Shown here: in pieces, positions 1 to 64,000 of the stretch
Layout: every line of letters begins with the position of its first letter
How positions within the stretch are numbered: the stretch's first letter is position 1
DNA from: Candidatus Competibacteraceae bacterium
Lineage (GTDB): Bacteria > Pseudomonadota > Gammaproteobacteria > Competibacterales > Competibacteraceae
Direction of reading: 5' to 3'
Assembly (NCBI GenBank): GCA_016790045.1
Contig: JAEUPW010000169.1
Span: 1-64,000, forward strand
DNA length: 64,000 nt
Translations under genes and position numbers: made by a program
Notes under the pieces: generated by a model
What the model was told of the DNA's origin: nothing
Databases searched by the model: none
The model's input: the letters and a program-made list of their open reading frames with translations, nothing else

Positions 1-1055
1 TCGTGGTGCCAGTTGTCGCCGTCCGAGGCTTGCGCCGCGTAGATGTTCCAGCTCGACAGCGGATAGCGGGCGCGGACGATGTCGCTCATCAGGGTGAGCG
101 CGCTGGAGACCACGGTGCCGCCGGTTTCCCGCGAATAGAAGAATTCCTGCTCGTCCACCTCCTTGGCGATGGTGTGATGGCGGATAAACACCACCTCGAT
201 GCGCTCGTAATTGCGTTTCAAGAACAGATAAAGCAACGTGAAGAAGCGCTTGGCCAAATCCTTGCGCGCCCGGTCCATCGACCCGGAAACGTCCATCAGG
301 CAAAACATGACCGCCTGGGTGGTCGGCTGGGGCTGCAACACGCGGTTGACGTAGCGCAGATCGAAGGTGTCGATGAACGGCACCGCCCGCGCCCGCGCCC
401 GCAGCCGCTCGATCTCTTCGACCAAGGCTCGGGCGCGAAGCTCGTCCACCGGCGGGTCGGCCAGCAGTTGCTTCAGTTCCTCCTCGGCTTCGCGCAAGCG
501 CCGGGTGTAGGGAGCGGCGAGCGCCATCCGCCGCGCCAGCGCGCCTTTCAGCGAGCGCACCACGTCGATGTTGACCGGCGCGCCAGCGCTGGTGAAACCG
601 GCCCGCACCGATTTGAATTCGCTGACCTTCGACAGTTGGGTGCGGACCAGGTTGGGTAGCTCCAAGTCCTCGAAAAACAGTTCCAGGAACTCCTCGCGAG
701 ACAGCTCGAAAACGAACTCGTCCTCGCCCTCGCCGGTGTTGCTGGCCTGGCCGCCGCCCGCGCCCCCGCCCGCGCCGCCTTGCGGCCGGGCGATCCGGTC
801 GCCCTTGGTGAATTCCCGGTTGCCGGGATGGATGGCCTCGCGCCGCCCGCCCGCCCCGTGCCCGAACACCGGCTCGGACAGATCGCGGGCCGGGATGTTG
901 ATTTTTTCGCCGTTGTCGATGTCGGTGATGCTGCGGCCGTTCATGGCCTCGGTGACGGCCTTCTTAATCTGATTTTTAAAGCGCCGGATGAAGCGCTGGC
1001 GGTTGACGGCGCTCTTGTTTTTGCCGTCCAACCGTCGATCGATCAGCGTGGCCAT
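1..1055 (-). CDS. yeaH: YeaH/YhbH family protein (DUF444), 3' end outside window
   Basis: Partial gene entering from the left edge; 351 codons are visible from an ATG at 1055. The N-terminus ([20 protein letters not shown]) and the acidic, glycine-rich linker that follows are typical of YeaH/YhbH. Near the edge the protein reads SDGDNWH, part of the conserved C-terminal half that resembles a von Willebrand-type domain. The family is about 420 residues, so roughly 70 are missing. It lies 15 bp downstream of prkA on the same strand, as in enterics (yeaG-yeaH), where the pair is induced by starvation and nitrogen stress. The biochemical role is unknown. In many genomes spoVR follows, which would lie outside this window. 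Confidence 0.93.
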
Positions 1056-1070
1056 GAACGGTGTCCTCGG

Positions 1071-2993
1071 TCAGGATGCCTTGCGAACCCGCAGATACCA
1101 ATCGGACAACAACCGCACTTGCTTGGCCGTGTAGCCCTTGGCGACCATCCGATCCACGAACTGCGCGTGCTTCTTCTGTTCCTCGGCGCTGGCTTTGGCG
1201 TTGAAGCTGATCACCGGCAGCAAATCTTCGGTGCTCGAAAACATCTTCTTCTCGATCACCGCCCGCAGCTTCTCGTAGCTGGTCCAGGCCGGGTTCTTGC
1301 CGGCGTTGTTGGCCCGCGCCCGCAGCACGAAGTTGACGATCTCGTTGCGGAAGTCCTTGGGGTTGCTGATGCCGGCCGGCTTCTCGATCTTTTCCAGCTC
1401 GGAGTTCAGGGCCGCCCGGTCGAAGGATTCGCCGGTGTCGGGGTCGCGGTACTCCTGATCCTGAATCCAGAAATCGGCGTAGGTCACGTAGCGGTCGAAG
1501 ATATTCTGACCGTATTCCGAATAGGATTCCAGATAGGCTTGCTGCAATTCTTTGCCGATGAATTCGCCGTAGCGCGGCGCGAGAAAACCTTTCAAATAAG
1601 AGAGATATTTTTCCTCGATCTCGCCTTGAAACTGCTCGCGCTCGATCTGGCGCTCCAGCACGTAGAGCAGGTGCACGGGGTTGGCGGCCACTTCCGCGTG
1701 ATCGAAATTGAACACCTGGCTCAGAATCTTGAAGGCGAAGCGGGTGGAAATGCCGGTCATGCCTTCGTCCACCCCGGCATAATCGCGGTACTCCTGCATC
1801 GATTTGGCCTTGGGATCGGTGTCTTTGAGATTTTCGCCGTCGTAAATCCGCATTTTGGAATAGATGCTGGAATTCTCCGGCTCCTTGATCCGGGTCAGCA
1901 CCGAAAACTGCGCCAGCATTTCCAGGGTGCCGGGCGCGCAGGAGGCGTCCGACAGCGAGCTGTGAGTCAGCAGTTTCCGGTAAATCTTGACTTCGTCGGA
2001 CACCCGCAGGCAATACGGCACCTTGACGATGTAAACCCGATCCAGGAAGGCTTCATTGTTTTTGTTGTTCTTGAACGACTGCCATTCCGATTCGTTGGAG
2101 TGGGCCAGGATGATGCCTTCGAACGGGATGGCCGACAGCCCCTCGGTGCTGTTGTAGTTGCCTTCCTGGGTGGCGGTTAGCAGCGGGTGCAGCACCTTGA
2201 TCGGGGCCTTGAACATCTCGACGAATTCCATCAGGCCGCGGTTGGCGCGGCAGAGCGCGCCGGAGAAGCTGTAGGCGTCCGGATCGTTCTGGGCGAAATG
2301 CTCCAGCTTGCGGATGTCGACCTTGCCGACCAGCGAGGAAATGTCCTGGTTGTTTTCGTCGCCCGGCTCGGTTTTGGCCACCGCGATCTGGTGCAGCACC
2401 GAAGGCCGCAGCTTGACCACCCGGAACTTGGTGATGTCGCCGTTGTATTCGCGCAAGCGCTTGGCCGCCCAGGGCGACATGATATGGCGCAGATAGCGGC
2501 GCGGGATGCCGTAATCGTCTTCCAAGATCGGGCCGTCTTCTTCCGGGTTGAACAAGCCCAGCGGCGACTCGAACACCGGCGAGCCCTCGATGGCGTAGAA
2601 CGACACCTTTTCCATCAGTTGCTTGAGCCGCTCGGCCAAGGACGATTTGCCGCCGCCCACCGGACCGAGCAGGTACAAAATCTGCTTCTTTTCTTCCAGG
2701 CCCTGCGCGGCGTGCTTGAGGTAGGACACGATTTGTTCGATCGCATCTTCCATCCCGTAGAATTCTTCGAAAGCGGGATAAATCTTCAGCACCTTGTTCT
2801 GGAAGATGCGCGAGAGCCGGGAGTCGTTGCGGGTGTCCACCAATTCGGGTTCGCCGATGGCCGCGAGCAAGCGTTCGGCGGCGCTGGCGAAGGCGCTGGG
2901 GTCCCGCTTGCAAAGGTCCAGATAGTCCTGGAGGGTCAGGGTTTCTTCGCGGCTCTCTTCGTAGCGCGACAGATAGCGGTTGAAAAGTGTCAT
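1071..2993 (-). CDS. prkA: PrkA family serine protein kinase (YeaG)
   Basis: A 640-residue protein, matching E. coli YeaG (644). PrkA proteins combine an AAA+ P-loop module with a C-terminal kinase-like region and act in stationary-phase and nitrogen-starvation responses in the cytoplasm. The Walker A motif GPVGGGKSS is at residues 110-118. The central segment contains PEENSSIYSKMR-like family motifs. The ATG at 2993 is preceded by GAGAGG seven bases upstream, which supports the start. yeaH follows after 15 bp, so the two are probably one transcript. A sigma-54-like promoter lies about 200 bp upstream (3193-3208). Identification is firm; the physiological substrate is unknown. Confidence 0.96.
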   Translation of the reverse strand: MTLFNRYLSRYEESREETLTLQDYLDLCKRDPSAFASAAERLLAAIGEPELVDTRNDSRLSRIFQNKVLKIYPAFEEFYGMEDAIEQIVSYLKHAAQGLEEKKQILYLLGPVGGGKSSLAERLKQLMEKVSFYAIEGSPVFESPLGLFNPEEDGPILEDDYGIPRRYLRHIMSPWAAKRLREYNGDITKFRVVKLRPSVLHQIAVAKTEPGDENNQDISSLVGKVDIRKLEHFAQNDPDAYSFSGALCRANRGLMEFVEMFKAPIKVLHPLLTATQEGNYNSTEGLSAIPFEGIILAHSNESEWQSFKNNKNNEAFLDRVYIVKVPYCLRVSDEVKIYRKLLTHSSLSDASCAPGTLEMLAQFSVLTRIKEPENSSIYSKMRIYDGENLKDTDPKAKSMQEYRDYAGVDEGMTGISTRFAFKILSQVFNFDHAEVAANPVHLLYVLERQIEREQFQGEIEEKYLSYLKGFLAPRYGEFIGKELQQAYLESYSEYGQNIFDRYVTYADFWIQDQEYRDPDTGESFDRAALNSELEKIEKPAGISNPKDFRNEIVNFVLRARANNAGKNPAWTSYEKLRAVIEKKMFSSTEDLLPVISFNAKASAEEQKKHAQFVDRMVAKGYTAKQVRLLSDWYLRVRKAS

Positions 2994-3192
2994 GTCATAC
3001 CTCTCTAAGGGCGCGGAAGGGCGGTGGCTTCCGGTCAGAGCTTGTCAAAGCAACACCAGATAGCGAGTTGTCCATCGATCCATGCGTCGGCCGGCCGGCG
3101 CGCCGGCCCGCTCGTTGGACCCGCGCCGCGAGGGGCGGTGCTCCCGGCGCCGAGCGATTTTGAGCGGTGTCGAAACGGTCTCTGAAAATAAT

Positions 3193-3208
3193 AGCAATTA
3201 TTGGACCA
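3193..3208 (-). promoter_or_regulatory. Putative sigma-54 (-24/-12) promoter for prkA-yeaH
   Basis: On the minus strand the 16 bases read TGGTCCAATAATTGCT. Against the sigma-54 consensus TGGCACG-N4-TTGCW, the GG at -24 and GC at -12 are correctly spaced and the TTGCT box is exact. The transcription start would fall near 3183, giving a leader of about 190 nt before prkA. An imperfect inverted repeat GTGGGC-N6-GCTCAC at 3236-3253 lies upstream, in the range used by enhancer-binding proteins, but does not clearly match NtrC. In E. coli yeaGH is known to be NtrC/sigma-54 dependent, which agrees with this reading. Confidence 0.6.
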
Positions 3209-3726
3209 TTCTTGATCGACCGATGCGCTCGCGATGTGGGCACGGTCGCTCACACCGGCGCGCGCTGGCTTGAGGATTGACTTTAAAAATCATTTAATCA
3301 ATAGCTTATTTATAGGGTCCGTTGCCTGAACACCGTCTGAATAACGGATTAGACCTCGGTCAAGCCATTAATTTAACGCGGTGCGAAGTTAACTTGGCCA
3401 ACTTGTTCGCCCCCGTTTGAGGTTTCTGCCCCAAAACCGACCTTTCGGGTGCGCCGGGCTCATTTGGCGATGCGGGAGCGTCCGTTTGAGCGCCGGAAAC
3501 GCGGCGTGAACATCGGGCTGAATCTCCAAGAGGGCGTAAAACGCATCGCGGCCTCGAAAGGGCGCGGCTTCGGAAACTGTGGCGCGCTGGCCGCAGCCGG
3601 CCCCAGCTTTTCATAGACCGCGCGGGCTAGCGGGGGTTCAAGTGCCAGCGGGAGGCATTAAGGACGCTGAAGGTTTTTGTTGCTAACATCATTCGAACTG
3701 CGATGGCGCAGATGATCGGAAGCGGC
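3209..3726. other. Intergenic region between divergent prkA and perM-like gene
   Basis: About 500 bp without a convincing gene. It holds an AT-rich block at 3277-3330, unusual against the GC-rich surroundings, with a TTGACT hexamer at its left end but no good -10 at normal spacing. A minus-strand open frame at 3360-3614 (84 codons) has arginine/proline-rich composition typical of chance frames and no plausible ribosome site. A small CCGT-N7-ACGG inverted repeat lies near 3333. The AT-rich block may be promoter or protein-binding DNA for either divergent gene. Confidence 0.5.
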
Positions 3727-4794
3727 ATGAAAATTCTCAGCGACTGGTTTCAGCGGTTTTTCAACGATCCCCAAGTGGTGATTTTGACGGTCCTGCTGGC
3801 CATCGGGACCAGCGTGATCATCTTCATGGGCCAGGATTTGGCGCCGGCGCTGGCGAGCATCGTCATCGCTTACCTGCTGGAGGGCATCGTTCAATTTTGC
3901 CAGGCCCACTTGCGCGTTCCGCGCTTGCTGGGCGTCACCCTGGTTTTCGTGCTGTTTCTGGCGTTCGTGCTGTTTTTGCTGTTCGGGCTGTTGCCGCTGG
4001 TGTCGCGGCAGTTGACCCAACTGATCCAGCAATTTCCGAGCATGATCGTCAAGGGACAAAACCTGCTGCTCAGCTTGCCGGCTTCCTATCCGGAATTTAT
4101 CTCGGAAAATCAGGTGCTGGAAGTGATCGGCGCGGTCAGGGCCGAAATCCTGACCTGGGGGCAGAACGCCTTGTCCTGGTCGCTGGCGGCGGGGATGGGC
4201 ATCATCAGCTTCACCATCTATCTGGTTCTGGTGCCGTTGCTGGTGTTCTTTTTTCTCAAAGACAAAGAATTGATTTTGCAATGGTCGCGCAACTTTCTGC
4301 CGAACGACCACGCCCTCGCGCAACAGGTGTGGCGCGAGGTCAACCGGCAACTGGGGAATTACATCCGGGGAAAATTCCTGGAAATTTTGATCGTCTGGGC
4401 CGCCACGTATCTCGCTTTCGTCTACATGGGCCTTCAATTCGCGATGTTGCTGGCCCTGATGGTGGGTCTGTCGGTGATCGTGCCCTACATCGGCGCGGTG
4501 GTCGTGACCGTTCCGGTGGCGCTGGTCGCTTATTTTCAGTGGGGCTGGAGTTCCGAGTTTCTTTGGCTGCTAGGCATCTATTTGATCGTGCAGGGATTGG
4601 ACGGCAACGTTCTGGTGCCCATCCTGTTTTCGGAGGTGGTGGATCTGCACCCCATCGCCATCATCGTGGCGGTGCTGGTCTTTGGCGGCCTGTGGGGATT
4701 TTGGGGAATTTTCTTCGCCATCCCGCTGGCGACCGTGGTCCAGGCCATCCTCAAATCCTGGCCCCACCGGTCGCATCCGGTTTTGGCGGTCTAG
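3727..4794 (+). CDS. AI-2E transporter family (PerM-like) membrane permease
   Basis: A 355-residue integral membrane protein of the PerM/DUF20 family, with about seven to eight hydrophobic spans. Two or three spans at the N-terminus are followed by an amphipathic loop of about 60 residues (LTQLIQQFPSMI onward), then the conserved block GNYIRGKFLEILIV and PYIGAVVVTVPVALVAYFQ. The C-terminal motif DGNVLVPILFSEVVDLHPI is the family signature. Members have been linked to autoinducer-2 export, Na+/H+ exchange or unknown substrates, so the substrate here cannot be called. An upstream in-frame ATG at 3703 is possible; 3727 is preferred because a GGAAG precedes it. It appears monocistronic. Confidence 0.9.
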   Translation: MKILSDWFQRFFNDPQVVILTVLLAIGTSVIIFMGQDLAPALASIVIAYLLEGIVQFCQAHLRVPRLLGVTLVFVLFLAFVLFLLFGLLPLVSRQLTQLIQQFPSMIVKGQNLLLSLPASYPEFISENQVLEVIGAVRAEILTWGQNALSWSLAAGMGIISFTIYLVLVPLLVFFFLKDKELILQWSRNFLPNDHALAQQVWREVNRQLGNYIRGKFLEILIVWAATYLAFVYMGLQFAMLLALMVGLSVIVPYIGAVVVTVPVALVAYFQWGWSSEFLWLLGIYLIVQGLDGNVLVPILFSEVVDLHPIAIIVAVLVFGGLWGFWGIFFAIPLATVVQAILKSWPHRSHPVLAV

Positions 4795-4927
4795 CCGGCC
4801 GCGATCGGAACGTCGCCGCAAAATCGTCCCAGACCCGCGCGAATCGGGAACCGATCCGGCCTGCCCCGACCTAACAAGCAGGGCAGCAAATGCCCCGACC
4901 CGTCACCAAAAGCTTGGAGGAAAACCC

Positions 4928-5494
4928 ATGAACCGACTTCGTATGACGCTGATCGCATCGGCCGCCAGCTTGGTTTTCGGCGCCGAGGTTTTGGCGCAAG
5001 CCATGTCGAAAGAAGCCTATAGCGCCGCCGAAGAGCAGATCGAGGCGACTTACAAGGCCGACAAGAAAGCGTGTGACTCGCTGTCGGGCAACGCGGAAGA
5101 TATCTGCGTCGCCGAGGCCAAGGGCAAGGAAAAAACCGCCAAGGCCGAGCTGGAGGCCCGCTACGATCCCACCGAAAAGAACCGCTACAAGGCGCGGTTG
5201 GCCAAGGCGGAAGCCGATTACGAGGTCGCCAAGGAGCGATGCGACGACAAGGCCGGCAACGAGAAAGACGTGTGCGTGAAAGAAGCCAAGGCGGCGGAAA
5301 CCAAAGCGAAGGCCGACGCCGAGGTCGCGAAGGAAACCGGCAAGGGAGCCGAGCAAGGCGCGGAGGCCAGAAAGGAAGCGGCCGAAGACAAACGGGAAGC
5401 CGATTACAAAGTCGCCCGGGAAAAGTGCGATGCGCTCTCCGGCGACGCCAAGAGCCAGTGCGTGGACGCCGCCAAGGCCCGCTACGGCCAGTAG
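4928..5494 (+). CDS. Secreted six-cysteine, Lys/Ala/Glu-rich repeat protein
   Basis: A 188-residue protein with a clear signal peptide; cleavage is likely after VLAQA (residue 25). GGAGG lies seven bases before the ATG. The mature part is made of three degenerate repeats, each with the core CD(S/D/A)xxG-(N/D)xxxxCV, giving cysteine pairs 49/60, 105/116 and 167/178, all spaced C-x10-C. Between repeats it is strongly helical and charged (Ala, Lys, Glu). Each pair could form a disulfide in the periplasm, but this is inference. Similar Lys/Ala-rich secreted proteins are often annotated as TolA-like; there is no TolA domain here. No function can be assigned. The gene stands alone, with a stem-loop just after it. 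Confidence 0.85.
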   Translation: MNRLRMTLIASAASLVFGAEVLAQAMSKEAYSAAEEQIEATYKADKKACDSLSGNAEDICVAEAKGKEKTAKAELEARYDPTEKNRYKARLAKAEADYEVAKERCDDKAGNEKDVCVKEAKAAETKAKADAEVAKETGKGAEQGAEARKEAAEDKREADYKVAREKCDALSGDAKSQCVDAAKARYGQ

Positions 5495-5505
5495 TCCCGC
5501 CTAAA

Positions 5506-5530
5506 GCAGGTGGGTTATCGGCCCACCTGC
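5506..5530. terminator. Stem-loop between convergent genes (likely terminator)
   Basis: A perfect 9-bp inverted repeat GCAGGTGGG / CCCACCTGC separated by 7 nt. It begins 12 bp after the stop of the six-cysteine protein gene and lies 19 bp beyond the stop of the convergent cardiolipin synthase gene. There is no clean T-tract on either side, so termination efficiency is uncertain. Confidence 0.55.
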
Positions 5531-5548
5531 AACGCTTGGCGAAAGTCG

Positions 5549-6997
5549 CTACAAAAGCGGGGAGAGCAACCGCGCGGCGGATTCGAACAAGCGCTGGCCG
5601 ATGGGCGCGCGCCGGCCGGGTTTGACATACGGTCTGGCCAATTTCAGATCCGCCTCGAAAGTGCGGATCAGCGCTTGGGCGATGGCGGTGTCGTAAAGCG
5701 CCGCCATGATTTCAAAATTTAAGGTAAAGCTGCGGTTGTCGAAATTGGCGCTGCCCACCGCCGCGATCCGTTTGTCGATCACCAAAACCTTGGCGTGCAG
5801 CATCGGCGGGCCGTATTCGTCGATGCGGATGCCGGCGCTGACCAATTCGTCGTAATAGCTCCGCGCGGCGGCGGTGACCAAACGCGAATCGCTGCGCTTG
5901 GGCACCAAAATCCGCACCTCCACCCCGCGCAGCGAGGCTGTAATCAGCGCGGTCGTCAGCGCCTCGGTCGGGACGAAGTAGGGCGTGGTCAGCAAAATCT
6001 GCTGCTGGGCCCCGGTGATGGCGGCGAAGAAAAACTTGGCGATGGCGTCCTGATGGCCGTCGGGGCCGGATTCGACCACATGCAACCAGACGTTTTGCGG
6101 CTGTTCGGCGAAGGGCGGGAAAAATTCCGGCTCGAACGGCGCTTGTTCGGTGGCGAAATACCAGTCTTCCAGAAAAATGAACTGCAAGCGCTGGACCGGT
6201 TCGCCGTCGATCCGCAAATGGGTGTCGCGCCAAGCGTCTTCGTTGCTGCTGAAGCTGCTGTGATGGTCGCTGATGTTGATGCCGCCGATAAAGCCGACCC
6301 GGCCGTCCGCGACCACGATCTTGCGATGGGTCCGAAAATTCATGTGGCTCGGCCCCAGGCGAGGCAGCCGGATCGGGTTGAACCAGGCGGTCGAGGCGCC
6401 GGCTTCTACCAGGGGTTTCAGGAAAGCGCGCTTGACGCTGTTGGAGCCGATGGCGTCCAGCAGCAGCCGCACCTGCACGCCGGCGCGCGCTTTTTCGATC
6501 AAAAGATCGCGCAGCCGGGTGCCGATGCCGTCGGGTTGCCAGATGTAATATTCCAGATGGACGTGATGGGTGGCCCCGGCGACGGCGGCCATGATCGCCT
6601 CGAAACAGTCGTCCCCGGTTTCCAGCAAGCGGACGTCGAGCGCGGCGACCGGAACCCTTTGGCCGGAGCGTTTCAACAGGGTGGCGAGCTGCTGTTCGAG
6701 GCCGGTTTCGGGAAAGCCGGGCAGCGGGTTTTCGTCGTGGCGCAAGCGCTCGTGGGCGGACTTGATCAGGCGGGTTCGGGCGCGGCTGTAGCGCAACCGC
6801 CGCCGCCGCAAGCGCCGAGGCCCGAACAGGAAATAAATCACCGCGCCGATGTAAGGCATGAAGAGCAGCGCCAGCAGCCAGGCCAAGGTCGCGGTGGGGG
6901 AGCGGCGCTCAAGGATGAGCCCCACGCCCATGATCACCAGCCACAACAGCCAACCCAACGATAAAACCGTGGCCAGATTGAGGGCGTCGACATCCAT
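5549..6997 (-). CDS. cls: Cardiolipin synthase (phospholipase D family)
   Basis: A 482-residue inner-membrane enzyme that condenses two phosphatidylglycerol molecules, or another phosphatidyl donor, into cardiolipin. Two transmembrane helices at the N-terminus (about residues 8-50) fit ClsA-type proteins. The two HKD catalytic motifs are intact: H224-x-K226-x4-D231 and H401-x-K403-x4-D408, each followed by the expected GG or GSANFDNRS stretch. Length and order match bacterial Cls (about 480). Its start at 6997 is one base from the stop of the upstream PhoH-like gene at 6999, so the two are probably co-transcribed. The mapping to ClsA rather than ClsB/C rests on the N-terminal spans. Confidence 0.95.
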   Translation of the reverse strand: MDVDALNLATVLSLGWLLWLVIMGVGLILERRSPTATLAWLLALLFMPYIGAVIYFLFGPRRLRRRRLRYSRARTRLIKSAHERLRHDENPLPGFPETGLEQQLATLLKRSGQRVPVAALDVRLLETGDDCFEAIMAAVAGATHHVHLEYYIWQPDGIGTRLRDLLIEKARAGVQVRLLLDAIGSNSVKRAFLKPLVEAGASTAWFNPIRLPRLGPSHMNFRTHRKIVVADGRVGFIGGINISDHHSSFSSNEDAWRDTHLRIDGEPVQRLQFIFLEDWYFATEQAPFEPEFFPPFAEQPQNVWLHVVESGPDGHQDAIAKFFFAAITGAQQQILLTTPYFVPTEALTTALITASLRGVEVRILVPKRSDSRLVTAAARSYYDELVSAGIRIDEYGPPMLHAKVLVIDKRIAAVGSANFDNRSFTLNFEIMAALYDTAIAQALIRTFEADLKLARPYVKPGRRAPIGQRLFESAARLLSPLL

Positions 6998-6998
6998 C

Positions 6999-8423
6999 TT
7001 ACAAGTGCTCCGAGGCGAATTCCGCCAAACGCGACCGCTCGCCGCGCCGCAAAGTCACGTGCCCGCCGTGCGGCCAATCCTTGAACCGGTCCACCACATA
7101 GGTCAGGCCCGAGGTGGTTTCGGACAAGTAGGGGGTGTCGATCTGAGCGATGTTGCCCAGGCAGATCACCTTGGTGCCCGGCCCGGCGCGCGTGATCAGG
7201 GTTTTCATCTGCTTGGGCGTCAGGTTCTGCGCTTCGTCGATGATCAAATATTTGCTTTGGAAAGTGCGGCCGCGCATGAAGTTCAGCGAACGGATTTTGA
7301 TCTTGTTGCTCAACAGGTCGGCGGTGGCGGCGCGGCCCCATTCGCCGCTGTCTTGCGGGGCCAGCACTTCCAGATTGTCCATCAGCGCCCCCATCCAGGG
7401 CGTCATTTTCTCCTCCTCGGTGCCGGGCAGAAAGCCGATGTCCTCGCCGACCGGCACCGTGACCCGAGTCATGATGATTTCCCGGTAGCGCTTGGCGTCG
7501 AGGGTTTGCGCCAACCCGGCCGCCAGGGCCAGCAAAGTCTTGCCGGTGCCGGCCGCGCCCAGCAGGGAAACGAAATCGATGGCGGGGTCCAGCAGCAGGT
7601 TGAGCGCGAAATTTTGTTCGCGGTTGCGGGCGGTGATTCCCCATACCGCATGGTTGGCCGCAGTGTGATCCTTGAGAATTTCGATCACCGCCTCCGCGTC
7701 GCGCAACTGGCGGACGATGTAGGCGGTCTCGGCGTCGGCCTGAAACAGTCCTTGATTGGGGTGCCAGCTCGCGATCTCCGGGCCGCGCACCCGATAAAAC
7801 GTGCGTCCGCTGTCTTTCCAGGATTCCAGCTCCTTGCCGTGGCTTTCCCAGAAGTCCGGCGGCAGTTCCCGCGCGCCGCTGTAGAGCAGATTGACGTCAT
7901 CGAGGGTTTGATCGTTGTAATAGTCCTCGGCGTGCAGGCCGAGGATCGCGGCCTTGATCCGCAGGTTGATGTCCTTGGACACCAGGGTGACGCGGCTGTC
8001 GGGACGATCCTGACGCAGGCTCAAGGCCATGCCGAGAATATCGTGATCGGGCGTGTTGCCGGGCAGAAGATTGGCCGGGACGCTCAACCGGATCGGGCGG
8101 GTTTGAAAAAATAGCCGGCCGCTGGCCGACTTGCCCCGCGCGCCGGCCAAACCGGGCAGCGGCAAGCCGAGATCGATTTGCTCCTTGCTGGCCCCGGCGA
8201 TCAAGTCGTCCAGGAACCGGCTGACTTGGCGGACGTTGCGCGCGACTTCCGAAAGGCCTTTTTTGGCGTGATCCAATTCTTCCAGGACCATCATCGGCAA
8301 ATGGATGTCGTGTTCCTGAAAGCGGAACAGCGCGGTGGGATCGTGCATCAGCACGTTGGTGTCGAGCACGAACAGGCGGCGGTCGGCCAGGGGGATTGCA
8401 AGGTCGGCGGTGGTTTCGGCCAT
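6999..8423 (-). CDS. PIN domain-PhoH fusion protein (PhoH2 type)
   Basis: A 474-residue cytosolic protein. Residues 15-160 form a PIN nuclease domain with the acidic residues D21 (FVLDTNVLMHDP), E49 (MVLEELDHAKKG), D127/D129 (region PDHDILG) and D151 (VSKDINLR). Residues 255-470 form a PhoH ATPase with Walker A GAAGTGKT at 289-296 and the Walker B region YLIIDEAQNL. Such PhoH2 proteins are described as sequence-specific RNA helicase/ribonucleases. In many proteobacteria this gene sits near peroxiredoxin or housekeeping genes; here it precedes cls. About 216 bp of GC-rich DNA with no recognisable feature separate it from gcvR. Confidence 0.93.
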   Translation of the reverse strand: MAETTADLAIPLADRRLFVLDTNVLMHDPTALFRFQEHDIHLPMMVLEELDHAKKGLSEVARNVRQVSRFLDDLIAGASKEQIDLGLPLPGLAGARGKSASGRLFFQTRPIRLSVPANLLPGNTPDHDILGMALSLRQDRPDSRVTLVSKDINLRIKAAILGLHAEDYYNDQTLDDVNLLYSGARELPPDFWESHGKELESWKDSGRTFYRVRGPEIASWHPNQGLFQADAETAYIVRQLRDAEAVIEILKDHTAANHAVWGITARNREQNFALNLLLDPAIDFVSLLGAAGTGKTLLALAAGLAQTLDAKRYREIIMTRVTVPVGEDIGFLPGTEEEKMTPWMGALMDNLEVLAPQDSGEWGRAATADLLSNKIKIRSLNFMRGRTFQSKYLIIDEAQNLTPKQMKTLITRAGPGTKVICLGNIAQIDTPYLSETTSGLTYVVDRFKDWPHGGHVTLRRGERSRLAEFASEHL

Positions 8424-8639
8424 GGCTACGGGATGCGTGGGTGTCCGGGAGGTTTTCGCGAGCGAACAGGATTAAAAGACCGCCGGATCGGCCCGCGCGC
8501 TGCCGGCGCTCGGCGCTGGCGGGACGTTGCGCCGGCGGCGCATCGGCCCAGGGCGGAGTGGCGGCAAGCGCCTCGGCCGCCGGCAGCGCGCGCCGGGCGC
8601 GACCTTAGACGCGGCCCCAAACGGACGCTCATGCTCGGT

Positions 8640-9170
8640 TTAGCCTTTGATCGGTTCCAGCACCGCATCCAAATTCAGGTCGTCGCAAAAATCCAGAAAT
8701 TCCTCGCGCAACATGGCGATGTGAGTGTTGGCGGGGATGCCGATGGCCAGGTTGACCGAAAACATCGGCGTGCCGGTATGCGGCGCGCTGTAGCTGCGCG
8801 TGACCATATCTTCGATGTTGATCGAGCGGCTGGCGAAAAAACTGGCCAAGTGGTGGACGATGCCCGGCTGGTTGACCGCCACGACCTCCACCGCGTAGGG
8901 CAGCACGTCCCCGGCCGGCGCGCGGCTTTCGGTGCGCTTGGCCACGATGGTCATGTTCAGCGCCTGTTCCAGCCGCTTGAGCTGCATTTCCAGCTTGGTG
9001 AGGGTGTTCCAGTTGCCTTGGACCAGCAGCAGGATGGCGAATTCCCCGCCCAACACCGTCATCCGGCTGTCCACCATGCTGCAATCGCATTCCAGGATCG
9101 CGCGGGAGAGCTCGTTGACGAGACCGGGGCGGTCTTCGCCCAAGGCGGAGACGACGAGATGGTTTTTCAC
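8640..9170 (-). CDS. gcvR: Glycine cleavage system transcriptional repressor GcvR (tandem ACT)
   Basis: A 176-residue protein with two ACT domains: residues 4-80 (SALGEDRPGLVNELSRAI) and about 90-175 (VVAVNQPGIVHHLASFFASR). In E. coli GcvR binds glycine and the activator GcvA to switch off gcvTHP. No DNA-binding domain is present, as expected. The start is GTG at 9170. It is divergent from dapA, a common gammaproteobacterial arrangement. No gcv genes or gcvA are in this window, so the partner is elsewhere. A more general ACT-domain regulator cannot be excluded. Confidence 0.88.
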   Translation of the reverse strand: MKNHLVVSALGEDRPGLVNELSRAILECDCSMVDSRMTVLGGEFAILLLVQGNWNTLTKLEMQLKRLEQALNMTIVAKRTESRAPAGDVLPYAVEVVAVNQPGIVHHLASFFASRSINIEDMVTRSYSAPHTGTPMFSVNLAIGIPANTHIAMLREEFLDFCDDLNLDAVLEPIKG

Positions 9171-9272
9171 GGGCGCGGCTTCCTAGAGGCAAATAGACAA
9201 AAATGTTCAGTTTCAGTGTACAGGCATCGCGCCGGGGTGAAAACCGCCCCAGTCCCGGCTTGCGGCCGACGC

Positions 9273-9301
9273 TTGTCAAGCCTGTCCGGTATCCGTACCA
9301 T
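9273..9301 (+). promoter_or_regulatory. Putative sigma-70 promoter for dapA
   Basis: TTGTCA at 9273-9278 (five of six to -35) and TACCAT at 9296-9301 (four of six to -10) with a 17-bp spacer. The start site would fall near 9308, about 30 nt before the dapA ATG. Seen by eye; not scored. Confidence 0.4.
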
Positions 9302-9336
9302 GCGGCGATCACGAGCTGATGTGAGAGTGTGCGACC

Positions 9337-10209
9337 ATGTTTTGGGGCAGTATGGTGGCGATCGTTTCGCCGATGCAATCGGATGGCGCGCTGGATTATC
9401 GGGCGCTGGCGCAGTTGGTGGAGTTTCACATCGAAAGCGGCACCCGCGCCATCGTCGCCGTCGGGACGACCGGCGAGTCCGCCACGCTGGATTTTGACGA
9501 GCACACCGAGTTCGTGCGCCGCACGGTGGAGCTGGTCGCCAAGCGCGTTCCGGTCATCGCCGGCACCGGCTCGAATTCGACCAGCGAGGCGGTGTACATG
9601 AGCGGCCGGGCCAGGGACGCCGGCGCCGACGCCTGCCTGCTGGTCACGCCCTATTACAACAAGCCCACCCAAGAAGGCTTGTACCGACATTATAAAGAGA
9701 TCGCCGAGCGCGTGGCGATCCCGCACATTCTGTACAACGTGCCGGGGCGCACCGCCTGCGACCTGCTGCCGGAAACGGTCGAGCGCCTGGCCGGAGTTCC
9801 GAACATCGTCGGCATCAAGGAAGCCAGCACCTTGGGGCGCATCGAGGACCTGGTGCGGCGGTGCGGGGACCGGCTGGCCATTTTCAGCGGCGATGACGGC
9901 ATGGCTGCCGCCGCGATGCTCGCGGGCGCGAAGGGGGTGATTTCGGTCACGGCCAACGTCGCGCCGCGCGCCATGCGCGAGTTGAGCGACGCCGCCCTGG
10001 CGGGCGACCGCGCCCGCCTCGCGGAAATCGACGGCCGCTTGGTCGGGCTGCATAAAGCGCTGTTTCTCGAATCCAATCCCATTCCGGTGAAGTGGGCGGT
10101 CAATCAATTGGGCCTGATTCCACCGGGCATCCGTTTGCCCCTGACCCCGCTGTCGAAATCGTTCCAGCCGGCGGTGCGGGCGGCGATGCAACAGGCCGGA
10201 GTGATCTGA
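9337..10209 (+). CDS. dapA: 4-hydroxy-tetrahydrodipicolinate synthase
   Basis: A 290-residue class I aldolase that condenses pyruvate with aspartate semialdehyde, the first committed step to lysine and diaminopimelate for peptidoglycan. The Schiff-base lysine is K161 (VGIKEAS) and the proton-relay tyrosine is Y133 (ILYNVPGRT), the same numbering as the E. coli enzyme. The substrate loop GTTGESATL and the allosteric-site region YYNKPTQEG are intact. bamC follows after 7 bp, the conserved dapA-bamC pair of Gammaproteobacteria. Ribosome site before the ATG is weak. Confidence 0.97.
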   Translation: MFWGSMVAIVSPMQSDGALDYRALAQLVEFHIESGTRAIVAVGTTGESATLDFDEHTEFVRRTVELVAKRVPVIAGTGSNSTSEAVYMSGRARDAGADACLLVTPYYNKPTQEGLYRHYKEIAERVAIPHILYNVPGRTACDLLPETVERLAGVPNIVGIKEASTLGRIEDLVRRCGDRLAIFSGDDGMAAAAMLAGAKGVISVTANVAPRAMRELSDAALAGDRARLAEIDGRLVGLHKALFLESNPIPVKWAVNQLGLIPPGIRLPLTPLSKSFQPAVRAAMQQAGVI

Positions 10210-10216
10210 TAACATT

Positions 10217-11401
10217 ATGACTACGCGGTTTATTTCGTTGTTTCGGGACGCCGTGCTGGCCGCCGCCGCGCTGGCGGCGCTCGCCGGCTGCTCCACCAAA
10301 TTCGACACCTTGCTGCCGGACCGGCGGCCCGATTACCGCAAGAGCACGCTGTCGCAACCGCTGGAGGTGCCGCCGGATCTGACCGCGTCCACCATCGACG
10401 ACACCTTGGTGGTCCCGGAGCTCAACCCGGCCGGATCGGCCTCGCTGTCCGCTTACGCCAGCGAGCGGGGCGGAACGGCGCGGCAGCCGCAGGCGCGCGC
10501 GGCCGAAGCGGTGTTGCCCGCGCAAACCGGCATCCGCCTGGAACAGGCCGGCAACCAGCGTTGGCTGGTGATCTCGGCTCCGGCCGATCAAGTCTGGCCC
10601 AGGGTGCGGGAATTCTGGACCAGCAACGGCTTCGCCTTGAAGCGCGACGATCCCACCATCGGCATCATGGAAACCGATTGGGTGGAGAACCGCGCCGACA
10701 TCCCGCAAGATGGCGTTCGCGCCGTTTTGAAGCGCTATTTGGATATTCTCTATTCCGCGCCGACCCGCGACCGCTTCCGGGTGCGGCTGGAACGCGCCGC
10801 CGACGGCGGTTCCACCGAAGTGTATTTGAGCCACTCCGGCGTGGAGGAGGTGGCGGCCGGCGGCGGCGGCGCCAGCACCAGCAGCACCTATATCTGGCAG
10901 CGGCGGCCCTCCGACCCGGAGCTCGAAGCCGAAATGCTCAAGCGCCTGACGGTGTATCTGGGGGCCTCGGAAAAACGCGCCGAGGTCGAACAGGCCAAGG
11001 CGGGCCCGGCGGCCGGACCGCGCGTGCGGCTGAACGAACAGGGCGGCGAAACCCAGTTGATCGTCGGCGAGGACTATTCGCGGGCCTGGCGCTTGGTCGG
11101 GCTGGCGCTGGATAGCAGCAGCTACGCGGTGGAGGAACAGAACCGCGGCCAGGGCTTGTACGTGGTCGAATACCGCGATCCGGAACTGGAGAATCAAAAA
11201 TCGGGCGATAAGGGGTGGCTGTCCAAAATGGCGTTCTGGCGCGGGAAGCCGGATGCGCCGCCGGCGGGAACGCGCTACCGGGTGCGCTTGGCCGGCCAGT
11301 CCGGCCAGACCGTGGTGGTGGTGCGCGACAGCGCCGATCAACCCGACCGCTCGGCCGGCGCACGGCAGGTTTTGGACGCTTTGCAGCGGACCATCAAATA
11401 A
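10217..11401 (+). CDS. bamC: Outer-membrane assembly lipoprotein BamC
   Basis: A 394-residue lipoprotein with signal peptide and lipobox LAGC; the lipidated residue would be C25. The segment DRRPDYRKS...LEVPPDLT just after it is the unstructured BamC N-terminus that contacts BamD. Two helix-grip domains follow (about residues 105-225 and 260-394), separated by a linker. It belongs to the BAM complex with BamA, which is encoded at 51066-53354. Position right after dapA is conserved. The protein is somewhat longer than E. coli BamC (344), mainly in the linkers. Confidence 0.93.
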   Translation: MTTRFISLFRDAVLAAAALAALAGCSTKFDTLLPDRRPDYRKSTLSQPLEVPPDLTASTIDDTLVVPELNPAGSASLSAYASERGGTARQPQARAAEAVLPAQTGIRLEQAGNQRWLVISAPADQVWPRVREFWTSNGFALKRDDPTIGIMETDWVENRADIPQDGVRAVLKRYLDILYSAPTRDRFRVRLERAADGGSTEVYLSHSGVEEVAAGGGGASTSSTYIWQRRPSDPELEAEMLKRLTVYLGASEKRAEVEQAKAGPAAGPRVRLNEQGGETQLIVGEDYSRAWRLVGLALDSSSYAVEEQNRGQGLYVVEYRDPELENQKSGDKGWLSKMAFWRGKPDAPPAGTRYRVRLAGQSGQTVVVVRDSADQPDRSAGARQVLDALQRTIK

Positions 11402-11471
11402 TCCGGTGCCGGGTGCGATCCGAGGATGGCGCCGGGCGCGCCGGTTTTCCCTGCGCCAAGGTGTCTGAACC

Positions 11472-13268
11472 GTGAACGCGCGCATCCGTCGGCTGCCGCC
11501 GCAACTGATCGGCCAGATCGCGGCGGGCGAGGTGGTCGAGCGGCCGGCCTCCATCGTCAAGGAATTGCTGGAAAACAGCCTGGACGCAGGCGCATCCCGG
11601 GTCCGGATCGATATCGAGCAGGGCGGCGTCCGCCTGATCCGGGTCCGCGACGACGGCGGCGGCATCCATCCCGACGATCTGGCGCTGGCGCTGTTGCGTC
11701 ACGCCACCAGCAAAATCGGCAGCTTCGACGATCTCCAGCACGTCGCCAGCCTGGGCTTTCGCGGCGAGGCCTTGCCCAGCATCGCCGCCGTGGCGCGCCT
11801 GACGCTGAGCTCGCGGATCGCCGGCGCCGCCGACGGCTGGCGGGTGAGCGGCGATGGCGGCGACGCCCTGGCCGAACCGGTCCCGACCTCGCATCCGGTG
11901 GGCACCACGGTCGAGGCGCGCGATTTGTTTTTCAACGTGCCGGCCCGCCGCAAGTTTCTGCGCGGGGAGCGCACCGAGTTCGGCCACATCGAGGAGGTCG
12001 TTCGCCGGCTGGCGCTGAGCCGTTTTACGGTCGGCTTTAGCTTGTGGCACAACCAGCGGGCGGCGTTCAATCTGGAGCCGGCCATCGAGCCCATCGCCCA
12101 AGCCCAGCGGGTCGCGGCGCTATGCGGTCCCGAATTCGCCGCCGCCAGCCTGCGCCTCGACCGGGATGCGGCGGGTTTGCGCTTGCGCGGTTGGCTGGGT
12201 TCGCCGTCCGTCGCCCGCGCGCAACCGGACATGCAATATTTTTTCGTCAACGGTCGGCCGGTGCGCGACCGCACCCTCGCGCACGCCGTCCGGCAAGCCT
12301 ATCGGGACGTGCTGTACCAAGACCGCCATCCCGCCGTCATCCTGGCGCTGGAACTCGATCCGGCGTCGGTCGATGTGAACGCCCATCCCGCCAAATACGA
12401 GATCCGGTTTCGCGAATCCGCCATGATCCACGAAACCGTGCGCCGATCGGTGCAGGCCGCGTTGGCTGAGGCGCGGCCCGGCGAAGCGCCGCCGTTGCCG
12501 CACGCCGGCGAACGGTTGTGGCCCGGCGGCTTCGGAGCGGGTGGAAGCGACCCTGGCCGGCTCTATTCCCACCAGCGGCCGTTGCCGCTCGAAATTCGGG
12601 AACGCTTCGAAAACTACGGTCGCCTGCATCCGCCCTCGCCGGACCCCGATGAGGACCAAGCCGAGCCGCCGGCCGCGCCCGAGCGCCCGCCCTTGGGTTA
12701 CGCCCTGGGGCAGGTGCACGGCTGTTACGTTTTGGCCGAGAACGCCGAAGGCTTGATCGTGGTCGACATGCACGCCGCGCACGAGCGCATCCTGTACGAG
12801 CGGCTCAAAACCGCGCTGGCCGCGCGCGCGCTCGAAACCCAGGCGCTGCTGGTGCCGGTGACGCTGGCGGTCAGCCCGCGCGAGCGGCAACTGGTCGAGG
12901 AGCACGGTGCTCTGTTCGCGCAAGCCGGGCTGACGGTCGAGCCGCTGGGCCCGGAAAGTTTGGCGGTGCGCCAGATTCCGGCGTTGCTGGCCGGTTCGGA
13001 CATCGGCGGCTTAGTGCGCGACATGCTGGCCGATCTGGCGGCGTACGATTCGACCGACCGCTCGGAAACGGCGGTTTTGGCGCTGCTTTCGAGCCTGGCC
13101 TGCCACGGCGCGATTCACGCCAACCGCTCGCTCAATTTGGTGGAAATGAACGCGCTGCTGCGCGCCATGGAGCGCACGGAGCGCGGCGGCCAGTGCAACC
13201 ACGGCCGGCCCACTTGGATCCAGTTGAGCCTCGACGAATTGGACCGGCTGTTCCGGCGGGGGCGATAA
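11472..13268 (+). CDS. mutL: DNA mismatch repair protein MutL (endonuclease type)
   Basis: A 598-residue GHKL ATPase that couples MutS to strand incision. N-terminal motifs are complete: ELLENSLDAG, DDGGGI and GFRGEALPSI. A proline-rich linker lies around residues 340-410. The C-terminal domain carries DMHAAHERILYE at residues 432-443, which fits the metal-binding endonuclease pattern DQHA-x2-E-x4-E with Q replaced by M, plus ACHGAIHAN and CNHGRPT near the end. E. coli MutL lacks this site and relies on MutH; a nicking MutL as in Pseudomonas is therefore likely. The start is GTG at 11472. miaA follows after 6 bp. Confidence 0.96.
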   Translation: MNARIRRLPPQLIGQIAAGEVVERPASIVKELLENSLDAGASRVRIDIEQGGVRLIRVRDDGGGIHPDDLALALLRHATSKIGSFDDLQHVASLGFRGEALPSIAAVARLTLSSRIAGAADGWRVSGDGGDALAEPVPTSHPVGTTVEARDLFFNVPARRKFLRGERTEFGHIEEVVRRLALSRFTVGFSLWHNQRAAFNLEPAIEPIAQAQRVAALCGPEFAAASLRLDRDAAGLRLRGWLGSPSVARAQPDMQYFFVNGRPVRDRTLAHAVRQAYRDVLYQDRHPAVILALELDPASVDVNAHPAKYEIRFRESAMIHETVRRSVQAALAEARPGEAPPLPHAGERLWPGGFGAGGSDPGRLYSHQRPLPLEIRERFENYGRLHPPSPDPDEDQAEPPAAPERPPLGYALGQVHGCYVLAENAEGLIVVDMHAAHERILYERLKTALAARALETQALLVPVTLAVSPRERQLVEEHGALFAQAGLTVEPLGPESLAVRQIPALLAGSDIGGLVRDMLADLAAYDSTDRSETAVLALLSSLACHGAIHANRSLNLVEMNALLRAMERTERGGQCNHGRPTWIQLSLDELDRLFRRGR

Positions 13269-13274
13269 CGGCGC

Positions 13275-14255
13275 ATGTCGGCCCCGGAAGCCGCAGATTC
13301 ACGACCCGCCATCGTCTGGCTGATGGGGCCGACCGCCGCCGGCAAGACCGATCTGGCGGTCGAATTGGCCCGACGGTGGCCGTTCGCGATCATCAGCGTC
13401 GATTCAGCGCTGGTTTATCGGGAGATGGATATAGGTACCGCCAAGCCGGATCGGGCGCTTCGCCTCGCGGTTCCCCATCGCCTGGTGGATATTCTCGATC
13501 CGGCCGAGGCCTATTCGGCCGGCCGTTTCCGAGGCGATGCGCTGCGCGAGATCGCCGACGTTCAGGCGCAGGGCAAGCTCCCCTTGCTGGTGGGCGGGAC
13601 CATGCTGTATTTCCGGGCGCTGGAGCGGGGCTTGGCCGAACTGCCGCCCGCCGACGCGCGCGTCCGGGCTCGTTTGGCGGCCGAATGGGCCGAACAGGGC
13701 GGCGCGAGCCTGCACGCCCGGCTGGCGCGGCTCGATCCGGCGGCGGCGGCGCGCATCCACCCGCGCGATCCGCAGCGGGTGCAACGGGCGCTGGAGGTGT
13801 GCGAGCTTTCCGGCCGGTCGCTGACGGAACTTTGCGCCGCTTCGCGCACCGAACTATTGCCGTTCAGGCCGATGAAACTGATCGTTGCGCCCGCGGAACG
13901 TCAGGTGTTGCACCAGCGGATCGAACGGCGCTTTCGGCTCATGCTGGAGCGGGGTTTCGTCGCCGAAGTCGAGCGCTTGCGGGCGCGCGGCGATCTGGAT
14001 TTGGGCAAGGCTTCGATGCGCGCGGTCGGTTACCGGCAGGTGTGGACCTATTTGGAAGGTGGCCTGGATTATGCACGCATGATGGATCGGGGGATCGCGG
14101 CGACCCGCCAATTCGCCAAACGGCAGTTGACGTGGCTGCGCGCCGAAACCGGTGCGACCTGGCTCGATAGCGCCGATGGCCGGTTGTTGGATCGGGCGCT
14201 CGCCCGATTTCGCGAAGATGGCTTTTTCTCTAAAGTCATCGGGCGCTTGTGTTAA
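13275..14255 (+). CDS. miaA: tRNA dimethylallyltransferase
   Basis: A 326-residue enzyme that prenylates A37 of tRNAs reading U-starting codons, the first step to ms2i6A. The P-loop GPTAAGKTDLA and the following DSALVYREMDIGTAKP are the family signatures, and GGTMLYFRAL matches the substrate-channel region. It sits between mutL and hfq, the conserved superoperon order. The 242 bp between its stop and hfq hold a possible structured leader. Confidence 0.96.
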   Translation: MSAPEAADSRPAIVWLMGPTAAGKTDLAVELARRWPFAIISVDSALVYREMDIGTAKPDRALRLAVPHRLVDILDPAEAYSAGRFRGDALREIADVQAQGKLPLLVGGTMLYFRALERGLAELPPADARVRARLAAEWAEQGGASLHARLARLDPAAAARIHPRDPQRVQRALEVCELSGRSLTELCAASRTELLPFRPMKLIVAPAERQVLHQRIERRFRLMLERGFVAEVERLRARGDLDLGKASMRAVGYRQVWTYLEGGLDYARMMDRGIAATRQFAKRQLTWLRAETGATWLDSADGRLLDRALARFREDGFFSKVIGRLC

Positions 14256-14311
14256 AATGACGGCTTGATGGACGGCGGTTCGAGCCGGTGCTCCCCGAGG
14301 CGGTTCGCGCG

Positions 14312-14352
14312 ACCTTTCAACTCATTCCACGGGTAACCCATCATGGAAAGGT
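14312..14352. repeat. Inverted repeat in the long miaA-hfq spacer
   Basis: ACCTTTC at 14312-14318 pairs with GAAAGGT at 14346-14352. Inside it, TTCCA pairs with TGGAA and would compete for the same right arm, so two alternative folds are possible. It may belong to the hfq leader RNA or an operator. Nothing else recognisable lies in 14256-14497 apart from an A/T-rich run near 14417-14430. Confidence 0.35.
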
Positions 14353-14497
14353 GAAAGTCCGGCCCTGCGGCGGATCGTCCTGGGGAGGCGTGCGCCATCG
14401 CGCGGATGATGTGCCGCTTTTTAAATTTTTGAAGAAATACTTGGGTTTGTATTTCGATGCGCCTTCTATAGGCCCATAACAACAAGGGAGAGTCATA

Positions 14498-14752
14498 ATG
14501 GCAAAAGGTCATTCCCTGCAAGAGCCTTTCTTGAATGCGTTGCGCAAAGAACGGATTCCGGTTTCGGTTTATCTGGTCAACGGGATCAAGCTGCAAGGGC
14601 AGATCGAATCCTTCGACCAATTTGTGGTTTTGCTCAAAAACAGCGTCAGCCAGATGATCTACAAGCACGCTATTTCCACGGTCGTGCCGGCGCGAAACGT
14701 CCGCTTGAATTTGGCGACCGACGAGAACGGCATTGGCAACGAACAAGCCTGA
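14498..14752 (+). CDS. hfq: RNA-binding protein Hfq
   Basis: An 84-residue Sm-like RNA chaperone forming a hexamer that pairs small RNAs with mRNAs. The Sm1 region is [20 protein letters not shown] with the G-(I/V)-(K/R)-L-x-G core, and Sm2 has the proximal-face motif YKHAIST. The C-terminal tail is short (about 15 residues), unlike the long enteric tail. AAGGGAGAG lies before the ATG. hflX follows after about 29 bp. Confidence 0.98.
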
Positions 14753-14781
14753 TCGATTCGACCACGGTCAAGGGAGGCGGT

Positions 14782-16083
14782 TTGTTCGAGCGTCCGCGCG
14801 GCGGTGAACGCGCCGTTTTGGTGCATTTGCTGTTAGATGGCCTGGAAGGCGAACAGGATCTGGGCGAATTCCAGGCGCTGGCGGCATCGGCGGGCGCGGA
14901 GCGCGTGGCTCTGATCACCGGGCGCCGACAAGCTCCCGATCCCCGCTGGTTCGTCGGCAGCGGCAAGGCCGAGGAAATTCGCGCGGCGATCCAGCGGCAC
15001 GGGGCGGAACTGGCGATTTTCGATCACGCCTTGAGCCCCGGCCAGGAGCGCAATCTGGAAGCCTTTCTGCAATGCCGGGTGGTGGATCGCACCGGCCTGA
15101 TCCTGGACATTTTCGCGCAGCGGGCGCGCAGTTTCGAGGGCAAGCTGCAAGTCGAGCTGGCGCAACTGCGCCACTGGTCGACCCGGCTGGTGCGCGGCTG
15201 GACCCACCTGGAGCGCCAGCGCGGCGGCATCGGAATGCGCGGGCCGGGCGAAACCCAGCTCGAAACCGACCGCCGGTTGCTGGCCGACCGCATCCGCCAG
15301 ATCCGTCTGCGGCTGGAGCGGGTCGAACGCCAGCGCGAACAGGGTCGGCGGGCGCGCCGCAAGGCCGATCTGCCGACCGTGTCGGTGGTCGGTTATACCA
15401 ACGCCGGCAAATCCACCCTGTTCAACGCCCTGACCCGCGCCGAGGTCTACGCCGCCGACCAACTGTTCGCCACGCTGGACCCGACCCTGCGCCGGCTGGA
15501 GCTGCCAGGCGCGGAACCGGCGGTGCTGGCCGACACGGTCGGTTTTATCAACCATTTGCCGCACGAGCTGGTGGCGGCGTTTCGCTCGACCTTGCAAGAG
15601 ACGTGTGAAGCCGGCCTGCTGCTGCACGTCATCGACGCCAGCCACCCCGACCGCAACGCCGTGATCGACCAGGTCGAAACGGTGTTGGGAGAAATCGGGG
15701 CGCTGTCGGTGCCCCGGTTGCAGGTCTTCAACAAAATCGATTTGACGGCGGAGCCCGCGCGCCTGGAGCGAGACGGCGAAGGCCGGGCGCGGGCGGTCTG
15801 GCTGTCGGCGGCGACCGGCGCGGGGCTGGACTTGCTGGCGGCGGCGGTGGCGGAGCGCTTGCGCGGCGACGCCCTGCACGGCTGGCTGTGTTTGCCGCCC
15901 TCGGCCTCGCGCTTGCGGGCTCGCCTGTTCAGTTGGGGAGCGGTCGTGGCCGAGCAGAACGGCCCGGCGGGCGAATGGTTGATCGAAGCGCGCACTTCGC
16001 GCGGCAACGTGGAGCTCTTGTACCGCCGTTACGGCTTGCGCACCGAATGGGTGCGTTCGGGCTTTGAAAGCCCGACGGCGTGA
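14782..16083 (+). CDS. hflX: Ribosome-associated GTPase HflX
   Basis: A 433-residue GTPase that splits or rescues stalled ribosomes, mainly under heat stress. The N-terminal HflX domain shows GSGKAEEIRAAI and RTGLILDIFAQRA. A glycine-rich hinge (GGIGMRGPGETQLETDRR) precedes the G domain with G1 GYTNAGKST, G3 DTVGF and G4 NKID. The start is TTG at 14782, with GGGAGG at a good distance upstream and no better in-frame alternative. It lies in the hfq-hflX-hflK-hflC order. Confidence 0.96.
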   Translation: MFERPRGGERAVLVHLLLDGLEGEQDLGEFQALAASAGAERVALITGRRQAPDPRWFVGSGKAEEIRAAIQRHGAELAIFDHALSPGQERNLEAFLQCRVVDRTGLILDIFAQRARSFEGKLQVELAQLRHWSTRLVRGWTHLERQRGGIGMRGPGETQLETDRRLLADRIRQIRLRLERVERQREQGRRARRKADLPTVSVVGYTNAGKSTLFNALTRAEVYAADQLFATLDPTLRRLELPGAEPAVLADTVGFINHLPHELVAAFRSTLQETCEAGLLLHVIDASHPDRNAVIDQVETVLGEIGALSVPRLQVFNKIDLTAEPARLERDGEGRARAVWLSAATGAGLDLLAAAVAERLRGDALHGWLCLPPSASRLRARLFSWGAVVAEQNGPAGEWLIEARTSRGNVELLYRRYGLRTEWVRSGFESPTA

Positions 16084-16123
16084 ACAGGATTCGAAATCCA
16101 AAAGACTCAGTCTGGGGTACGAC

Positions 16124-17491
16124 ATGGCCTGGAATGAACCGGGAGGCGGCAACCGCGATCCCTGGAGCGGGGGCGGCCGCGATCAGGGACCGCCCGATCT
16201 CGACGAGGTGATCCGCAAGCTGTCGGCCAAGTTCGGCGCTTTGTGGGGCGGCCGGCGCGGCAACGGCGGTGGCGGCCGCCCGGACTCGCCGGGCTCCGGC
16301 GGCTCCGGCTTGGCCGGCATCGGCCTGATCGTCGGCCTGATCGCGGTCATCGGGTGGTTGATCGCCAGCATCTACATCGTGGACGAGGGCACGCGCGGCG
16401 TGGTGCTGCGCTTTGGCCAATATCTGAAAACCACGCTGCCCGGCCCGCATTTGCGGATTTTCCCGATCGACCGGGTCGAGATCGTGAATATCGAGCAGCG
16501 CCGTTTCCGGGAGATCGGCTACCGCTCTGGCGGCGGCGGCAACCGCCAGCAGCCGGGCGTGCGCTCGGTGCCGAAGGAAGCGCTGATGCTGACTCAGGAC
16601 GAGAACATCGTGGACGTGCGTTTGGCGGTGCAGTACCAGATCAAGGACCCCCGCGCTTATCTGTTCAACGTGCTCGATCCGGAAAGCGTGCTGGTGCATG
16701 TCGTGGAAAGCGCCGCGCGCGAAACCATCGGCAAAAGCACCATGGACTTCGTGTTGACCGAAGGCCGCAGCGATATCGTGGCCGACATCAAATCCTTGAG
16801 CCAGCGGGTGCTCGACAACTATCCGCCCGGCGCGCTGCAATTGGCCGGAGAAGGCGAGGCACCGAAAAAGGCGACCGAACCGCCGCTGATCAAAAGCGCG
16901 CCGCAAGGCGACAAAACCGCCGACTTGCAGAGCGCGGGCGACAGCAGCAAAGGCATCGGCTTGCAAATCATCACCGTGGTGCTGCAAGACGCGCAGCCGC
17001 CGGATGAGGTGCAAGACGCTTTCGCGGACGCGATCAAGGCGCGCGAGGACGAACAGCGGCTGAAAAACGAGGCCGAAGCTTATTCCAACGAAATCATTCC
17101 CAGAGCGCGCGGACAGGCGGCGCGGCGCTTGCAGGAAGCCTCGGCCTACAAGGAGCAGGTCATCGCGCAGGCCCAGGGCGAAGCCAGCCGCTTCGAGCAG
17201 TTGCTCGCGGCTTATCAGAAAGCTCCGGCGGTGACTCGCGAACGCCTGTATCTGGAAACCCTGGAGACGGTTCTGTCGCGCACCAGCAAGGTGTTGCTGG
17301 ACGCGCAGGGAACCAATAACCTGCTGTATTTGCCGTTGGATCGCCTGCTTAAAAGCGGGGAAGCGGCCCCCGCTGCAACGCCGGCCGCCAACGGCCCGGC
17401 GGCCGATGCCTCGCCCTCGCCGCCCTCGGTGGAGGGCGGGTCGACGGCCACGCGCTTGCGCGATCTCAACCGTAGCCGGGAGGTGCGCTGA
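16124..17491 (+). CDS. hflK: FtsH protease activity modulator HflK
   Basis: A 455-residue membrane protein of the SPFH/prohibitin family, partner of HflC. The N-terminus MAWNEPGGGNRDPWSGGG and the Gly-rich stretch before the single membrane span (about residues 65-87) are typical. The SPFH domain follows, then a long helical region (RAREDEQRLKNEAEAYSNE) for oligomerisation. HflKC caps FtsH on the periplasmic side. A longer open frame begins upstream within hflX, but the ATG at 16124 gives the family N-terminus. It overlaps hflC by one base (TGATG). Confidence 0.96.
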   Translation: MAWNEPGGGNRDPWSGGGRDQGPPDLDEVIRKLSAKFGALWGGRRGNGGGGRPDSPGSGGSGLAGIGLIVGLIAVIGWLIASIYIVDEGTRGVVLRFGQYLKTTLPGPHLRIFPIDRVEIVNIEQRRFREIGYRSGGGGNRQQPGVRSVPKEALMLTQDENIVDVRLAVQYQIKDPRAYLFNVLDPESVLVHVVESAARETIGKSTMDFVLTEGRSDIVADIKSLSQRVLDNYPPGALQLAGEGEAPKKATEPPLIKSAPQGDKTADLQSAGDSSKGIGLQIITVVLQDAQPPDEVQDAFADAIKAREDEQRLKNEAEAYSNEIIPRARGQAARRLQEASAYKEQVIAQAQGEASRFEQLLAAYQKAPAVTRERLYLETLETVLSRTSKVLLDAQGTNNLLYLPLDRLLKSGEAAPAATPAANGPAADASPSPPSVEGGSTATRLRDLNRSREVR

Positions 17492-18354
17492 TGTCGCAAT
17501 CTCGTAACGTCGTGCTGGGCGTTTTGGGCGCTGTGGCGGTGCTGTTAGTCATGTCGCTCTTTACCGTGCACGAAACTCAAACCGCCATCCGTTTTCAGCT
17601 AGGCGAGATCGTGCAGGCGAACTACAAGCCGGGCTTGCACTGGAAATGGCCGCTGATCAACAACGTGCGCAAGTTCGACCGCCGCTTGCAGACTTTGGAC
17701 ACCGAACCGGAACGGTTCCTGACCGCCGAAAAGAAAAACGTCATCGTCGATTCCTTCGCCATGTGGCGAATCGAAGACGTGCGGCTGTTCTACACCACCG
17801 TGGGCGGCGATCCGACCCAGGCCAACGTCCGCCTCGACCAGATCGTCAAAGACGGCCTGCGCAGCGAGTTCAGCAAGCGCACCATCCAGGAAGTGGTTTC
17901 CGGCGACCGCGATCAGATCATGGAAACGCTGGGGCGCTTGCTCAAGGAGCAGGCCACCTATTTGGGCATCGCCTCGGTGGACGTGCGGATCAAGCGCATC
18001 GATTTGCCGCCCGATGTCAGCAATTCCGTGTTCAGCCGGATGAAAGCCGAGCGGTTGCGGGTGGCCAAGGATTTTCGCTCGCGCGGCGGCGAGGCCGCCG
18101 AGCGCATCCGCGCCGACGCCGACCGCCAGAGCACCGTGCTGCTGGCTGAAGCCTATCGCGACGCCGAGCGCCAGCGCGGCGAGGGCGACGCGCTGGCGAC
18201 GGAAATCTACGCGCGCGCTTATGGCAAGGACGAGGATTTCTACGGTTTCCATCGCAGTCTGGCGGCCTACCGGCAGAGTTTTTCCGGCCGGGACGACGTG
18301 CTGGTGCTCAAGCCCGATTCGCAGCTATTCCGCTACTTCAACAAGGCGCAATGA
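17491..18354 (+). CDS. hflC: Protease modulator HflC
   Basis: A 287-residue partner of HflK with an N-terminal membrane anchor (residues about 6-24) followed by the SPFH domain (FTVHETQTAIRFQLGEI). The C-terminal helix includes ERIRADADRQSTVLLAEAYR, the conserved coiled-coil segment, and YRQSFSGRDDVLVLKPDSQ near the end. Together with HflK it forms the membrane cage that restrains FtsH. Translational coupling to hflK is likely because start and stop overlap. Confidence 0.97.
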   Translation: MSQSRNVVLGVLGAVAVLLVMSLFTVHETQTAIRFQLGEIVQANYKPGLHWKWPLINNVRKFDRRLQTLDTEPERFLTAEKKNVIVDSFAMWRIEDVRLFYTTVGGDPTQANVRLDQIVKDGLRSEFSKRTIQEVVSGDRDQIMETLGRLLKEQATYLGIASVDVRIKRIDLPPDVSNSVFSRMKAERLRVAKDFRSRGGEAAERIRADADRQSTVLLAEAYRDAERQRGEGDALATEIYARAYGKDEDFYGFHRSLAAYRQSFSGRDDVLVLKPDSQLFRYFNKAQ

Positions 18355-18408
18355 TGGGTTCGGGGTGCGGAGAATGCCGCGTCCGCCCGGCGCCCGGCGC
18401 TCGCCGTC

Positions 18409-18594
18409 ATGTGGAATGAAATGCTGGCGGCATTCGGCTTGATGATGGTTTTCGAGGGGATAATGCCGTTTCTCAGCCCGCGCGCTTCGCGTCAGGCCTG
18501 GTTGCGGATCGCGCAGTTGGACGACCGGCTGCTGCGGTTGACCGGCTTGGGCAGCATGGGCCTGGGTTTGGCGGTGCTGTATTTTTTTCGCTGA
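18409..18594 (+). CDS. DUF2065 family small membrane protein (YjeT)
   Basis: A 61-residue protein with two hydrophobic segments (about residues 5-22 and 43-60) and the signature MPFLSPRASRQAWLRIAQLD. YjeT-like proteins usually sit between hflC and purA or hisZ, exactly as here. Function is unknown; it is probably an inner-membrane hairpin. Confidence 0.88.
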   Translation: MWNEMLAAFGLMMVFEGIMPFLSPRASRQAWLRIAQLDDRLLRLTGLGSMGLGLAVLYFFR

Positions 18595-18635
18595 GGCCCC
18601 GCGCATGCTGCCCCCCACCGCATCTTCGATTCGCC

Positions 18636-21168
<2,533 letters not shown>

Positions 21169-21182
21169 GACCCGCAAAGCAA

Positions 21183-21210
21183 AAGGCCCGGCGCTGGCCG
21201 GGCCTTCTTT
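21183..21210. terminator. Bidirectional rho-independent terminator, purA / tRNA-Leu
   Basis: A 10-bp perfect stem AAGGCCCGGC / GCCGGGCCTT with a four-base loop (21183-21206), followed on the plus strand by CTTT and on the minus strand by a T-run (the AAAA at 21181). It lies between the purA stop and the 3' end of the convergent tRNA gene, so it can serve both. Confidence 0.8.
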
Positions 21211-21216
21211 AAAATT

Positions 21217-21303
21217 TGGTGCCGAAGAGAGGACTTGAACCTCCACTGGGTTACCCCAACTAAGACCTGAACCTAGCGCGTCTACCAATTCCGCCACTTC
21301 GGC
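21217..21303 (-). tRNA. tRNA-Leu (anticodon CAG)
   Basis: An 87-nt class II tRNA with a 7-bp acceptor stem (GCCGAAG / CTTCGGC), D-arm GCGGAATTGGTAGACGC, anticodon stem CTAGG / CTTAG around loop TTCAGGT, a long variable arm (TTGGGGTAACCCAGTGG region) and T-arm AGGTTCAAGTCCT. The anticodon is CAG, reading CUG. The terminal CCA is encoded. It lies opposite to purA and rnr. Confidence 0.96.
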
Positions 21304-21408
21304 CTGATCCGTCGCGCCGGTTGCGGCGACGGGAGCGCCACTATACGGATTGCCTCCCCCCCTGTCAATTCTTCCGCTCGATGCGGTCGCGACTCTACAA
21401 AGCACGAT

Positions 21409-23661
21409 ATGACCCGAAAAAAACAAGCTGCCTGGCGGCGGATGGATCCCCATCTGAGCCGCGAACAAGAAAAATACGGCCACCCTTCGCCCAGCCGGGA
21501 ATTTATTCTCCATTATCTGGAAGAGCGGGGGATGCCCTTGACCCTGGGCGAGCTGTGCGCCGACTGGGGCATCGACGACAGCGCGGAAATCGAAGCGCTG
21601 GCGCGGCGGCTGCGGGCGATGGAGCGGGACGGGCAGTTGATCCGCAACCGCCGCGAAGGCTACGGGTCGGTCGCCAAGATGAATCTGGTGCCCGGCCGGG
21701 TCATCGGCCATCCCGAAGGCCACGGTTTCCTGATCCCCGACGAAGGCGGCGACAGCCTGTTCCTCTCGCCCCGCCAGATGCGCAAGATGCTGCACGGCGA
21801 CCGCGCGGTGGCGCGGGTGATCGGCGTGGATTATCGGGGCCGGCGCGAGGGCGCGGTGGTGGAGGTGCTGGAGCGCAACACCGTGACCGTGGTCGGGCGC
21901 TTTTGCGAGGAGCGGGGCGCCTGTTTCATCATCCCCGACAACAAGCGGATCAACCAGGACATCATGGTGGCGGCGGACGGGCGCGGCGAAGCCCGCGCCG
22001 GCCAGATCGTCATCGCCGAACTGATCGAGCAGCCCAGCTCGCAAAGCCGCCCGCTCGGCCGGGTCAAGGAAGTGCTGGGCGAGCACATGGCGCCGGGCAT
22101 GGAGGTGCGGATCGCCATCGCCAGTCACGGCATTCCGGTGGACTGGCCGGAAACCGTTTTAGAAGAGGTCGGCCGTTACGGCGAGACGGTGCCGGAGGAC
22201 GCCAAGCAAGGCCGCTGGGATTTGCGGGGAACGCCGCTGGTGACCATCGATGGCATCACCGCCCGCGATTTCGACGATGCGGTGTACTGCGAGCGGCGCG
22301 GCGCGAACTGGCGGCTGCTGGTCGCCATCGCCGACGTGTCCTGGTACGTGAGGCCGGGCGCGGCGCTGGATCAGGAAGCGCGCAAGCGCGGCAATTCGGT
22401 GTATTTCCCGGATCGGGCCATCCCGATGTTGCCGGAAGCGCTGTCCAATGGCCTGTGCTCGCTCAATCCCGCAGTGGATCGGCTGTGCATGGTCTGCGAG
22501 ATGACTTTCAACGCCGAGGGCCGCCTCATCCGCTCGCGGTTCGCCGAGGCGGTGATGCGCTCTCACGCCCGGTTGACTTACGACACCGCGGCCGCCATCG
22601 TCGCCGAGCGCGATCCTCGCGTGCGCAAGGAATACGCCGCGCTGGTCCCGCACCTGGACCGGTTGCAGGAGCTGTATCAGGTGTTGCGGGCGGCGCGGGA
22701 GCAGCGCGGCGCGATGGATTTCGACACCCAGGAAACCGTGATCGAATACGGCGCGGATCGCAAAATCGAGCGGATCATGCCGACCGAGCGCAACGACGCC
22801 CATCGCCTGATCGAAGAATGCATGATCGCCGCAAACGTGGCGGCCGCGCGATTTTTGCAGCGCAACAAGCTGCCGGGGCTTTACCGGATTCACGACGGGC
22901 CGTCCGAGGATCGGCTGAACAAACTGCGGGCGTTTTTGGGCGAGCTGGGCCTGGGTTTGAGCGGGGGCGAGAAGCCGACGCCGCGCGATTATACCCGCGT
23001 GCTGGAACGGGTCCGCGACCGCCCCGACGCGCACTTGATCCAGACGGTCATGCTGCGTTCGCTGGCGCAAGCGACTTACAGCCCCGCCAACGCGGGACAT
23101 TTCGGGTTGGCCTTGGAGGCTTATGCCCACTTTACCTCGCCGATCCGCCGCTATCCCGATTTGCAGGTGCACCGCGCCATCCGCCATTTGCTCAACGGCG
23201 GCAAGGCGGCCGATTTTCCGTACAGCCACGCCGATTTGATCGGCTTGGGCGAGCATTGCTCGATGACCGAGCGACGGGCCGACGAGGCGGTGCGCGATGC
23301 GGTCGAATGGCTGAAATGCGAGTTCATGCTGGACAAGATCGGCCAGGTCTACGGCGGCGTCATCACCGGCGTGACCGGCTTCGGCTTGTTCGTGGAGCTG
23401 AGCGGGGTTTACGTCGAAGGTTTGGTGCACGTGACGGCCTTGCGCAACGATTACTACCAATTCGATCCGGTCGGGCACCGGTTGCGCGGCGAGCGCTCGG
23501 GGCAAATCTACCGCTTGGGCGACAGCTTGCAGGTGCGGGTGGTTCGGGTGGATTTGGACGAACGCAAGATCGATTTCGAGCTGGTCGAAACCGAGCGCCG
23601 CGACGAGAGCCGTCGCGTTCGCGGACCTCGCGGCCCGCGCGGGCCGCGGAAAAAGAGCTGA
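21409..23661 (+). CDS. rnr: Ribonuclease R
   Basis: A 750-residue 3'-5' exoribonuclease that degrades structured RNA and works with tmRNA. Order: N-terminal winged helix (EFILHYLEERGMPLTLGELC), two cold-shock domains, the RNB catalytic domain with the metal-binding motif TIDGITARDFDDAVYCER, then an S1 domain (GGVITGVTGFGLFVELSGVY) and a basic tail containing GPRGPRGPRKK. The tail is shorter than the K-rich one of E. coli. rlmB follows 5 bp after the stop. Confidence 0.97.
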   Translation: MTRKKQAAWRRMDPHLSREQEKYGHPSPSREFILHYLEERGMPLTLGELCADWGIDDSAEIEALARRLRAMERDGQLIRNRREGYGSVAKMNLVPGRVIGHPEGHGFLIPDEGGDSLFLSPRQMRKMLHGDRAVARVIGVDYRGRREGAVVEVLERNTVTVVGRFCEERGACFIIPDNKRINQDIMVAADGRGEARAGQIVIAELIEQPSSQSRPLGRVKEVLGEHMAPGMEVRIAIASHGIPVDWPETVLEEVGRYGETVPEDAKQGRWDLRGTPLVTIDGITARDFDDAVYCERRGANWRLLVAIADVSWYVRPGAALDQEARKRGNSVYFPDRAIPMLPEALSNGLCSLNPAVDRLCMVCEMTFNAEGRLIRSRFAEAVMRSHARLTYDTAAAIVAERDPRVRKEYAALVPHLDRLQELYQVLRAAREQRGAMDFDTQETVIEYGADRKIERIMPTERNDAHRLIEECMIAANVAAARFLQRNKLPGLYRIHDGPSEDRLNKLRAFLGELGLGLSGGEKPTPRDYTRVLERVRDRPDAHLIQTVMLRSLAQATYSPANAGHFGLALEAYAHFTSPIRRYPDLQVHRAIRHLLNGGKAADFPYSHADLIGLGEHCSMTERRADEAVRDAVEWLKCEFMLDKIGQVYGGVITGVTGFGLFVELSGVYVEGLVHVTALRNDYYQFDPVGHRLRGERSGQIYRLGDSLQVRVVRVDLDERKIDFELVETERRDESRRVRGPRGPRGPRKKS

Positions 23662-23666
23662 AGGCG

Positions 23667-24419
23667 GTGGCCGAAAACTTGATCCACGGCCTTCACGCCG
23701 TGGCGGCGGCCTTGAAATACGAACCCGACTCAATCCGCGGGCTCTGGGTCGAGCGCCAGCGCCGGGATTCGCGAATGCAGACGTTGCTGGCCGAAGCGGG
23801 GCAGCGCGGCGTGCCGACGCATGAGGCCGAGCGGGCGGAACTGGATCGCTTGAGCGGCGGCGCGCGCCATCAGGGCGTGATCGCTCGGGTGGCGGCGGCG
23901 CGGCCGGCGCTCGCCGAGGGCGATTTGGCGGAAGTGTTGGCGGCGTTGACCGAACCGGCCTTGTTGCTGGTGTTGGACGGCGTGCAGGACCCGCACAATC
24001 TCGGCGCCTGTTTGCGCTCGGCGGCGGCGGCGGGCGTTCACGCCGTGATCGCGCCCCTGGACCGCGCGGCCGGTTTGAACGCGACGGTGCGCAAGGTGGC
24101 GTGCGGCGCGGCGGATAGCGTGCCGTTCGTGCCGGTGACCAACTTGGCGCGAACGCTGCGGAATTTGCGGGATAGGGGCATTTGGCTGATCGGGGCGGCG
24201 GGCGAGGCCGAGCGCTCGCTCTACGAGACCGATTTGACCGCGCCAACCGCCATCGTCCTGGGGGCGGAAGAAAAAGGTCTGCGGCGGCTAACCCGCGAGA
24301 GTTGCGACCGGCTGGCGCGGATTCCGCTGGCGGAGAACGGCGTCGAGAGTTTGAACGTCTCGGTGGCGGCGGGGATTTTTCTGTTCGAGGCGCGGCGGCA
24401 GCGACGCCTCAAGGCCTGA
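23667..24419 (+). CDS. rlmB: 23S rRNA (guanosine-2251-2'-O)-methyltransferase
   Basis: A 250-residue SPOUT-class enzyme that methylates G2251 in the P-loop of 23S rRNA. The N-terminal L30e-like RNA-binding domain begins NLIHGLHAVAAAL. The catalytic knot shows LVLDGVQDPHNLGACLRSA, IVLGAEEKGLRRLTRE and IPLAENGVESLNVSVAAGI, the three SpoU motifs. The start is taken as GTG at 23667, giving the family N-terminus; longer in-frame reading upstream runs through rnr and is not real. It overlaps the convergent gene at its 3' end by 11 bp. Confidence 0.93.
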   Translation: MAENLIHGLHAVAAALKYEPDSIRGLWVERQRRDSRMQTLLAEAGQRGVPTHEAERAELDRLSGGARHQGVIARVAAARPALAEGDLAEVLAALTEPALLLVLDGVQDPHNLGACLRSAAAAGVHAVIAPLDRAAGLNATVRKVACGAADSVPFVPVTNLARTLRNLRDRGIWLIGAAGEAERSLYETDLTAPTAIVLGAEEKGLRRLTRESCDRLARIPLAENGVESLNVSVAAGIFLFEARRQRRLKA

Positions 24420-25569
24420 TCGGCGTTTCGTAGCGGGTCATTTCCAAATAGCCTTGACCGCTGATCGGTTGATCCCCCGATCGCCCGCTCACGGTGACGG
24501 CTCCTTCCCAATAGCGCACCGTCAAGCGCAATTCTTGGTCGGCCAGTTTCGGGGTGACGGTCAACTCCAGATTTTCGGCGGGCAACCGCAACCGCCAACC
24601 GGCGGGATACCGATCCCCGGAAGCGGGACTGCGCCACTGGCCGAGCGGCTGCAACTCGATCTCGGCTTGGCTCAATGGCCGCGACTGACCGTCGGCGCCG
24701 ACCAGCACGCCTTTGCTGTAGCTATCGGCACCGCCGTCTTTGCGCCGCATCCGATAAAACATCAGCTCCCGCCCGTCGTCCAATTGCAGCGCGAACCAAT
24801 CCCAACCGCTTTGCTCCGGCCCCAGAGCGCTGGTGCTCCATTCGCGATCCAGCCAGCTCGCGCCGCTGACCTCGAACGTTTTTTCCCCCAACCGGATCGT
24901 CCCTCGGGTCGGCAGACGGGTATAAGAGTAGTAATAGGAGGCGTTGCCGGGCGCGGCGCTTTTTTGGCTCAAGCCCCGGTCGCCTTGCAGGACGAGGGGT
25001 TTGGCGGCGGTCAGGGTCAGATCGAGCGCGACGCCCTCTTGCCGGGCTTGCACCCGCAGCGGAAACACATCGTTTTCGGTGCCGCTCAAGGCCCAATCCT
25101 CCAGCCAAACGCGAAACGGAGCCGCCCGCGCGCCCGCCAGCCCCAGCGCGCCCCGGCTGAAGCGTTCAAAAGCGTGGAATTGTTTGCCGGTCACGTCGGT
25201 CAGGGCGAAATGGCCCATATAGACCTGGTGGCCGCGCCAGGCGGAATCCGCGGGCGGCGGTGTCGGCGCGAGCGCGATGCGAAACAAGGTGAGCTGATAG
25301 CCGAACGGCCGTCCGCCGGCGGCGGACAGATTGCCGGTGACATACCACCATTCGGTGCGAAAGTCGGGATGGGGGCCGTGATCGCTCGGAAAATGGAACG
25401 GCTGCGGCGCGTAGGCGCGCCGGTAGCCCGCGTCGTCTGGGCCGCTCAAGGCCGAGCGGACCGCCACGCTTTCAGCGGCCTGTGGGCGGGGCCAAAACCG
25501 GTAAGCCGTCGCGCCGAGCAGCGCGGTCGCCAACAGCAAACCCACCAGCCAGCGGGCGCGTTTGAGCAT
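24409..25569 (-). CDS. AttH-like lipocalin-fold protein (CrtC/AttH family)
   Basis: A 386-residue protein with an N-terminal membrane anchor or signal (residues 7-25), so probably periplasmic. Signatures of the AttH/hydroxyneurosporene-synthase-like family are FRTEWWYVTGNL, GFGYQLTLFRI-like segment, and SWLDREWSTSALG. Proteins of this type are encoded with FtsX-like ABC exporters (attEFGH) and probably handle a hydrophobic ligand at the exporter's outer face, by inference. It starts immediately after the permease stop (TAAATG, no gap). Carotenoid hydratase activity is not supported by context. Confidence 0.85.
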   Translation of the reverse strand: MLKRARWLVGLLLATALLGATAYRFWPRPQAAESVAVRSALSGPDDAGYRRAYAPQPFHFPSDHGPHPDFRTEWWYVTGNLSAAGGRPFGYQLTLFRIALAPTPPPADSAWRGHQVYMGHFALTDVTGKQFHAFERFSRGALGLAGARAAPFRVWLEDWALSGTENDVFPLRVQARQEGVALDLTLTAAKPLVLQGDRGLSQKSAAPGNASYYYSYTRLPTRGTIRLGEKTFEVSGASWLDREWSTSALGPEQSGWDWFALQLDDGRELMFYRMRRKDGGADSYSKGVLVGADGQSRPLSQAEIELQPLGQWRSPASGDRYPAGWRLRLPAENLELTVTPKLADQELRLTVRYWEGAVTVSGRSGDQPISGQGYLEMTRYETPIRP

Positions 25570-28074
25570 TTAATCCGTCCGCAGCGCTTCGGCGGGTCTG
25601 GCGCGGCTCATTCGCCAGATCGGATAGACTCCGGCCAACAGCGCGGCCGCCGTCGCCAGCGCCACCGTTTCCGCCAACAGGCCCACACTGACCTGGAACG
25701 GCAGGCTCCAGCCAAACGCGCGGCGGTTGATGACAAAGATGAGCACGAGCGCCAGCACCAGTCCGGTCGGTATGGCCAGCAAACCGGCGACCGCCCCCAT
25801 GAAACCGGTTTGCAGCGACACCAGAGCGCCGATTTCGCCCGGGCGCATCCCGATCGCGCGCAGGACCGCAAACTCCCGCGCCCGCTCCAGTTGCAGGGCC
25901 GAAAGCGCGCTCAACACGCCGACGACCGACACCAGAATCGCCAGCAGCCGCAACACGTTGGTGATGGTGAAAGTCCGGTCGAAAATTTCCAGGGTCCGGG
26001 CTTGCAGATCGCGATTGGGGCGAAGCATCACCGGCTGAATCGCGCCCAACCGGTCCTGCAGATGCTCGCCCAACGCCGTCAGGTCCGCACCTTCAACCGC
26101 AAACGCCGCCGCCGAGCTGACGTTCGAGTCGCGCCAATAGCGCTCGTAGGCCGAGCGATGGATCAGGATGCGGCCATGCTCGGAGCCGTAGTCCAGATAA
26201 ACGCCGGCGATGGCGAAGCGATGGGGTCCAGCGGCGGTCGCCAATTCGAGCGTATCGCCCGCGTTCAAGCGCTGACGATAAGCGAGCGGTTCGGTGATCA
26301 AAACCGATTCTCCGGTTTGAAACGCGCGCCAGGCGACGGCGGGATCGCCCGCGATCAGGCGATAGCCGCGCTGAGCCGCCGGGGCGAGATCGGCCGCGAT
26401 CAACTGGACCGGGCGCCCGCGAAAATCGATGGTCGCGCGACGGTAGGTGGACACCGCCGCCACGCCGGGCGCGGCGCGCAAGGCCGCCAGCGTCGCCGGG
26501 CGCAAGCTCTCGGCACCGTGATCGCCTCCGGTGGCGGGCGGGGCCAGGTAGAGATCGGCATTGAGCAAATCGTGGATCCAGATGGCGACTCCACCCCGAA
26601 AACTGTCGACCATCACGCCGACGCCGACCGTGGTGGCAAAGGCCACCATCAGCGCCGCCACCGCGATGCCGGTGCGGCTGAGATGGCGGGCGACATCCCG
26701 ATTGGCCATGCGCGCCAGCAATCCCCGGCGGGCGACCAGCGGCCGGTTGAGCCGGACCCAACCGACGATGATGGGCGGCGTTAAAAGCGCGAGGCCGAAA
26801 ATCACCAGAAAAAGGCCGACGAAACCGTAAGCCAGCGAACGCGAAAGCCACAAAACGGCGCCGCCGCCCGCAAAGAGCAGCAACCCGGCCGCGATCAAGC
26901 GCGGCAGCGCGAGTTGCCAGCGGGTTTCCAGATGCGCGCGGCTCATGGCCGCGCCGGGGGCGACGGCCGCCGCTTCCCGCGCCGGCAGCCAAGCCGCCAC
27001 CAGGGTGGCGGTCAAACCCAGCGCCACGCCCTTGGCCAGCGACCACGGGTCGATCAAAAAGTCGCGCACGTTCAAGACGTAATAGAAATCGTTGATCGTG
27101 CGGGTGACCAGGTGGATCAAGCCGGAACCGATCCACACGCCCAACAGGCTCCCCAGCAAGCTCCCCGCCAAGCCGAGCAACAGCGCCTCGCCCAGAATTC
27201 CGGCGAAGATCTCGCGGCGGCTGACCCCCAGCGCGCGCAAGATGCCGAGGAGGCCGCGACGTTGCACCACCGCGAAACTGATGGCGTTGTAAATGAGAAA
27301 CGCGCCGACCACCAGCGCCAGCAGGCTCATCGCCAACAGGTTGAGCGAGAAAGCGGCGCTGAGATCGGCGGTGGCCTGATTGCGCATGTCCGAGCGCTCC
27401 AACCGCAACCCATCGATCAACCGGGCGCGCAATTCATCGGCTCGCCGTTCGCCGGCGGGGCCGTCGGGCAGGATCACATCGATGTGGCTGAGGCGTCCCG
27501 CGTAACCCAGCAGCACTTGCGCGGTGCTGATGTCGGCGATGATCAGACCGTTCAATTCTGAACCTTCCAAGGTGCCCGCGCGTTTTAAGATAAAACGGTT
27601 TTCGCCCCGTTGCAGCGTGAGGTGATCGCCCAGCGCGCCCGGCAGCAGCGCGGCGTCGGGGTCGAGCAGCAGCGAACGCAAATCGAAATCCTTGCCGGTG
27701 GGATCGGCTGCGGCGGCGCGAAACGGCCCTTCCGCGAAGGGATCGACGCCGAGGATTTGAAACAGGTGTCCGGGTCGGTCGGCGCGCGGCAGATAGCCGG
27801 TCACCACCGGCGCGATCTGTTGGATGCCGCGCTCGACCCGCAAGTGGCGGTAAAACGCTTCGGGCACGCCTTGGGGACCTCCAGTGATTTGGTGGGTGGC
27901 GCGACCCGTGACGCGGTTCATGGTGAGCTCGAAACCGCGGCGAGCGCTGGCGTTGGCCAAATCCACTGCCAGCACCACCGCCACGCCGAGCGCGATGCCG
28001 AGGATGGCCAGGGCCAATTGCCAAGGATGGCGCAGGGAATGTTTGAGCAGCGCCCGCCACAGCAGCGGCGTCAT
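25570..28074 (-). CDS. ABC transporter permease, two FtsX domains fused
   Basis: An 834-residue permease of the MacB/LolC/FtsX class. A first membrane helix (residues about 17-38) leads into a periplasmic domain, then three spans (about 255-370), two central spans, a second periplasmic domain and three C-terminal spans (about 700-820). Both FtsX modules end in a three-helix bundle, and the C-terminus reads YPIWRMSRARPAEALRTD, the usual FtsX/DUF214 ending. Such double permeases pair with one ATPase and act on lipids, lipoproteins or other hydrophobic envelope substrates. It overlaps the upstream ATPase gene by 4 bp (ATGA). Confidence 0.9.
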   Translation of the reverse strand: MTPLLWRALLKHSLRHPWQLALAILGIALGVAVVLAVDLANASARRGFELTMNRVTGRATHQITGGPQGVPEAFYRHLRVERGIQQIAPVVTGYLPRADRPGHLFQILGVDPFAEGPFRAAAADPTGKDFDLRSLLLDPDAALLPGALGDHLTLQRGENRFILKRAGTLEGSELNGLIIADISTAQVLLGYAGRLSHIDVILPDGPAGERRADELRARLIDGLRLERSDMRNQATADLSAAFSLNLLAMSLLALVVGAFLIYNAISFAVVQRRGLLGILRALGVSRREIFAGILGEALLLGLAGSLLGSLLGVWIGSGLIHLVTRTINDFYYVLNVRDFLIDPWSLAKGVALGLTATLVAAWLPAREAAAVAPGAAMSRAHLETRWQLALPRLIAAGLLLFAGGGAVLWLSRSLAYGFVGLFLVIFGLALLTPPIIVGWVRLNRPLVARRGLLARMANRDVARHLSRTGIAVAALMVAFATTVGVGVMVDSFRGGVAIWIHDLLNADLYLAPPATGGDHGAESLRPATLAALRAAPGVAAVSTYRRATIDFRGRPVQLIAADLAPAAQRGYRLIAGDPAVAWRAFQTGESVLITEPLAYRQRLNAGDTLELATAAGPHRFAIAGVYLDYGSEHGRILIHRSAYERYWRDSNVSSAAAFAVEGADLTALGEHLQDRLGAIQPVMLRPNRDLQARTLEIFDRTFTITNVLRLLAILVSVVGVLSALSALQLERAREFAVLRAIGMRPGEIGALVSLQTGFMGAVAGLLAIPTGLVLALVLIFVINRRAFGWSLPFQVSVGLLAETVALATAAALLAGVYPIWRMSRARPAEALRTD

Positions 28075-28799
28075 GGCCTGATCTCTCGAATCTGGCCGGA
28101 ATCCAAATAAAGCGTGCGCCCGGCGCGCGCGGCGATGTCCCGGCTGTGGGTCACCAGGATAACGGTGGCGCCCGAGCGCCGGTGAAGATCGAGCAAAAGT
28201 TCCAAAATGCGTTCGCCGGTGGCGGCGTCCAGGTTGCCGGTCGGCTCGTCGGCCAGCAACAGCAGGGGCCGGTGCACCACGGCCCGGGCGATGGCCAAAC
28301 GCTGCTGTTCGCCGCCCGAAAGTTGTTCCGGAAAGCTGTGTCGGCGATTGCCCAGACCGATAGACTCCAGCAAATTAAAAGCGTCTTGGCGCGGTTCCAT
28401 TCCCAGTTGGCCGTTCAACTCCAGAGGCAACAGCAAATTCTCCTCCACGGTCAAGGTTGGAATCAGATTGAAAAACTGGAAGACGAAACCGATATGGCGG
28501 CGGCGGAATAACGTGCGTTCCTTCTCGGTCAATTCCCCGATGATCCGACCCTCCACCTGAATGGTTCCGGCGTCCGGGAGATCGATTCCGGCCAGCAGAT
28601 TTAACAGCGTGGACTTGCCGGAACCGGAAGGTCCGAGCAGGCTCACGCACTCGCCTCGGTTGATATCCAAGCTCAAGTCGGCGAAGATGGTTCGCCTTTG
28701 ATCGCCTTCGGCATAATGTTTGCTCAGGTTTCGGATAGCGATAAACGATGCGGTCAGGGCTGGGACTCCATGGTGGCTATAGACGATTGAGCCGCTCAA
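28071..28799 (-). CDS. ABC transporter ATP-binding protein (LolD/MacB type)
   Basis: A 242-residue ATPase with Walker [11 protein letters not shown]-loop region [13 protein letters not shown], signature [14 protein letters not shown], Walker [13 protein letters not shown] and the switch histidine in VTHS. It drives the permease encoded next, with which it overlaps by 4 bp; the AttH-like gene completes the operon. The first usable start is TTG at 28799, but this codon lies inside a perfect palindrome and no ribosome site is clear, so the true start may be elsewhere. The substrate is unknown. Confidence 0.92.
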
Positions 28800-28803
28800 T
28801 CGT
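28783..28803. promoter_or_regulatory. Perfect 21-bp palindrome, candidate operator
   Basis: ACGATTGAGC at 28783-28792, one central base, then GCTCAATCGT at 28794-28803: ten perfect base pairs each side. It lies at the head of the ABC transporter operon, in the 160-bp region shared with the divergent exopolysaccharide export cluster. A second, weaker inverted repeat GACCGC / GCGGTC is at 28891-28917. A dimeric repressor site is the simplest reading; a hairpin is also possible. Confidence 0.5.
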
Positions 28804-28960
28804 TACGATAGCGGAATCTTAATGCGGATATATCGCTTCGACGATTTAATCGGTTTCTTGTTTCAATGTGCTTGGTTTTCAAAAATAGAGGACCGCTAGC
28901 GGCCGAATTGCGCGGTCAAACGGAAATGGCGGCCAGGCACCATAAGCGGGGGTTTAGCGG

Positions 28961-29647
28961 ATGCGAAAGCGTAGAATTTTGGGTCGATGGGCTCCTGTCG
29001 GGGGATTGATGGCGGCCGCGCTTTTGCTCGCGGCCTGCGCTAGACCGGAAGGCGGAGGTTTGCCGGCGTCAACCACCTACAGCTCGCAAACCTCCTCGCC
29101 GGAGACCTATAACTATCAGATCGGTCCGGGCGACCAACTGCAAATTTTCGTCTGGCGCAACCCGGAAGTCTCGCAGACGGTCATCGTCCGCCCGGACGGC
29201 AAGATCACGACGCCGCTGGTGGAGGATCTGCAGGCTAGCGGCAAAACCCCCAACCAGCTGGCGCGCGATTTGGAAAAAGCGCTGGAAACTTACATCCGCC
29301 AACCCATCGTCACCGTGATCGTGGCGGGCGGAATCGGCCCTTACAGCGAACAGATCCGCGTGGTCGGCCAAGTCACCAGCCAAAGCGCCACCACCACGAC
29401 CCAGACGGCGGGGCCGAGAGCGCAAGCGATCGCTTATCGCCAGAAGATGACCTTGTTGGACGTGATGGTCGCGGTCGGCGGCCTGAACGAATTTGCCGAC
29501 GGCAACCGGACCAAAGTGGTGCGGGTGGTCGACGGCAAACAGCAAGAGTATCAGGTGCGCTTGGACGATCTGCTCAACGGCGATATCAGCGCGAATGTCG
29601 ATATGTTGCCGGGAGATATTTTGATCGTTCCGGAATCGTGGTTTTGA
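28961..29647 (+). CDS. Polysaccharide export lipoprotein (Wza/EpsE-like, XrtA type)
   Basis: A 228-residue lipoprotein with signal peptide and lipobox LAAC (C26). It carries the polysaccharide-export domain (YQIGPGDQLQIFVWRNPEVS) and a SLBB-like segment (VRVVGQVTSQS, later LLDVMVAVGGLNEFADGN). It would form the outer-membrane exit channel for an exopolysaccharide. It is short compared with Wza (about 380), as usual for members in PEP-CTERM/XrtA loci. It begins a same-strand cluster of five genes; the next follows after 33 bp. Confidence 0.9.
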   Translation: MRKRRILGRWAPVGGLMAAALLLAACARPEGGGLPASTTYSSQTSSPETYNYQIGPGDQLQIFVWRNPEVSQTVIVRPDGKITTPLVEDLQASGKTPNQLARDLEKALETYIRQPIVTVIVAGGIGPYSEQIRVVGQVTSQSATTTTQTAGPRAQAIAYRQKMTLLDVMVAVGGLNEFADGNRTKVVRVVDGKQQEYQVRLDDLLNGDISANVDMLPGDILIVPESWF

Positions 29648-29680
29648 TCGGGTGAGAGCGGCGGGCAAAGAGAGTCGAAC

Positions 29681-31231
29681 ATGAACGATCTGGTCGAGCA
29701 GATCCTGGGTTACCTGCGCGGAATTTGGCGCAATCGCTGGTACGCCATGGCGCTGGCGTGGCTGATTTGCGTCATCGGCTGGGTCGTGGTGCTCAAGCTG
29801 CCCGATCAATACGAGGTATCGGCCAAGACCTTTGTGGACACCCAAACCATTTTGCGGCCTCTTTTGCAGGGGTTGACGGTGGAAGTCAATCCCGACACGC
29901 AAGTGGGATTGATCATGAAGACGCTGCTGACGCGACCGAATTTGGAGCAGATCACCCACATGGCGGGCCTCGATCAGGAGGTTCGCACGCCGGAAGACAA
30001 GGAGCGCTGGCTCAACAAGCTGCAAAACAAGATCGCCTTGGCGGGATCGGGCCGGGAAAGGGAGAATCTTTATACGGTCACCTACGAGGATCGCGACCCG
30101 CAGCGGGCCAAGCGGATCGTGGAGGCGGCCTTGGCGGTGTTCGAAAGCAATCTGGTGGGCGGCAACCGCGAGGATAGCGAGGCCGCCCAGCGATTTCTGG
30201 ATGACCAGATCGCCGAGTACGAGCTGCGCTTGAAGGAAGCCGAAGACCGCTTGAAGGGCTTCAAGCTCAGGAATGCGGGTTTGATGCCCTCCGAAGGCCA
30301 GAATTACAACTTGCGCCTGCAGCAGGCGGCCTCGGAGCTGTCCACGGGTCGCCTGGAGTTGTCGCAGGCGGAGAACCGGCGCAGTTCCTTGCAGCAGCAG
30401 ATCAACCAAGCCTTGCAACAGCAGTTGCGGGGCGATGGCGAGGTGGTCGCATTGCCGATCGACCAGCGCATTCAAGCCCTGGAACAGAATTTGGATGAGC
30501 TGTTGATCAAATTTACCGCGAAGCACCCCGACGTCAATATTTTGAAACAAACGATCGCCGATCTCAAAAAGCAACGCGAGCAAGAGCGGATGCGCTTCGC
30601 GGCCAGTCTGGCGGAAAGCAGCGGCAATCCGCGCGCCCAAAACGTCAACACCGTTTACCAGCAGCTCAAAGTCAGGCTGGCCGACGAAGAAGCCAACGTG
30701 GCTTCGCTGCGCGTGCGGGTCGATGAGTATCAGAGGCGCTACCGGCAGTTGCAGGAACAGGTGAGCACCTTGCCGCAAATCGAAGCGGAATTGGCCTCTT
30801 TAAATCGCGATTACGAGATCAACCGCAAGAAACACGAAGAACTGTTATCCAGGCGGGAATCGGTGAAACTGTCGCAAGAGGCCGAGCGTTCCAAGCAGGA
30901 AATCCGCTTCAAGATTCTCGACCCGCCGCGCGTGCCGCTCAGTCCGACCGGACCCAACCGCTTGCTGCTGATGAGCGCCGTATTGGGCGCGGGCCTCGGG
31001 GCTGGCATCGGTTTGGCTTTTCTGCTTTCCCAGCTCTGGCCCACTTTCGACAGCCGTCGCAGCTTGAAGCAAATCGCGGATATTCCGGTGTTGGGCAGCG
31101 TCAGCGCCGTGCTGCCCGCCAACGTGCTCAGCCGCGAGCGCCGGATGGCGTTCGTCTACGCCAGCTTGGTGGGCGTGCTGGTTTTGGTGTACGCCGGCTT
31201 GCTTTTCGTCGAGCGCCTCGGTTTTCAGTGA
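29681..31231 (+). CDS. Polysaccharide chain-length determinant (Wzz/PCP, XrtA type)
   Basis: A 516-residue inner-membrane protein with one span near the N-terminus (about residues 20-40), a long periplasmic coiled coil (heptad-rich from about 165 to 400) and a second span near 430-450. A third hydrophobic segment lies at the C-terminus (about 485-505). PYEVSAKTF-like Wzz motif and the conserved DPPRVPLSPTGPNR before the second span are present. There is no kinase domain; the following gene supplies it. It sets chain length and couples polymerisation to export. Confidence 0.9.
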   Translation: MNDLVEQILGYLRGIWRNRWYAMALAWLICVIGWVVVLKLPDQYEVSAKTFVDTQTILRPLLQGLTVEVNPDTQVGLIMKTLLTRPNLEQITHMAGLDQEVRTPEDKERWLNKLQNKIALAGSGRERENLYTVTYEDRDPQRAKRIVEAALAVFESNLVGGNREDSEAAQRFLDDQIAEYELRLKEAEDRLKGFKLRNAGLMPSEGQNYNLRLQQAASELSTGRLELSQAENRRSSLQQQINQALQQQLRGDGEVVALPIDQRIQALEQNLDELLIKFTAKHPDVNILKQTIADLKKQREQERMRFAASLAESSGNPRAQNVNTVYQQLKVRLADEEANVASLRVRVDEYQRRYRQLQEQVSTLPQIEAELASLNRDYEINRKKHEELLSRRESVKLSQEAERSKQEIRFKILDPPRVPLSPTGPNRLLLMSAVLGAGLGAGIGLAFLLSQLWPTFDSRRSLKQIADIPVLGSVSAVLPANVLSRERRMAFVYASLVGVLVLVYAGLLFVERLGFQ

Positions 31232-31261
31232 ACGCGAACAAGGGTTTTGGAGGGTTCAAGA

Positions 31262-32191
31262 ATGGATAGCATCGAAAAAGCCATGTTCGGACGGTCGCTG
31301 GCGCCGAGTCCGCCCGCCGTGGCCCGCCCGGCGCCGGGCCAGGCGGACAGCATCGAACGGATGACGGGAATCGCCAAGGACCAGACCGTCGTTCGGGTTG
31401 CGGATGCGGCGGCCAACAAGCGCACGCAACGCTCGGTGACGCTGGATGTGGAAAGGATGCGCGCCTCGGGTTTGCTGGTCGTCGACGCCCAGCGCAGTCG
31501 AACCAAGGAAGAGTACCGCCACATCAAGCGGACGCTATTGATGAACATGGACGGCAAAGGCGCCGCCATCACCAAGCACTCGAATTTGGTGGGCGTCACC
31601 AGCGCGCGCCCCGGCGAGGGCAAGACCTTCACCGCCTGCAATTTGGCTTTGAGCATCGCCACCGAGCGCAACCGCACCGTGCTGTTGGTCGATGCCGACA
31701 TCCTCAAACCGTCGATCAACAAGATGTTGGGCTTTGAGGCCGAACAGGGCCTGGTGGATTTCCTGATCGACGATCGTTTGGATTTGGCGGACGTGATGGT
31801 CGGCACCAATATCCCCGCGCTGTCCATTCTGCCGGCGGGGGGCACCCATCATTTGTCGGCGGAATTGCTGGCCAGCGAAAACATGCGCCGGCTGACTTCC
31901 GAAATGAGCCAGCGCTATCCCGACCGCATCATCATTTTCGATGCGCCGCCTTTGCTGGCGACGACCGAAGCCGGGATTTTGGCGAATCTGATGGGCCAGT
32001 TGATCCTGGTGGTCGAGGCGGAGAAAACTCTGCAATCTCAAGTCAGGGAAGCGCTGTCGATGTTGAGCCCCAACCAAACCGTTGGATTTGTCTTGAACAA
32101 AACCCGAGAAATTCTCGCCTCGAAGTATCGTTCCTATGATTATGGTTATCAGTATGCTCGCGGCAGCGAGGAGGAATCTGAGGCCCGCTGA
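31262..32191 (+). CDS. XrtA-associated tyrosine autokinase (BY-kinase)
   Basis: A 309-residue cytosolic kinase of the bacterial tyrosine kinase family. Walker A is SARPGEGKT, Walker A' is VLLVDADILKPS and Walker B is IIIFDAPPLL. The C-terminus is tyrosine-rich (SKYRSYDYGYQYARG), the autophosphorylation cluster that controls cycling with the Wzz-like partner. The ATG at 31262 is chosen over an upstream TTG because GGAGG lies eight bases before it. It separates from its partner by 30 bp. Confidence 0.92.
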   Translation: MDSIEKAMFGRSLAPSPPAVARPAPGQADSIERMTGIAKDQTVVRVADAAANKRTQRSVTLDVERMRASGLLVVDAQRSRTKEEYRHIKRTLLMNMDGKGAAITKHSNLVGVTSARPGEGKTFTACNLALSIATERNRTVLLVDADILKPSINKMLGFEAEQGLVDFLIDDRLDLADVMVGTNIPALSILPAGGTHHLSAELLASENMRRLTSEMSQRYPDRIIIFDAPPLLATTEAGILANLMGQLILVVEAEKTLQSQVREALSMLSPNQTVGFVLNKTREILASKYRSYDYGYQYARGSEEESEAR

Positions 32192-32227
32192 TGGATTGGG
32201 TTATCCGTTGATTTTGGAATAGCGACG

Positions 32228-33970
32228 ATGAACTTCGCGCGCCGCAGGCAAGGTGGGCTGGTCCGACCGGGTTTATGGGTTCTGGGCGGATCGCTCTTGG
32301 TGGGAACGTTGGCGGGACCTTATTCGCGCGCTTGGGCGCAAGAGGTGGACGATCGGGCGGGCGCTTGGCGCATTACCCCCCGGATCGGCGTCGGCGCCAC
32401 GTACTCGGACAACATCCGCTTGGCTCCCCCAAACGAAGCCGAGGACGACTTGGTTTTGCAAGTCGAGCCCGGCGTGTCGATCAACAAACGGGGAGGGCGC
32501 TTCGATCTGCGGCTCGATTACACCGCGCAGGGCTTGCTCTATGGCAACAACGGCGACGCCAACACCGTCAACAATCAGTTGCAGGCTTTTGGGACCGGTG
32601 AACTGTTAAAAGACAATTTGTTTTTAGACGTTTACGGCCTGATCGCCCAAGTGCCCGTCGACTCCGCCGGACGGGCGGACGCCGGCAATTTGGGGTCGAC
32701 CGGCGCGGCCCCTTCCAACCTGTCCCTTTTTAACAATTTCGATTTGGGCTTGCCGGGCGGGCGCGAGCTGTTCACTCCCGCAGGCCTTTTCAACAGCATC
32801 GTGCTGGCCGAAGATCAAGCGACCGGCTACCGTTTCGGTGTCAGCCCGTACTGGCGACAGCATTTGAGGGGCTGGGCCGACGTGTTGCTGCGCTATCGTT
32901 ACGATGCGATTTTTTACGACGAAGACACCGGCGACCAGCCGGGAGTCATTCGGACGACGACCGACGACAGCCAAATCCACACCCTCGAACTGAATCTCGA
33001 CAGCGGCCGCGAACTCGGCAAGGTCAATTGGCGGCTCGATTATTTTCACCAGCGGGAACAGCAAGACAACGCGGTCGGCGCGGACGGGCAGCCCGTCGGC
33101 GACGACCAACAAGAGCGCGCGACCGCCCAAGCCACCTACCAGTTTAACCGGCAGTGGGCCGCGCTGGCGGAACTCAGCTACGAAAACAACCAGGTGACCG
33201 ACTTCGAACAAAGCCCGGACGGGACTTATTGGGGCTTGGGCGCGGTTTGGACGCCGAACCGTTTTGTCGAGCTCAAAGGTCTGTACGGCCCCGACGTCAA
33301 CGAGCTGGCCGGGCGTTGGAGCCCGTCCGCGCGCACCGATTTGCGCATCAGCCGCCGCGAGCAGGATTTCGGGATCGATCCGGGCGTCCGCTGGCAGGGG
33401 TTGTTCAACCATCGGACCCGTTCCACGACGTGGGCGGTGACCTATACCGACGAGATCACCAACGAGCGGCAACTGTTGGGTGACGGTTTGATCGGCGTGG
33501 GTCCGGACGGTCAGCCGCTCGCGCTGGGCGATCCGGGTACGGTCATCGGTCCGGGCGGAGTTTTGGGATTGACCAACCGGAACTTTCGGCGAAAGCGGCT
33601 GGATGCGGGCGTCACCTACCGGCGGGGCGCGACCGATTGGTCGATCAACGCTTTTAACGAAGATCGGGGCAGTCAGGAGGCGAGCGCCGACGGCAAGCTC
33701 TACGGGGCCGGCGCGCTCTGGATATGGCGATTCGCGCCGCGCACCGCCTCTTTTGTCGGGGCTGGCTGGGAGCATGACAATTTGGGAGAAGCGCAAGGCG
33801 GCGGCGTTCAGGAGAACGATTACTGGGTTTCGGTTTTTGGTTTGGCGCGCGTCTTTACGCCGGACACCGGGGGTTCGATCAGTTACCGCTACTACAAGAA
33901 CGACGCCGATCCCGCCGAGCAGGGGTTCCGTGAAAACCGGCTCAACATCCGATTTAACATGAAATTCTGA
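32228..33970 (+). CDS. PEP-CTERM/XrtA-associated outer-membrane beta-barrel protein
   Basis: A 580-residue protein with a twin-Arg-like basic start and hydrophobic signal (cleavage near SRAWAQ). The mature part begins WRITPRIGVGATYSDNIRL, and the chain consists of alternating amphipathic strands ending in ENRLNIRFNMKF, with the C-terminal Phe of outer-membrane barrels. This fits the TIGR03016-type family found in PEP-CTERM exopolysaccharide loci. Its role in export or secretion is not known. It lies between the tyrosine kinase and the ATPase, its usual neighbours. Confidence 0.85.
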   Translation: MNFARRRQGGLVRPGLWVLGGSLLVGTLAGPYSRAWAQEVDDRAGAWRITPRIGVGATYSDNIRLAPPNEAEDDLVLQVEPGVSINKRGGRFDLRLDYTAQGLLYGNNGDANTVNNQLQAFGTGELLKDNLFLDVYGLIAQVPVDSAGRADAGNLGSTGAAPSNLSLFNNFDLGLPGGRELFTPAGLFNSIVLAEDQATGYRFGVSPYWRQHLRGWADVLLRYRYDAIFYDEDTGDQPGVIRTTTDDSQIHTLELNLDSGRELGKVNWRLDYFHQREQQDNAVGADGQPVGDDQQERATAQATYQFNRQWAALAELSYENNQVTDFEQSPDGTYWGLGAVWTPNRFVELKGLYGPDVNELAGRWSPSARTDLRISRREQDFGIDPGVRWQGLFNHRTRSTTWAVTYTDEITNERQLLGDGLIGVGPDGQPLALGDPGTVIGPGGVLGLTNRNFRRKRLDAGVTYRRGATDWSINAFNEDRGSQEASADGKLYGAGALWIWRFAPRTASFVGAGWEHDNLGEAQGGGVQENDYWVSVFGLARVFTPDTGGSISYRYYKNDADPAEQGFRENRLNIRFNMKF

Positions 33971-33975
33971 ACCCC

Positions 33976-35061
33976 ATGTATACCGATTACTACGGCTTTA
34001 GCGCCAAGCCCTTCCAGTTGAGCCCCGATCCGCGCTTCTTCTTTGGCAGCCGCGTCCACAGCCGCGCCTTGGCCTATTTGCGTTATGGCTTGAGCCAAGG
34101 CGAGGGTTTTATCGTCATCACCGGCGGCATCGGCACGGGCAAGACCACGCTGGTCAAGAATCTTTTTCAGGAGCTGGACACCAATCAAGTCATCGCCGCG
34201 CAATTGGTCACCACCCAACTGGAGGCCGATGAACTGTTGCGGAGCGTGGTCGCTTCCTTTGGGCTGCCTTACGAGGAAATGGGCAAGGCCGCCTTGCTCA
34301 AGCACTTCGAGGATTTCCTGCGCGGTCACGCCCGGCAAGGCCGGCGCGTGCTGCTGGTGGTCGACGAGGCGCAAAACCTGCCTGCCCGATCGTTGGAAGA
34401 GCTGCGGATGCTGTCGAATTTTCAGGTGGGCGAATCGCCTTTGCTCCAGAGTTTTTTGCTGGGTCAAGAGGAGTTTCGCTACACCTTGCAAGAGCCGGGA
34501 ATGGAGCAGTTGCGCCAGCGCGTGATCGCCTCCAGCCATCTGACGCCGCTGAGCGAGCCGGAGACGCGGGATTACATCGAGCACCGGTTGCGGGTGGTCG
34601 GCTGGGAAGGCTGGAAGCCTACGTTCGCCGAGGACGCCTATGCCACCATTTTCCGTTTCACTCAAGGCGTGCCGCGCCTCATCAACGTCTTTTGCGACCG
34701 GTTGTTGCTCTACGGATTCCTGGAAGAGTTGAACGAATTTTCGGTGGCGGCGGTCGAGGCGGTCGGCCAGGAACTGAATCAGAGCGCCGAGAGCGGCGGC
34801 ACGCAACGCGCGAGCGCGGGTAGCCGTTCGCTGATGCGGGTCAGTCACGCCATGGAGCAGCGTTTGGCCGAACTGGAAAACGCCATGGAATCGCTGCTGA
34901 AGCATCCCGAATGGCAGGATGCCCAGTTGGAGCGGATGGAGCGCCGGCTGGTGCAACTGGAGCCCGCCGTGCGGGTGATCCGGCGGCAACTGGCCGATGT
35001 GATCCGGCGCATGGACGAAACCATGGAAGAGCAACCCGACGAGACCCAGGTGGAAGATTGA
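33976..35061 (+). CDS. XrtA/PEP-CTERM locus AAA ATPase (ExeA-like)
   Basis: A 361-residue protein beginning MYTDYYGFSAKPFQLSPDPRF, the hallmark of ExeA/GspA-like ATPases and of the PEP-CTERM secretion-ATPase subfamily. Walker A is GGIGTGKTT and Walker B is LLVVDEAQNLP; arginine-containing sensor regions follow (GVPRLINVFCDRLLL). The last 90 residues form a coiled coil. It starts 5 bp after the barrel gene stop, so they are co-transcribed. In complete loci exosortase and glycosyltransferase genes come next; here they are missing. Confidence 0.9.
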   Translation: MYTDYYGFSAKPFQLSPDPRFFFGSRVHSRALAYLRYGLSQGEGFIVITGGIGTGKTTLVKNLFQELDTNQVIAAQLVTTQLEADELLRSVVASFGLPYEEMGKAALLKHFEDFLRGHARQGRRVLLVVDEAQNLPARSLEELRMLSNFQVGESPLLQSFLLGQEEFRYTLQEPGMEQLRQRVIASSHLTPLSEPETRDYIEHRLRVVGWEGWKPTFAEDAYATIFRFTQGVPRLINVFCDRLLLYGFLEELNEFSVAAVEAVGQELNQSAESGGTQRASAGSRSLMRVSHAMEQRLAELENAMESLLKHPEWQDAQLERMERRLVQLEPAVRVIRRQLADVIRRMDETMEEQPDETQVED

Positions 35062-35120
35062 GCGACGCCCGGCGTGTGGCGCGCTCGCCCGCGCCGGTCT
35101 AATCGGGTTGCCCGCTCAAT
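35057..35120. repeat. Nested inverted repeats between convergent genes
   Basis: Outer arms ATTGAGCG (35057-35064) and CGCTCAAT (35113-35120) enclose CCGGCG (35069-35074) and CGCCGG (35092-35097). This lies at the end of the ATPase gene and before the convergent CoA-transferase stop, so it may act as a transcription end for both, although no T-tract follows. The outer arms share ATTGAGC/GCTCAAT with the palindrome at 28783-28803. Confidence 0.35.
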
Positions 35121-35195
35121 TCGATGCTCGGCCGCCGCGCCATCGCTCGCGCTGGAGCGGCCCAGCCGCCGCCCCGGCCGCTTGGCGCAAACGCT

Positions 35196-37199
35196 TCAGC
35201 TCGCTTTCGGTGAATCGAGCCGCGCGGCGGCCTCGTCGGCGGTTTCATAAAGATGCGGGGGCAGATCGCGCTCGCGCAGCGCATCCCCCAGCCGCGCCCG
35301 CAAGAAGGCGCTGGTGGTGTAGCGGGTCACGCCGAGGTAGTAGCGCTGCACCACGTCGCTGACCATGTCCATGTAGTCCTGCAACAATTCCGGCGTGATC
35401 GAGAAATTGTCGTAATTGACGATGGCGAACACCGGTTTGCCGATCGGTTCGACTTTGCCCGCGACGGCCGAGCGGATGCGTTCGATGTCTTCGTGATTGC
35501 GGATGGCCAGCCCCTCGAAGTTGAGGAAAAAGAGATTTTTGGCCGGGTCATACGAAAACCGCTCATCGAATGGCCGGATCAACAGCAGGTCGCGCAAGCC
35601 CATCGGCCCATCGCCGAAGATGCGCCCGTCCATGATCTTCAGTCGCTCGCCGATCCGAGGCTTGAAGGCCATGCGCGCCAGAATATCCCGCTCCAGATCG
35701 ATGCCGGGCGCGATCTCGATCAATTCCGGGCCGTCGGCGGTCAGCCGGAACACCGCCCGCTCGGTGATATACAACACCGGCTGGTTGCGCTGGCTGGCCA
35801 CCGCGCCGCTAAACGTCCGCTGTTCGACCTCTTCGATGAATTTGGCCGTCTCGCCCTCGCTGACGATGCGCAATTGGCCCTGTTCCACGGCGATTTCGAG
35901 GTTGCCGGCGGTAAACGTGCCGGTGAACACCACTTTGCGGGAGTTTTGGCTGATGTTGATGAATCCGCCCGCCCCCGCGATGCGGGCGCCAAATTTGGAA
36001 ACGTTGAGATTGCCCTGACGGTCGACTTGGGCGAGACCGAGAAACGCGAGATCCAAACCGCCGCCGTCGTAAAAATCGAATTGGTTGGGTTGGTCGATGA
36101 TCGCCTGAACGTTGGTGGAAGCCCCAAAATCCAGCCCGCCCGCCGGGATGCCGCCCACCACGCCGGGTTCGGCGGTCAAGGTCAACAGGTCGATAATCTT
36201 CTCCTCGGCCGCGATATTGGCGATGCTCTCCGGCATCCCGATCCCCAAATTCACGATGGCGTTGGTGGCCAGCTCCATCGCCGCCCGGCGAGCGATGATC
36301 TTGCGCTCGCTCATGGGGATCGGCGGGATCGAGGCCAACGGCACTTTGATTTCGCCGGAGAACGCCGGGTTGTAGGGGGTGGCGAAGGTTTGCCAGTGAT
36401 GTTCGGGCGGCGCGACCACGACGCAATCCACCAAAATGCCGGGCACGCGCACGTCCTTGGGCTTCAGAAAGCCGCGTTCGGCCACCCGCTCCACCTGCGC
36501 GATCACGATCCCGCCCGAATTGCGGACCGCCATGGCGATGGCCAGCGATTCCAGCGTGAGCGCCTCTTTTTCCATGGTCAGATTGCCGTCGATGTCGGCG
36601 GTGGTGGCGCGGATGATGCCGACATGGATCGGAAAAGCTTTATAGAACAAATAATCCTGACCGTCGATCACCATCACCTCGATCAAATCCGCCCGACTGA
36701 TCGCGTTGAGCTTGCCGCCGCCGTGACGCGGGTCGACGAAGGTCCCCAGGCCGACGCGGGTCAGCGTGCCCGGCTTCCCGGCGGCGATGTCGCGGTAGAG
36801 GTGGGTGATCACGCCTTGCGGCAGGTTGTAGGCTTCGATCTTGTTCGCCACCGCCAGCGCTTGCAGCTTCGGCACCAGGCCCCAGTGGCCGCCGATCACC
36901 CGTTTGACCAAGCCTTCATGGCCGAGATGGTTGAGGCCGCGCTGCTTGCCGTCGCCCTGTCCGGCAGCGTACACCAGGGTCAGATCGCGCGGTTTATCGA
37001 GTCCGGGGGCGGTCGGATCCGGATCGGGCGCGAGAAACAGGTCCTCCAGCGCGCAGGCGATATCTTCGGCGAAGCCGGTTCCGACGAAACCGCTGGTAGC
37101 GAGCGTGTCGCCGGCGCGGATCAGGCTTACCGCCTCGCGGGCGCTGACGGTTTTACCGCGCTCGGGGATGCGCAAAGATGCCAGTAGGGGATGCTGCAT
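35196..37199 (-). CDS. Acyl-CoA:carboxylate CoA-transferase (propionate CoA-transferase/YdiF family), extended
   Basis: A 667-residue family I CoA-transferase with both halves in one chain: residues about 20-280 ([13 protein letters not shown]) and 295-530. The catalytic glutamate is E344 in TAEPGVVGG, close to Glu333 of E. coli YdiF, and [18 protein letters not shown] follows as expected. YdiF/Pct proteins are about 520 residues; this one has an extra C-terminal region of about 120-140 residues (from [15 protein letters not shown]). It probably moves CoA between short-chain acids. ATG at 37199 is chosen because GAGG lies upstream. It follows a GntP-type permease by 87 bp. Confidence 0.88.
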
Positions 37200-37286
37200 G
37201 AGCCGGTTCCTCAAAAAGGGAGTGATCGCCGTCCGCGCGCGGACGGCGGAGGACTGACGTTTTGGGGCCTTCCGCGAAGGCGCGAG

Positions 37287-38681
37287 TTAAAAGCTGCCGA
37301 ACAGCGAACCCAGGGTGATGACCGTCACCAGGGCGATCAGCGGGATGATGACCGACACCATGAAGATATCGAAATAAGACTGCTTGTGGGTCAGTTTGCA
37401 GATGCCGAGCAAGGTGATGACCGCGCCGTTGTGCGGGAGCGAATCGAAGCAGCCCGAGGACATCACCGCCACCCGGTGCAGGAGTTCGGGGTTGATGCCG
37501 ACCGCGTTGGCCAGTTCAAGATATTTGGCGCCCAGCGTGCTCAAAGCGATGCTCATGCCGCCGGAGGCGGAACCGGTGATGCCCGCCAGAACGTTGACCG
37601 CGACCGCTTCGGACACCAGAGGGTTGCTGGAAACGCCCAAAACGGCGTCTTTGACCACCACGAACGCGGGCAGCGAGGCGATGACATTGCCGTAACCGAC
37701 CTCGGAAGCGGTATTGAAAATCGGCAGCAGCGACCCCATGGTGCCAGCGTTGAGCGATTCCACCACGTTCTTCCAGCGCGCCCAGTGCACCGCGATGATG
37801 AACACGATGGCGATCACCAAAGCGACGATGATCGACCACAAGCCGGCGACGGCCGAGAGTTTGGTCGCGCCATATTTGGGTTCGGCCAAGTAGCTGGCGT
37901 CGATGCCGGGAAAGACGATGTAGGTGAATAGGGCGTTCAGCCCGATCACCAGCAGAATGGGCAGCAAAGCCACGAAAAATGAAGGGCCTGGCGCGGCATC
38001 TTTGGCGACCTCGGCATCCAGATTTTCGTTGCGGTGATCGCCATAGCCCTCTCCGTTCGCCATGGCCCGCTTGGCGCGCGCGTTCAGCCACAGGACGCCG
38101 CCGATCATCATGATCAAACCGCCGATGGTGCCCAGACCGGGCGCGGCGAAGGTATTGGTGCCGAAGAAAGGGGACGGAATGGCGTTTTGGATCGCCGGCG
38201 TGCCGGGAAATGCGGTCATGGTGAAGGTAAAAGAGCCCAGGGCGATCGCGCCGGGAATGAAGCGTTTGGGCATCTCGATTTCGCGGAACAGCGCCGCGCC
38301 AATGGGATAGACCGCGAAGGCGACCACGAACAACGACACGCCGCCGTAGGTCAGGATGCCGCAGGACAGCACGATGGCGAGTATGGCGCGCTCGCGCCCG
38401 ACCTTGGCGACGATCCAGTGCGCGATGGTTTTCGCCGAACCGGAATCGTCCATCAGCTTGCCGAAAATCGCGCCCAGCATGAACAGCGGGAAGAATCGGA
38501 GCAGGTAGCCGCCCAGCTCTTTCATGAAGACTTGGGTATAAGTGGGCAGCAGCACGTCCGCGCCGCCGCCGATCAACACGGCGAGCAGGGCCATGAGCGG
38601 GGCCAGGACCAGCACGTTGATGCCCCGATACGCGAGATACATCAACAGTCCCAGCGAAATGAGAATACCAAGAACACCCAT
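37287..38681 (-). CDS. GntP family permease (gluconate/hydroxybutyrate-type)
   Basis: A 464-residue inner-membrane transporter with about twelve hydrophobic spans. Signatures include FPLFMLGAIFGKLMDDSGSA, SCGILTYGGVSLFVVAFA and, near the C-terminus, SSGCFDSLPHNGAVITLL, all typical of GntP proteins and of putative D-beta-hydroxybutyrate permeases. With the CoA-transferase next to it the likely substrate is a short-chain hydroxy- or keto-acid; this is inference from context. AGAGGAAA precedes the ATG at 38681. The LysR gene is divergent. Confidence 0.88.
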   Translation of the reverse strand: MGVLGILISLGLLMYLAYRGINVLVLAPLMALLAVLIGGGADVLLPTYTQVFMKELGGYLLRFFPLFMLGAIFGKLMDDSGSAKTIAHWIVAKVGRERAILAIVLSCGILTYGGVSLFVVAFAVYPIGAALFREIEMPKRFIPGAIALGSFTFTMTAFPGTPAIQNAIPSPFFGTNTFAAPGLGTIGGLIMMIGGVLWLNARAKRAMANGEGYGDHRNENLDAEVAKDAAPGPSFFVALLPILLVIGLNALFTYIVFPGIDASYLAEPKYGATKLSAVAGLWSIIVALVIAIVFIIAVHWARWKNVVESLNAGTMGSLLPIFNTASEVGYGNVIASLPAFVVVKDAVLGVSSNPLVSEAVAVNVLAGITGSASGGMSIALSTLGAKYLELANAVGINPELLHRVAVMSSGCFDSLPHNGAVITLLGICKLTHKQSYFDIFMVSVIIPLIALVTVITLGSLFGSF

Positions 38682-38795
38682 AAAGATTTCCTCTGGATGG
38701 TGAGTTATGAAACGAGGCGTTGCAGCCGGTTTAAAGGGTTTGCCCGGCCCATCAAGCATAGCAGCCACCCCGTGATGGGAAAATTCGCAAAAATA

Positions 38796-38808
38796 ACGAA
38801 AATTTCGT
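38796..38808. promoter_or_regulatory. Palindrome in the LysR/permease divergent promoter region
   Basis: ACGAAA-A-TTTCGT is a perfect 6-1-6 inverted repeat; a TTCG at 38784 and the CGAA at 38797 form an overlapping second repeat. It lies between the divergent lysR and permease genes, in the AT-rich part of the spacer, where a LysR-type regulator would bind. Binding is inference. Confidence 0.45.
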
Positions 38809-38872
38809 GCGCAAATGCACGGGTGCGGCCAAACTCGAAGTTCGAGAGCGCGATTGCCGGGAGAAAGGTGCC

Positions 38873-39778
38873 ATGAAACGCGAAATGGATTGGAAAGACC
38901 TGCGCTATTTTCTGGCGGTGGCGCGCTTGGGCCGGCTCAGCCCGGCCGCCCGGCGGCTACAAGTCGAGCACAGCACGGTTTCGCGCCGGATCGAAGGCAT
39001 GGAGCGAAGCATGGGCACGCGGTTGTTCGAGCGGCATCGCGACGGTCTGGTGCTGACCGAAGCCGGACACGCTTTGCTGCCGATGGCGGAGAAAGTGGAG
39101 GCGACAATAGCGGTGTTATCGGAGGAACTTTCGGACCGGGACGTTTTGGTTGACGGCGAGGTTCGGGTGGGGACGCCCGAGGGCTTGGCGGTATGTTTTT
39201 TGACGCCCAAGCTCAAGCCGCTGCTCGATGAGTATCCCCGGCTGACCGTCGAATTGTTGGCCCTGCCTCGGCTGGCGAACCTGGCCAGCCGGGAAGCGGA
39301 TCTGGCCATCACCCTCGAACCGCCCCGGCGGGGTCCTTACATCGTCTATCGCTGGACGGACTACACCTATTTTCTTTATGGGGCCAAGGACTATCTGGAA
39401 AAACGCGATCCGATCAAAACCCGCGCCGATTTGGCCAAGCATCCCTTTATCGCTTACATCGACGATTACTTGTTGATCCCGGAATTGCGCTTTCTGGAGA
39501 AGCTTTGCGATGAGCCGAATCTGCGCTTTAGCAGCACCAGCATGCTGTCGCACAAGGAAGCGGTGCTGGCGGGCGTGGGGCTGGCGGTGCTCGTTTCCTA
39601 TATCGGGGCCAGCGATGCGCGCCTGGTCAAGGTGTTGCCCGATGAAGCCTATTTTCAGCATACCTTTTGGCTGGCCGCGCACGCGGATCGCTTGCGGCTC
39701 AAGCGCGTGCGGGTGGTATGGGATTATCTGGTGGCGCTGATCGGCGACCACCGCCGCCTGTTTCTCGACGGCGAGTAG
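38873..39778 (+). CDS. LysR family transcriptional regulator
   Basis: A 301-residue regulator. The N-terminal winged helix-turn-helix runs from WKDLRYFLAVARLG to VSRRIEGMERSMGTRLFERH (residues about 6-65). The C-terminal two-lobed co-inducer domain begins near residue 95 (VRVGTPEGLA). GAGAAAGG precedes the ATG at 38873. It is divergent from the permease/CoA-transferase genes, so it probably controls them. Its subgroup (small lobe, SREADLAITLEPP) resembles regulators of organic-acid uptake, but the inducer is unknown. It is convergent with glnD, 22 bp apart. Confidence 0.92.
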   Translation: MKREMDWKDLRYFLAVARLGRLSPAARRLQVEHSTVSRRIEGMERSMGTRLFERHRDGLVLTEAGHALLPMAEKVEATIAVLSEELSDRDVLVDGEVRVGTPEGLAVCFLTPKLKPLLDEYPRLTVELLALPRLANLASREADLAITLEPPRRGPYIVYRWTDYTYFLYGAKDYLEKRDPIKTRADLAKHPFIAYIDDYLLIPELRFLEKLCDEPNLRFSSTSMLSHKEAVLAGVGLAVLVSYIGASDARLVKVLPDEAYFQHTFWLAAHADRLRLKRVRVVWDYLVALIGDHRRLFLDGE

Positions 39779-39800
39779 CGAACGATGATCGGCGGCCCGC

Positions 39801-42536
39801 TCAAGCTTCCGGCTCATCCAAATGCTTGACCAGCGCGGCCCGCAGCGCCGCGTATTTTTGCGCGTCGTTCAACGGCCGGTTTTCCCGGTCCGTCACGAAA
39901 AACACGTCTTCCGCGCGCGCGCCGATGGTCGCGACCTTGGCGTTGTGCAATTGCACGCCGCATTCCATAAACGCCTGTCCCACCCGGCACAATAGACCCG
40001 GCCGGTCCCAGGCGGCGAGTTCCACCACGGTGCGGCCGTTGGCGGCGTCCTCGCGAAAATCGACCTGGGTCGGGATCTGAAACGCTTTTTGAATCCTGGA
40101 GATATGGCGGCTGGGCGACAAAGGAACCGCGTCGGGCCGGCTCAGATGATGGATGAGCGAGGTGACGATTTCCTTGATGCGGCCGCGTTCCCGAATCAGC
40201 GCGCCGGAATTTTCCAAGACGGTGAAGCTGTCGAGGGTATAGCCGCTGTGGCCGGTGATGATGCGCGCATCCACGATCGTCAGGCCCAGTTGGTCGAGAA
40301 TGGAAGTGATCGAGGCGAACAGATTGTCTTGATCGAGGGCATAAATGAAAATTTCGGTGCCGCCCCGGCTCGGGTCGTCGCGGGCCATGACCAGCGGTCG
40401 CGGGTCGTGGCGTTTCTTGAGAATCGCCCGGGTGTGCCAGGTGATTTCGTCGGCGGAATGGCGCAGGAAGTAATCGTCGCCGAAGCCTTCCCAGACTTGG
40501 TCGATGCGTTCCCGGTCGATCTTGGTGACGCTCAACCGCTGGCGCGCCTGCGCCTGCACTTCGCGCAAGCGCTCCTCCTTGTCCAGCGGGTTGTCCAAGC
40601 CGCGCCGCAGCGCCCGGCGCGTGGCCTCATACAGTTGCCACAACAGGGAATTGCGCCAGGTGTTCCACAATTTGGGGTTGGTGGCGCGAATGTCGGCGAC
40701 GGTGAGCAAATACAGATAGTCCAAATGCAGTTGATCGCCCATCAGCCGGGCGAAATCGTTGATGACCTGCGGATCGTGGATGTCCTTTTTCTGCGCGGTC
40801 ATCGAAAAAGTCAGATGGTGGCGCACCAGCCAGGCGATGAGCCGGGTGTCGAAAGAGCTCAAGCCGTGCTGCCGGCAAAACCGTTCGGCGTCCGCGGCGC
40901 CCAGCTCGGAATGATCGCCGCCTCGACCCTTGGCGATGTCGTGGTACAAACCCGCGATATACAGCAATTCGGGCTTGGGCAGCCGATCCATGATCGCGCT
41001 GCAACGCGGCAGGTCCTGCGCGAAATGCGGCAGATAAAAGCGGCGCAGATTGCGCACCACGAACAGGATGTGCTGGTCCACCGTATAGGCGTGGAACAGG
41101 TCGTATTGCATCCGCCCGACGATATGGCCGAACTCCGGCAAATAAGCCGGGAGCACGCCATAGGCGTTCATCAGCCGCAATTGCTGGGTGACGCCGTGCG
41201 GCTGGCGCAGGATTTCCATGAACAGGCTGCGCGTGCGCATATCATCGCGAAACTTCTCGTCGATCAGCGGCCGGTGCTCGCGGATCAGCCGGATGGTGCT
41301 GGCGCGGATGCCCTTGAGTTCCGGAAACTGTTGCAAAACCAGAAAGATTTCGAGCAGCGCGAACGGGTAGCGCAGGAACACGTTGGGCCGGATCGCTTCG
41401 AGATAGCCCCGCCTCGCCTGAAACCGGCGGCTGACGGGCTGGGGCTCGCCGGAATCGTCGGCCAGCAGAATGGCTTCCTCGAACAGTTGCAACAGCATTT
41501 CGTTCAGCCGGCACAAGGCGTTGACCGTGCGGTAGTAACGCTGCATGAACTGCTCGACGCCCAGGTTATGGTCCTGGTCGCGATAGCCGAACTGCTGGGC
41601 GATCCGCCGCTGGTGGTCAAACAGCAAGACGTCTTCCCGGCGGCCGGTCAGCACGTGCAGCGCGAAGCGCACCCGCCAGAGAAAATTGCGGCAGTCGATC
41701 AGTTCGTCGTATTCGCTCGCGCTCAAAAAGCCGTGATCGATCAGCTCGCGCAAGGTGCTCGCGCCGAAATGGCGTTTGGCGACCCAGCCGATCATCTGCA
41801 AATCGCGCAAGCCGCCGGGTCCGTCTTTGATGTTCGGTTCGAGGTTGAAGGCGGTTTCGTTGTATTTGTGGCAGCGCTCGAAGCGCTCCTGTTGCTTGGT
41901 TTCGAAGAAGGCGCTGTCCGGCCAGATCCGGTCCGGGCCGGTCGTGGCCCGCATCCGCTCGAACAGCGCCGCCGAGCCGGTCAAGCGGCGGGATTCCATC
42001 AGGCTGGTCGCCACCGTGATGTCGGCCGCGCCCTCGCGGGCGCAATCCTCGACCGTGCGCACGCTGTGACCGACCTCCAAACCGATATCCCACAAAAAGG
42101 TCAGAAAACGCTCCAAGCCGTCGCGCCGGCTTTCCAGCGCCGCATCATCCAGCAGGATCATCAAATCGACGTCCGATCCCGGATGCAGCTCGCCGCGCCC
42201 GTAACCGCCTACCGCCACCAGGGCGAGATCGTCCGCGCCCGCCTCGAAATGTTGGATCCAGGTGCGCCGGAGCAACTCATCCATCAAGCGGGCGCGGGCG
42301 AACACCAGTTCGTGGACCGGAACCCCGGCCTGAAACAAACTTTTGAAACGGGCGTCGTTGGTTTTGAGCAGGTTTCGGAACGCGGGCAGGGAATCGACGC
42401 CCGCCAGATCGCGCTCGAAGGCGGCGGCTTCGAGGGCGATGCCGCGCCAGACGGTTTGATCGGGAAGCGTTCCGGCCGGCGCGGGTGACGGATTGAGGGC
42501 GGGCGAAGGCTGAAGGCTGGCCATGCGGCTTTCCAT
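39801..42536 (-). CDS. glnD: Bifunctional [PII protein] uridylyltransferase/uridylyl-removing enzyme
   Basis: A 911-residue nitrogen sensor that uridylylates PII when glutamine is low and removes UMP when it is high. Order: nucleotidyltransferase domain with GGYGRGELHPGSDVDLMIL (near residue 105), helical linker, HD domain with YHDIAKGRGGDHSELGA, then two ACT domains (EIFIYALDQDNLFASITSIL and WDRPGLLCRVGQAFME). Length is close to E. coli GlnD (890). map ends 3 bp upstream on the same strand. Control of PII here may connect to the sigma-54-like promoter at prkA, by inference only. Confidence 0.97.
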   Translation of the reverse strand: MESRMASLQPSPALNPSPAPAGTLPDQTVWRGIALEAAAFERDLAGVDSLPAFRNLLKTNDARFKSLFQAGVPVHELVFARARLMDELLRRTWIQHFEAGADDLALVAVGGYGRGELHPGSDVDLMILLDDAALESRRDGLERFLTFLWDIGLEVGHSVRTVEDCAREGAADITVATSLMESRRLTGSAALFERMRATTGPDRIWPDSAFFETKQQERFERCHKYNETAFNLEPNIKDGPGGLRDLQMIGWVAKRHFGASTLRELIDHGFLSASEYDELIDCRNFLWRVRFALHVLTGRREDVLLFDHQRRIAQQFGYRDQDHNLGVEQFMQRYYRTVNALCRLNEMLLQLFEEAILLADDSGEPQPVSRRFQARRGYLEAIRPNVFLRYPFALLEIFLVLQQFPELKGIRASTIRLIREHRPLIDEKFRDDMRTRSLFMEILRQPHGVTQQLRLMNAYGVLPAYLPEFGHIVGRMQYDLFHAYTVDQHILFVVRNLRRFYLPHFAQDLPRCSAIMDRLPKPELLYIAGLYHDIAKGRGGDHSELGAADAERFCRQHGLSSFDTRLIAWLVRHHLTFSMTAQKKDIHDPQVINDFARLMGDQLHLDYLYLLTVADIRATNPKLWNTWRNSLLWQLYEATRRALRRGLDNPLDKEERLREVQAQARQRLSVTKIDRERIDQVWEGFGDDYFLRHSADEITWHTRAILKKRHDPRPLVMARDDPSRGGTEIFIYALDQDNLFASITSILDQLGLTIVDARIITGHSGYTLDSFTVLENSGALIRERGRIKEIVTSLIHHLSRPDAVPLSPSRHISRIQKAFQIPTQVDFREDAANGRTVVELAAWDRPGLLCRVGQAFMECGVQLHNAKVATIGARAEDVFFVTDRENRPLNDAQKYAALRAALVKHLDEPEA

Positions 42537-42539
42537 CGC

Positions 42540-43340
42540 TCAGGGTTGCGGCAGTGCGCCGGAGCCGAGCGTGAGGATTTCGTGCCCGGCGTCGGTGACC
42601 AGCACGGTATGCTCCCACTGCGCGGAAATCGAGTGATCCTTGGTGATCACGGTCCACCCGTCGGGCAGCAATTTGACGTGGCGTTTGCCGGCGTTGATCA
42701 TCGGCTCGATGGTGAAGGTCATGCCCGGCTTCAATTCGACGCCGGTGCCCGGATCGCCGTAATGCAACACTTGCGGTTCCTCGTGAAATTCCCGGCCGAT
42801 GCCGTGGCCGCAATACTCGCGCACCACCGAGCAATGCCGGGACTCCGCGTGTTTTTGGATGGCGTGGCCGATATCGCCGAGCCGGATGCCGGGCCGCACC
42901 AGCCGGATGCCGACCCACAGGCATTCGTGGGCGATTTTGACGACCCGCTGCGCGGCGATCGGCGGCGCGCCCACCTGGAACATGCGGCTGGTGTCGCCGT
43001 GATAACCGTCCTTGATCACCGTGATGTCGATGTTGATCACATCGCCTTTCTTCAGTTTTTTGGGGCCTGGAATGCCGTGGCAGACCACGTGGTTGATCGA
43101 GGTGCAGATCGATTTCGGAAAACCGCGATAGTTGAGCGGGGCCGGGATCGCCTGCTGGACGCCGACGATATGCTCGTGGCAGAGGCGATCCAGTTCCTCG
43201 GTGGTCACGCCCTCGCGCACGTGCGCCCCGATCATGTCGAGCACTTCGGCGGCCAGCCGGCCGGCCACCCGCATCTTCTCGATTTCTTCGGGAGTTTTGA
43301 GGGTGATGCCGCTGGGCTTTTGGGGAGATTTTTGAAACAT
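42540..43340 (-). CDS. map: Methionine aminopeptidase, type I
   Basis: A 266-residue metalloenzyme that removes the initiator methionine. Conserved blocks include SINHVVCHGIPGPK (substrate histidine), INIDITVIKDGYHGDTSRMF (two Asp ligands), GHGIGREFHEEPQVLHYG (His ligand) and FTIEPMINAG (Glu ligand). Length matches E. coli Map (264). It is divergent from rpsB, the classical arrangement, with a 263-bp region between them that holds the rpsB leader. Confidence 0.97.
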   Translation of the reverse strand: MFQKSPQKPSGITLKTPEEIEKMRVAGRLAAEVLDMIGAHVREGVTTEELDRLCHEHIVGVQQAIPAPLNYRGFPKSICTSINHVVCHGIPGPKKLKKGDVINIDITVIKDGYHGDTSRMFQVGAPPIAAQRVVKIAHECLWVGIRLVRPGIRLGDIGHAIQKHAESRHCSVVREYCGHGIGREFHEEPQVLHYGDPGTGVELKPGMTFTIEPMINAGKRHVKLLPDGWTVITKDHSISAQWEHTVLVTDAGHEILTLGSGALPQP

Positions 43341-43434
43341 GATCGGAATCTGCGGGGGCGATGACGGTAGCTGAGGGCGCGAGGTCCGCCTGAGCGGGCG
43401 CGGGTTGGGACAGCGCTGGCGGACGGCGGTTCAA

Positions 43435-43464
43435 TTGGTTTTCCCGAACGATCCATGTTATAAA
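43435..43464 (+). promoter_or_regulatory. Putative sigma-70 promoter and leader of rpsB
   Basis: TTGGTT (43435-43440) and TATAAA (43459-43464) with an 18-bp spacer. The start would be near 43471, giving a leader of about 130 nt before the rpsB ATG at 43604. The leader is GC-rich, with CCCGC/GCGGG arms near 43542-43570, and ends in TTAGGAGAA. In E. coli the rpsB leader is the target of autoregulation by S2; the same may hold here. Confidence 0.5.
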
Positions 43465-43603
43465 GCGCGCGCCTTAATGGCAAACCTTAACTGTGTTTTT
43501 TACTTCTCACATCCGCCGACACGGGTGGCCGGGTGCCCGCAGAGGGTCGCCGCTCGGGGCGGGTGGAGGCTCAACCCTGATCTTGTTAGGAGAACGTTCG
43601 GCA

Positions 43604-44359
43604 ATGGCGACCATATCCATGCGCCAGATGCTGGAGGCCGGCGTGCATTTCGGCCACCAGACTCGTTACTGGAACCCCAAAATGGCTCCGTATATTTTCG
43701 GGGCGCGCAGCAAAATTCACATCATCAATCTCGAAAGGACCCTGCCGCTCTACCTGGACGCGCTGAATTACGTCGGCAAAATGGCGTCCAAGGGCGGGAA
43801 AGTGCTGTTGGTGGGCACCAAGCGCTCCGCGCGCGAGGCGACCGCCGAGGCGGCGATCCGCTCGGGAATGCCCTACGTCAACCACCGCTGGCTCGGCGGC
43901 ATGTTGACCAATTTCAAGACCGTCCGCCAATCCATCAAACGGCTCAAGGAGCTGGAGCTGATGGCGCAGGACGGCACCTTCGAGCGGCTGGCCAAGAAGG
44001 AAGTGATCGGCCTGCGCAGGGAAATGGACAAGCTGGAGCGCAGCCTGGGCGGCATCAAGGACATGGCCAGCCTGCCCGACGCTTTGTTCGTGATCGACGT
44101 CGGCCACGAGCGGATCGCGGTGCAGGAAGCCAACAAGCTCGGCATTCCGGTGCTGGGGGTGGTCGATACCAACAACTCCCCCGACGGGATCAATTACGTG
44201 ATCCCCGGCAACGACGACGCGATCCGCGCCATCCAGCTCTACGTCGGCGGCGTGGCCGAATCGGTGTTGGAAGGCAGGGCGCTGCTGGCCTCGGGCCGCA
44301 GCGCCGAAGAAGAGTTTGTCGAGATTCCGGAGGAGTCCCCAGCCGAAGGGAGCGTTTGA
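43604..44359 (+). CDS. rpsB: 30S ribosomal protein S2
   Basis: A 251-residue ribosomal protein. [20 protein letters not shown] at the N-terminus, [19 protein letters not shown] in the middle and [20 protein letters not shown] near the C-terminus are S2 signatures. The ATG at 43604 follows AGGAG and gives the standard N-terminus; the upstream open extension is leader sequence. It is followed by a strong terminator-like stem-loop and then tsf, as in E. coli. Confidence 0.98.
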
Positions 44360-44382
44360 TCCGGCTCCTGGCAGCGTTGCCG

Positions 44383-44417
44383 AAAAAGGCCCGCGCGCCG
44401 AACGCGCGGGCCTTTTT
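44383..44417 (+). terminator. Stem-loop terminator/attenuator between rpsB and tsf
   Basis: A 15-bp perfect stem AAAAAGGCCCGCGCG / CGCGCGGGCCTTTTT with a five-base loop, ending in a T-run on the plus strand. It begins 24 bp after the rpsB stop. Partial read-through would set the ratio of S2 to EF-Ts. Confidence 0.8.
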
Positions 44418-44493
44418 GATGGGTTTCAAGCATTCAGCTTGACTTCATCCGGCGAGTTTTATCCTGGTTCGATTTTGTTGGAGGTAGGCAAGC

Positions 44494-45390
44494 ATGGCGG
44501 AAATTACGGCGGCGCTGGTCAAGGAACTGCGCGAGCGCACGGGTTCGGGAATGATGGAATGCAAAAAAGCCCTCCAGGAAACCGGAGGCGATATCGAAGC
44601 GGCGGTCGAGTTGATGCGCAAGGCCGGGCAGGCCAAGGCCGACAAAAAAGCCAGCCGCGTCGCCGCCGAGGGTTTGGTCGTCATCAAGCAGGCCGCCGGC
44701 GCTTCCGCCATGGTCGAAATCAATTGCGAAACCGACTTCGTCACCAAAAACGACGATTTTCGGGCCTTCGCCGACGCGGTGGCCGCGACGGCTTTGGGCG
44801 CCCAGGCGGCTGATTTGGAAGCTTTTCTGGCATCCGGCATGGCCAACGGCCAGAGCGTCGAGCACAACCGGCGCGAGTGCATCGCCAAAATCGGCGAAAA
44901 CATCAACGTCCGGCGGTTCGCGCGACTGAGCAGCGCCAAGAACGTGCTCGGCGGCTACCTGCACGGCACCCGCATCGGCGTGCTGGTGGAACTGGAGGGC
45001 GGCGACCCCGATCTGGCCAAGGATATCGCCATGCACGTGGCCGCCAGCCGGCCGCTGTGCGTCAGCGCCGAGCAGTTGCCGGCGGAAGTGATCGCCAAGG
45101 AAAAAGCGATTTACGCGGCGCAGGCGGCGGACGAAGCCAAGGGCAAGCCCGCGCACGTCCTGGATAAAATCGTCGAAAAAATCGTGGAAGGCAAGCTGCG
45201 CAAATATTACGAGTCGGTGACGTTGCTGGGTCAACTGTTCATCAAGGACGACAAGCAAAGCGTCGGCGAGCTGCTGGCTGCCCGCAAGGCCAGGATCGTG
45301 CGTTTCGAGCGCTTCGAGCTGGGCGAGGGCATCGAGAAAAAAGCCGATAATTTCGCCGCCGAGGTGATGGCGCAAGCGCGCGGGGACTAG
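44494..45390 (+). CDS. tsf: Elongation factor Ts
   Basis: A 298-residue nucleotide exchange factor for EF-Tu. The N-terminal UBA-like part is [20 protein letters not shown] and [19 protein letters not shown]; the core contains the [10 protein letters not shown] motif that contacts EF-Tu. Length matches the roughly 283-residue E. coli protein with short insertions. GGAGG precedes the ATG. The next gene, pyrH, starts about 98 bp further on; a TACAAT at 45452-45457 may be a -10 for it, without a good -35. Confidence 0.98.
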
Positions 45391-45487
45391 GTTTGGCCGG
45401 GGCCGGTTGCCCAAAGCGCTCCCGCCTCTGCCGCCCGCATCGCCAATACAGTACAATCCGCCCGTTTTCACCTTGTGGATCGCGCCG

Positions 45488-46219
45488 ATGCTCATGCAGG
45501 ATTCCAAAGCGGTATTCAAGCGGATTCTCCTCAAACTCAGCGGCGAGGCCCTGATGGGCGAGGGCGAGTTCGGTATCGATACCGACGTGCTCGGCCGCAT
45601 CGCCCAGGAGATCGGGCAACTGCGGCAACTGGGGGTGGAAATCGGCGTGGTGATCGGCGGCGGCAACCTGTTTCGCGGCGCGGGCCTGGCCAAGGCCGGC
45701 ATGGACCGCGTGACCGGCGATCACATGGGGATGCTGGCCACGGTGATGAACTCGCTGGCGATGCAGGACACCCTGGAGCGGCTGGGCGTGTTTACCCGGG
45801 TGATGTCCGCCATCCGGGTCAATCAGGTCTGCGAGGATTACATCCGCCGGCGCGCCATCCGCCATCTGGAAAAAGGCCGGGTGGTGATTTTCGCCGCCGG
45901 CACCGGCAACCCGTTCTTCACCACCGACTCCGCCGCCAGCCTGCGCGCCATCGAAATCAACGCCGAGGTGATGCTCAAGGCCACCAAGGTGGACGGCATT
46001 TATTCCGCCGATCCTTTCAAGGACCCCAAAGCGGTGCGCTACGAGCGGTTGACCTACGACGAGGCCCTGGCCCGCAAGCTTCAGGTGATGGACGCCACGG
46101 CCATCGTGATGTGCCGCGAGCACGACATGCCGCTGAAGGTTTTCAACATCAACCGCCACGGCGCTCTGGTGCGCGTGGTCTGCGGGGATGAACTGGGCAC
46201 TTCCGTGGTGCGGGAATGA
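45488..46219 (+). CDS. pyrH: UMP kinase
   Basis: A 243-residue kinase of the amino-acid kinase fold that phosphorylates UMP to [16 protein letters not shown] at the N-terminus, [16 protein letters not shown], and [20 protein letters not shown] are family signatures. A second ATG at 45494 is equally possible. It overlaps an alternative frr start by four bases (ATGA). Order tsf-pyrH-frr is conserved across most bacteria. Confidence 0.97.
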
Positions 46220-46224
46220 CGATC

Positions 46225-46782
46225 ATGATCGACGAGCTCAAAAAAGAAGCGACGGACCGGATGGCAAAAAGCATCGAAAACCTCAAACAGGAATTGACCA
46301 AGCTGCGCACGGGCCGGGCGCACGCCAGCCTGCTGGATCACGTGATGGTGAGCTACTACGGCTCCGAGGTGCCGCTCAATCAGGTGGCGTCGGTCGGTGT
46401 GGCCGACGCGCGCACCTTGCTGGTGACGCCCTGGGAAAAAAATCTGGTCGGCGCCATCGAAAAGGCGATCCTCAAATCCGACCTGGGCCTGAATCCCGCG
46501 TCCGCCGGCACCACGATCCGGGTGCCGCTGCCGCCGCTGACCGAGGAGCGGCGGCGCGATCTGGTCAAGGTGGTCCGGCACGAGGGCGAAGGCGCGAAGG
46601 TGGCGATCCGCAATATCCGCCGCGACGCCAACGGCCAGCTCAAGACCTGGCTCAAAGACAAGAAGATTTCCGAAGACGCCGAACGGCAGGCGCAGGACGA
46701 GATTCAAAAGCTCACCGACCGCCACATTCAGGCGGTGGACAAGGCCCTGACGGCCAAGGAAGCCGAGCTGATGGAAATTTGA
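46225..46782 (+). CDS. frr: Ribosome recycling factor
   Basis: A 185-residue factor that splits post-termination ribosomes with EF-G, the same length as E. coli RRF. Signatures are [19 protein letters not shown] and [20 protein letters not shown]. An ATG at 46216 overlapping the pyrH stop is also in frame, but GGGA lies at a better distance from 46225 and that start gives the standard N-terminus MIDELKKEA. Confidence 0.97.
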
Positions 46783-46832
46783 ATGAACGATCGGCCGAGA
46801 ACCGGCGGGCTCGATGGCGCGCGCGGGTCGGG

Positions 46833-47627
46833 ATGTCGCTGATGGTGGCTGACACGCCGGAAGCGCTGATCGCTCCCGCCGCAGATGTGCCCGCGCGCGA
46901 GCGGTTGCCGCAGCATGTCGCCATCGTCATGGACGGCAACGGCCGCTGGGCGCAGCAGCGCTCCCTGCCGCGCACGGCGGGCCACCGGGAAGGCGCCAGG
47001 ACGGTGCGGCGGATCGTGCAAGCCTGCAACGAGCGCGGGATCGGGGCGCTGACCTTGTTCGCGTTCAGCAGCGAGAACTGGCAACGGCCCCGCCCGGAAG
47101 TCGAAGTGCTGATGAACTTGTTTATGACCACGCTGCGCGGCGAGATCCGGCGGCTGGACGACGCCAACATCCGGCTGCGGTTCATCGGCGAGCCCAGCGC
47201 GTTTCCGTCGACCCTGCAAGATTACATCGCGAAAGCTCAGCGGCGAACCGCCGGGAACACCGGGCTGACGCTGGTGATCGCCGCGAATTACGGCGGGCGC
47301 TGGGACATCGCGCGAGCGGCGCGGCGGGTGTCGGAAGAGGTCCTGGCGGGCCGGTTGCGCTGCGAGCAAATCACGCCGGACACCTTGCGCCACTACACCT
47401 GCCTGGCCGATTTGCCCGAACCGGACCTGTTCATCCGCACGGCGGGCGAGCAGCGCATCAGCAATTTTCTGCTCTGGCAGATGGCCTATACCGAACTGTA
47501 TTTCACCGAGCGGCTGTGGCCGGATTTCGGTCCCGCCGATCTGGACGCGGCCTGCGCGGCGTTTGCGGGGCGGGAGCGGCGTTTCGGCATGACCGGCGAA
47601 CAGATCGCGCGAGGGCGGCGTGCTTAA
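46833..47627 (+). CDS. uppS: Undecaprenyl diphosphate synthase (cis-prenyltransferase)
   Basis: A 264-residue enzyme that makes the C55 carrier lipid for peptidoglycan and other envelope polymers. HVAIVMDGNGRWAQQRSLPR holds the catalytic Asp, followed by GHREGA, LTLFAFSSENWQRP and the C-terminal PEPDLFIRTAGEQRISNFLL. The open frame extends far upstream through frr; the ATG at 46833 gives an N-terminus about 20 residues longer than usual. It overlaps cdsA by 8 bp. Confidence 0.97.
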   Translation: MSLMVADTPEALIAPAADVPARERLPQHVAIVMDGNGRWAQQRSLPRTAGHREGARTVRRIVQACNERGIGALTLFAFSSENWQRPRPEVEVLMNLFMTTLRGEIRRLDDANIRLRFIGEPSAFPSTLQDYIAKAQRRTAGNTGLTLVIAANYGGRWDIARAARRVSEEVLAGRLRCEQITPDTLRHYTCLADLPEPDLFIRTAGEQRISNFLLWQMAYTELYFTERLWPDFGPADLDAACAAFAGRERRFGMTGEQIARGRRA

Positions 47628-48429
47628 AGAGCGCATCCTGACCGCGCTGGTGCTCGCCATTTTGGCGATGGGCGCGCTGTTCGGACTTCCGGTCGGCGGC
47701 TTCGGCGCGGCGCTGTTGCTGGTGGTCCTTCCGGCCGCCTGGGAATGGGCGCGGTTGGCGGGTTTCGCCGCCGTTCGCGCCCGGTTGCTGTACGCCTGCT
47801 CGGTGCTGATGCTGATTTTGGCGCTCTGGCCGCTGCTCGAGCGCAAAAGCGTGGTCGGCGGGCTGATGGCGCTTTCGGTCGCGGGCTGGGCCGGCGCGCT
47901 GTTTTGGTTGAAGCGTTTCGCCGACGATCCGGACCGTCCCCACCGGCCCGAAGCGGTGGCGGCGGCCGGCTGGGTGGTGCTGGTGACGCCGTGGGTTGCC
48001 TTGATGGCGCTGCGCGGCGAATACGGGCCAGATCACGTGCTGTTTTTGCTGCTGCTGGTGTGGGTCGCCGATATCGGCGCGTATTTCGCCGGGCGGCGTT
48101 GGGGGCGGCGCAAGCTGGCCCCGGCCATCAGTCCCGGCAAGACCTGGGAAGGCGCGGCGGGCGGCGGCTTCGCCACTTTGCTGCTGGCCTTGGCCGGCGG
48201 GTCGGCGCTGGGGGTCGGCGGGGGCTGGCCGGGGTTTTTGGCGGTCTGCATGATCACCGTGGCTTTTTCCGTCGTCGGCGATCTGTTCGAAAGCATGATG
48301 AAACGGCAATGCGGCTTGAAAGACAGCGGTTCGCTGCTGCCCGGCCACGGCGGGGTGCTGGACCGAGTGGACAGTTTGAGCGCCGCCGCGCCGGTGTTTT
48401 TGCTGGGCCTTTACGGGATCGGTGGATGA
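47620..48429 (+). CDS. cdsA: Phosphatidate cytidylyltransferase
   Basis: A 269-residue inner-membrane enzyme converting phosphatidic acid and CTP to CDP-diacylglycerol. It has seven to eight hydrophobic spans. The conserved block [32 protein letters not shown] and the C-terminal [20 protein letters not shown] with GGVLDRVDS are the family signature. The start is GTG at 47620 inside the end of uppS. It overlaps dxr by four bases. Confidence 0.96.
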
Positions 48430-49625
48430 GCGCGCCCGCCGGCGTCACCGTGCTCGGCTCGACCGGTTCGATCGGGGTAAGCACGCTCGATGTGCTGCAA
48501 CGCCATCCGGACCGGTTTCGGGTCGTGGCCCTGACGGCGCAGCGGAACGTGGACGGGTTGCTCCAGCAGTGTTTGGCCTGCCGGCCGACGTTTGCGGCGA
48601 TGGCCGACCCGCAGGCCGCGCAGCGCTTGCGGGATCGGCTGCGGGCGCTGGATGCCCCCACGGAGGTTCTGGCGGGCGCGGCGGGGTTGCAGCGGGTCGC
48701 GGCGCTGCCGGAAAGCGATTATGTGATGGCCGCGATTGTCGGCGCCGCCGGCCTGTTGCCGACGCTGGCGGCGGCGCGGGCCGGCAAGCGGGTCTTGCTG
48801 GCCAACAAAGAAGCCCTGGTGATGGCCGGCGCGCTGTTCGTGGCGGCGGTGCGCGAGGGCGGGGCGACGCTGCTGCCGATCGACAGCGAGCACAACGCCA
48901 TTTTTCAATGTTTGCCGCCCGGTTTCGATGGCGCTGACGGCCGGCGCTCGGGCGTGCGGCGCATCCTGCTGACCGGCTCGGGCGGGCCGTTTCGGGCCAC
49001 GGCGCTGGAGCGGTTGCCGGAGATGACGCCGGATCAGGCTTGCGCCCACCCGAATTGGAGCATGGGCCGCAAGATCTCGGTGGATTCGGCCACCATGATG
49101 AACAAGGGCCTGGAGGTGATCGAAGCCCACTGGCTGTTCGGCGTCGCCTCCGAGCGGATCGAGGTGGTGGTGCACCCGCAAAGCGTGGTGCATTCCATGG
49201 TGGAGTACGAGGACGGCTCGGTGCTGGCCCAATTGGGGAATCCCGACATGCGCACGCCCATCGCCCACGCGCTGGCCTGGCCGCAACGCTTGGCGTCCGG
49301 CGCGGCCTTTCTGGATTTTTTTCGTTTGTCGCCGCTGGAGTTTCAAGCCCCCGATCTCCAGCGTTTTCCTTGCCTGCGGTTGGCGTTTGCCGCGCTGGCG
49401 GCGGGCGGCACCGCGCCGGCGATCCTCAATGCCGCCAACGAAGTCGCGGTCCGGGCTTTTCTGGAGCGGCGGCTGCGCTTCACCGAGATCGCCCGTCTGG
49501 TGGAACATGTCCAGGAGCGCGTCGCGCATGGCGCGGCCGACACGCTGGAGCGGATTTTGGAGGATGATGCCTTGGCCCGCGCCGCGGCCGACGAGTGGCT
49601 GGCGGCGCGCGCGGTGGAGGTTTGA
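48426..49625 (+). CDS. dxr: 1-deoxy-D-xylulose-5-phosphate reductoisomerase
   Basis: A 399-residue NADPH-dependent enzyme of the MEP isoprenoid pathway. The nucleotide-binding loop is [31 protein letters not shown] and [15 protein letters not shown] hold the metal ligands, and the flexible loop is [20 protein letters not shown]. The ATG overlaps the cdsA stop (ATGA) and rseP begins 1 bp after its stop. Together with uppS it links isoprenoid synthesis to envelope building. Confidence 0.97.
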
Positions 49626-49626
49626 G

Positions 49627-51027
49627 ATGCTGAATTCCCTCGTTTCGCTGCTGGCCTTTATCGTGACGCTGGGCGTGCTGATCACCATTCACGAGTACGG
49701 GCATTTCTGGGTGGCGCGCCGGTTGGGGATCAAGGTGTTGCGCTTTTCGGTCGGGTTCGGCCAACCGCTGTGGCAATGGCGCGGGCGCGACGGCGTGGAG
49801 TACGTGATCGCCATGCTGCCTTTGGGCGGCTACGTGAAGATGCTGGACGAGCGCGAGGGCGAGGTGCCGCCCGAGGAAGTGGATCGCGCTTTTAACCGAA
49901 AGCCGGTCGGATCGCGCATCGCCGTCGTCATGGCCGGCCCTTTGGCCAACTTTTTGTTCGCCATCGTGGCCTATAGCGTGATGTTCGGCATCGGCATACC
50001 CGGAACCAAGCCGCTGCTGGACGACCCGAAGCCGGGCTCCATGGCGGCGGCGGGCGGTTTCCAGAAAGGCGATCTGGTGGTGGCGGTCGACGGTGTGGAC
50101 ACGCCGTCCTTGAGCGCGGTGATGCTGGCTTTGGTGGAGCGCGCCATGGCCGAGGACGTCATTCGGGTCACGGTCATCCCCGACTGCGATTTTCGCTGCG
50201 CCGGCGGTGAGTCGGGTTCGCTCGGCCAAACCCGCACCCGAACTCTGGACGTGCGCGACGCTCCCGAGTTGTCCGGAGCGGCCTTGGTCTTCGACGGCAT
50301 GGGGTTGACGCCGTGGCGCTTGGCGTTGCCGGCGGTGATCGGCCAGCTCACGCCCGGCGGGGCGGCGGAACGCGCCGGCCTTCAGGCCGGGGATCGCATC
50401 GTGACGGCGGGCGGCGAGGCGGTGTCGGACTGGCAACAGTGGCGCGGCCTGATCGAGCGCCACCCCGGACAGCCGTTCGCGGTCCGGATCGAGCGCGGCG
50501 CCTCGGAACTGACCCTCGAGCTGACGCCCGACGCCCGGGAGAACGAGCGAGGCCAGCGCGTCGGTTTTATCGGGGCGATGGCCGACATACCGGAAGACCT
50601 CGCCGAAAACTCGCGCGTCGTGGTACGTTATGGTCCTTTGCGGGCCATCGGCGCGGCATTCGAAAAGACCTGGGACATGTCGTGGCTGACGCTGCGCATG
50701 CTGGGTCGGATGCTGATCGGCAAGGCGTCGCTGGAAAATATCAGCGGGCCGTTGACCATCGCCCAGTTCGCGGGCCAGGCCGCGAACGCCGGCGTGCTGG
50801 CTTTCCTGTCGATGCTGGCTTTGGTCAGCCTCAGTTTGGGCGTTTTGAACTTGCTGCCCGTCCCGGTCCTGGACGGCGGCCACGTGCTGTATTATCTGAT
50901 CGAGCTGGTCAAGGGCAGCCCGCTGTCGGAGGCGGTGCAAAACCTGGGGCAACGGATGGGCATCGCCGTGTTGCTGCTGTTGATGGGCTTGGCCCTGTTC
51001 AATGATTTCAGCCGTCTTCTAGGTTAA
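49627..51027 (+). CDS. rseP: RIP metalloprotease RseP
   Basis: A 466-residue site-2 protease in the inner membrane. The zinc site HEYGH is at residues 22-26 in the first span, and the second catalytic motif lies in NLLPVPVLDGGHVLYY near the C-terminus. Two PDZ domains lie between (about residues 120-220 and 235-310). It cleaves RseA after DegS to release sigma-E and clears signal peptides. It lies upstream of bamA, the standard order. Confidence 0.96.
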   Translation: MLNSLVSLLAFIVTLGVLITIHEYGHFWVARRLGIKVLRFSVGFGQPLWQWRGRDGVEYVIAMLPLGGYVKMLDEREGEVPPEEVDRAFNRKPVGSRIAVVMAGPLANFLFAIVAYSVMFGIGIPGTKPLLDDPKPGSMAAAGGFQKGDLVVAVDGVDTPSLSAVMLALVERAMAEDVIRVTVIPDCDFRCAGGESGSLGQTRTRTLDVRDAPELSGAALVFDGMGLTPWRLALPAVIGQLTPGGAAERAGLQAGDRIVTAGGEAVSDWQQWRGLIERHPGQPFAVRIERGASELTLELTPDARENERGQRVGFIGAMADIPEDLAENSRVVVRYGPLRAIGAAFEKTWDMSWLTLRMLGRMLIGKASLENISGPLTIAQFAGQAANAGVLAFLSMLALVSLSLGVLNLLPVPVLDGGHVLYYLIELVKGSPLSEAVQNLGQRMGIAVLLLLMGLALFNDFSRLLG

Positions 51028-51065
51028 GGGCCGCCGCGCCGGCCCGTGGGGGAAACCGCTCGCTC

Positions 51066-53354
51066 ATGAAATCGTATCGCCGTTTATTTCTCGCTGTCGG
51101 GCTGCTCGCCGCCGCTTGCGGCGCGCGCGCCGCCGAATTCGTGGTTCAGGACATTCAGCTCGAGGGCTTGCAGCGCATCTCGGCCGGCACGGTGTTCAAC
51201 TATCTGCCGGTTCAAGTGGGGTCGACCGTCGCCGAGCGCGATTATCCCGAGATCATTCGAGCCTTGTTCAGGACCGGCTTTTTCGCCGACGTCAATCTGG
51301 AGCGCAAGGGCAACGTGCTGGTGGTGACCGTGACCGAGCGGCCGGCCATCGCCGAGGTCCGCTTGGTCGGCAACCGGGACATCAGCGCCGAGGATCTCAA
51401 GAAAGCCCTGACCGGCGTCGGGCTGGCCGAGGGCCGGGTGTTCGACCGCTCTTTGCTGGACAAGGTGGAACAGGAGCTGTTGCAGCTCTATTACAGCCGG
51501 GGCCGCTACGGCGTGCAGATCAAAAGTCAGGTGCAAGCGCTGGAGCGCAACCGGGTGGCGATCACCCTCGACATCGCGGAAGGCGCGGTGGCCAGCATCA
51601 GCCGGATCAACATCGTCGGCAACAAGGCGTTCAGCGAAAAGCAACTGCTCAAGCAACTGCAATCCTCCACCACCGGCTGGTTCTCGTTTTTCACCAAGGA
51701 CGATCAATATTCCAAGCAAAAGCTGGCGGCCGACATCGAAACCCTGCGCTCGTTTTATCTGGACCGGGGCTATCTCAAGTTCAACGTCGAATCCACCCAG
51801 GTCTCGATCACCCCGGACAAGCGGGACGTGTACGTCACGCTCAACATCACCGAAGGCGAACCCTACACCATCGACGAGGTGGCGCTGTCCGGACAGTTCG
51901 GCGTCGTGCCGGAACAAGACTTGCGCAAGCTGATCACGATCAAGCGGGGCGACACGTTTTCCAGGGCCCAGATGGCGGAAATCACCAAGAAAATGGGCGA
52001 GCGCCTGGGCGAGGAAGGCTACGCCTTCGCCAACGTCAACACCGTGCCGCGGCTGGACGACGAGAATAAAAAGGTCGCTTTGAATTTTGCGGTCGATCCG
52101 GGCCGGCGGGTGTACGTGCGCCGCATCAATTTCCAGGGCAACGCCAAAACCCAGGATGAGGTCTTGCGCCGGGAGTTGCGCCAAACCGAGGGCGGCTGGG
52201 TTTCGACCAAGGACCTGGACCGCTCCAAGACGCGCTTGCAGCGGCTGGATTATCTGGAAAGCGTCAACGTCGAAACGCCCGCCGTGGCCGGAACCAACGA
52301 TCAGGTGGACGTCAACTACACGGTGGTGGAACGGCCCTCCGGCAGCCTGATGTTCGGCGTGGGCTACGGCCAGGAATCGGGGGTATTGCTGAACCTCAAC
52401 GTGACCCAGAACAATTTTCTGGGCACCGGCAATCAGTTGGGCGTGAATTTCAACAACAGCGACATCGGCCAGAATTACAGCCTTTCGTTCAACAACCCCT
52501 ATTACACGCTGGACGGCGTCAGCCTCGGATTCCGCCTGTTCTATCGCGCCATCGACAGCTCCGAGCTGAACACCTCCAATTACACCCAGAATATCTACGG
52601 CGGCCAGATCAATTTTGGTTTCCCGCTCAACGAATACGACACCCTGAGGCTGAGCCCTGGCTACGAGCATATTTGGTTCGATACCCAGGAAGACACGGCC
52701 GCCGAAGTCAAAGATTTTTTGCAAAAAAACGGCGATTCTTACGACCAGTTCAAACTGGACGCCGGCTGGTCGCACGACACCCGGGACCGGGCCATTTTTC
52801 CGACCGGCGGCAGCCTCAATCAGATCACGGCCCAGATCGCCTTGCCGGGCAGCACGGCGGAATTCTATAAGCTGAGCTATCGGGGCGTGGTCTATATCCC
52901 GTTCAGCCGCTGGCTGACCGGTTCGCTCGGCGGCGAGATCGGCTATGGCGACGGTTACGGCAGCAGCGACGGCTTGCCGTTTTTCGAGAATTTTTATGCG
53001 GGCGGCCTGCGCTCGGTGCGGGGCTTCAAAGCGAATACCTTGGGCCCTCGCTACAGCAATGACGACCCTAGCGGCGGCGCGTTCAAAACGGTCGCCAGCA
53101 CGCAACTGATTTTTCCGGTCCCCTTTATGGAACAATCCGAAAACGTGCGGGTGGCCGCATTCTTGGACGCGGGCAACGTCTATAAAGATGTCGGGGCCTT
53201 CGACGCCGGCGACTTGCGCTTCTCGGCGGGCTTGTCCGGAACGTGGCTGTCGCCGTTTGGTCCCCTGGTGCTTAGCGTCGCCGCGCCGCTCAACGAGCAA
53301 GACGGCGACGACACCGAACTTTTCCAGTTTTCTTTCGGCGTCCCGCTCAATTAG
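51066..53354 (+). CDS. bamA: Outer-membrane protein assembly factor BamA
   Basis: A 762-residue Omp85 protein with a signal peptide (cleavage near ACGARA), five POTRA domains (to about residue 420) and a 16-strand barrel. The VRGF motif of loop 6 is present (GGLRSVRGFKANTLGPRY). With BamC (10217-11401) it forms the BAM complex. The last residues are FQFSFGVPLN: the beta-signal is recognisable but the usual terminal aromatic residue is absent. skp follows 63 bp downstream. Confidence 0.97.
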   Translation: MKSYRRLFLAVGLLAAACGARAAEFVVQDIQLEGLQRISAGTVFNYLPVQVGSTVAERDYPEIIRALFRTGFFADVNLERKGNVLVVTVTERPAIAEVRLVGNRDISAEDLKKALTGVGLAEGRVFDRSLLDKVEQELLQLYYSRGRYGVQIKSQVQALERNRVAITLDIAEGAVASISRINIVGNKAFSEKQLLKQLQSSTTGWFSFFTKDDQYSKQKLAADIETLRSFYLDRGYLKFNVESTQVSITPDKRDVYVTLNITEGEPYTIDEVALSGQFGVVPEQDLRKLITIKRGDTFSRAQMAEITKKMGERLGEEGYAFANVNTVPRLDDENKKVALNFAVDPGRRVYVRRINFQGNAKTQDEVLRRELRQTEGGWVSTKDLDRSKTRLQRLDYLESVNVETPAVAGTNDQVDVNYTVVERPSGSLMFGVGYGQESGVLLNLNVTQNNFLGTGNQLGVNFNNSDIGQNYSLSFNNPYYTLDGVSLGFRLFYRAIDSSELNTSNYTQNIYGGQINFGFPLNEYDTLRLSPGYEHIWFDTQEDTAAEVKDFLQKNGDSYDQFKLDAGWSHDTRDRAIFPTGGSLNQITAQIALPGSTAEFYKLSYRGVVYIPFSRWLTGSLGGEIGYGDGYGSSDGLPFFENFYAGGLRSVRGFKANTLGPRYSNDDPSGGAFKTVASTQLIFPVPFMEQSENVRVAAFLDAGNVYKDVGAFDAGDLRFSAGLSGTWLSPFGPLVLSVAAPLNEQDGDDTELFQFSFGVPLN

Positions 53355-53417
53355 CCGGGCGGGGAATCGGGTTTGTAGCGACTTGTTTGCAATCGTTTGC
53401 TGATGGAGGTATCGACT

Positions 53418-53924
53418 TTGAAGCTCTTGAAAACTGTGGTAGTCGCGGCGGCCTTGAGCCTGCCGTTTTCGCTGGCGCAAGCGGCCGAATTGAAGATCGG
53501 TTACGTCAGCGTCGCCGAAATCCTGAAAAGCGCGCCGCAAGCGGAAGCGGCCAGCAAGCGCCTGGAAAAAGAATTCGCGCCCCGGCAGCGGGGGTTGGTG
53601 GAAGCGCAGAAGAAGCTGCGCCAATCCGAGGAAAAATTATCCAAAGACGGCGCGGTCGTCGGCGAGGGCCAGCGTCGCAGCCTGGAAGGCGACATCCGCA
53701 ACCAGGCCAGGGAACTGAAGCGCACCAGCGATGAATTCCGCGAAGACTTCAACATGCGCCGCAACGAGGAGCTGGGCAAGTTTCAAAAGGAAGTGCTGGA
53801 AGTGATCAACGGGGTGGCCAAGGAAGAAGGCTTCGATCTGATCGTCAACGACGGGGCGACGCTGTATGTCAGCCCGCAGGTGGACGTCACCAAAAAGGTT
53901 CTCAGCCGCCTGACGTCCAAGTAA
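53418..53924 (+). CDS. skp: Periplasmic chaperone Skp (OmpH)
   Basis: A 168-residue periplasmic chaperone for unfolded outer-membrane proteins. A signal peptide ends near SLAQAAE; the mature part starts LKIGYVSVAEILKSAPQ, followed by the long helical arms (residues about 50-130) and a C-terminal strand. The start is taken as TTG at 53418 because GGAGG lies eight bases upstream; an ATG at 53403 overlaps that site and is less likely. The order bamA-skp-lpxD is conserved. Confidence 0.93.
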   Translation: MKLLKTVVVAAALSLPFSLAQAAELKIGYVSVAEILKSAPQAEAASKRLEKEFAPRQRGLVEAQKKLRQSEEKLSKDGAVVGEGQRRSLEGDIRNQARELKRTSDEFREDFNMRRNEELGKFQKEVLEVINGVAKEEGFDLIVNDGATLYVSPQVDVTKKVLSRLTSK

Positions 53925-53929
53925 GCCCG

Positions 53930-54961
53930 ATGGCCACGCTGGGCGAGATCGCCGCGGTATCCGACACACGGCTGCAAGGCTGTGACGCCGCGACGGTCGT
54001 CACCGGGGTGGCGCCGCTCAACCGGGCCGAGCCCGGACAACTCAGCTTTCTGACCCACGCCCGCTACCGCCAGTATTTGGCGGACACGCGCGCCTCGGCC
54101 GTGATTTTGTCGGCCGAGGACGCCGCGGATTGCCCCGCGCCGGCGCTGGTGGCCGACAATCCGCAGGTGGCCTACGCGCGGGCGGCGGCGCTGTTCGAGC
54201 CGGCGGTCCAGGCGGGGGCGGGCGTTCATCCCACGGCGTGGGTCAGCCCGGACGCCCGCATCGCTCCCGATGCCTGGATCGGGCCGCAATGCACGGTCGA
54301 GGCCGGCGCGGTGATCGGCGCCGGCGCGGTGATCGGACCGAACTGCGTGATCGGCGAACGCGCCGAAATCGGCGAACAAACCCGGCTGGTGGCTCAGGTG
54401 ACGGTCTGCCACCGGGTGATCCTGGGCCGGCGGGTGCTGGTGCATCCGGGCGCGGTGATCGGCAGCGACGGGTTCGGGCTGGCGCTGGATCGGGGAGGGC
54501 GCTGGCTCAAGATCGCGCAACTGGGCGGCGTGCGCGTCGGCGATGATGTCGAGATCGGCGCCAACACCACCATCGACCGCGGGGCCTTGGAAGATACCGT
54601 GATCGAGGACGGGGTGAAATTGGACAATCAGATCCAGATCGCCCACAACGTGCGCATCGGCGCTCACACCGCGCTGGCGGGTTGCGTGGGCATCGCCGGC
54701 AGCGTGCGGATCGGACGCCACTGCATGTTGGGCGGCGGGGTCGGCGTCGCCGGGCATCTGGAAATCGCCGACCGAGTACAGATTACCGGCATGTCGCTCG
54801 TCACCCAATCCATCTCCGAGCCCGGCGCTTATTCCTCGGGTCTGGCGGTGGAGCCGAACCGGACCTGGAACAAGATCAGCGCGCGCCTGCGCCGGTTGGA
54901 CGAGTTGTTTCGCCGCGTGGCGGCCTTGGAAAAAACAAGCAACCAAGACGGCTCCACTTGA
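53930..54961 (+). CDS. lpxD: UDP-3-O-(3-hydroxyacyl)glucosamine N-acyltransferase
   Basis: A 343-residue left-handed beta-helix enzyme for the third step of lipid A synthesis. The N-terminal uridine-binding domain (LGEIAAVSDTRLQG) is followed by hexapeptide repeats from about residue 100, with GDDVEIGANTTIDRGAL and the catalytic-histidine segment DNQIQIAHNVRIG. Length matches E. coli LpxD (341). It lies 5 bp after skp and 12 bp before fabZ. Confidence 0.97.
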   Translation: MATLGEIAAVSDTRLQGCDAATVVTGVAPLNRAEPGQLSFLTHARYRQYLADTRASAVILSAEDAADCPAPALVADNPQVAYARAAALFEPAVQAGAGVHPTAWVSPDARIAPDAWIGPQCTVEAGAVIGAGAVIGPNCVIGERAEIGEQTRLVAQVTVCHRVILGRRVLVHPGAVIGSDGFGLALDRGGRWLKIAQLGGVRVGDDVEIGANTTIDRGALEDTVIEDGVKLDNQIQIAHNVRIGAHTALAGCVGIAGSVRIGRHCMLGGGVGVAGHLEIADRVQITGMSLVTQSISEPGAYSSGLAVEPNRTWNKISARLRRLDELFRRVAALEKTSNQDGST

Positions 54962-54973
54962 GAGGGTTAAGCC

Positions 54974-55423
54974 TTGGAAACGATGGAAATCAAGGAAATA
55001 CTGGAGTATCTGCCCCACCGGTATCCCTTTTTGTTGATCGATCGCGTTTTGGCGGTCACGCCCGGCCAATCTTTGACCGGCCTCAAGAATGTCACGTTCA
55101 ACGAGCCTTATTTTTTGGGGCACTTCCCGCAGCGCCCGATCATGCCCGGCGTGCTGATTCTGGAGGCGCTGGCTCAGGCGACCGGCGTTTTGGCTTTCAA
55201 GAGCGAAGACGGCCTGCCCGACCATCGTTCCATGTATTACTTGGTGGGCGTGGATAACGCCCGTTTCAAGCGGCCGGTCGAACCGGGCGACCAACTGATT
55301 CTGGAAGTCCGCCTAGACCGGATCAAGCGCGGGATCGGCAAGTTCGTCTGCGAGGCCAAGGTGGACGGCCAACTGGCGGCGGCGGCCGAGGTGATGTGCG
55401 CCCGGCGCGAGATCGAACCGTGA
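54974..55423 (+). CDS. fabZ: 3-hydroxyacyl-ACP dehydratase FabZ
   Basis: A 149-residue hot-dog fold dehydratase in fatty-acid elongation, competing with LpxA/LpxD for 3-hydroxyacyl-ACP. [14 protein letters not shown] and the catalytic [20 protein letters not shown] hold the His and Glu. A TTG at 54974 is preceded by GAGAGGG; the ATG at 54983 is the alternative start. Its stop overlaps the lpxA start by four bases (GTGA). Confidence 0.97.
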
Positions 55424-56193
55424 TCGACCCGCGCGCCGTGGTGGACCCGTCCGCCCGATTGGCGCCGGATGTGACGGTAGGGCCGTTTTCGGTGATCGGG
55501 GCGGAGGTGGAAATCGGCGCCGGCACCTGGATCGGGCCGCATGTCGTGATCCAAGGCCCGACCCGGATCGGCCGCGACAACCGGATTTTCCAGTTCGCCT
55601 CGCTGGGGGAAATGCCCCAGGACAAGAAATACGGCGGCGAGCCGACCCGGCTGGAAATCGGCGACCGCAACACCGTCCGCGAATTCGTGACCATCAATCG
55701 CGGCACCGTCCAGGATGCGGGCTGCACGCGGCTGGGCGACGACAACTGGATCATGGCCTACGTCCACATCGCCCACGACTGCTGGGTGGGCGATCGCACC
55801 ATTTTCGCCAACGGCGCGTCTCTGGCCGGCCATGTGCGGGTCGAGGACGACGTCGGGCTCGGGGGTTTCGCGCTGGTCTACCAGTTCACCCGCCTGGGGA
55901 TGCACAGCTTTTGCGGGTTCGCCTGCGGGGTGCACCGGGATGTGCCGCCGTACGTGACCGTGGCTGGCTACCGCGCCGAGCCGTACGGCATCAACGCCGA
56001 AGGCTTGCGCCGCCGGGGGTTTTCCGATGAAGAAATCAAAGCGATCCGCCGGGCTTACAAAGTGATCTACCGCACCAATCTCCGGCTGGAGGAAGCGGTG
56101 GAGCAGGTGCGGGACATGACGGCGGAATGGCCGCGCCTGCGGATCCTGGCCGACTTTCTGGCGTCGCCGTCCCGCAACGGCATCGTGCGTTGA
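55420..56193 (+). CDS. lpxA: UDP-N-acetylglucosamine acyltransferase
   Basis: A 257-residue beta-helix enzyme for the first step of lipid A synthesis. The start GTG overlaps the fabZ stop and gives the expected N-terminus [20 protein letters not shown]. Hexapeptide repeats run to about residue 185; [14 protein letters not shown] contains the catalytic histidine. The C-terminal helical region begins [18 protein letters not shown]. Length is close to E. coli LpxA (262). Confidence 0.97.
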
Positions 56194-56200
56194 CCGCCTC

Positions 56201-57349
56201 ATGCACATCGCGCTCGTCGCCGGCGAGCTGTCGGGCGATCTGTTGGGCAGCGGCCTGATCGCGGCCTTGACAGAGCGTTATCCCCAGGCCCGATTCAGCG
56301 GGGTGGGCGGTCCCGCCATGATCGCGCGAGGGCTGCGATCGCGGGTGCCGCTGGAGCGCTTGGCGGTGATGGGCCTGGTGGAAGTCTTGCGCCACTTGCC
56401 CGAGCTGATCGCCATCCGCCGCCAGCTTTACCGGGATTTCATCGCCGACCCGCCCCAGGTCTTCATCGGCATCGACTCGCCGGATTTCAATCTGGGCCTG
56501 GAGCGCCGGCTGCGGGTCCGGGGCATCCCCACCGTCCATTACGTCAGCCCGTCGGTGTGGGCGTGGCGGCCGTGGCGGGTGCGCAAGATCGCCCGCTCCA
56601 TCGACCTGATGCTGACCTTGTTGCCCTTCGAAGCGCGGTTTTACCGGCAGCGCGGGGTCGCGGTCCGCCATGTCGGCCATCCGCTGGCCGACGAGATTCC
56701 CGAGCGCAGCGACGCGGCGGCGGCGCGGCGGGCGCTGGGGCTCGATCTGGCGGCGGACGCGCGCCTCGTCGCGCTGTTGCCCGGAAGCCGGATGGGCGAA
56801 ATCGACCGGATCGGGCCTCTGTTGCTGGAAACCGCCGTCTGGCTGCACGCGAGGCGCCCCGAGTTGCGGTTTGTGGTTCCGGCGGCGACCGCGCGCCTGC
56901 ACGAGGCGCTGGCGAGCTTGCAAGCCGAGCGCGCGCCGCATTTGCCGTTGACCTTGGTGCGGGAACGGTCGCGCGAGGCGATGGCCGCCGCCGATGTGGT
57001 GCTGCTCGCCTCCGGCACCGCGACGCTGGAAGCGATGCTGCTCAAGCGGCCGATGGTAGCGGCTTACCGGGTCGCGCCGGCGACGGCGTGGCTCGCCCGG
57101 CGCTTGGTGAAAATTCCCCATTTCACCCTGCCGAATCTATTGGCCGGACGGAGCGTGATCCCGGAATTTTTCCAGGAGGCGGCGACGGTGGCGAACCTGG
57201 GACCGGCGGTGTTGCACTGGTTGGACAACGCGCCGGCGCGAGCGGAATTGGAGGCCACCTTTGTCGGGCTGCACGCCGAACTGCGCCGCGACGCCAGCCA
57301 GAAGGCGGCCGAGGCCGTCGCCGAGTTGCTGGAACCGAAACGCGGTTAA
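56201..57349 (+). CDS. lpxB: Lipid-A-disaccharide synthase
   Basis: A 382-residue GT19 glycosyltransferase joining UDP-diacylglucosamine and lipid X. GELSGDLLGSGLI at the N-terminus, DSPDFNLGLERRLR, YVSPSVWAWRPWRVRKI and LLPGSRMGEIDR are the family signatures. In enterics rnhB and dnaE follow; here the run ends and a minus-strand kinase gene converges on it after 76 bp. Confidence 0.97.
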   Translation: MHIALVAGELSGDLLGSGLIAALTERYPQARFSGVGGPAMIARGLRSRVPLERLAVMGLVEVLRHLPELIAIRRQLYRDFIADPPQVFIGIDSPDFNLGLERRLRVRGIPTVHYVSPSVWAWRPWRVRKIARSIDLMLTLLPFEARFYRQRGVAVRHVGHPLADEIPERSDAAAARRALGLDLAADARLVALLPGSRMGEIDRIGPLLLETAVWLHARRPELRFVVPAATARLHEALASLQAERAPHLPLTLVRERSREAMAAADVVLLASGTATLEAMLLKRPMVAAYRVAPATAWLARRLVKIPHFTLPNLLAGRSVIPEFFQEAATVANLGPAVLHWLDNAPARAELEATFVGLHAELRRDASQKAAEAVAELLEPKRG

Positions 57350-57425
57350 GCCCGCCCCGGCAGATGCTCCCGACATCGATGGCTCGGTTCTGGTTCTGCC
57401 GTGATCGGAGAGCGGAGGATGGCTG

Positions 57426-60155
57426 TCAGCGAGGGAGCGCGCCGCGGTTGGCGGGCGACCAGCGGTCGCGCCGGAGCACCGGTCGAGCGCCGCAGCCGTC
57501 GGCCCTGCCGCACTGGCCGGTCAGACCGCCAAGCGCCTGATTGGCGCTATCCAGGCCGCGCTGTATTTCGGTCCCGACCGAGGCGCTGGCGCGCCCGACC
57601 CAATTGCCAAAATTTTCGGCCTGACGGCGGAGATCGGGTGCGGCGGTTGCGCGTTCCACGCGCGCCGAACGCTTCGAGATGATCGTGTGGGTGGTTTGGG
57701 GATTGGGCGAGGCGGCCGACGAAACCGGCGGAACGGTTCGGCTCGGAGCGGTCGCCGGCGCGGGGTTGGGACGGCTGACCAGTTCGATGGGCGGCGCGGG
57801 CCGGGAGCGGCTAACCAGTTCTATCGGTGCCTGGGCGGGAGGCGCCGCCTTGACCGCGCCGTTGATGTTGCTGACCAGATCGATGGGCGGCAGCGGCGCG
57901 AGGCGGCGCACGGGCGAGACCGTCTGGTCCGAAGACGGGCGCGCCGCCGCGAGCTTCGGCGCAACCCGCTCGCGAACGGGCGGGGAAGCGATTTTTGATG
58001 CGGGCCGTTCGCGGGCGACCGCAGGAGCCGGTTTGGCGGGCTGTGGCGCGGGGGCGGCGGGCTTGGCGGCGCGGGCGGTCAAGCGCGCGCTGCCCGGTTG
58101 AACCGTCGCCGGTTTCGGGGCCGGTTTCGCGATCGAGACGGTCCTGGCCGGAACGGGTGCCGGGGAGAATCGGGCGGGTTCGGGCCGCGCAGGCGCTGGC
58201 GCTCTTGAACTCGACGCGCTCGTTTCGGGTTTGACGGCGAGAGTCTTGGCGACGGGCGCGGCGGTTCCGGAAGGCGGAGGATTGGCGTCCGCACCACCGG
58301 CTTCAGGCTTGGCGGGCGCGGCTTTAACGGTCTTGGCCGAATCCCCGATGAGCGCTTTTTTGGAGATCGCGGGCGGGGCGGAAGCCTCGGCCTTGCTAGC
58401 CTCGATTCGCTTGGGCGGCTCGCCGGTTTTTGACGGGGCGGCGAATCTCGGCGGTCGGGCGGGCGTTAGCCTGGACGCTCGCGCGGGCGCGGCCGGTGGA
58501 GCTTTTGCCGGAGCCGGAGCCGGGGGGTCGGTTTCAAACCCGGAGCCGGCGATTGGCGCGCTTTGTTCGGTCGGTGGGGCGTGTTCGACTCCTGTTCCAC
58601 CATCGGGTTCCGCCTCGGCCGCAGCGGTCGTCGGCGCGGGTTCCTGCCCCGCGCGCTCGCCGGCGGTCGCGGCAGTCGAATCTAAGGCCTCTGGCGGCGT
58701 GACCGGTTCGGGTGCGTTGCGCTCTGGGGTCGCGGTCGCGACGCTTTCGGAAGCCGTTTCGGTTTCGGAAGAGTCCGGAGATTTCGGCGGTTCGGGCCGA
58801 GCGGGCGCGGTTGACGCCGTGTCAAAAGCGGGCGATGACGGGGTGGGCGGGGCAGGTGGTACGATCACCAAAGGCTGCGGTTCCGGTGCGGGAGTCGAAG
58901 GCGATGCGACGGCCGGACGATCGCTCGAAACCGCAGATGAGGAAACGGCCGGAGCGGTGTTCGCGGGTTCTGAGGCTTCCTGCATCATGACCGGTCGGAC
59001 GGCCACGGCCCACGCGATGGCCGCCGCCGCCGCCGAAAAAACGAGCAGGCCGAGGACCCGGGCGGATCGAGGCCGGCGAATCGAGGATCCCGCGCGCCGG
59101 GGATGGCGGTTTGGCGGGCTATCGGGCGGCGAGGTCCACTCGTCCGGAATGACGAGCGGCGGCGGCAGATGCGGCTGATCGATCCGCGCTTCGCGCAGAA
59201 CCGCGCGGATGGCCGCACCGGAGGCGGGACGGTCGGCGGGGTCGCGCGCCAACAGCCGATCCAGCAGATCGATCAGCGGCGGCGCGACGCCGTGTTGAAC
59301 CCGTTCGGGCCGCGCCGGCACGGTCCAAAACTCGATGGCGCGCCGCACGCTTTCCCGTTCCTCCGGATTCAAGCCTTCCGATAAAGTGGATTGTCGGCCC
59401 ACGCCTTCCTGGCCGTGCAGGGTGAGCAACTGGCCGAGCCGGCGCTGGGCGGCGGTGGCGGGCGCTTCGGTCAACAAAGTGAACAGCAACAGGCCCAGCG
59501 CGTAATAGTCGGCGCGAAAATCGACCGCGTATTCGCAGCCGCGCGCGCTCCGGCGGGCCGGCAGCAACTGCTCGGGCGCCATGGTGGCGGGCGTGCCGAT
59601 AAAGGAACGGGTGCTGTCGCCGTTTTCGCGCTTGAGCGAACCGAAATCCGCCAGCTTCAGCAGCGATCCCTGAGCGCCGACCAGAATGTTGCTCAATTTG
59701 AGATCGCGATAGACGAAGCCGGCTTGATGGATGACCTCCAAACCGGTCAGAATTTGTTCGGCCCAATCCAGAATCTGGGCGAGATCGGGCGGCGGCGCGC
59801 CGGTCTGCCGCCGTTGCGCCAACCACTGGCCGAGGTTGCATTGCAGCCGTTCCAGCACCAGCACCGGCTGGCCGTCCAGTTGACCGTGATCGAGCAAGGC
59901 GACGATGTGCCGGGATTGCGCGGGCGTCAAACCGGCCAGAAAATCGATTTCCCGCTCCAGGTGGGCGCGCCAGTGACCCCGAAGGCTATTGTCCGCCTGA
60001 GACATGGCCTCGGCGTTGACGAATTTCAAAGCGACCGCCCGCCCGGCGGCATCGGCGGCGGCCCAGACCTGGCCGTAACTGCCAGCGCCCGTGGACAGGA
60101 CGGAGCCGAGCCGGTATTCGCGACCTTCAAGCACGATCCGTTCGCCGCTTTGCAT
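57426..60155 (-). CDS. Membrane-anchored Ser/Thr protein kinase with long Pro/Ala-rich tail
   Basis: A 909-residue protein. The Hanks-type kinase domain spans about residues 10-325: glycine loop GAGSYGQV (23-30), ATP-binding K44 (VALKF), catalytic loop YRDLKLSN (149-156, Tyr for the usual His), D170-F-G and APE (193-195). A basic linker leads to one membrane span (367-386). The remaining 520 residues are low-complexity, rich in Pro, Ala, Ser and Thr, with three PPI(D/E)LVS-like units near 57777-57905 and a short helical C-terminus. With the kinase inside, the tail would be outside. It is divergent from the 60255 and SEDS genes. No PASTA domains are seen; substrates are unknown. Confidence 0.88.
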   Translation of the reverse strand: MQSGERIVLEGREYRLGSVLSTGAGSYGQVWAAADAAGRAVALKFVNAEAMSQADNSLRGHWRAHLEREIDFLAGLTPAQSRHIVALLDHGQLDGQPVLVLERLQCNLGQWLAQRRQTGAPPPDLAQILDWAEQILTGLEVIHQAGFVYRDLKLSNILVGAQGSLLKLADFGSLKRENGDSTRSFIGTPATMAPEQLLPARRSARGCEYAVDFRADYYALGLLLFTLLTEAPATAAQRRLGQLLTLHGQEGVGRQSTLSEGLNPEERESVRRAIEFWTVPARPERVQHGVAPPLIDLLDRLLARDPADRPASGAAIRAVLREARIDQPHLPPPLVIPDEWTSPPDSPPNRHPRRAGSSIRRPRSARVLGLLVFSAAAAAIAWAVAVRPVMMQEASEPANTAPAVSSSAVSSDRPAVASPSTPAPEPQPLVIVPPAPPTPSSPAFDTASTAPARPEPPKSPDSSETETASESVATATPERNAPEPVTPPEALDSTAATAGERAGQEPAPTTAAAEAEPDGGTGVEHAPPTEQSAPIAGSGFETDPPAPAPAKAPPAAPARASRLTPARPPRFAAPSKTGEPPKRIEASKAEASAPPAISKKALIGDSAKTVKAAPAKPEAGGADANPPPSGTAAPVAKTLAVKPETSASSSRAPAPARPEPARFSPAPVPARTVSIAKPAPKPATVQPGSARLTARAAKPAAPAPQPAKPAPAVARERPASKIASPPVRERVAPKLAAARPSSDQTVSPVRRLAPLPPIDLVSNINGAVKAAPPAQAPIELVSRSRPAPPIELVSRPNPAPATAPSRTVPPVSSAASPNPQTTHTIISKRSARVERATAAPDLRRQAENFGNWVGRASASVGTEIQRGLDSANQALGGLTGQCGRADGCGARPVLRRDRWSPANRGALPR

Positions 60156-60204
60156 GATGGGATCTCCGGGCTGCCGTCCTCGGGATAGGCTGTCTGAGTA
60201 AACT

Positions 60205-60230
60205 AATCGCGACCGCGAGGTCAGGCGATT
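60205..60230. promoter_or_regulatory. Hairpin/palindrome in the divergent kinase-SEDS promoter region
   Basis: AATCGC (60205-60210) pairs with GCGATT (60225-60230), and inside it GACC pairs with GGTC around a GCGA loop; a two-base bulge (AG) lies on the right side. As RNA the loop would be a GNRA tetraloop, as DNA the site could be an operator for both divergent genes. It lies 50 bp upstream of the kinase start and 24 bp before the ATG at 60255. Confidence 0.4.
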
Positions 60231-60254
60231 CCGCTATTGTGTCATTATTTGCCC

Positions 60255-61385
60255 ATGGAACCCATACCGAAGCTGAACCGCGAACGCGGGCGCCAGCCGA
60301 TCGGGCCGATGCTGCTCGCCCTGGCGATCGCCGCGAGCGCCGGATTGCTGCAACGGCAGTTGGCGGCGATCTACGCCGGCCCGGCCGCCGGGGTGAAGCC
60401 CGCGGAAACGGCCGCCCGCGCCCCCCGGCGCGAAGACGCCAAGCTGTTCGCGCGAGCGACGGAAGGCGGGTTGTTGCGGCTGCAAGCCGACGGGCGGATC
60501 GCCGTGGCTCCGGCCGACCTGCCGCTGCGCCACGCCTACGCGCGCGCCCATCCCGATTTGCTGACGCCGCGTTCGGAAGGGCCGGATTGGTTGGCCGGCC
60601 TCTGGGACGGCGAAATCCGCCGCCTGCATCAGGCCCTGCATTTCAGCGCAGCGGGCCGCTACGTGCGCCAGCAAGTCGAGGCGTTCAACGCCCGCCAACT
60701 GCTGGCCGCCATCCGCTGGCGTTCGGAGACCGGGCCGCCGGGCGCTTGGACCGCCGACTGGTCGGGAGCGCCCCTGACGCTCGCCGCCCCCCTGTCGCGG
60801 GATCAGCCGTTTTTGGACGAACCTTCCGGCGGCTGGCAACCGTGGCAATGGGTGGCGCGCTGGCCCGCGCTGGAAAACCGCCCGCCGGTCCGGTTTCGCA
60901 TGACGCCGCTACGGCCGGTCCCTGCCGGCGAGCGGCTGGAATTGCAGGTGATCGGGGATGCGCCGCAAGTGGAAGGCGCGACGGTGTTGGCCAGCGAGCC
61001 TCGGTGCCGCGAGAGCGCCTTCTGCGCGGAAGCGGAGGCGGTCGCCCACCGGTTGGTGGTGCAATGGCGCGAAGGCTCGACGGGGTTGACGGTGCGCTGC
61101 GCGCCGCTCGCGGCCAGCCGGATTCCCGAACTCTGGCGTCAGCAGGTGACGCAAATCCGCCGGGAGGGCGAACGGCTGTTGTGGCGGGAACCCGCGGGCG
61201 CGGGCGCGGGCGCTAGCGCGGCGCGCCCTCCATCGACCGAATCCAAGCCGGATCGCTTTCCCGCGTTCGGGCGAGCGCATGGGCTTCCGGAGGTGGGCCA
61301 TGATCGGGCGGCGGGAGCGAATCTGGAGGGCTCGCCCGCTCGTTTGGCGGCGTCGGTGGCTCACGCGCGCTGGAAACGGCGTTAG
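60255..61385 (+). CDS. Hypothetical single-span membrane protein beside SEDS gene
   Basis: A 376-residue protein not recognised. A basic N-terminus is followed by one hydrophobic segment (residues about 19-36), so most of the chain is probably periplasmic. It has a helical part near 100-160 (GEIRRLHQALHFSAAGRYV) and a beta-rich part near 190-300 with a CRESAFC pair of cysteines. The C-terminal 60 residues are low-complexity. No penicillin-binding motifs (SxxK, SxN, KTG) are visible, so it is not an obvious transpeptidase partner. No good ribosome site precedes the ATG; an in-frame TTG at 60237 is possible. The SEDS gene starts 12 bp after its stop. Confidence 0.7.
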   Translation: MEPIPKLNRERGRQPIGPMLLALAIAASAGLLQRQLAAIYAGPAAGVKPAETAARAPRREDAKLFARATEGGLLRLQADGRIAVAPADLPLRHAYARAHPDLLTPRSEGPDWLAGLWDGEIRRLHQALHFSAAGRYVRQQVEAFNARQLLAAIRWRSETGPPGAWTADWSGAPLTLAAPLSRDQPFLDEPSGGWQPWQWVARWPALENRPPVRFRMTPLRPVPAGERLELQVIGDAPQVEGATVLASEPRCRESAFCAEAEAVAHRLVVQWREGSTGLTVRCAPLAASRIPELWRQQVTQIRREGERLLWREPAGAGAGASAARPPSTESKPDRFPAFGRAHGLPEVGHDRAAGANLEGSPARLAASVAHARWKRR

Positions 61386-61397
61386 GGAGCGTCGGCC

Positions 61398-63776
61398 ATG
61401 ACGCGGTTTTCGGCTGCCGGCGCACTTTTTGGGCTATTGGGTTTGGCGCGTCGAAATGCGTGCCTGATGATCGGGTTACTGCCGTTGCTGGGGATGTTGT
61501 GGACGGGCTATCGCGCCCCGGATTGGCTGGAGCCGCGCCGCCTGACCGTGCGCTTGGAGGCGGGCGAGTCGCTGGTCCTGGGCCGCGAAGCGCTGTGGTC
61601 CCCGCAGGCCGACCGCGAACACGTTTTGTTGCGGCGGGACGAAAAGGGCGCCTGGCGGTTGAGCAATCTTGCCGCCGCCAAACAGGTGCTTTGGCAACCG
61701 CAAGCCGAGCGCGAAGCGCGCTCGGTCCGGCTGTGGATGCTGGCCGCCGGGATCGCGTTTTCGGTCGGGACCCAAAAGTTCGAGGTGCTGGAAGCGGGGG
61801 CCGGGCGACTGATCTTGCAAAGCGCCGGGGCGCGATGGGAATACGATGGTTTCGGCCTGCGCAAAGACGGCCGCCCGCTGCCGGAATGTCGGGCGGATTG
61901 GCGGGCTCGCCTGGCCCGGCTGGGAGAAGGGCGCGCGCCGCTGCTGTCCGCGCGTCGGCCGCTGCGCCTCGGCGGCGGCGTGTATTGCGCGGATCGCTTG
62001 GGCCTGGCCGCTGTTCCCGTGGATACCGCCATCGTCGAACCGACCGGGGCGGGTTTCGCGCTCGCTCCGGGCGCGGCCGGGCGCAGCGACGGCGTACCGG
62101 TGATCGCGGCGGCCGAAACGCCGGCGGCGCAATCGATCTGGGAGCAGTCCGTGCCTCTGGCCATCGGAGATCGGCTGATCGTCGGCCGCGTTCACTATCG
62201 GGTGACGCGAACCGCGCCGGCGCTGGAACTGGCGGTGTCGGCGCGCGCGCAGCGCCGGCTGGAAGGTCCGCCTCCCGCCGATGTCGCGAGCGTCAACGTG
62301 ACCTGGGCCCGATCGGAGTGGTGGTGGCCGCCCGATCCGTCTCCCGCTGCCGCGCGCGTGGGGTCGCTGGTGCTGGCGGTTGTGGCATTCGGCGCGATCT
62401 GGGCGCTGCTGGGGCGGAATCCGGGCTCGCGAACGGTGGTGCGCTGGGGCTGGAGCGCGCTGGCGGCGGTGTTGGCCGGCGTGTGCCTGGCGATGCAGCG
62501 CGACGTGTCGGCCGTTCCGGTGCTTTGGCCGTATGGGCTCGCCTGGCCGGCGCTGCTGCTGTGCATGAGCGCCGTGCGCTCGCCTTGGAGCCGCCGGTTG
62601 ATGGCGCTCCTGCTGCTGTTGCTGGGCGGCGGGTTGGTGGCGCTGTTGCAGTTGGGGGCGGGCAGCGATGAGACGGGCTGGCAGCGTTATGGCGGCAGCG
62701 CGGCGGCTTTGGCCGGCGCGTTCGGGTGGCTGGCCTGGGCCGCGCAAAACGCTTGGCGGGGCCTGCGCCCGCTCCGCTGGCCGGACGAGCGCTGGGTTTG
62801 GTGGAGTTTGCGGGTTTTGGGCGCTGGAGCGGTGGCGCTGCTGGCCATCCAGGTGCTGGCGGGCGATGAAGGGGGGTGGGCGGGATTTCAGCCTTTCGAG
62901 CTGACCAAGCTGGTGCTGGTGGCGGCGGCGGCTCACGCGCTCGCTTTGAGGAGCCGGGCGCAGCTCCACGGCTGGAGCCGCGATAGGGCGCTGCCGTGGC
63001 TGCGCTACCTCGGTCCGTCGGTCTTGCTTGCGGCGGTTTGCAGCTTCGCTTTATGGTTCCTGCACGATTTTTCCCCGCTTCTATTATTGTTGTGCTGGGC
63101 GCTGGCGCTGGTGTGGGCCTACGTTCGCGCCCACCCGTTGCCGCTTTGGCGCCGGATCGGCCGCGTGGCGGTCCTCGGGTCGGTGGCCGCGCTGGCGCTC
63201 GGCCTGAAAGGGCTTTACCGGCAGCCGGAGGCGATCCCCCTGGCGTTTCAGGCGGATCGGGTGCGCGCCTGGGCCGCGCCGGAGGACTACCCGCACGCCG
63301 GCTACCAGCTCCGGCGCGCGCTGGAAGGCATTCGGGCCGGCGGCTGGGGCGGGTCAATTTGGCGCGAGCCGGCCAACGGCCGGTCGATGGCGGTGCCCGT
63401 GGTGGAAAGCGATTTCGCTCCGGCCTTCTTTCTGAGCCGCTACGGCGGGTTGGCAGGTTTGTTGCTGGTGGCGTTTCAGGCGGCGTTTATCGGCTTGCTC
63501 GTGATCATTGCCGAGCGCGCGCGGCGCCGGCCGAGCCCCGACGGCGCCTGGCCGACGCTGCCGGGTCGATTTTGCTACTTTTTTCTGGCCGGAGGCGCGG
63601 CCTTGCTCGCGGCGCATTTTTGGGTGTCGTGGGGCACCAACCTGGGCTTTTTGCCGGTGATGGGCCAGCCGATGCCGCTGTTGTCCGCCGCCGGCAGCCA
63701 TTTGATATTGTTCGTGCTACCGATCGTGGCGCTGGCGATCGCGATCGAGGAAAACAATCATGACCACCCATTCTGA
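61398..63776 (+). CDS. SEDS-family (FtsW/RodA/SpoVE-like) protein with extra N-terminal extracytoplasmic domain
   Basis: A 792-residue membrane protein. The C-terminal half (from about residue 318) has about ten spans and SEDS motifs: GFQPFELTKLVLV, LHDFSPLLLL, AGYQLRRALEGIRAGGWGG, VPVVESDFAPAFFLSRYGG with the presumed catalytic D672, and LPVMGQPMPLLSAAGSH. SEDS proteins polymerise peptidoglycan from lipid II. Before it lies one span (about 20-38) and an extracytoplasmic region of about 280 residues. This region begins with an FHA-like pattern (GRE at 62-64, DREH at 72-75, WRLSNL) but lacks the usual NG. Normal FtsW/RodA are 370-410 residues. It overlaps the next gene by 17 bp. Confidence 0.85.
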   Translation: MTRFSAAGALFGLLGLARRNACLMIGLLPLLGMLWTGYRAPDWLEPRRLTVRLEAGESLVLGREALWSPQADREHVLLRRDEKGAWRLSNLAAAKQVLWQPQAEREARSVRLWMLAAGIAFSVGTQKFEVLEAGAGRLILQSAGARWEYDGFGLRKDGRPLPECRADWRARLARLGEGRAPLLSARRPLRLGGGVYCADRLGLAAVPVDTAIVEPTGAGFALAPGAAGRSDGVPVIAAAETPAAQSIWEQSVPLAIGDRLIVGRVHYRVTRTAPALELAVSARAQRRLEGPPPADVASVNVTWARSEWWWPPDPSPAAARVGSLVLAVVAFGAIWALLGRNPGSRTVVRWGWSALAAVLAGVCLAMQRDVSAVPVLWPYGLAWPALLLCMSAVRSPWSRRLMALLLLLLGGGLVALLQLGAGSDETGWQRYGGSAAALAGAFGWLAWAAQNAWRGLRPLRWPDERWVWWSLRVLGAGAVALLAIQVLAGDEGGWAGFQPFELTKLVLVAAAAHALALRSRAQLHGWSRDRALPWLRYLGPSVLLAAVCSFALWFLHDFSPLLLLLCWALALVWAYVRAHPLPLWRRIGRVAVLGSVAALALGLKGLYRQPEAIPLAFQADRVRAWAAPEDYPHAGYQLRRALEGIRAGGWGGSIWREPANGRSMAVPVVESDFAPAFFLSRYGGLAGLLLVAFQAAFIGLLVIIAERARRRPSPDGAWPTLPGRFCYFFLAGGAALLAAHFWVSWGTNLGFLPVMGQPMPLLSAAGSHLILFVLPIVALAIAIEENNHDHPF

Positions 63777-64000
63777 GACCTTGCTCGTGTCCGATTACGT
63801 GATCTGCGCGACCCTGCGCAAGGTGTCGGACGTGTTCAACGCCGCGCTGCTGTGGGAGCGGGTGCGCGGCGGCCAGGAAGGCGTTTTTCTGCTGGAGGCG
63901 CTCAAGCGCCACCCCCGGCTTCCCTTCGGCCGCCAGCGCCAGGAAACCTGTTACAGCCACGTCGTCGTCCGCATTCCCGAAAAGGATTATCTCCGCGACG
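63760..64000 (+). CDS. Unidentified protein, C-terminus outside window
   Basis: The ATG at 63760 overlaps the end of the SEDS gene by 17 bp, with GAGG nine bases upstream, so translation is probably coupled. Eighty residues are visible, starting MTTHSETLLVSDYVICATLR, with mixed charge and no signal peptide or membrane span. No domain is recognised. Its position makes it a likely member of the kinase-SEDS cluster. Confidence 0.65.
   Translation, partial: MTTHSETLLVSDYVICATLRKVSDVFNAALLWERVRGGQEGVFLLEALKRHPRLPFGRQRQETCYSHVVVRIPEKDYLRD

Follow-up and report, generated by a model that had tools for sequence, protein, structure and literature searches.

Why should a gammaproteobacterium that already has RodA and FtsW carry a further, enlarged SEDS protein beside a Hanks-type Ser/Thr kinase? 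The question is raised by a stretch of 64,000 nucleotides (hereafter the window), bases 1–64000 of contig C61 in a 2.76 Mb, 76%-complete genome, whose close relatives are named Competibacteraceae (Candidatus Competibacter, Contendobacter) and whose source organism we take to be a wastewater bacterium storing glycogen. The kinase gene (57426–60155, minus strand) is divergent from three tightly packed, co-directional genes: a partner gene at 60255–61385, which ends just ahead of the SEDS start; the SEDS gene at 61398–63776; and a third gene, g3, which overlaps the SEDS gene by 17 nt and runs from 63760 beyond the window to a stop at C61:65502. Further downstream, convergent genes encode an HtrA-like protease with TPRs, a TPR protein, a coiled-coil protein and a glycine-zipper protein, and these also adjoin the cluster in several relatives. 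A membrane-anchored Hanks kinase divergent from three coupled genes, one of them for an enlarged SEDS protein, had been claimed from the letters alone, and the Pfam matches (PF00069, PF01098) and the packed frames confirmed it.

The 792 aa product of the SEDS gene (P0003, plus strand) is a predicted SEDS glycan polymerase (PF01098, E 2.7e-20). Its AlphaFold model (pLDDT 83.7, pTM 0.81) had FtsW (FtsWIQLB) and RodA-PBP2 as best Foldseek matches, with a probability of 1.00; the equivalog scores for RodA and FtsW, 63 and 59 bits, did not meet the cut-offs of about 337. Separate rodA and ftsW genes exist in the genome, the first beside the PBP2 gene on contig C142 and the second within the dcw cluster of C167, with the window SEDS as a weak third match, so that an ordinary RodA/FtsW, the only SEDS gene of the genome, which would have refuted the sequence-only reading, could be ruled out.

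The identity of the gene at 60255–61385 (plus strand, 376 aa, P0002) was obtained from its relatives. P0002 had no match in Pfam or NCBIfam, and P0004 none that was meaningful; the gene found at the same place in relatives encodes a product of about 1060–1080 aa whose C-terminus is a transpeptidase domain (PF00905, E ~1e-12 in Pfam). The best PDB match of the profile of these full-length partners was the PBP2 from the RodA-PBP2 complex of T. thermophilus (E 7e-8), and a predicted model of moderate quality (pLDDT 69) matched PBP3/FtsI in Foldseek (E 2.6e-12). P0002 matches positions 2–51 and 259–595 of the 1034 of this profile, and the transpeptidase region is absent. Thus a class B PBP test based on the transpeptidase domain (SxxK, SxN, KTG) is not met by the window gene, while it is met in five Competibacteraceae main loci, in two paralogues and in 14 genomes outside the family. 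Judged by its sequence, the gene at 60255 descends from a class B PBP (bPBP) and is a remnant without transpeptidase. What remains comprises the single membrane anchor (60303–60380, plus strand), conserved in all forms of the partner, and a periplasmic core of about 93 residues (60426–60704, plus strand; REDAxLF...APADL...GRYVRQQxxxFN), which is kept in every truncated form, contains nearly all invariant columns of the partner alignment (A3) and is recognisable in the bPBPs of Oxalobacteraceae. That this gene is a bPBP minus its transpeptidase had been missed in the sequence-only reading.

At the main locus of the Competibacteraceae three states were met: the transpeptidase was intact, with SxxK, SLN and KTG present, in 5 genomes; it was catalytically dead in 6; and 13, the window among them, had lost the domain. 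Both the lysine of SxxK and the asparagine of SxN were missing in all six dead forms, and the shortest deleted forms retain the transmembrane (TM) segment and about 100–130 periplasmic residues. Outside the family all 14 genomes tested had one bPBP copy, fully intact, and the transpeptidase was the best conserved part of these proteins, which makes the loss the derived state. Losses were counted on a tree of SEDS and g3, rooted on an intact paralogue: with irreversible loss the maximum-likelihood tree gave six events, and 5–6 were obtained in 98% of bootstraps. Two losses stand out as particularly plain: that of genome G013 is nested within an otherwise intact group with support 99/99, and that of genus g9 has an intact genome as sister (98/97). 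A three-change solution by unordered parsimony on transpeptidase presence was set aside, as it would demand the regain of a deleted domain. Sequencing error as the source of the truncation was rejected, the truncation being common to whole genera, and so was relocation of the transpeptidase for this bPBP family, no second copy being found in any transpeptidase-less genome. Beyond this family the window genome encodes just three transpeptidases, to all appearance FtsI, PBP2 and a class A PBP; canonical transpeptidases other than the partner were kept in 39/39 genomes and could be the source of cross-links.

A polymerase whose partner has lost its transpeptidase may simply be on its way out: loss of the domain would be the first step in the decay of an accessory locus, in which SEDS and stump linger and no longer make wall. 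The presence of the locus is indeed patchy. Genome G024 has lost partner and SEDS by deletion in place, with an apparent scar of the first partner codons, but has kept the kinase, g3 and the conserved divergent promoter; G020 has a broken SEDS gene next to an intact kinase and g3; in G034 g3 alone was seen. These losses with g3 kept mean that the locus is dispensable and could be decaying. The dN/dS of SEDS (Nei-Gojobori) is also slightly higher in pairs of transpeptidase-less lineages (0.20–0.36) than in intact pairs (0.14–0.20), the somewhat faster evolution expected of a relaxed constraint. However, these values are well below 1, as are those of g3, of the truncated partners (0.27–0.28) and of the dead transpeptidase domain, itself still constrained (0.25–0.31), from which we conclude that selection, mildly relaxed, still acts on polymerase, stump and even the dead domain. 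Moreover, whole genera have kept open frames after the loss (five genomes of the window genus and five dead-domain genomes of another genus) and the catalytic Asp of SEDS is invariant. The partner occurs in 24/26 genomes with the SEDS gene and in 0/13 without it (Fisher p = 1.3e-8, 39 genomes), a p-value that overstates independence, the genomes being related; the two exceptions are a SEDS gene at a contig edge and a broken one. Overall, we consider decay unlikely, but it is the alternative that we would be slowest to discard.

A second possibility is that the SEDS protein is no longer a polymerase and acts as a membrane scaffold or sensor for kinase and g3. It is suggested by the additional parts of the protein: in the model one TM helix precedes an extra N-terminal beta region (residues 43–305, 61524–62312 on the plus strand, assigned by DSSP) and three follow it, before the ten canonical helices. 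The parity of the TM helices counted from the catalytic loop and the positive-inside residues place this region in the periplasm. An FHA-like fold was suspected for it, but Foldseek matches to FHA structures were weak (probability 0.57–0.84) and hhalign gave a probability of 13%; being periplasmic, the region could not read a cytoplasmic kinase, and its weak FHA likeness is not to be taken as pThr reading. A scaffold or sensor would also agree with the replacement by NR/SR of the EE that follows the catalytic Asp in RodA and FtsW, and with G024 and G020, in which kinase and g3 look like a pair able to outlive the SEDS-partner pair. On the other hand, in an alignment with the RodA and FtsW of the same genome the active-site columns in common vary little or not at all: the Q, E and K of QPxExxK (E501 and K504 are invariant), D557, R621 and Asp672 (codon 63411–63413, plus strand), which is invariant in alignments A1 and A4 and aligns with the Asp of extracytoplasmic loop 4 of the genome's own RodA and FtsW. 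For this reason we regard the loss of polymerase function as improbable and predict an active glycan polymerase, for which polymerisation of lipid II is inferred.

The kinase (909 aa, PF00069, E 3e-34) consists of a cytoplasmic kinase domain (residues ~10–320), one TM segment (~370–390) and a periplasmic Pro/Ala-rich tail. The Lys, Asp, DFG and APE motifs are all present in the window protein; among 17 complete orthologues YRDLKxSN and APE occur in 17/17, VAxK is absent in one and DFG/DLG is found throughout, while the kinases of Oxalobacteraceae have YLDLKPxN in place of the YRD form. It is not a PASTA Ser/Thr kinase of the PknB/Stk1 type: Pfam found the kinase domain only, with no PASTA repeats, and the score against NF033483 was 76.5 bits for a cut-off of 450. 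An alignment of 13 intergenic regions revealed a conserved promoter-like block, CAGTAAACT...GGTCA(AG), at 60197–60223 of the window, where a locus-specific pattern matched at this single site; read on the minus strand it is TTGACC/CTGACC-N16/17-TTTACT and points at the kinase. A hairpin shared by the divergent promoters had been put forward as an argument for linkage of the genes. The hairpin exists inside this block (GACC-gcga-GGTC, 60210–60223) but it is not conserved between relatives, only the promoter-like block is, and the argument was abandoned.

The third gene, of which the window contains the start (63760–64000, plus strand), encodes a soluble protein of 580 aa with a C-terminal FHA-like motif, FGRG...LSRRH. 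Its GR and SRRH are present in Competibacteraceae, and the His is gone in Oxalobacteraceae. A Pfam search of g3 gave no match, hhalign against FHA gave a weak probability of 10% with SRRH aligned, and a PDB sequence search with the g3 profile returned chance matches only. The FHA identity is thus weakly supported, both for g3 and for the N-terminal region of SEDS.

Conservation of the neighbourhood in relatives, on which the original proposal depended, holds: the cluster is conserved across Competibacteraceae, in Oxalobacteraceae and in two Oceanospirillaceae genera. Oxalobacteraceae (Massilia, Duganella, Rugamonas, Telluria) have the order kinase, SEDS, g3, and within ~25 kb they also have an intact bPBP, a PP2C phosphatase, an FHA protein (PF00498) and a second kinase; in Massilia agrisoli (G404) and Duganella sacchari (G406) the gene order puts kinase, PP2C, FHA, SEDS and bPBP within ~25 kb. 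The expectation that PP2C, FHA and PBP genes would be found nearby was thus fulfilled in the Oxalobacteraceae cluster; the window's own cluster has no PP2C phosphatase. As to distribution, g3 was found in 31/40 genomes of the order and in 3/369 sampled genomes of the class, all Competibacteraceae, and the long SEDS in 3/398 sampled genomes of the phylum, one of which, from another class, carries a bPBP-like gene immediately 5' of SEDS. Rare in the samples and yet seen in another class, the SEDS-bPBP pairing is probably old but rare. That the clustered genes are mere neighbours, with kinase and g3 regulating something else, would suit their persistence without a functional SEDS in G024 and G020 and a Competibacteraceae kinase that is divergent and outside the SEDS operon, but we find it very hard to reconcile with a kinase-SEDS-g3 set kept in two distant families despite differing surrounding gene order, and with the 4-nt overlaps of kinase and SEDS genes in many Oxalobacteraceae.

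With moderate confidence, and in the absence of any experiment on function, which is inferred, we therefore favour the interpretation that the locus encodes a third SEDS-bPBP synthase under Hanks-kinase/FHA-like control and that, in the window lineage, its polymerase is run by a transpeptidase-less partner. The gene identities, their conservation, the transpeptidase loss, the retention of the SEDS active site, the selection and the co-retention are matters of sequence comparison; activation by the remnant, phosphorylation, and the time and place of the machine's work are inferred only. The complex would add to RodA-PBP2 and FtsW-FtsI a further peptidoglycan synthase, one with a Hanks kinase and an FHA-like protein as its signalling pair. 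The kinase presumably acts within the system, with itself, the FHA-like g3 protein or the SEDS complex as substrate, and the phosphorylation state would reach the polymerase through g3. The obligate partner of this polymerase is a large class B PBP or descends from one. In the window lineage and about five others the partner has lost transpeptidase activity or the domain, while the anchor and a short periplasmic core stay; by inference, this remnant would hold and activate the SEDS polymerase, as bPBP pedestal regions do for RodA and FtsW. Strand synthesis there would then no longer be tied to a cognate cross-linker, and it might fall to PBP2, FtsI or class A PBPs to cross-link the strands, unless these stay without cross-links. 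The dedicated, kinase-linked wall-synthesis system postulated by the sequence-only reading is supported by the gene clustering and by the separate FtsW and RodA, phosphorylation of its components being unproven. A more specific formulation, for which we see the chances as even, is that of a SEDS polymerase under Ser/Thr-kinase control with a bPBP-derived, transpeptidase-less activator, in which polymerisation has been uncoupled from cognate cross-linking 5–6 times in evolution and the remnant is a minimal SEDS-activating module (one TM segment plus ~93–130 periplasmic residues).

Precedents exist for parts of this mechanism. The pedestal of PBP2 activates RodA (PMC6207328), and SpoVD that is catalytically dead can still sustain septation in part, together with SpoVE, its SEDS partner (PMC12713402). 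It counts against our proposal that in E. coli the SEDS product without cross-links is toxic upon block of PBP2 (PMC6207328). The dead bPBPs obtained in the laboratory, C. difficile SpoVD S311A and the B. subtilis PBP2b catalytic mutant (PMC12713402), likewise indicate that the bPBP is structurally needed and its catalysis (partly) dispensable, but here the active site or the domain has been lost in nature, several times over, and the loss has become fixed in whole genera. The actinobacterial pstP-rodA-pbpA-pknA-pknB-fhaB/fhaA locus also clusters SEDS, bPBP, Hanks kinase, PP2C and FHA (PMC6554272), and the same five-part set is complete in Oxalobacteraceae; the likeness is in gene content and does not imply descent. 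Unlike that locus, here the kinase has no PASTA domains, SEDS has ~400 extra N-terminal residues, the bPBP is of ~1080 aa with extra domains and repeated loss of the transpeptidase, and the synthase is an extra one beside RodA-PBP2. With RodA-PBP2 and FtsW-FtsI the system shares the SEDS fold and active site and, for the full-length partner, the class B PBP; it differs in being an additional paralogue where both exist, in its link to a kinase and in the window partner without transpeptidase. A literature search, which could not cover subscription-only papers, found no description of this cluster and no case in nature of a bPBP without transpeptidase whose SEDS partner has been kept.

The coupling of SEDS and bPBP is regarded as a safeguard against toxic strands without cross-links, and the membrane-proximal region of the bPBP as the part through which it activates the SEDS enzyme. 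The repeated loss of the transpeptidase, with SEDS, anchor and core kept, is evidence from evolution that a bPBP can serve as activator alone, and the retained anchor and core point to the minimal activating piece. The set of kinase, phosphatase and FHA protein with a SEDS-bPBP pair, known from Actinobacteria, is now found in Pseudomonadota, including the culturable Massilia and Duganella, and the Competibacteraceae offer a natural test of whether one coupled complex must both make and cross-link the strands of the wall.

In one genome (locus L200, G024:C295, positions 2755-2900), g3, the third gene of the operon, was found directly next to the kinase gene; the conserved divergent promoter was still there, together with a short apparent scar from the start codons of the partner gene, which in relatives encodes a class B penicillin-binding protein (bPBP). 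On the sequence of this interval, the partner and SEDS genes were deleted in place. In the window, the kinase-SEDS cluster lies directly behind the operon bamA-skp-lpxD-fabZ-lpxA-lpxB (51066-57349), and lpxA/lpxB past the kinase are shared with at least two loci of the same genus, L037 and L038. The Competibacteraceae cluster was also observed on contigs titled Phycisphaerales and Synechococcaceae (L076 and L087), apparently mislabelled MAGs.

A paralogous, divergent bPBP, SEDS and g3 set without an adjoining kinase was present in L058 (G017:C26, 5560-13453), where an ECF-sigma-like gene separates bPBP from SEDS and caspase-like protease genes occur in the vicinity. In another class of the same phylum (L204, G780:C32), a bPBP-like gene immediately precedes a long SEDS gene, and no kinase was found near this pair. 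The ~25-kb cluster of Massilia agrisoli (L186/L187) and Duganella sacchari (L188/L189), both Oxalobacteraceae, also includes a kinase-like gene that carries an FGE-sulfatase domain, as well as a gene for a zinc-ribbon protein. A further, more distant long-SEDS paralogue (29-31% SEDS identity), with neither bPBP nor g3 beside it, was observed in Contendobacter (L063/L064/L124); zinc-ribbon Hanks kinases adjoin it, possibly representing another kinase-SEDS pairing.
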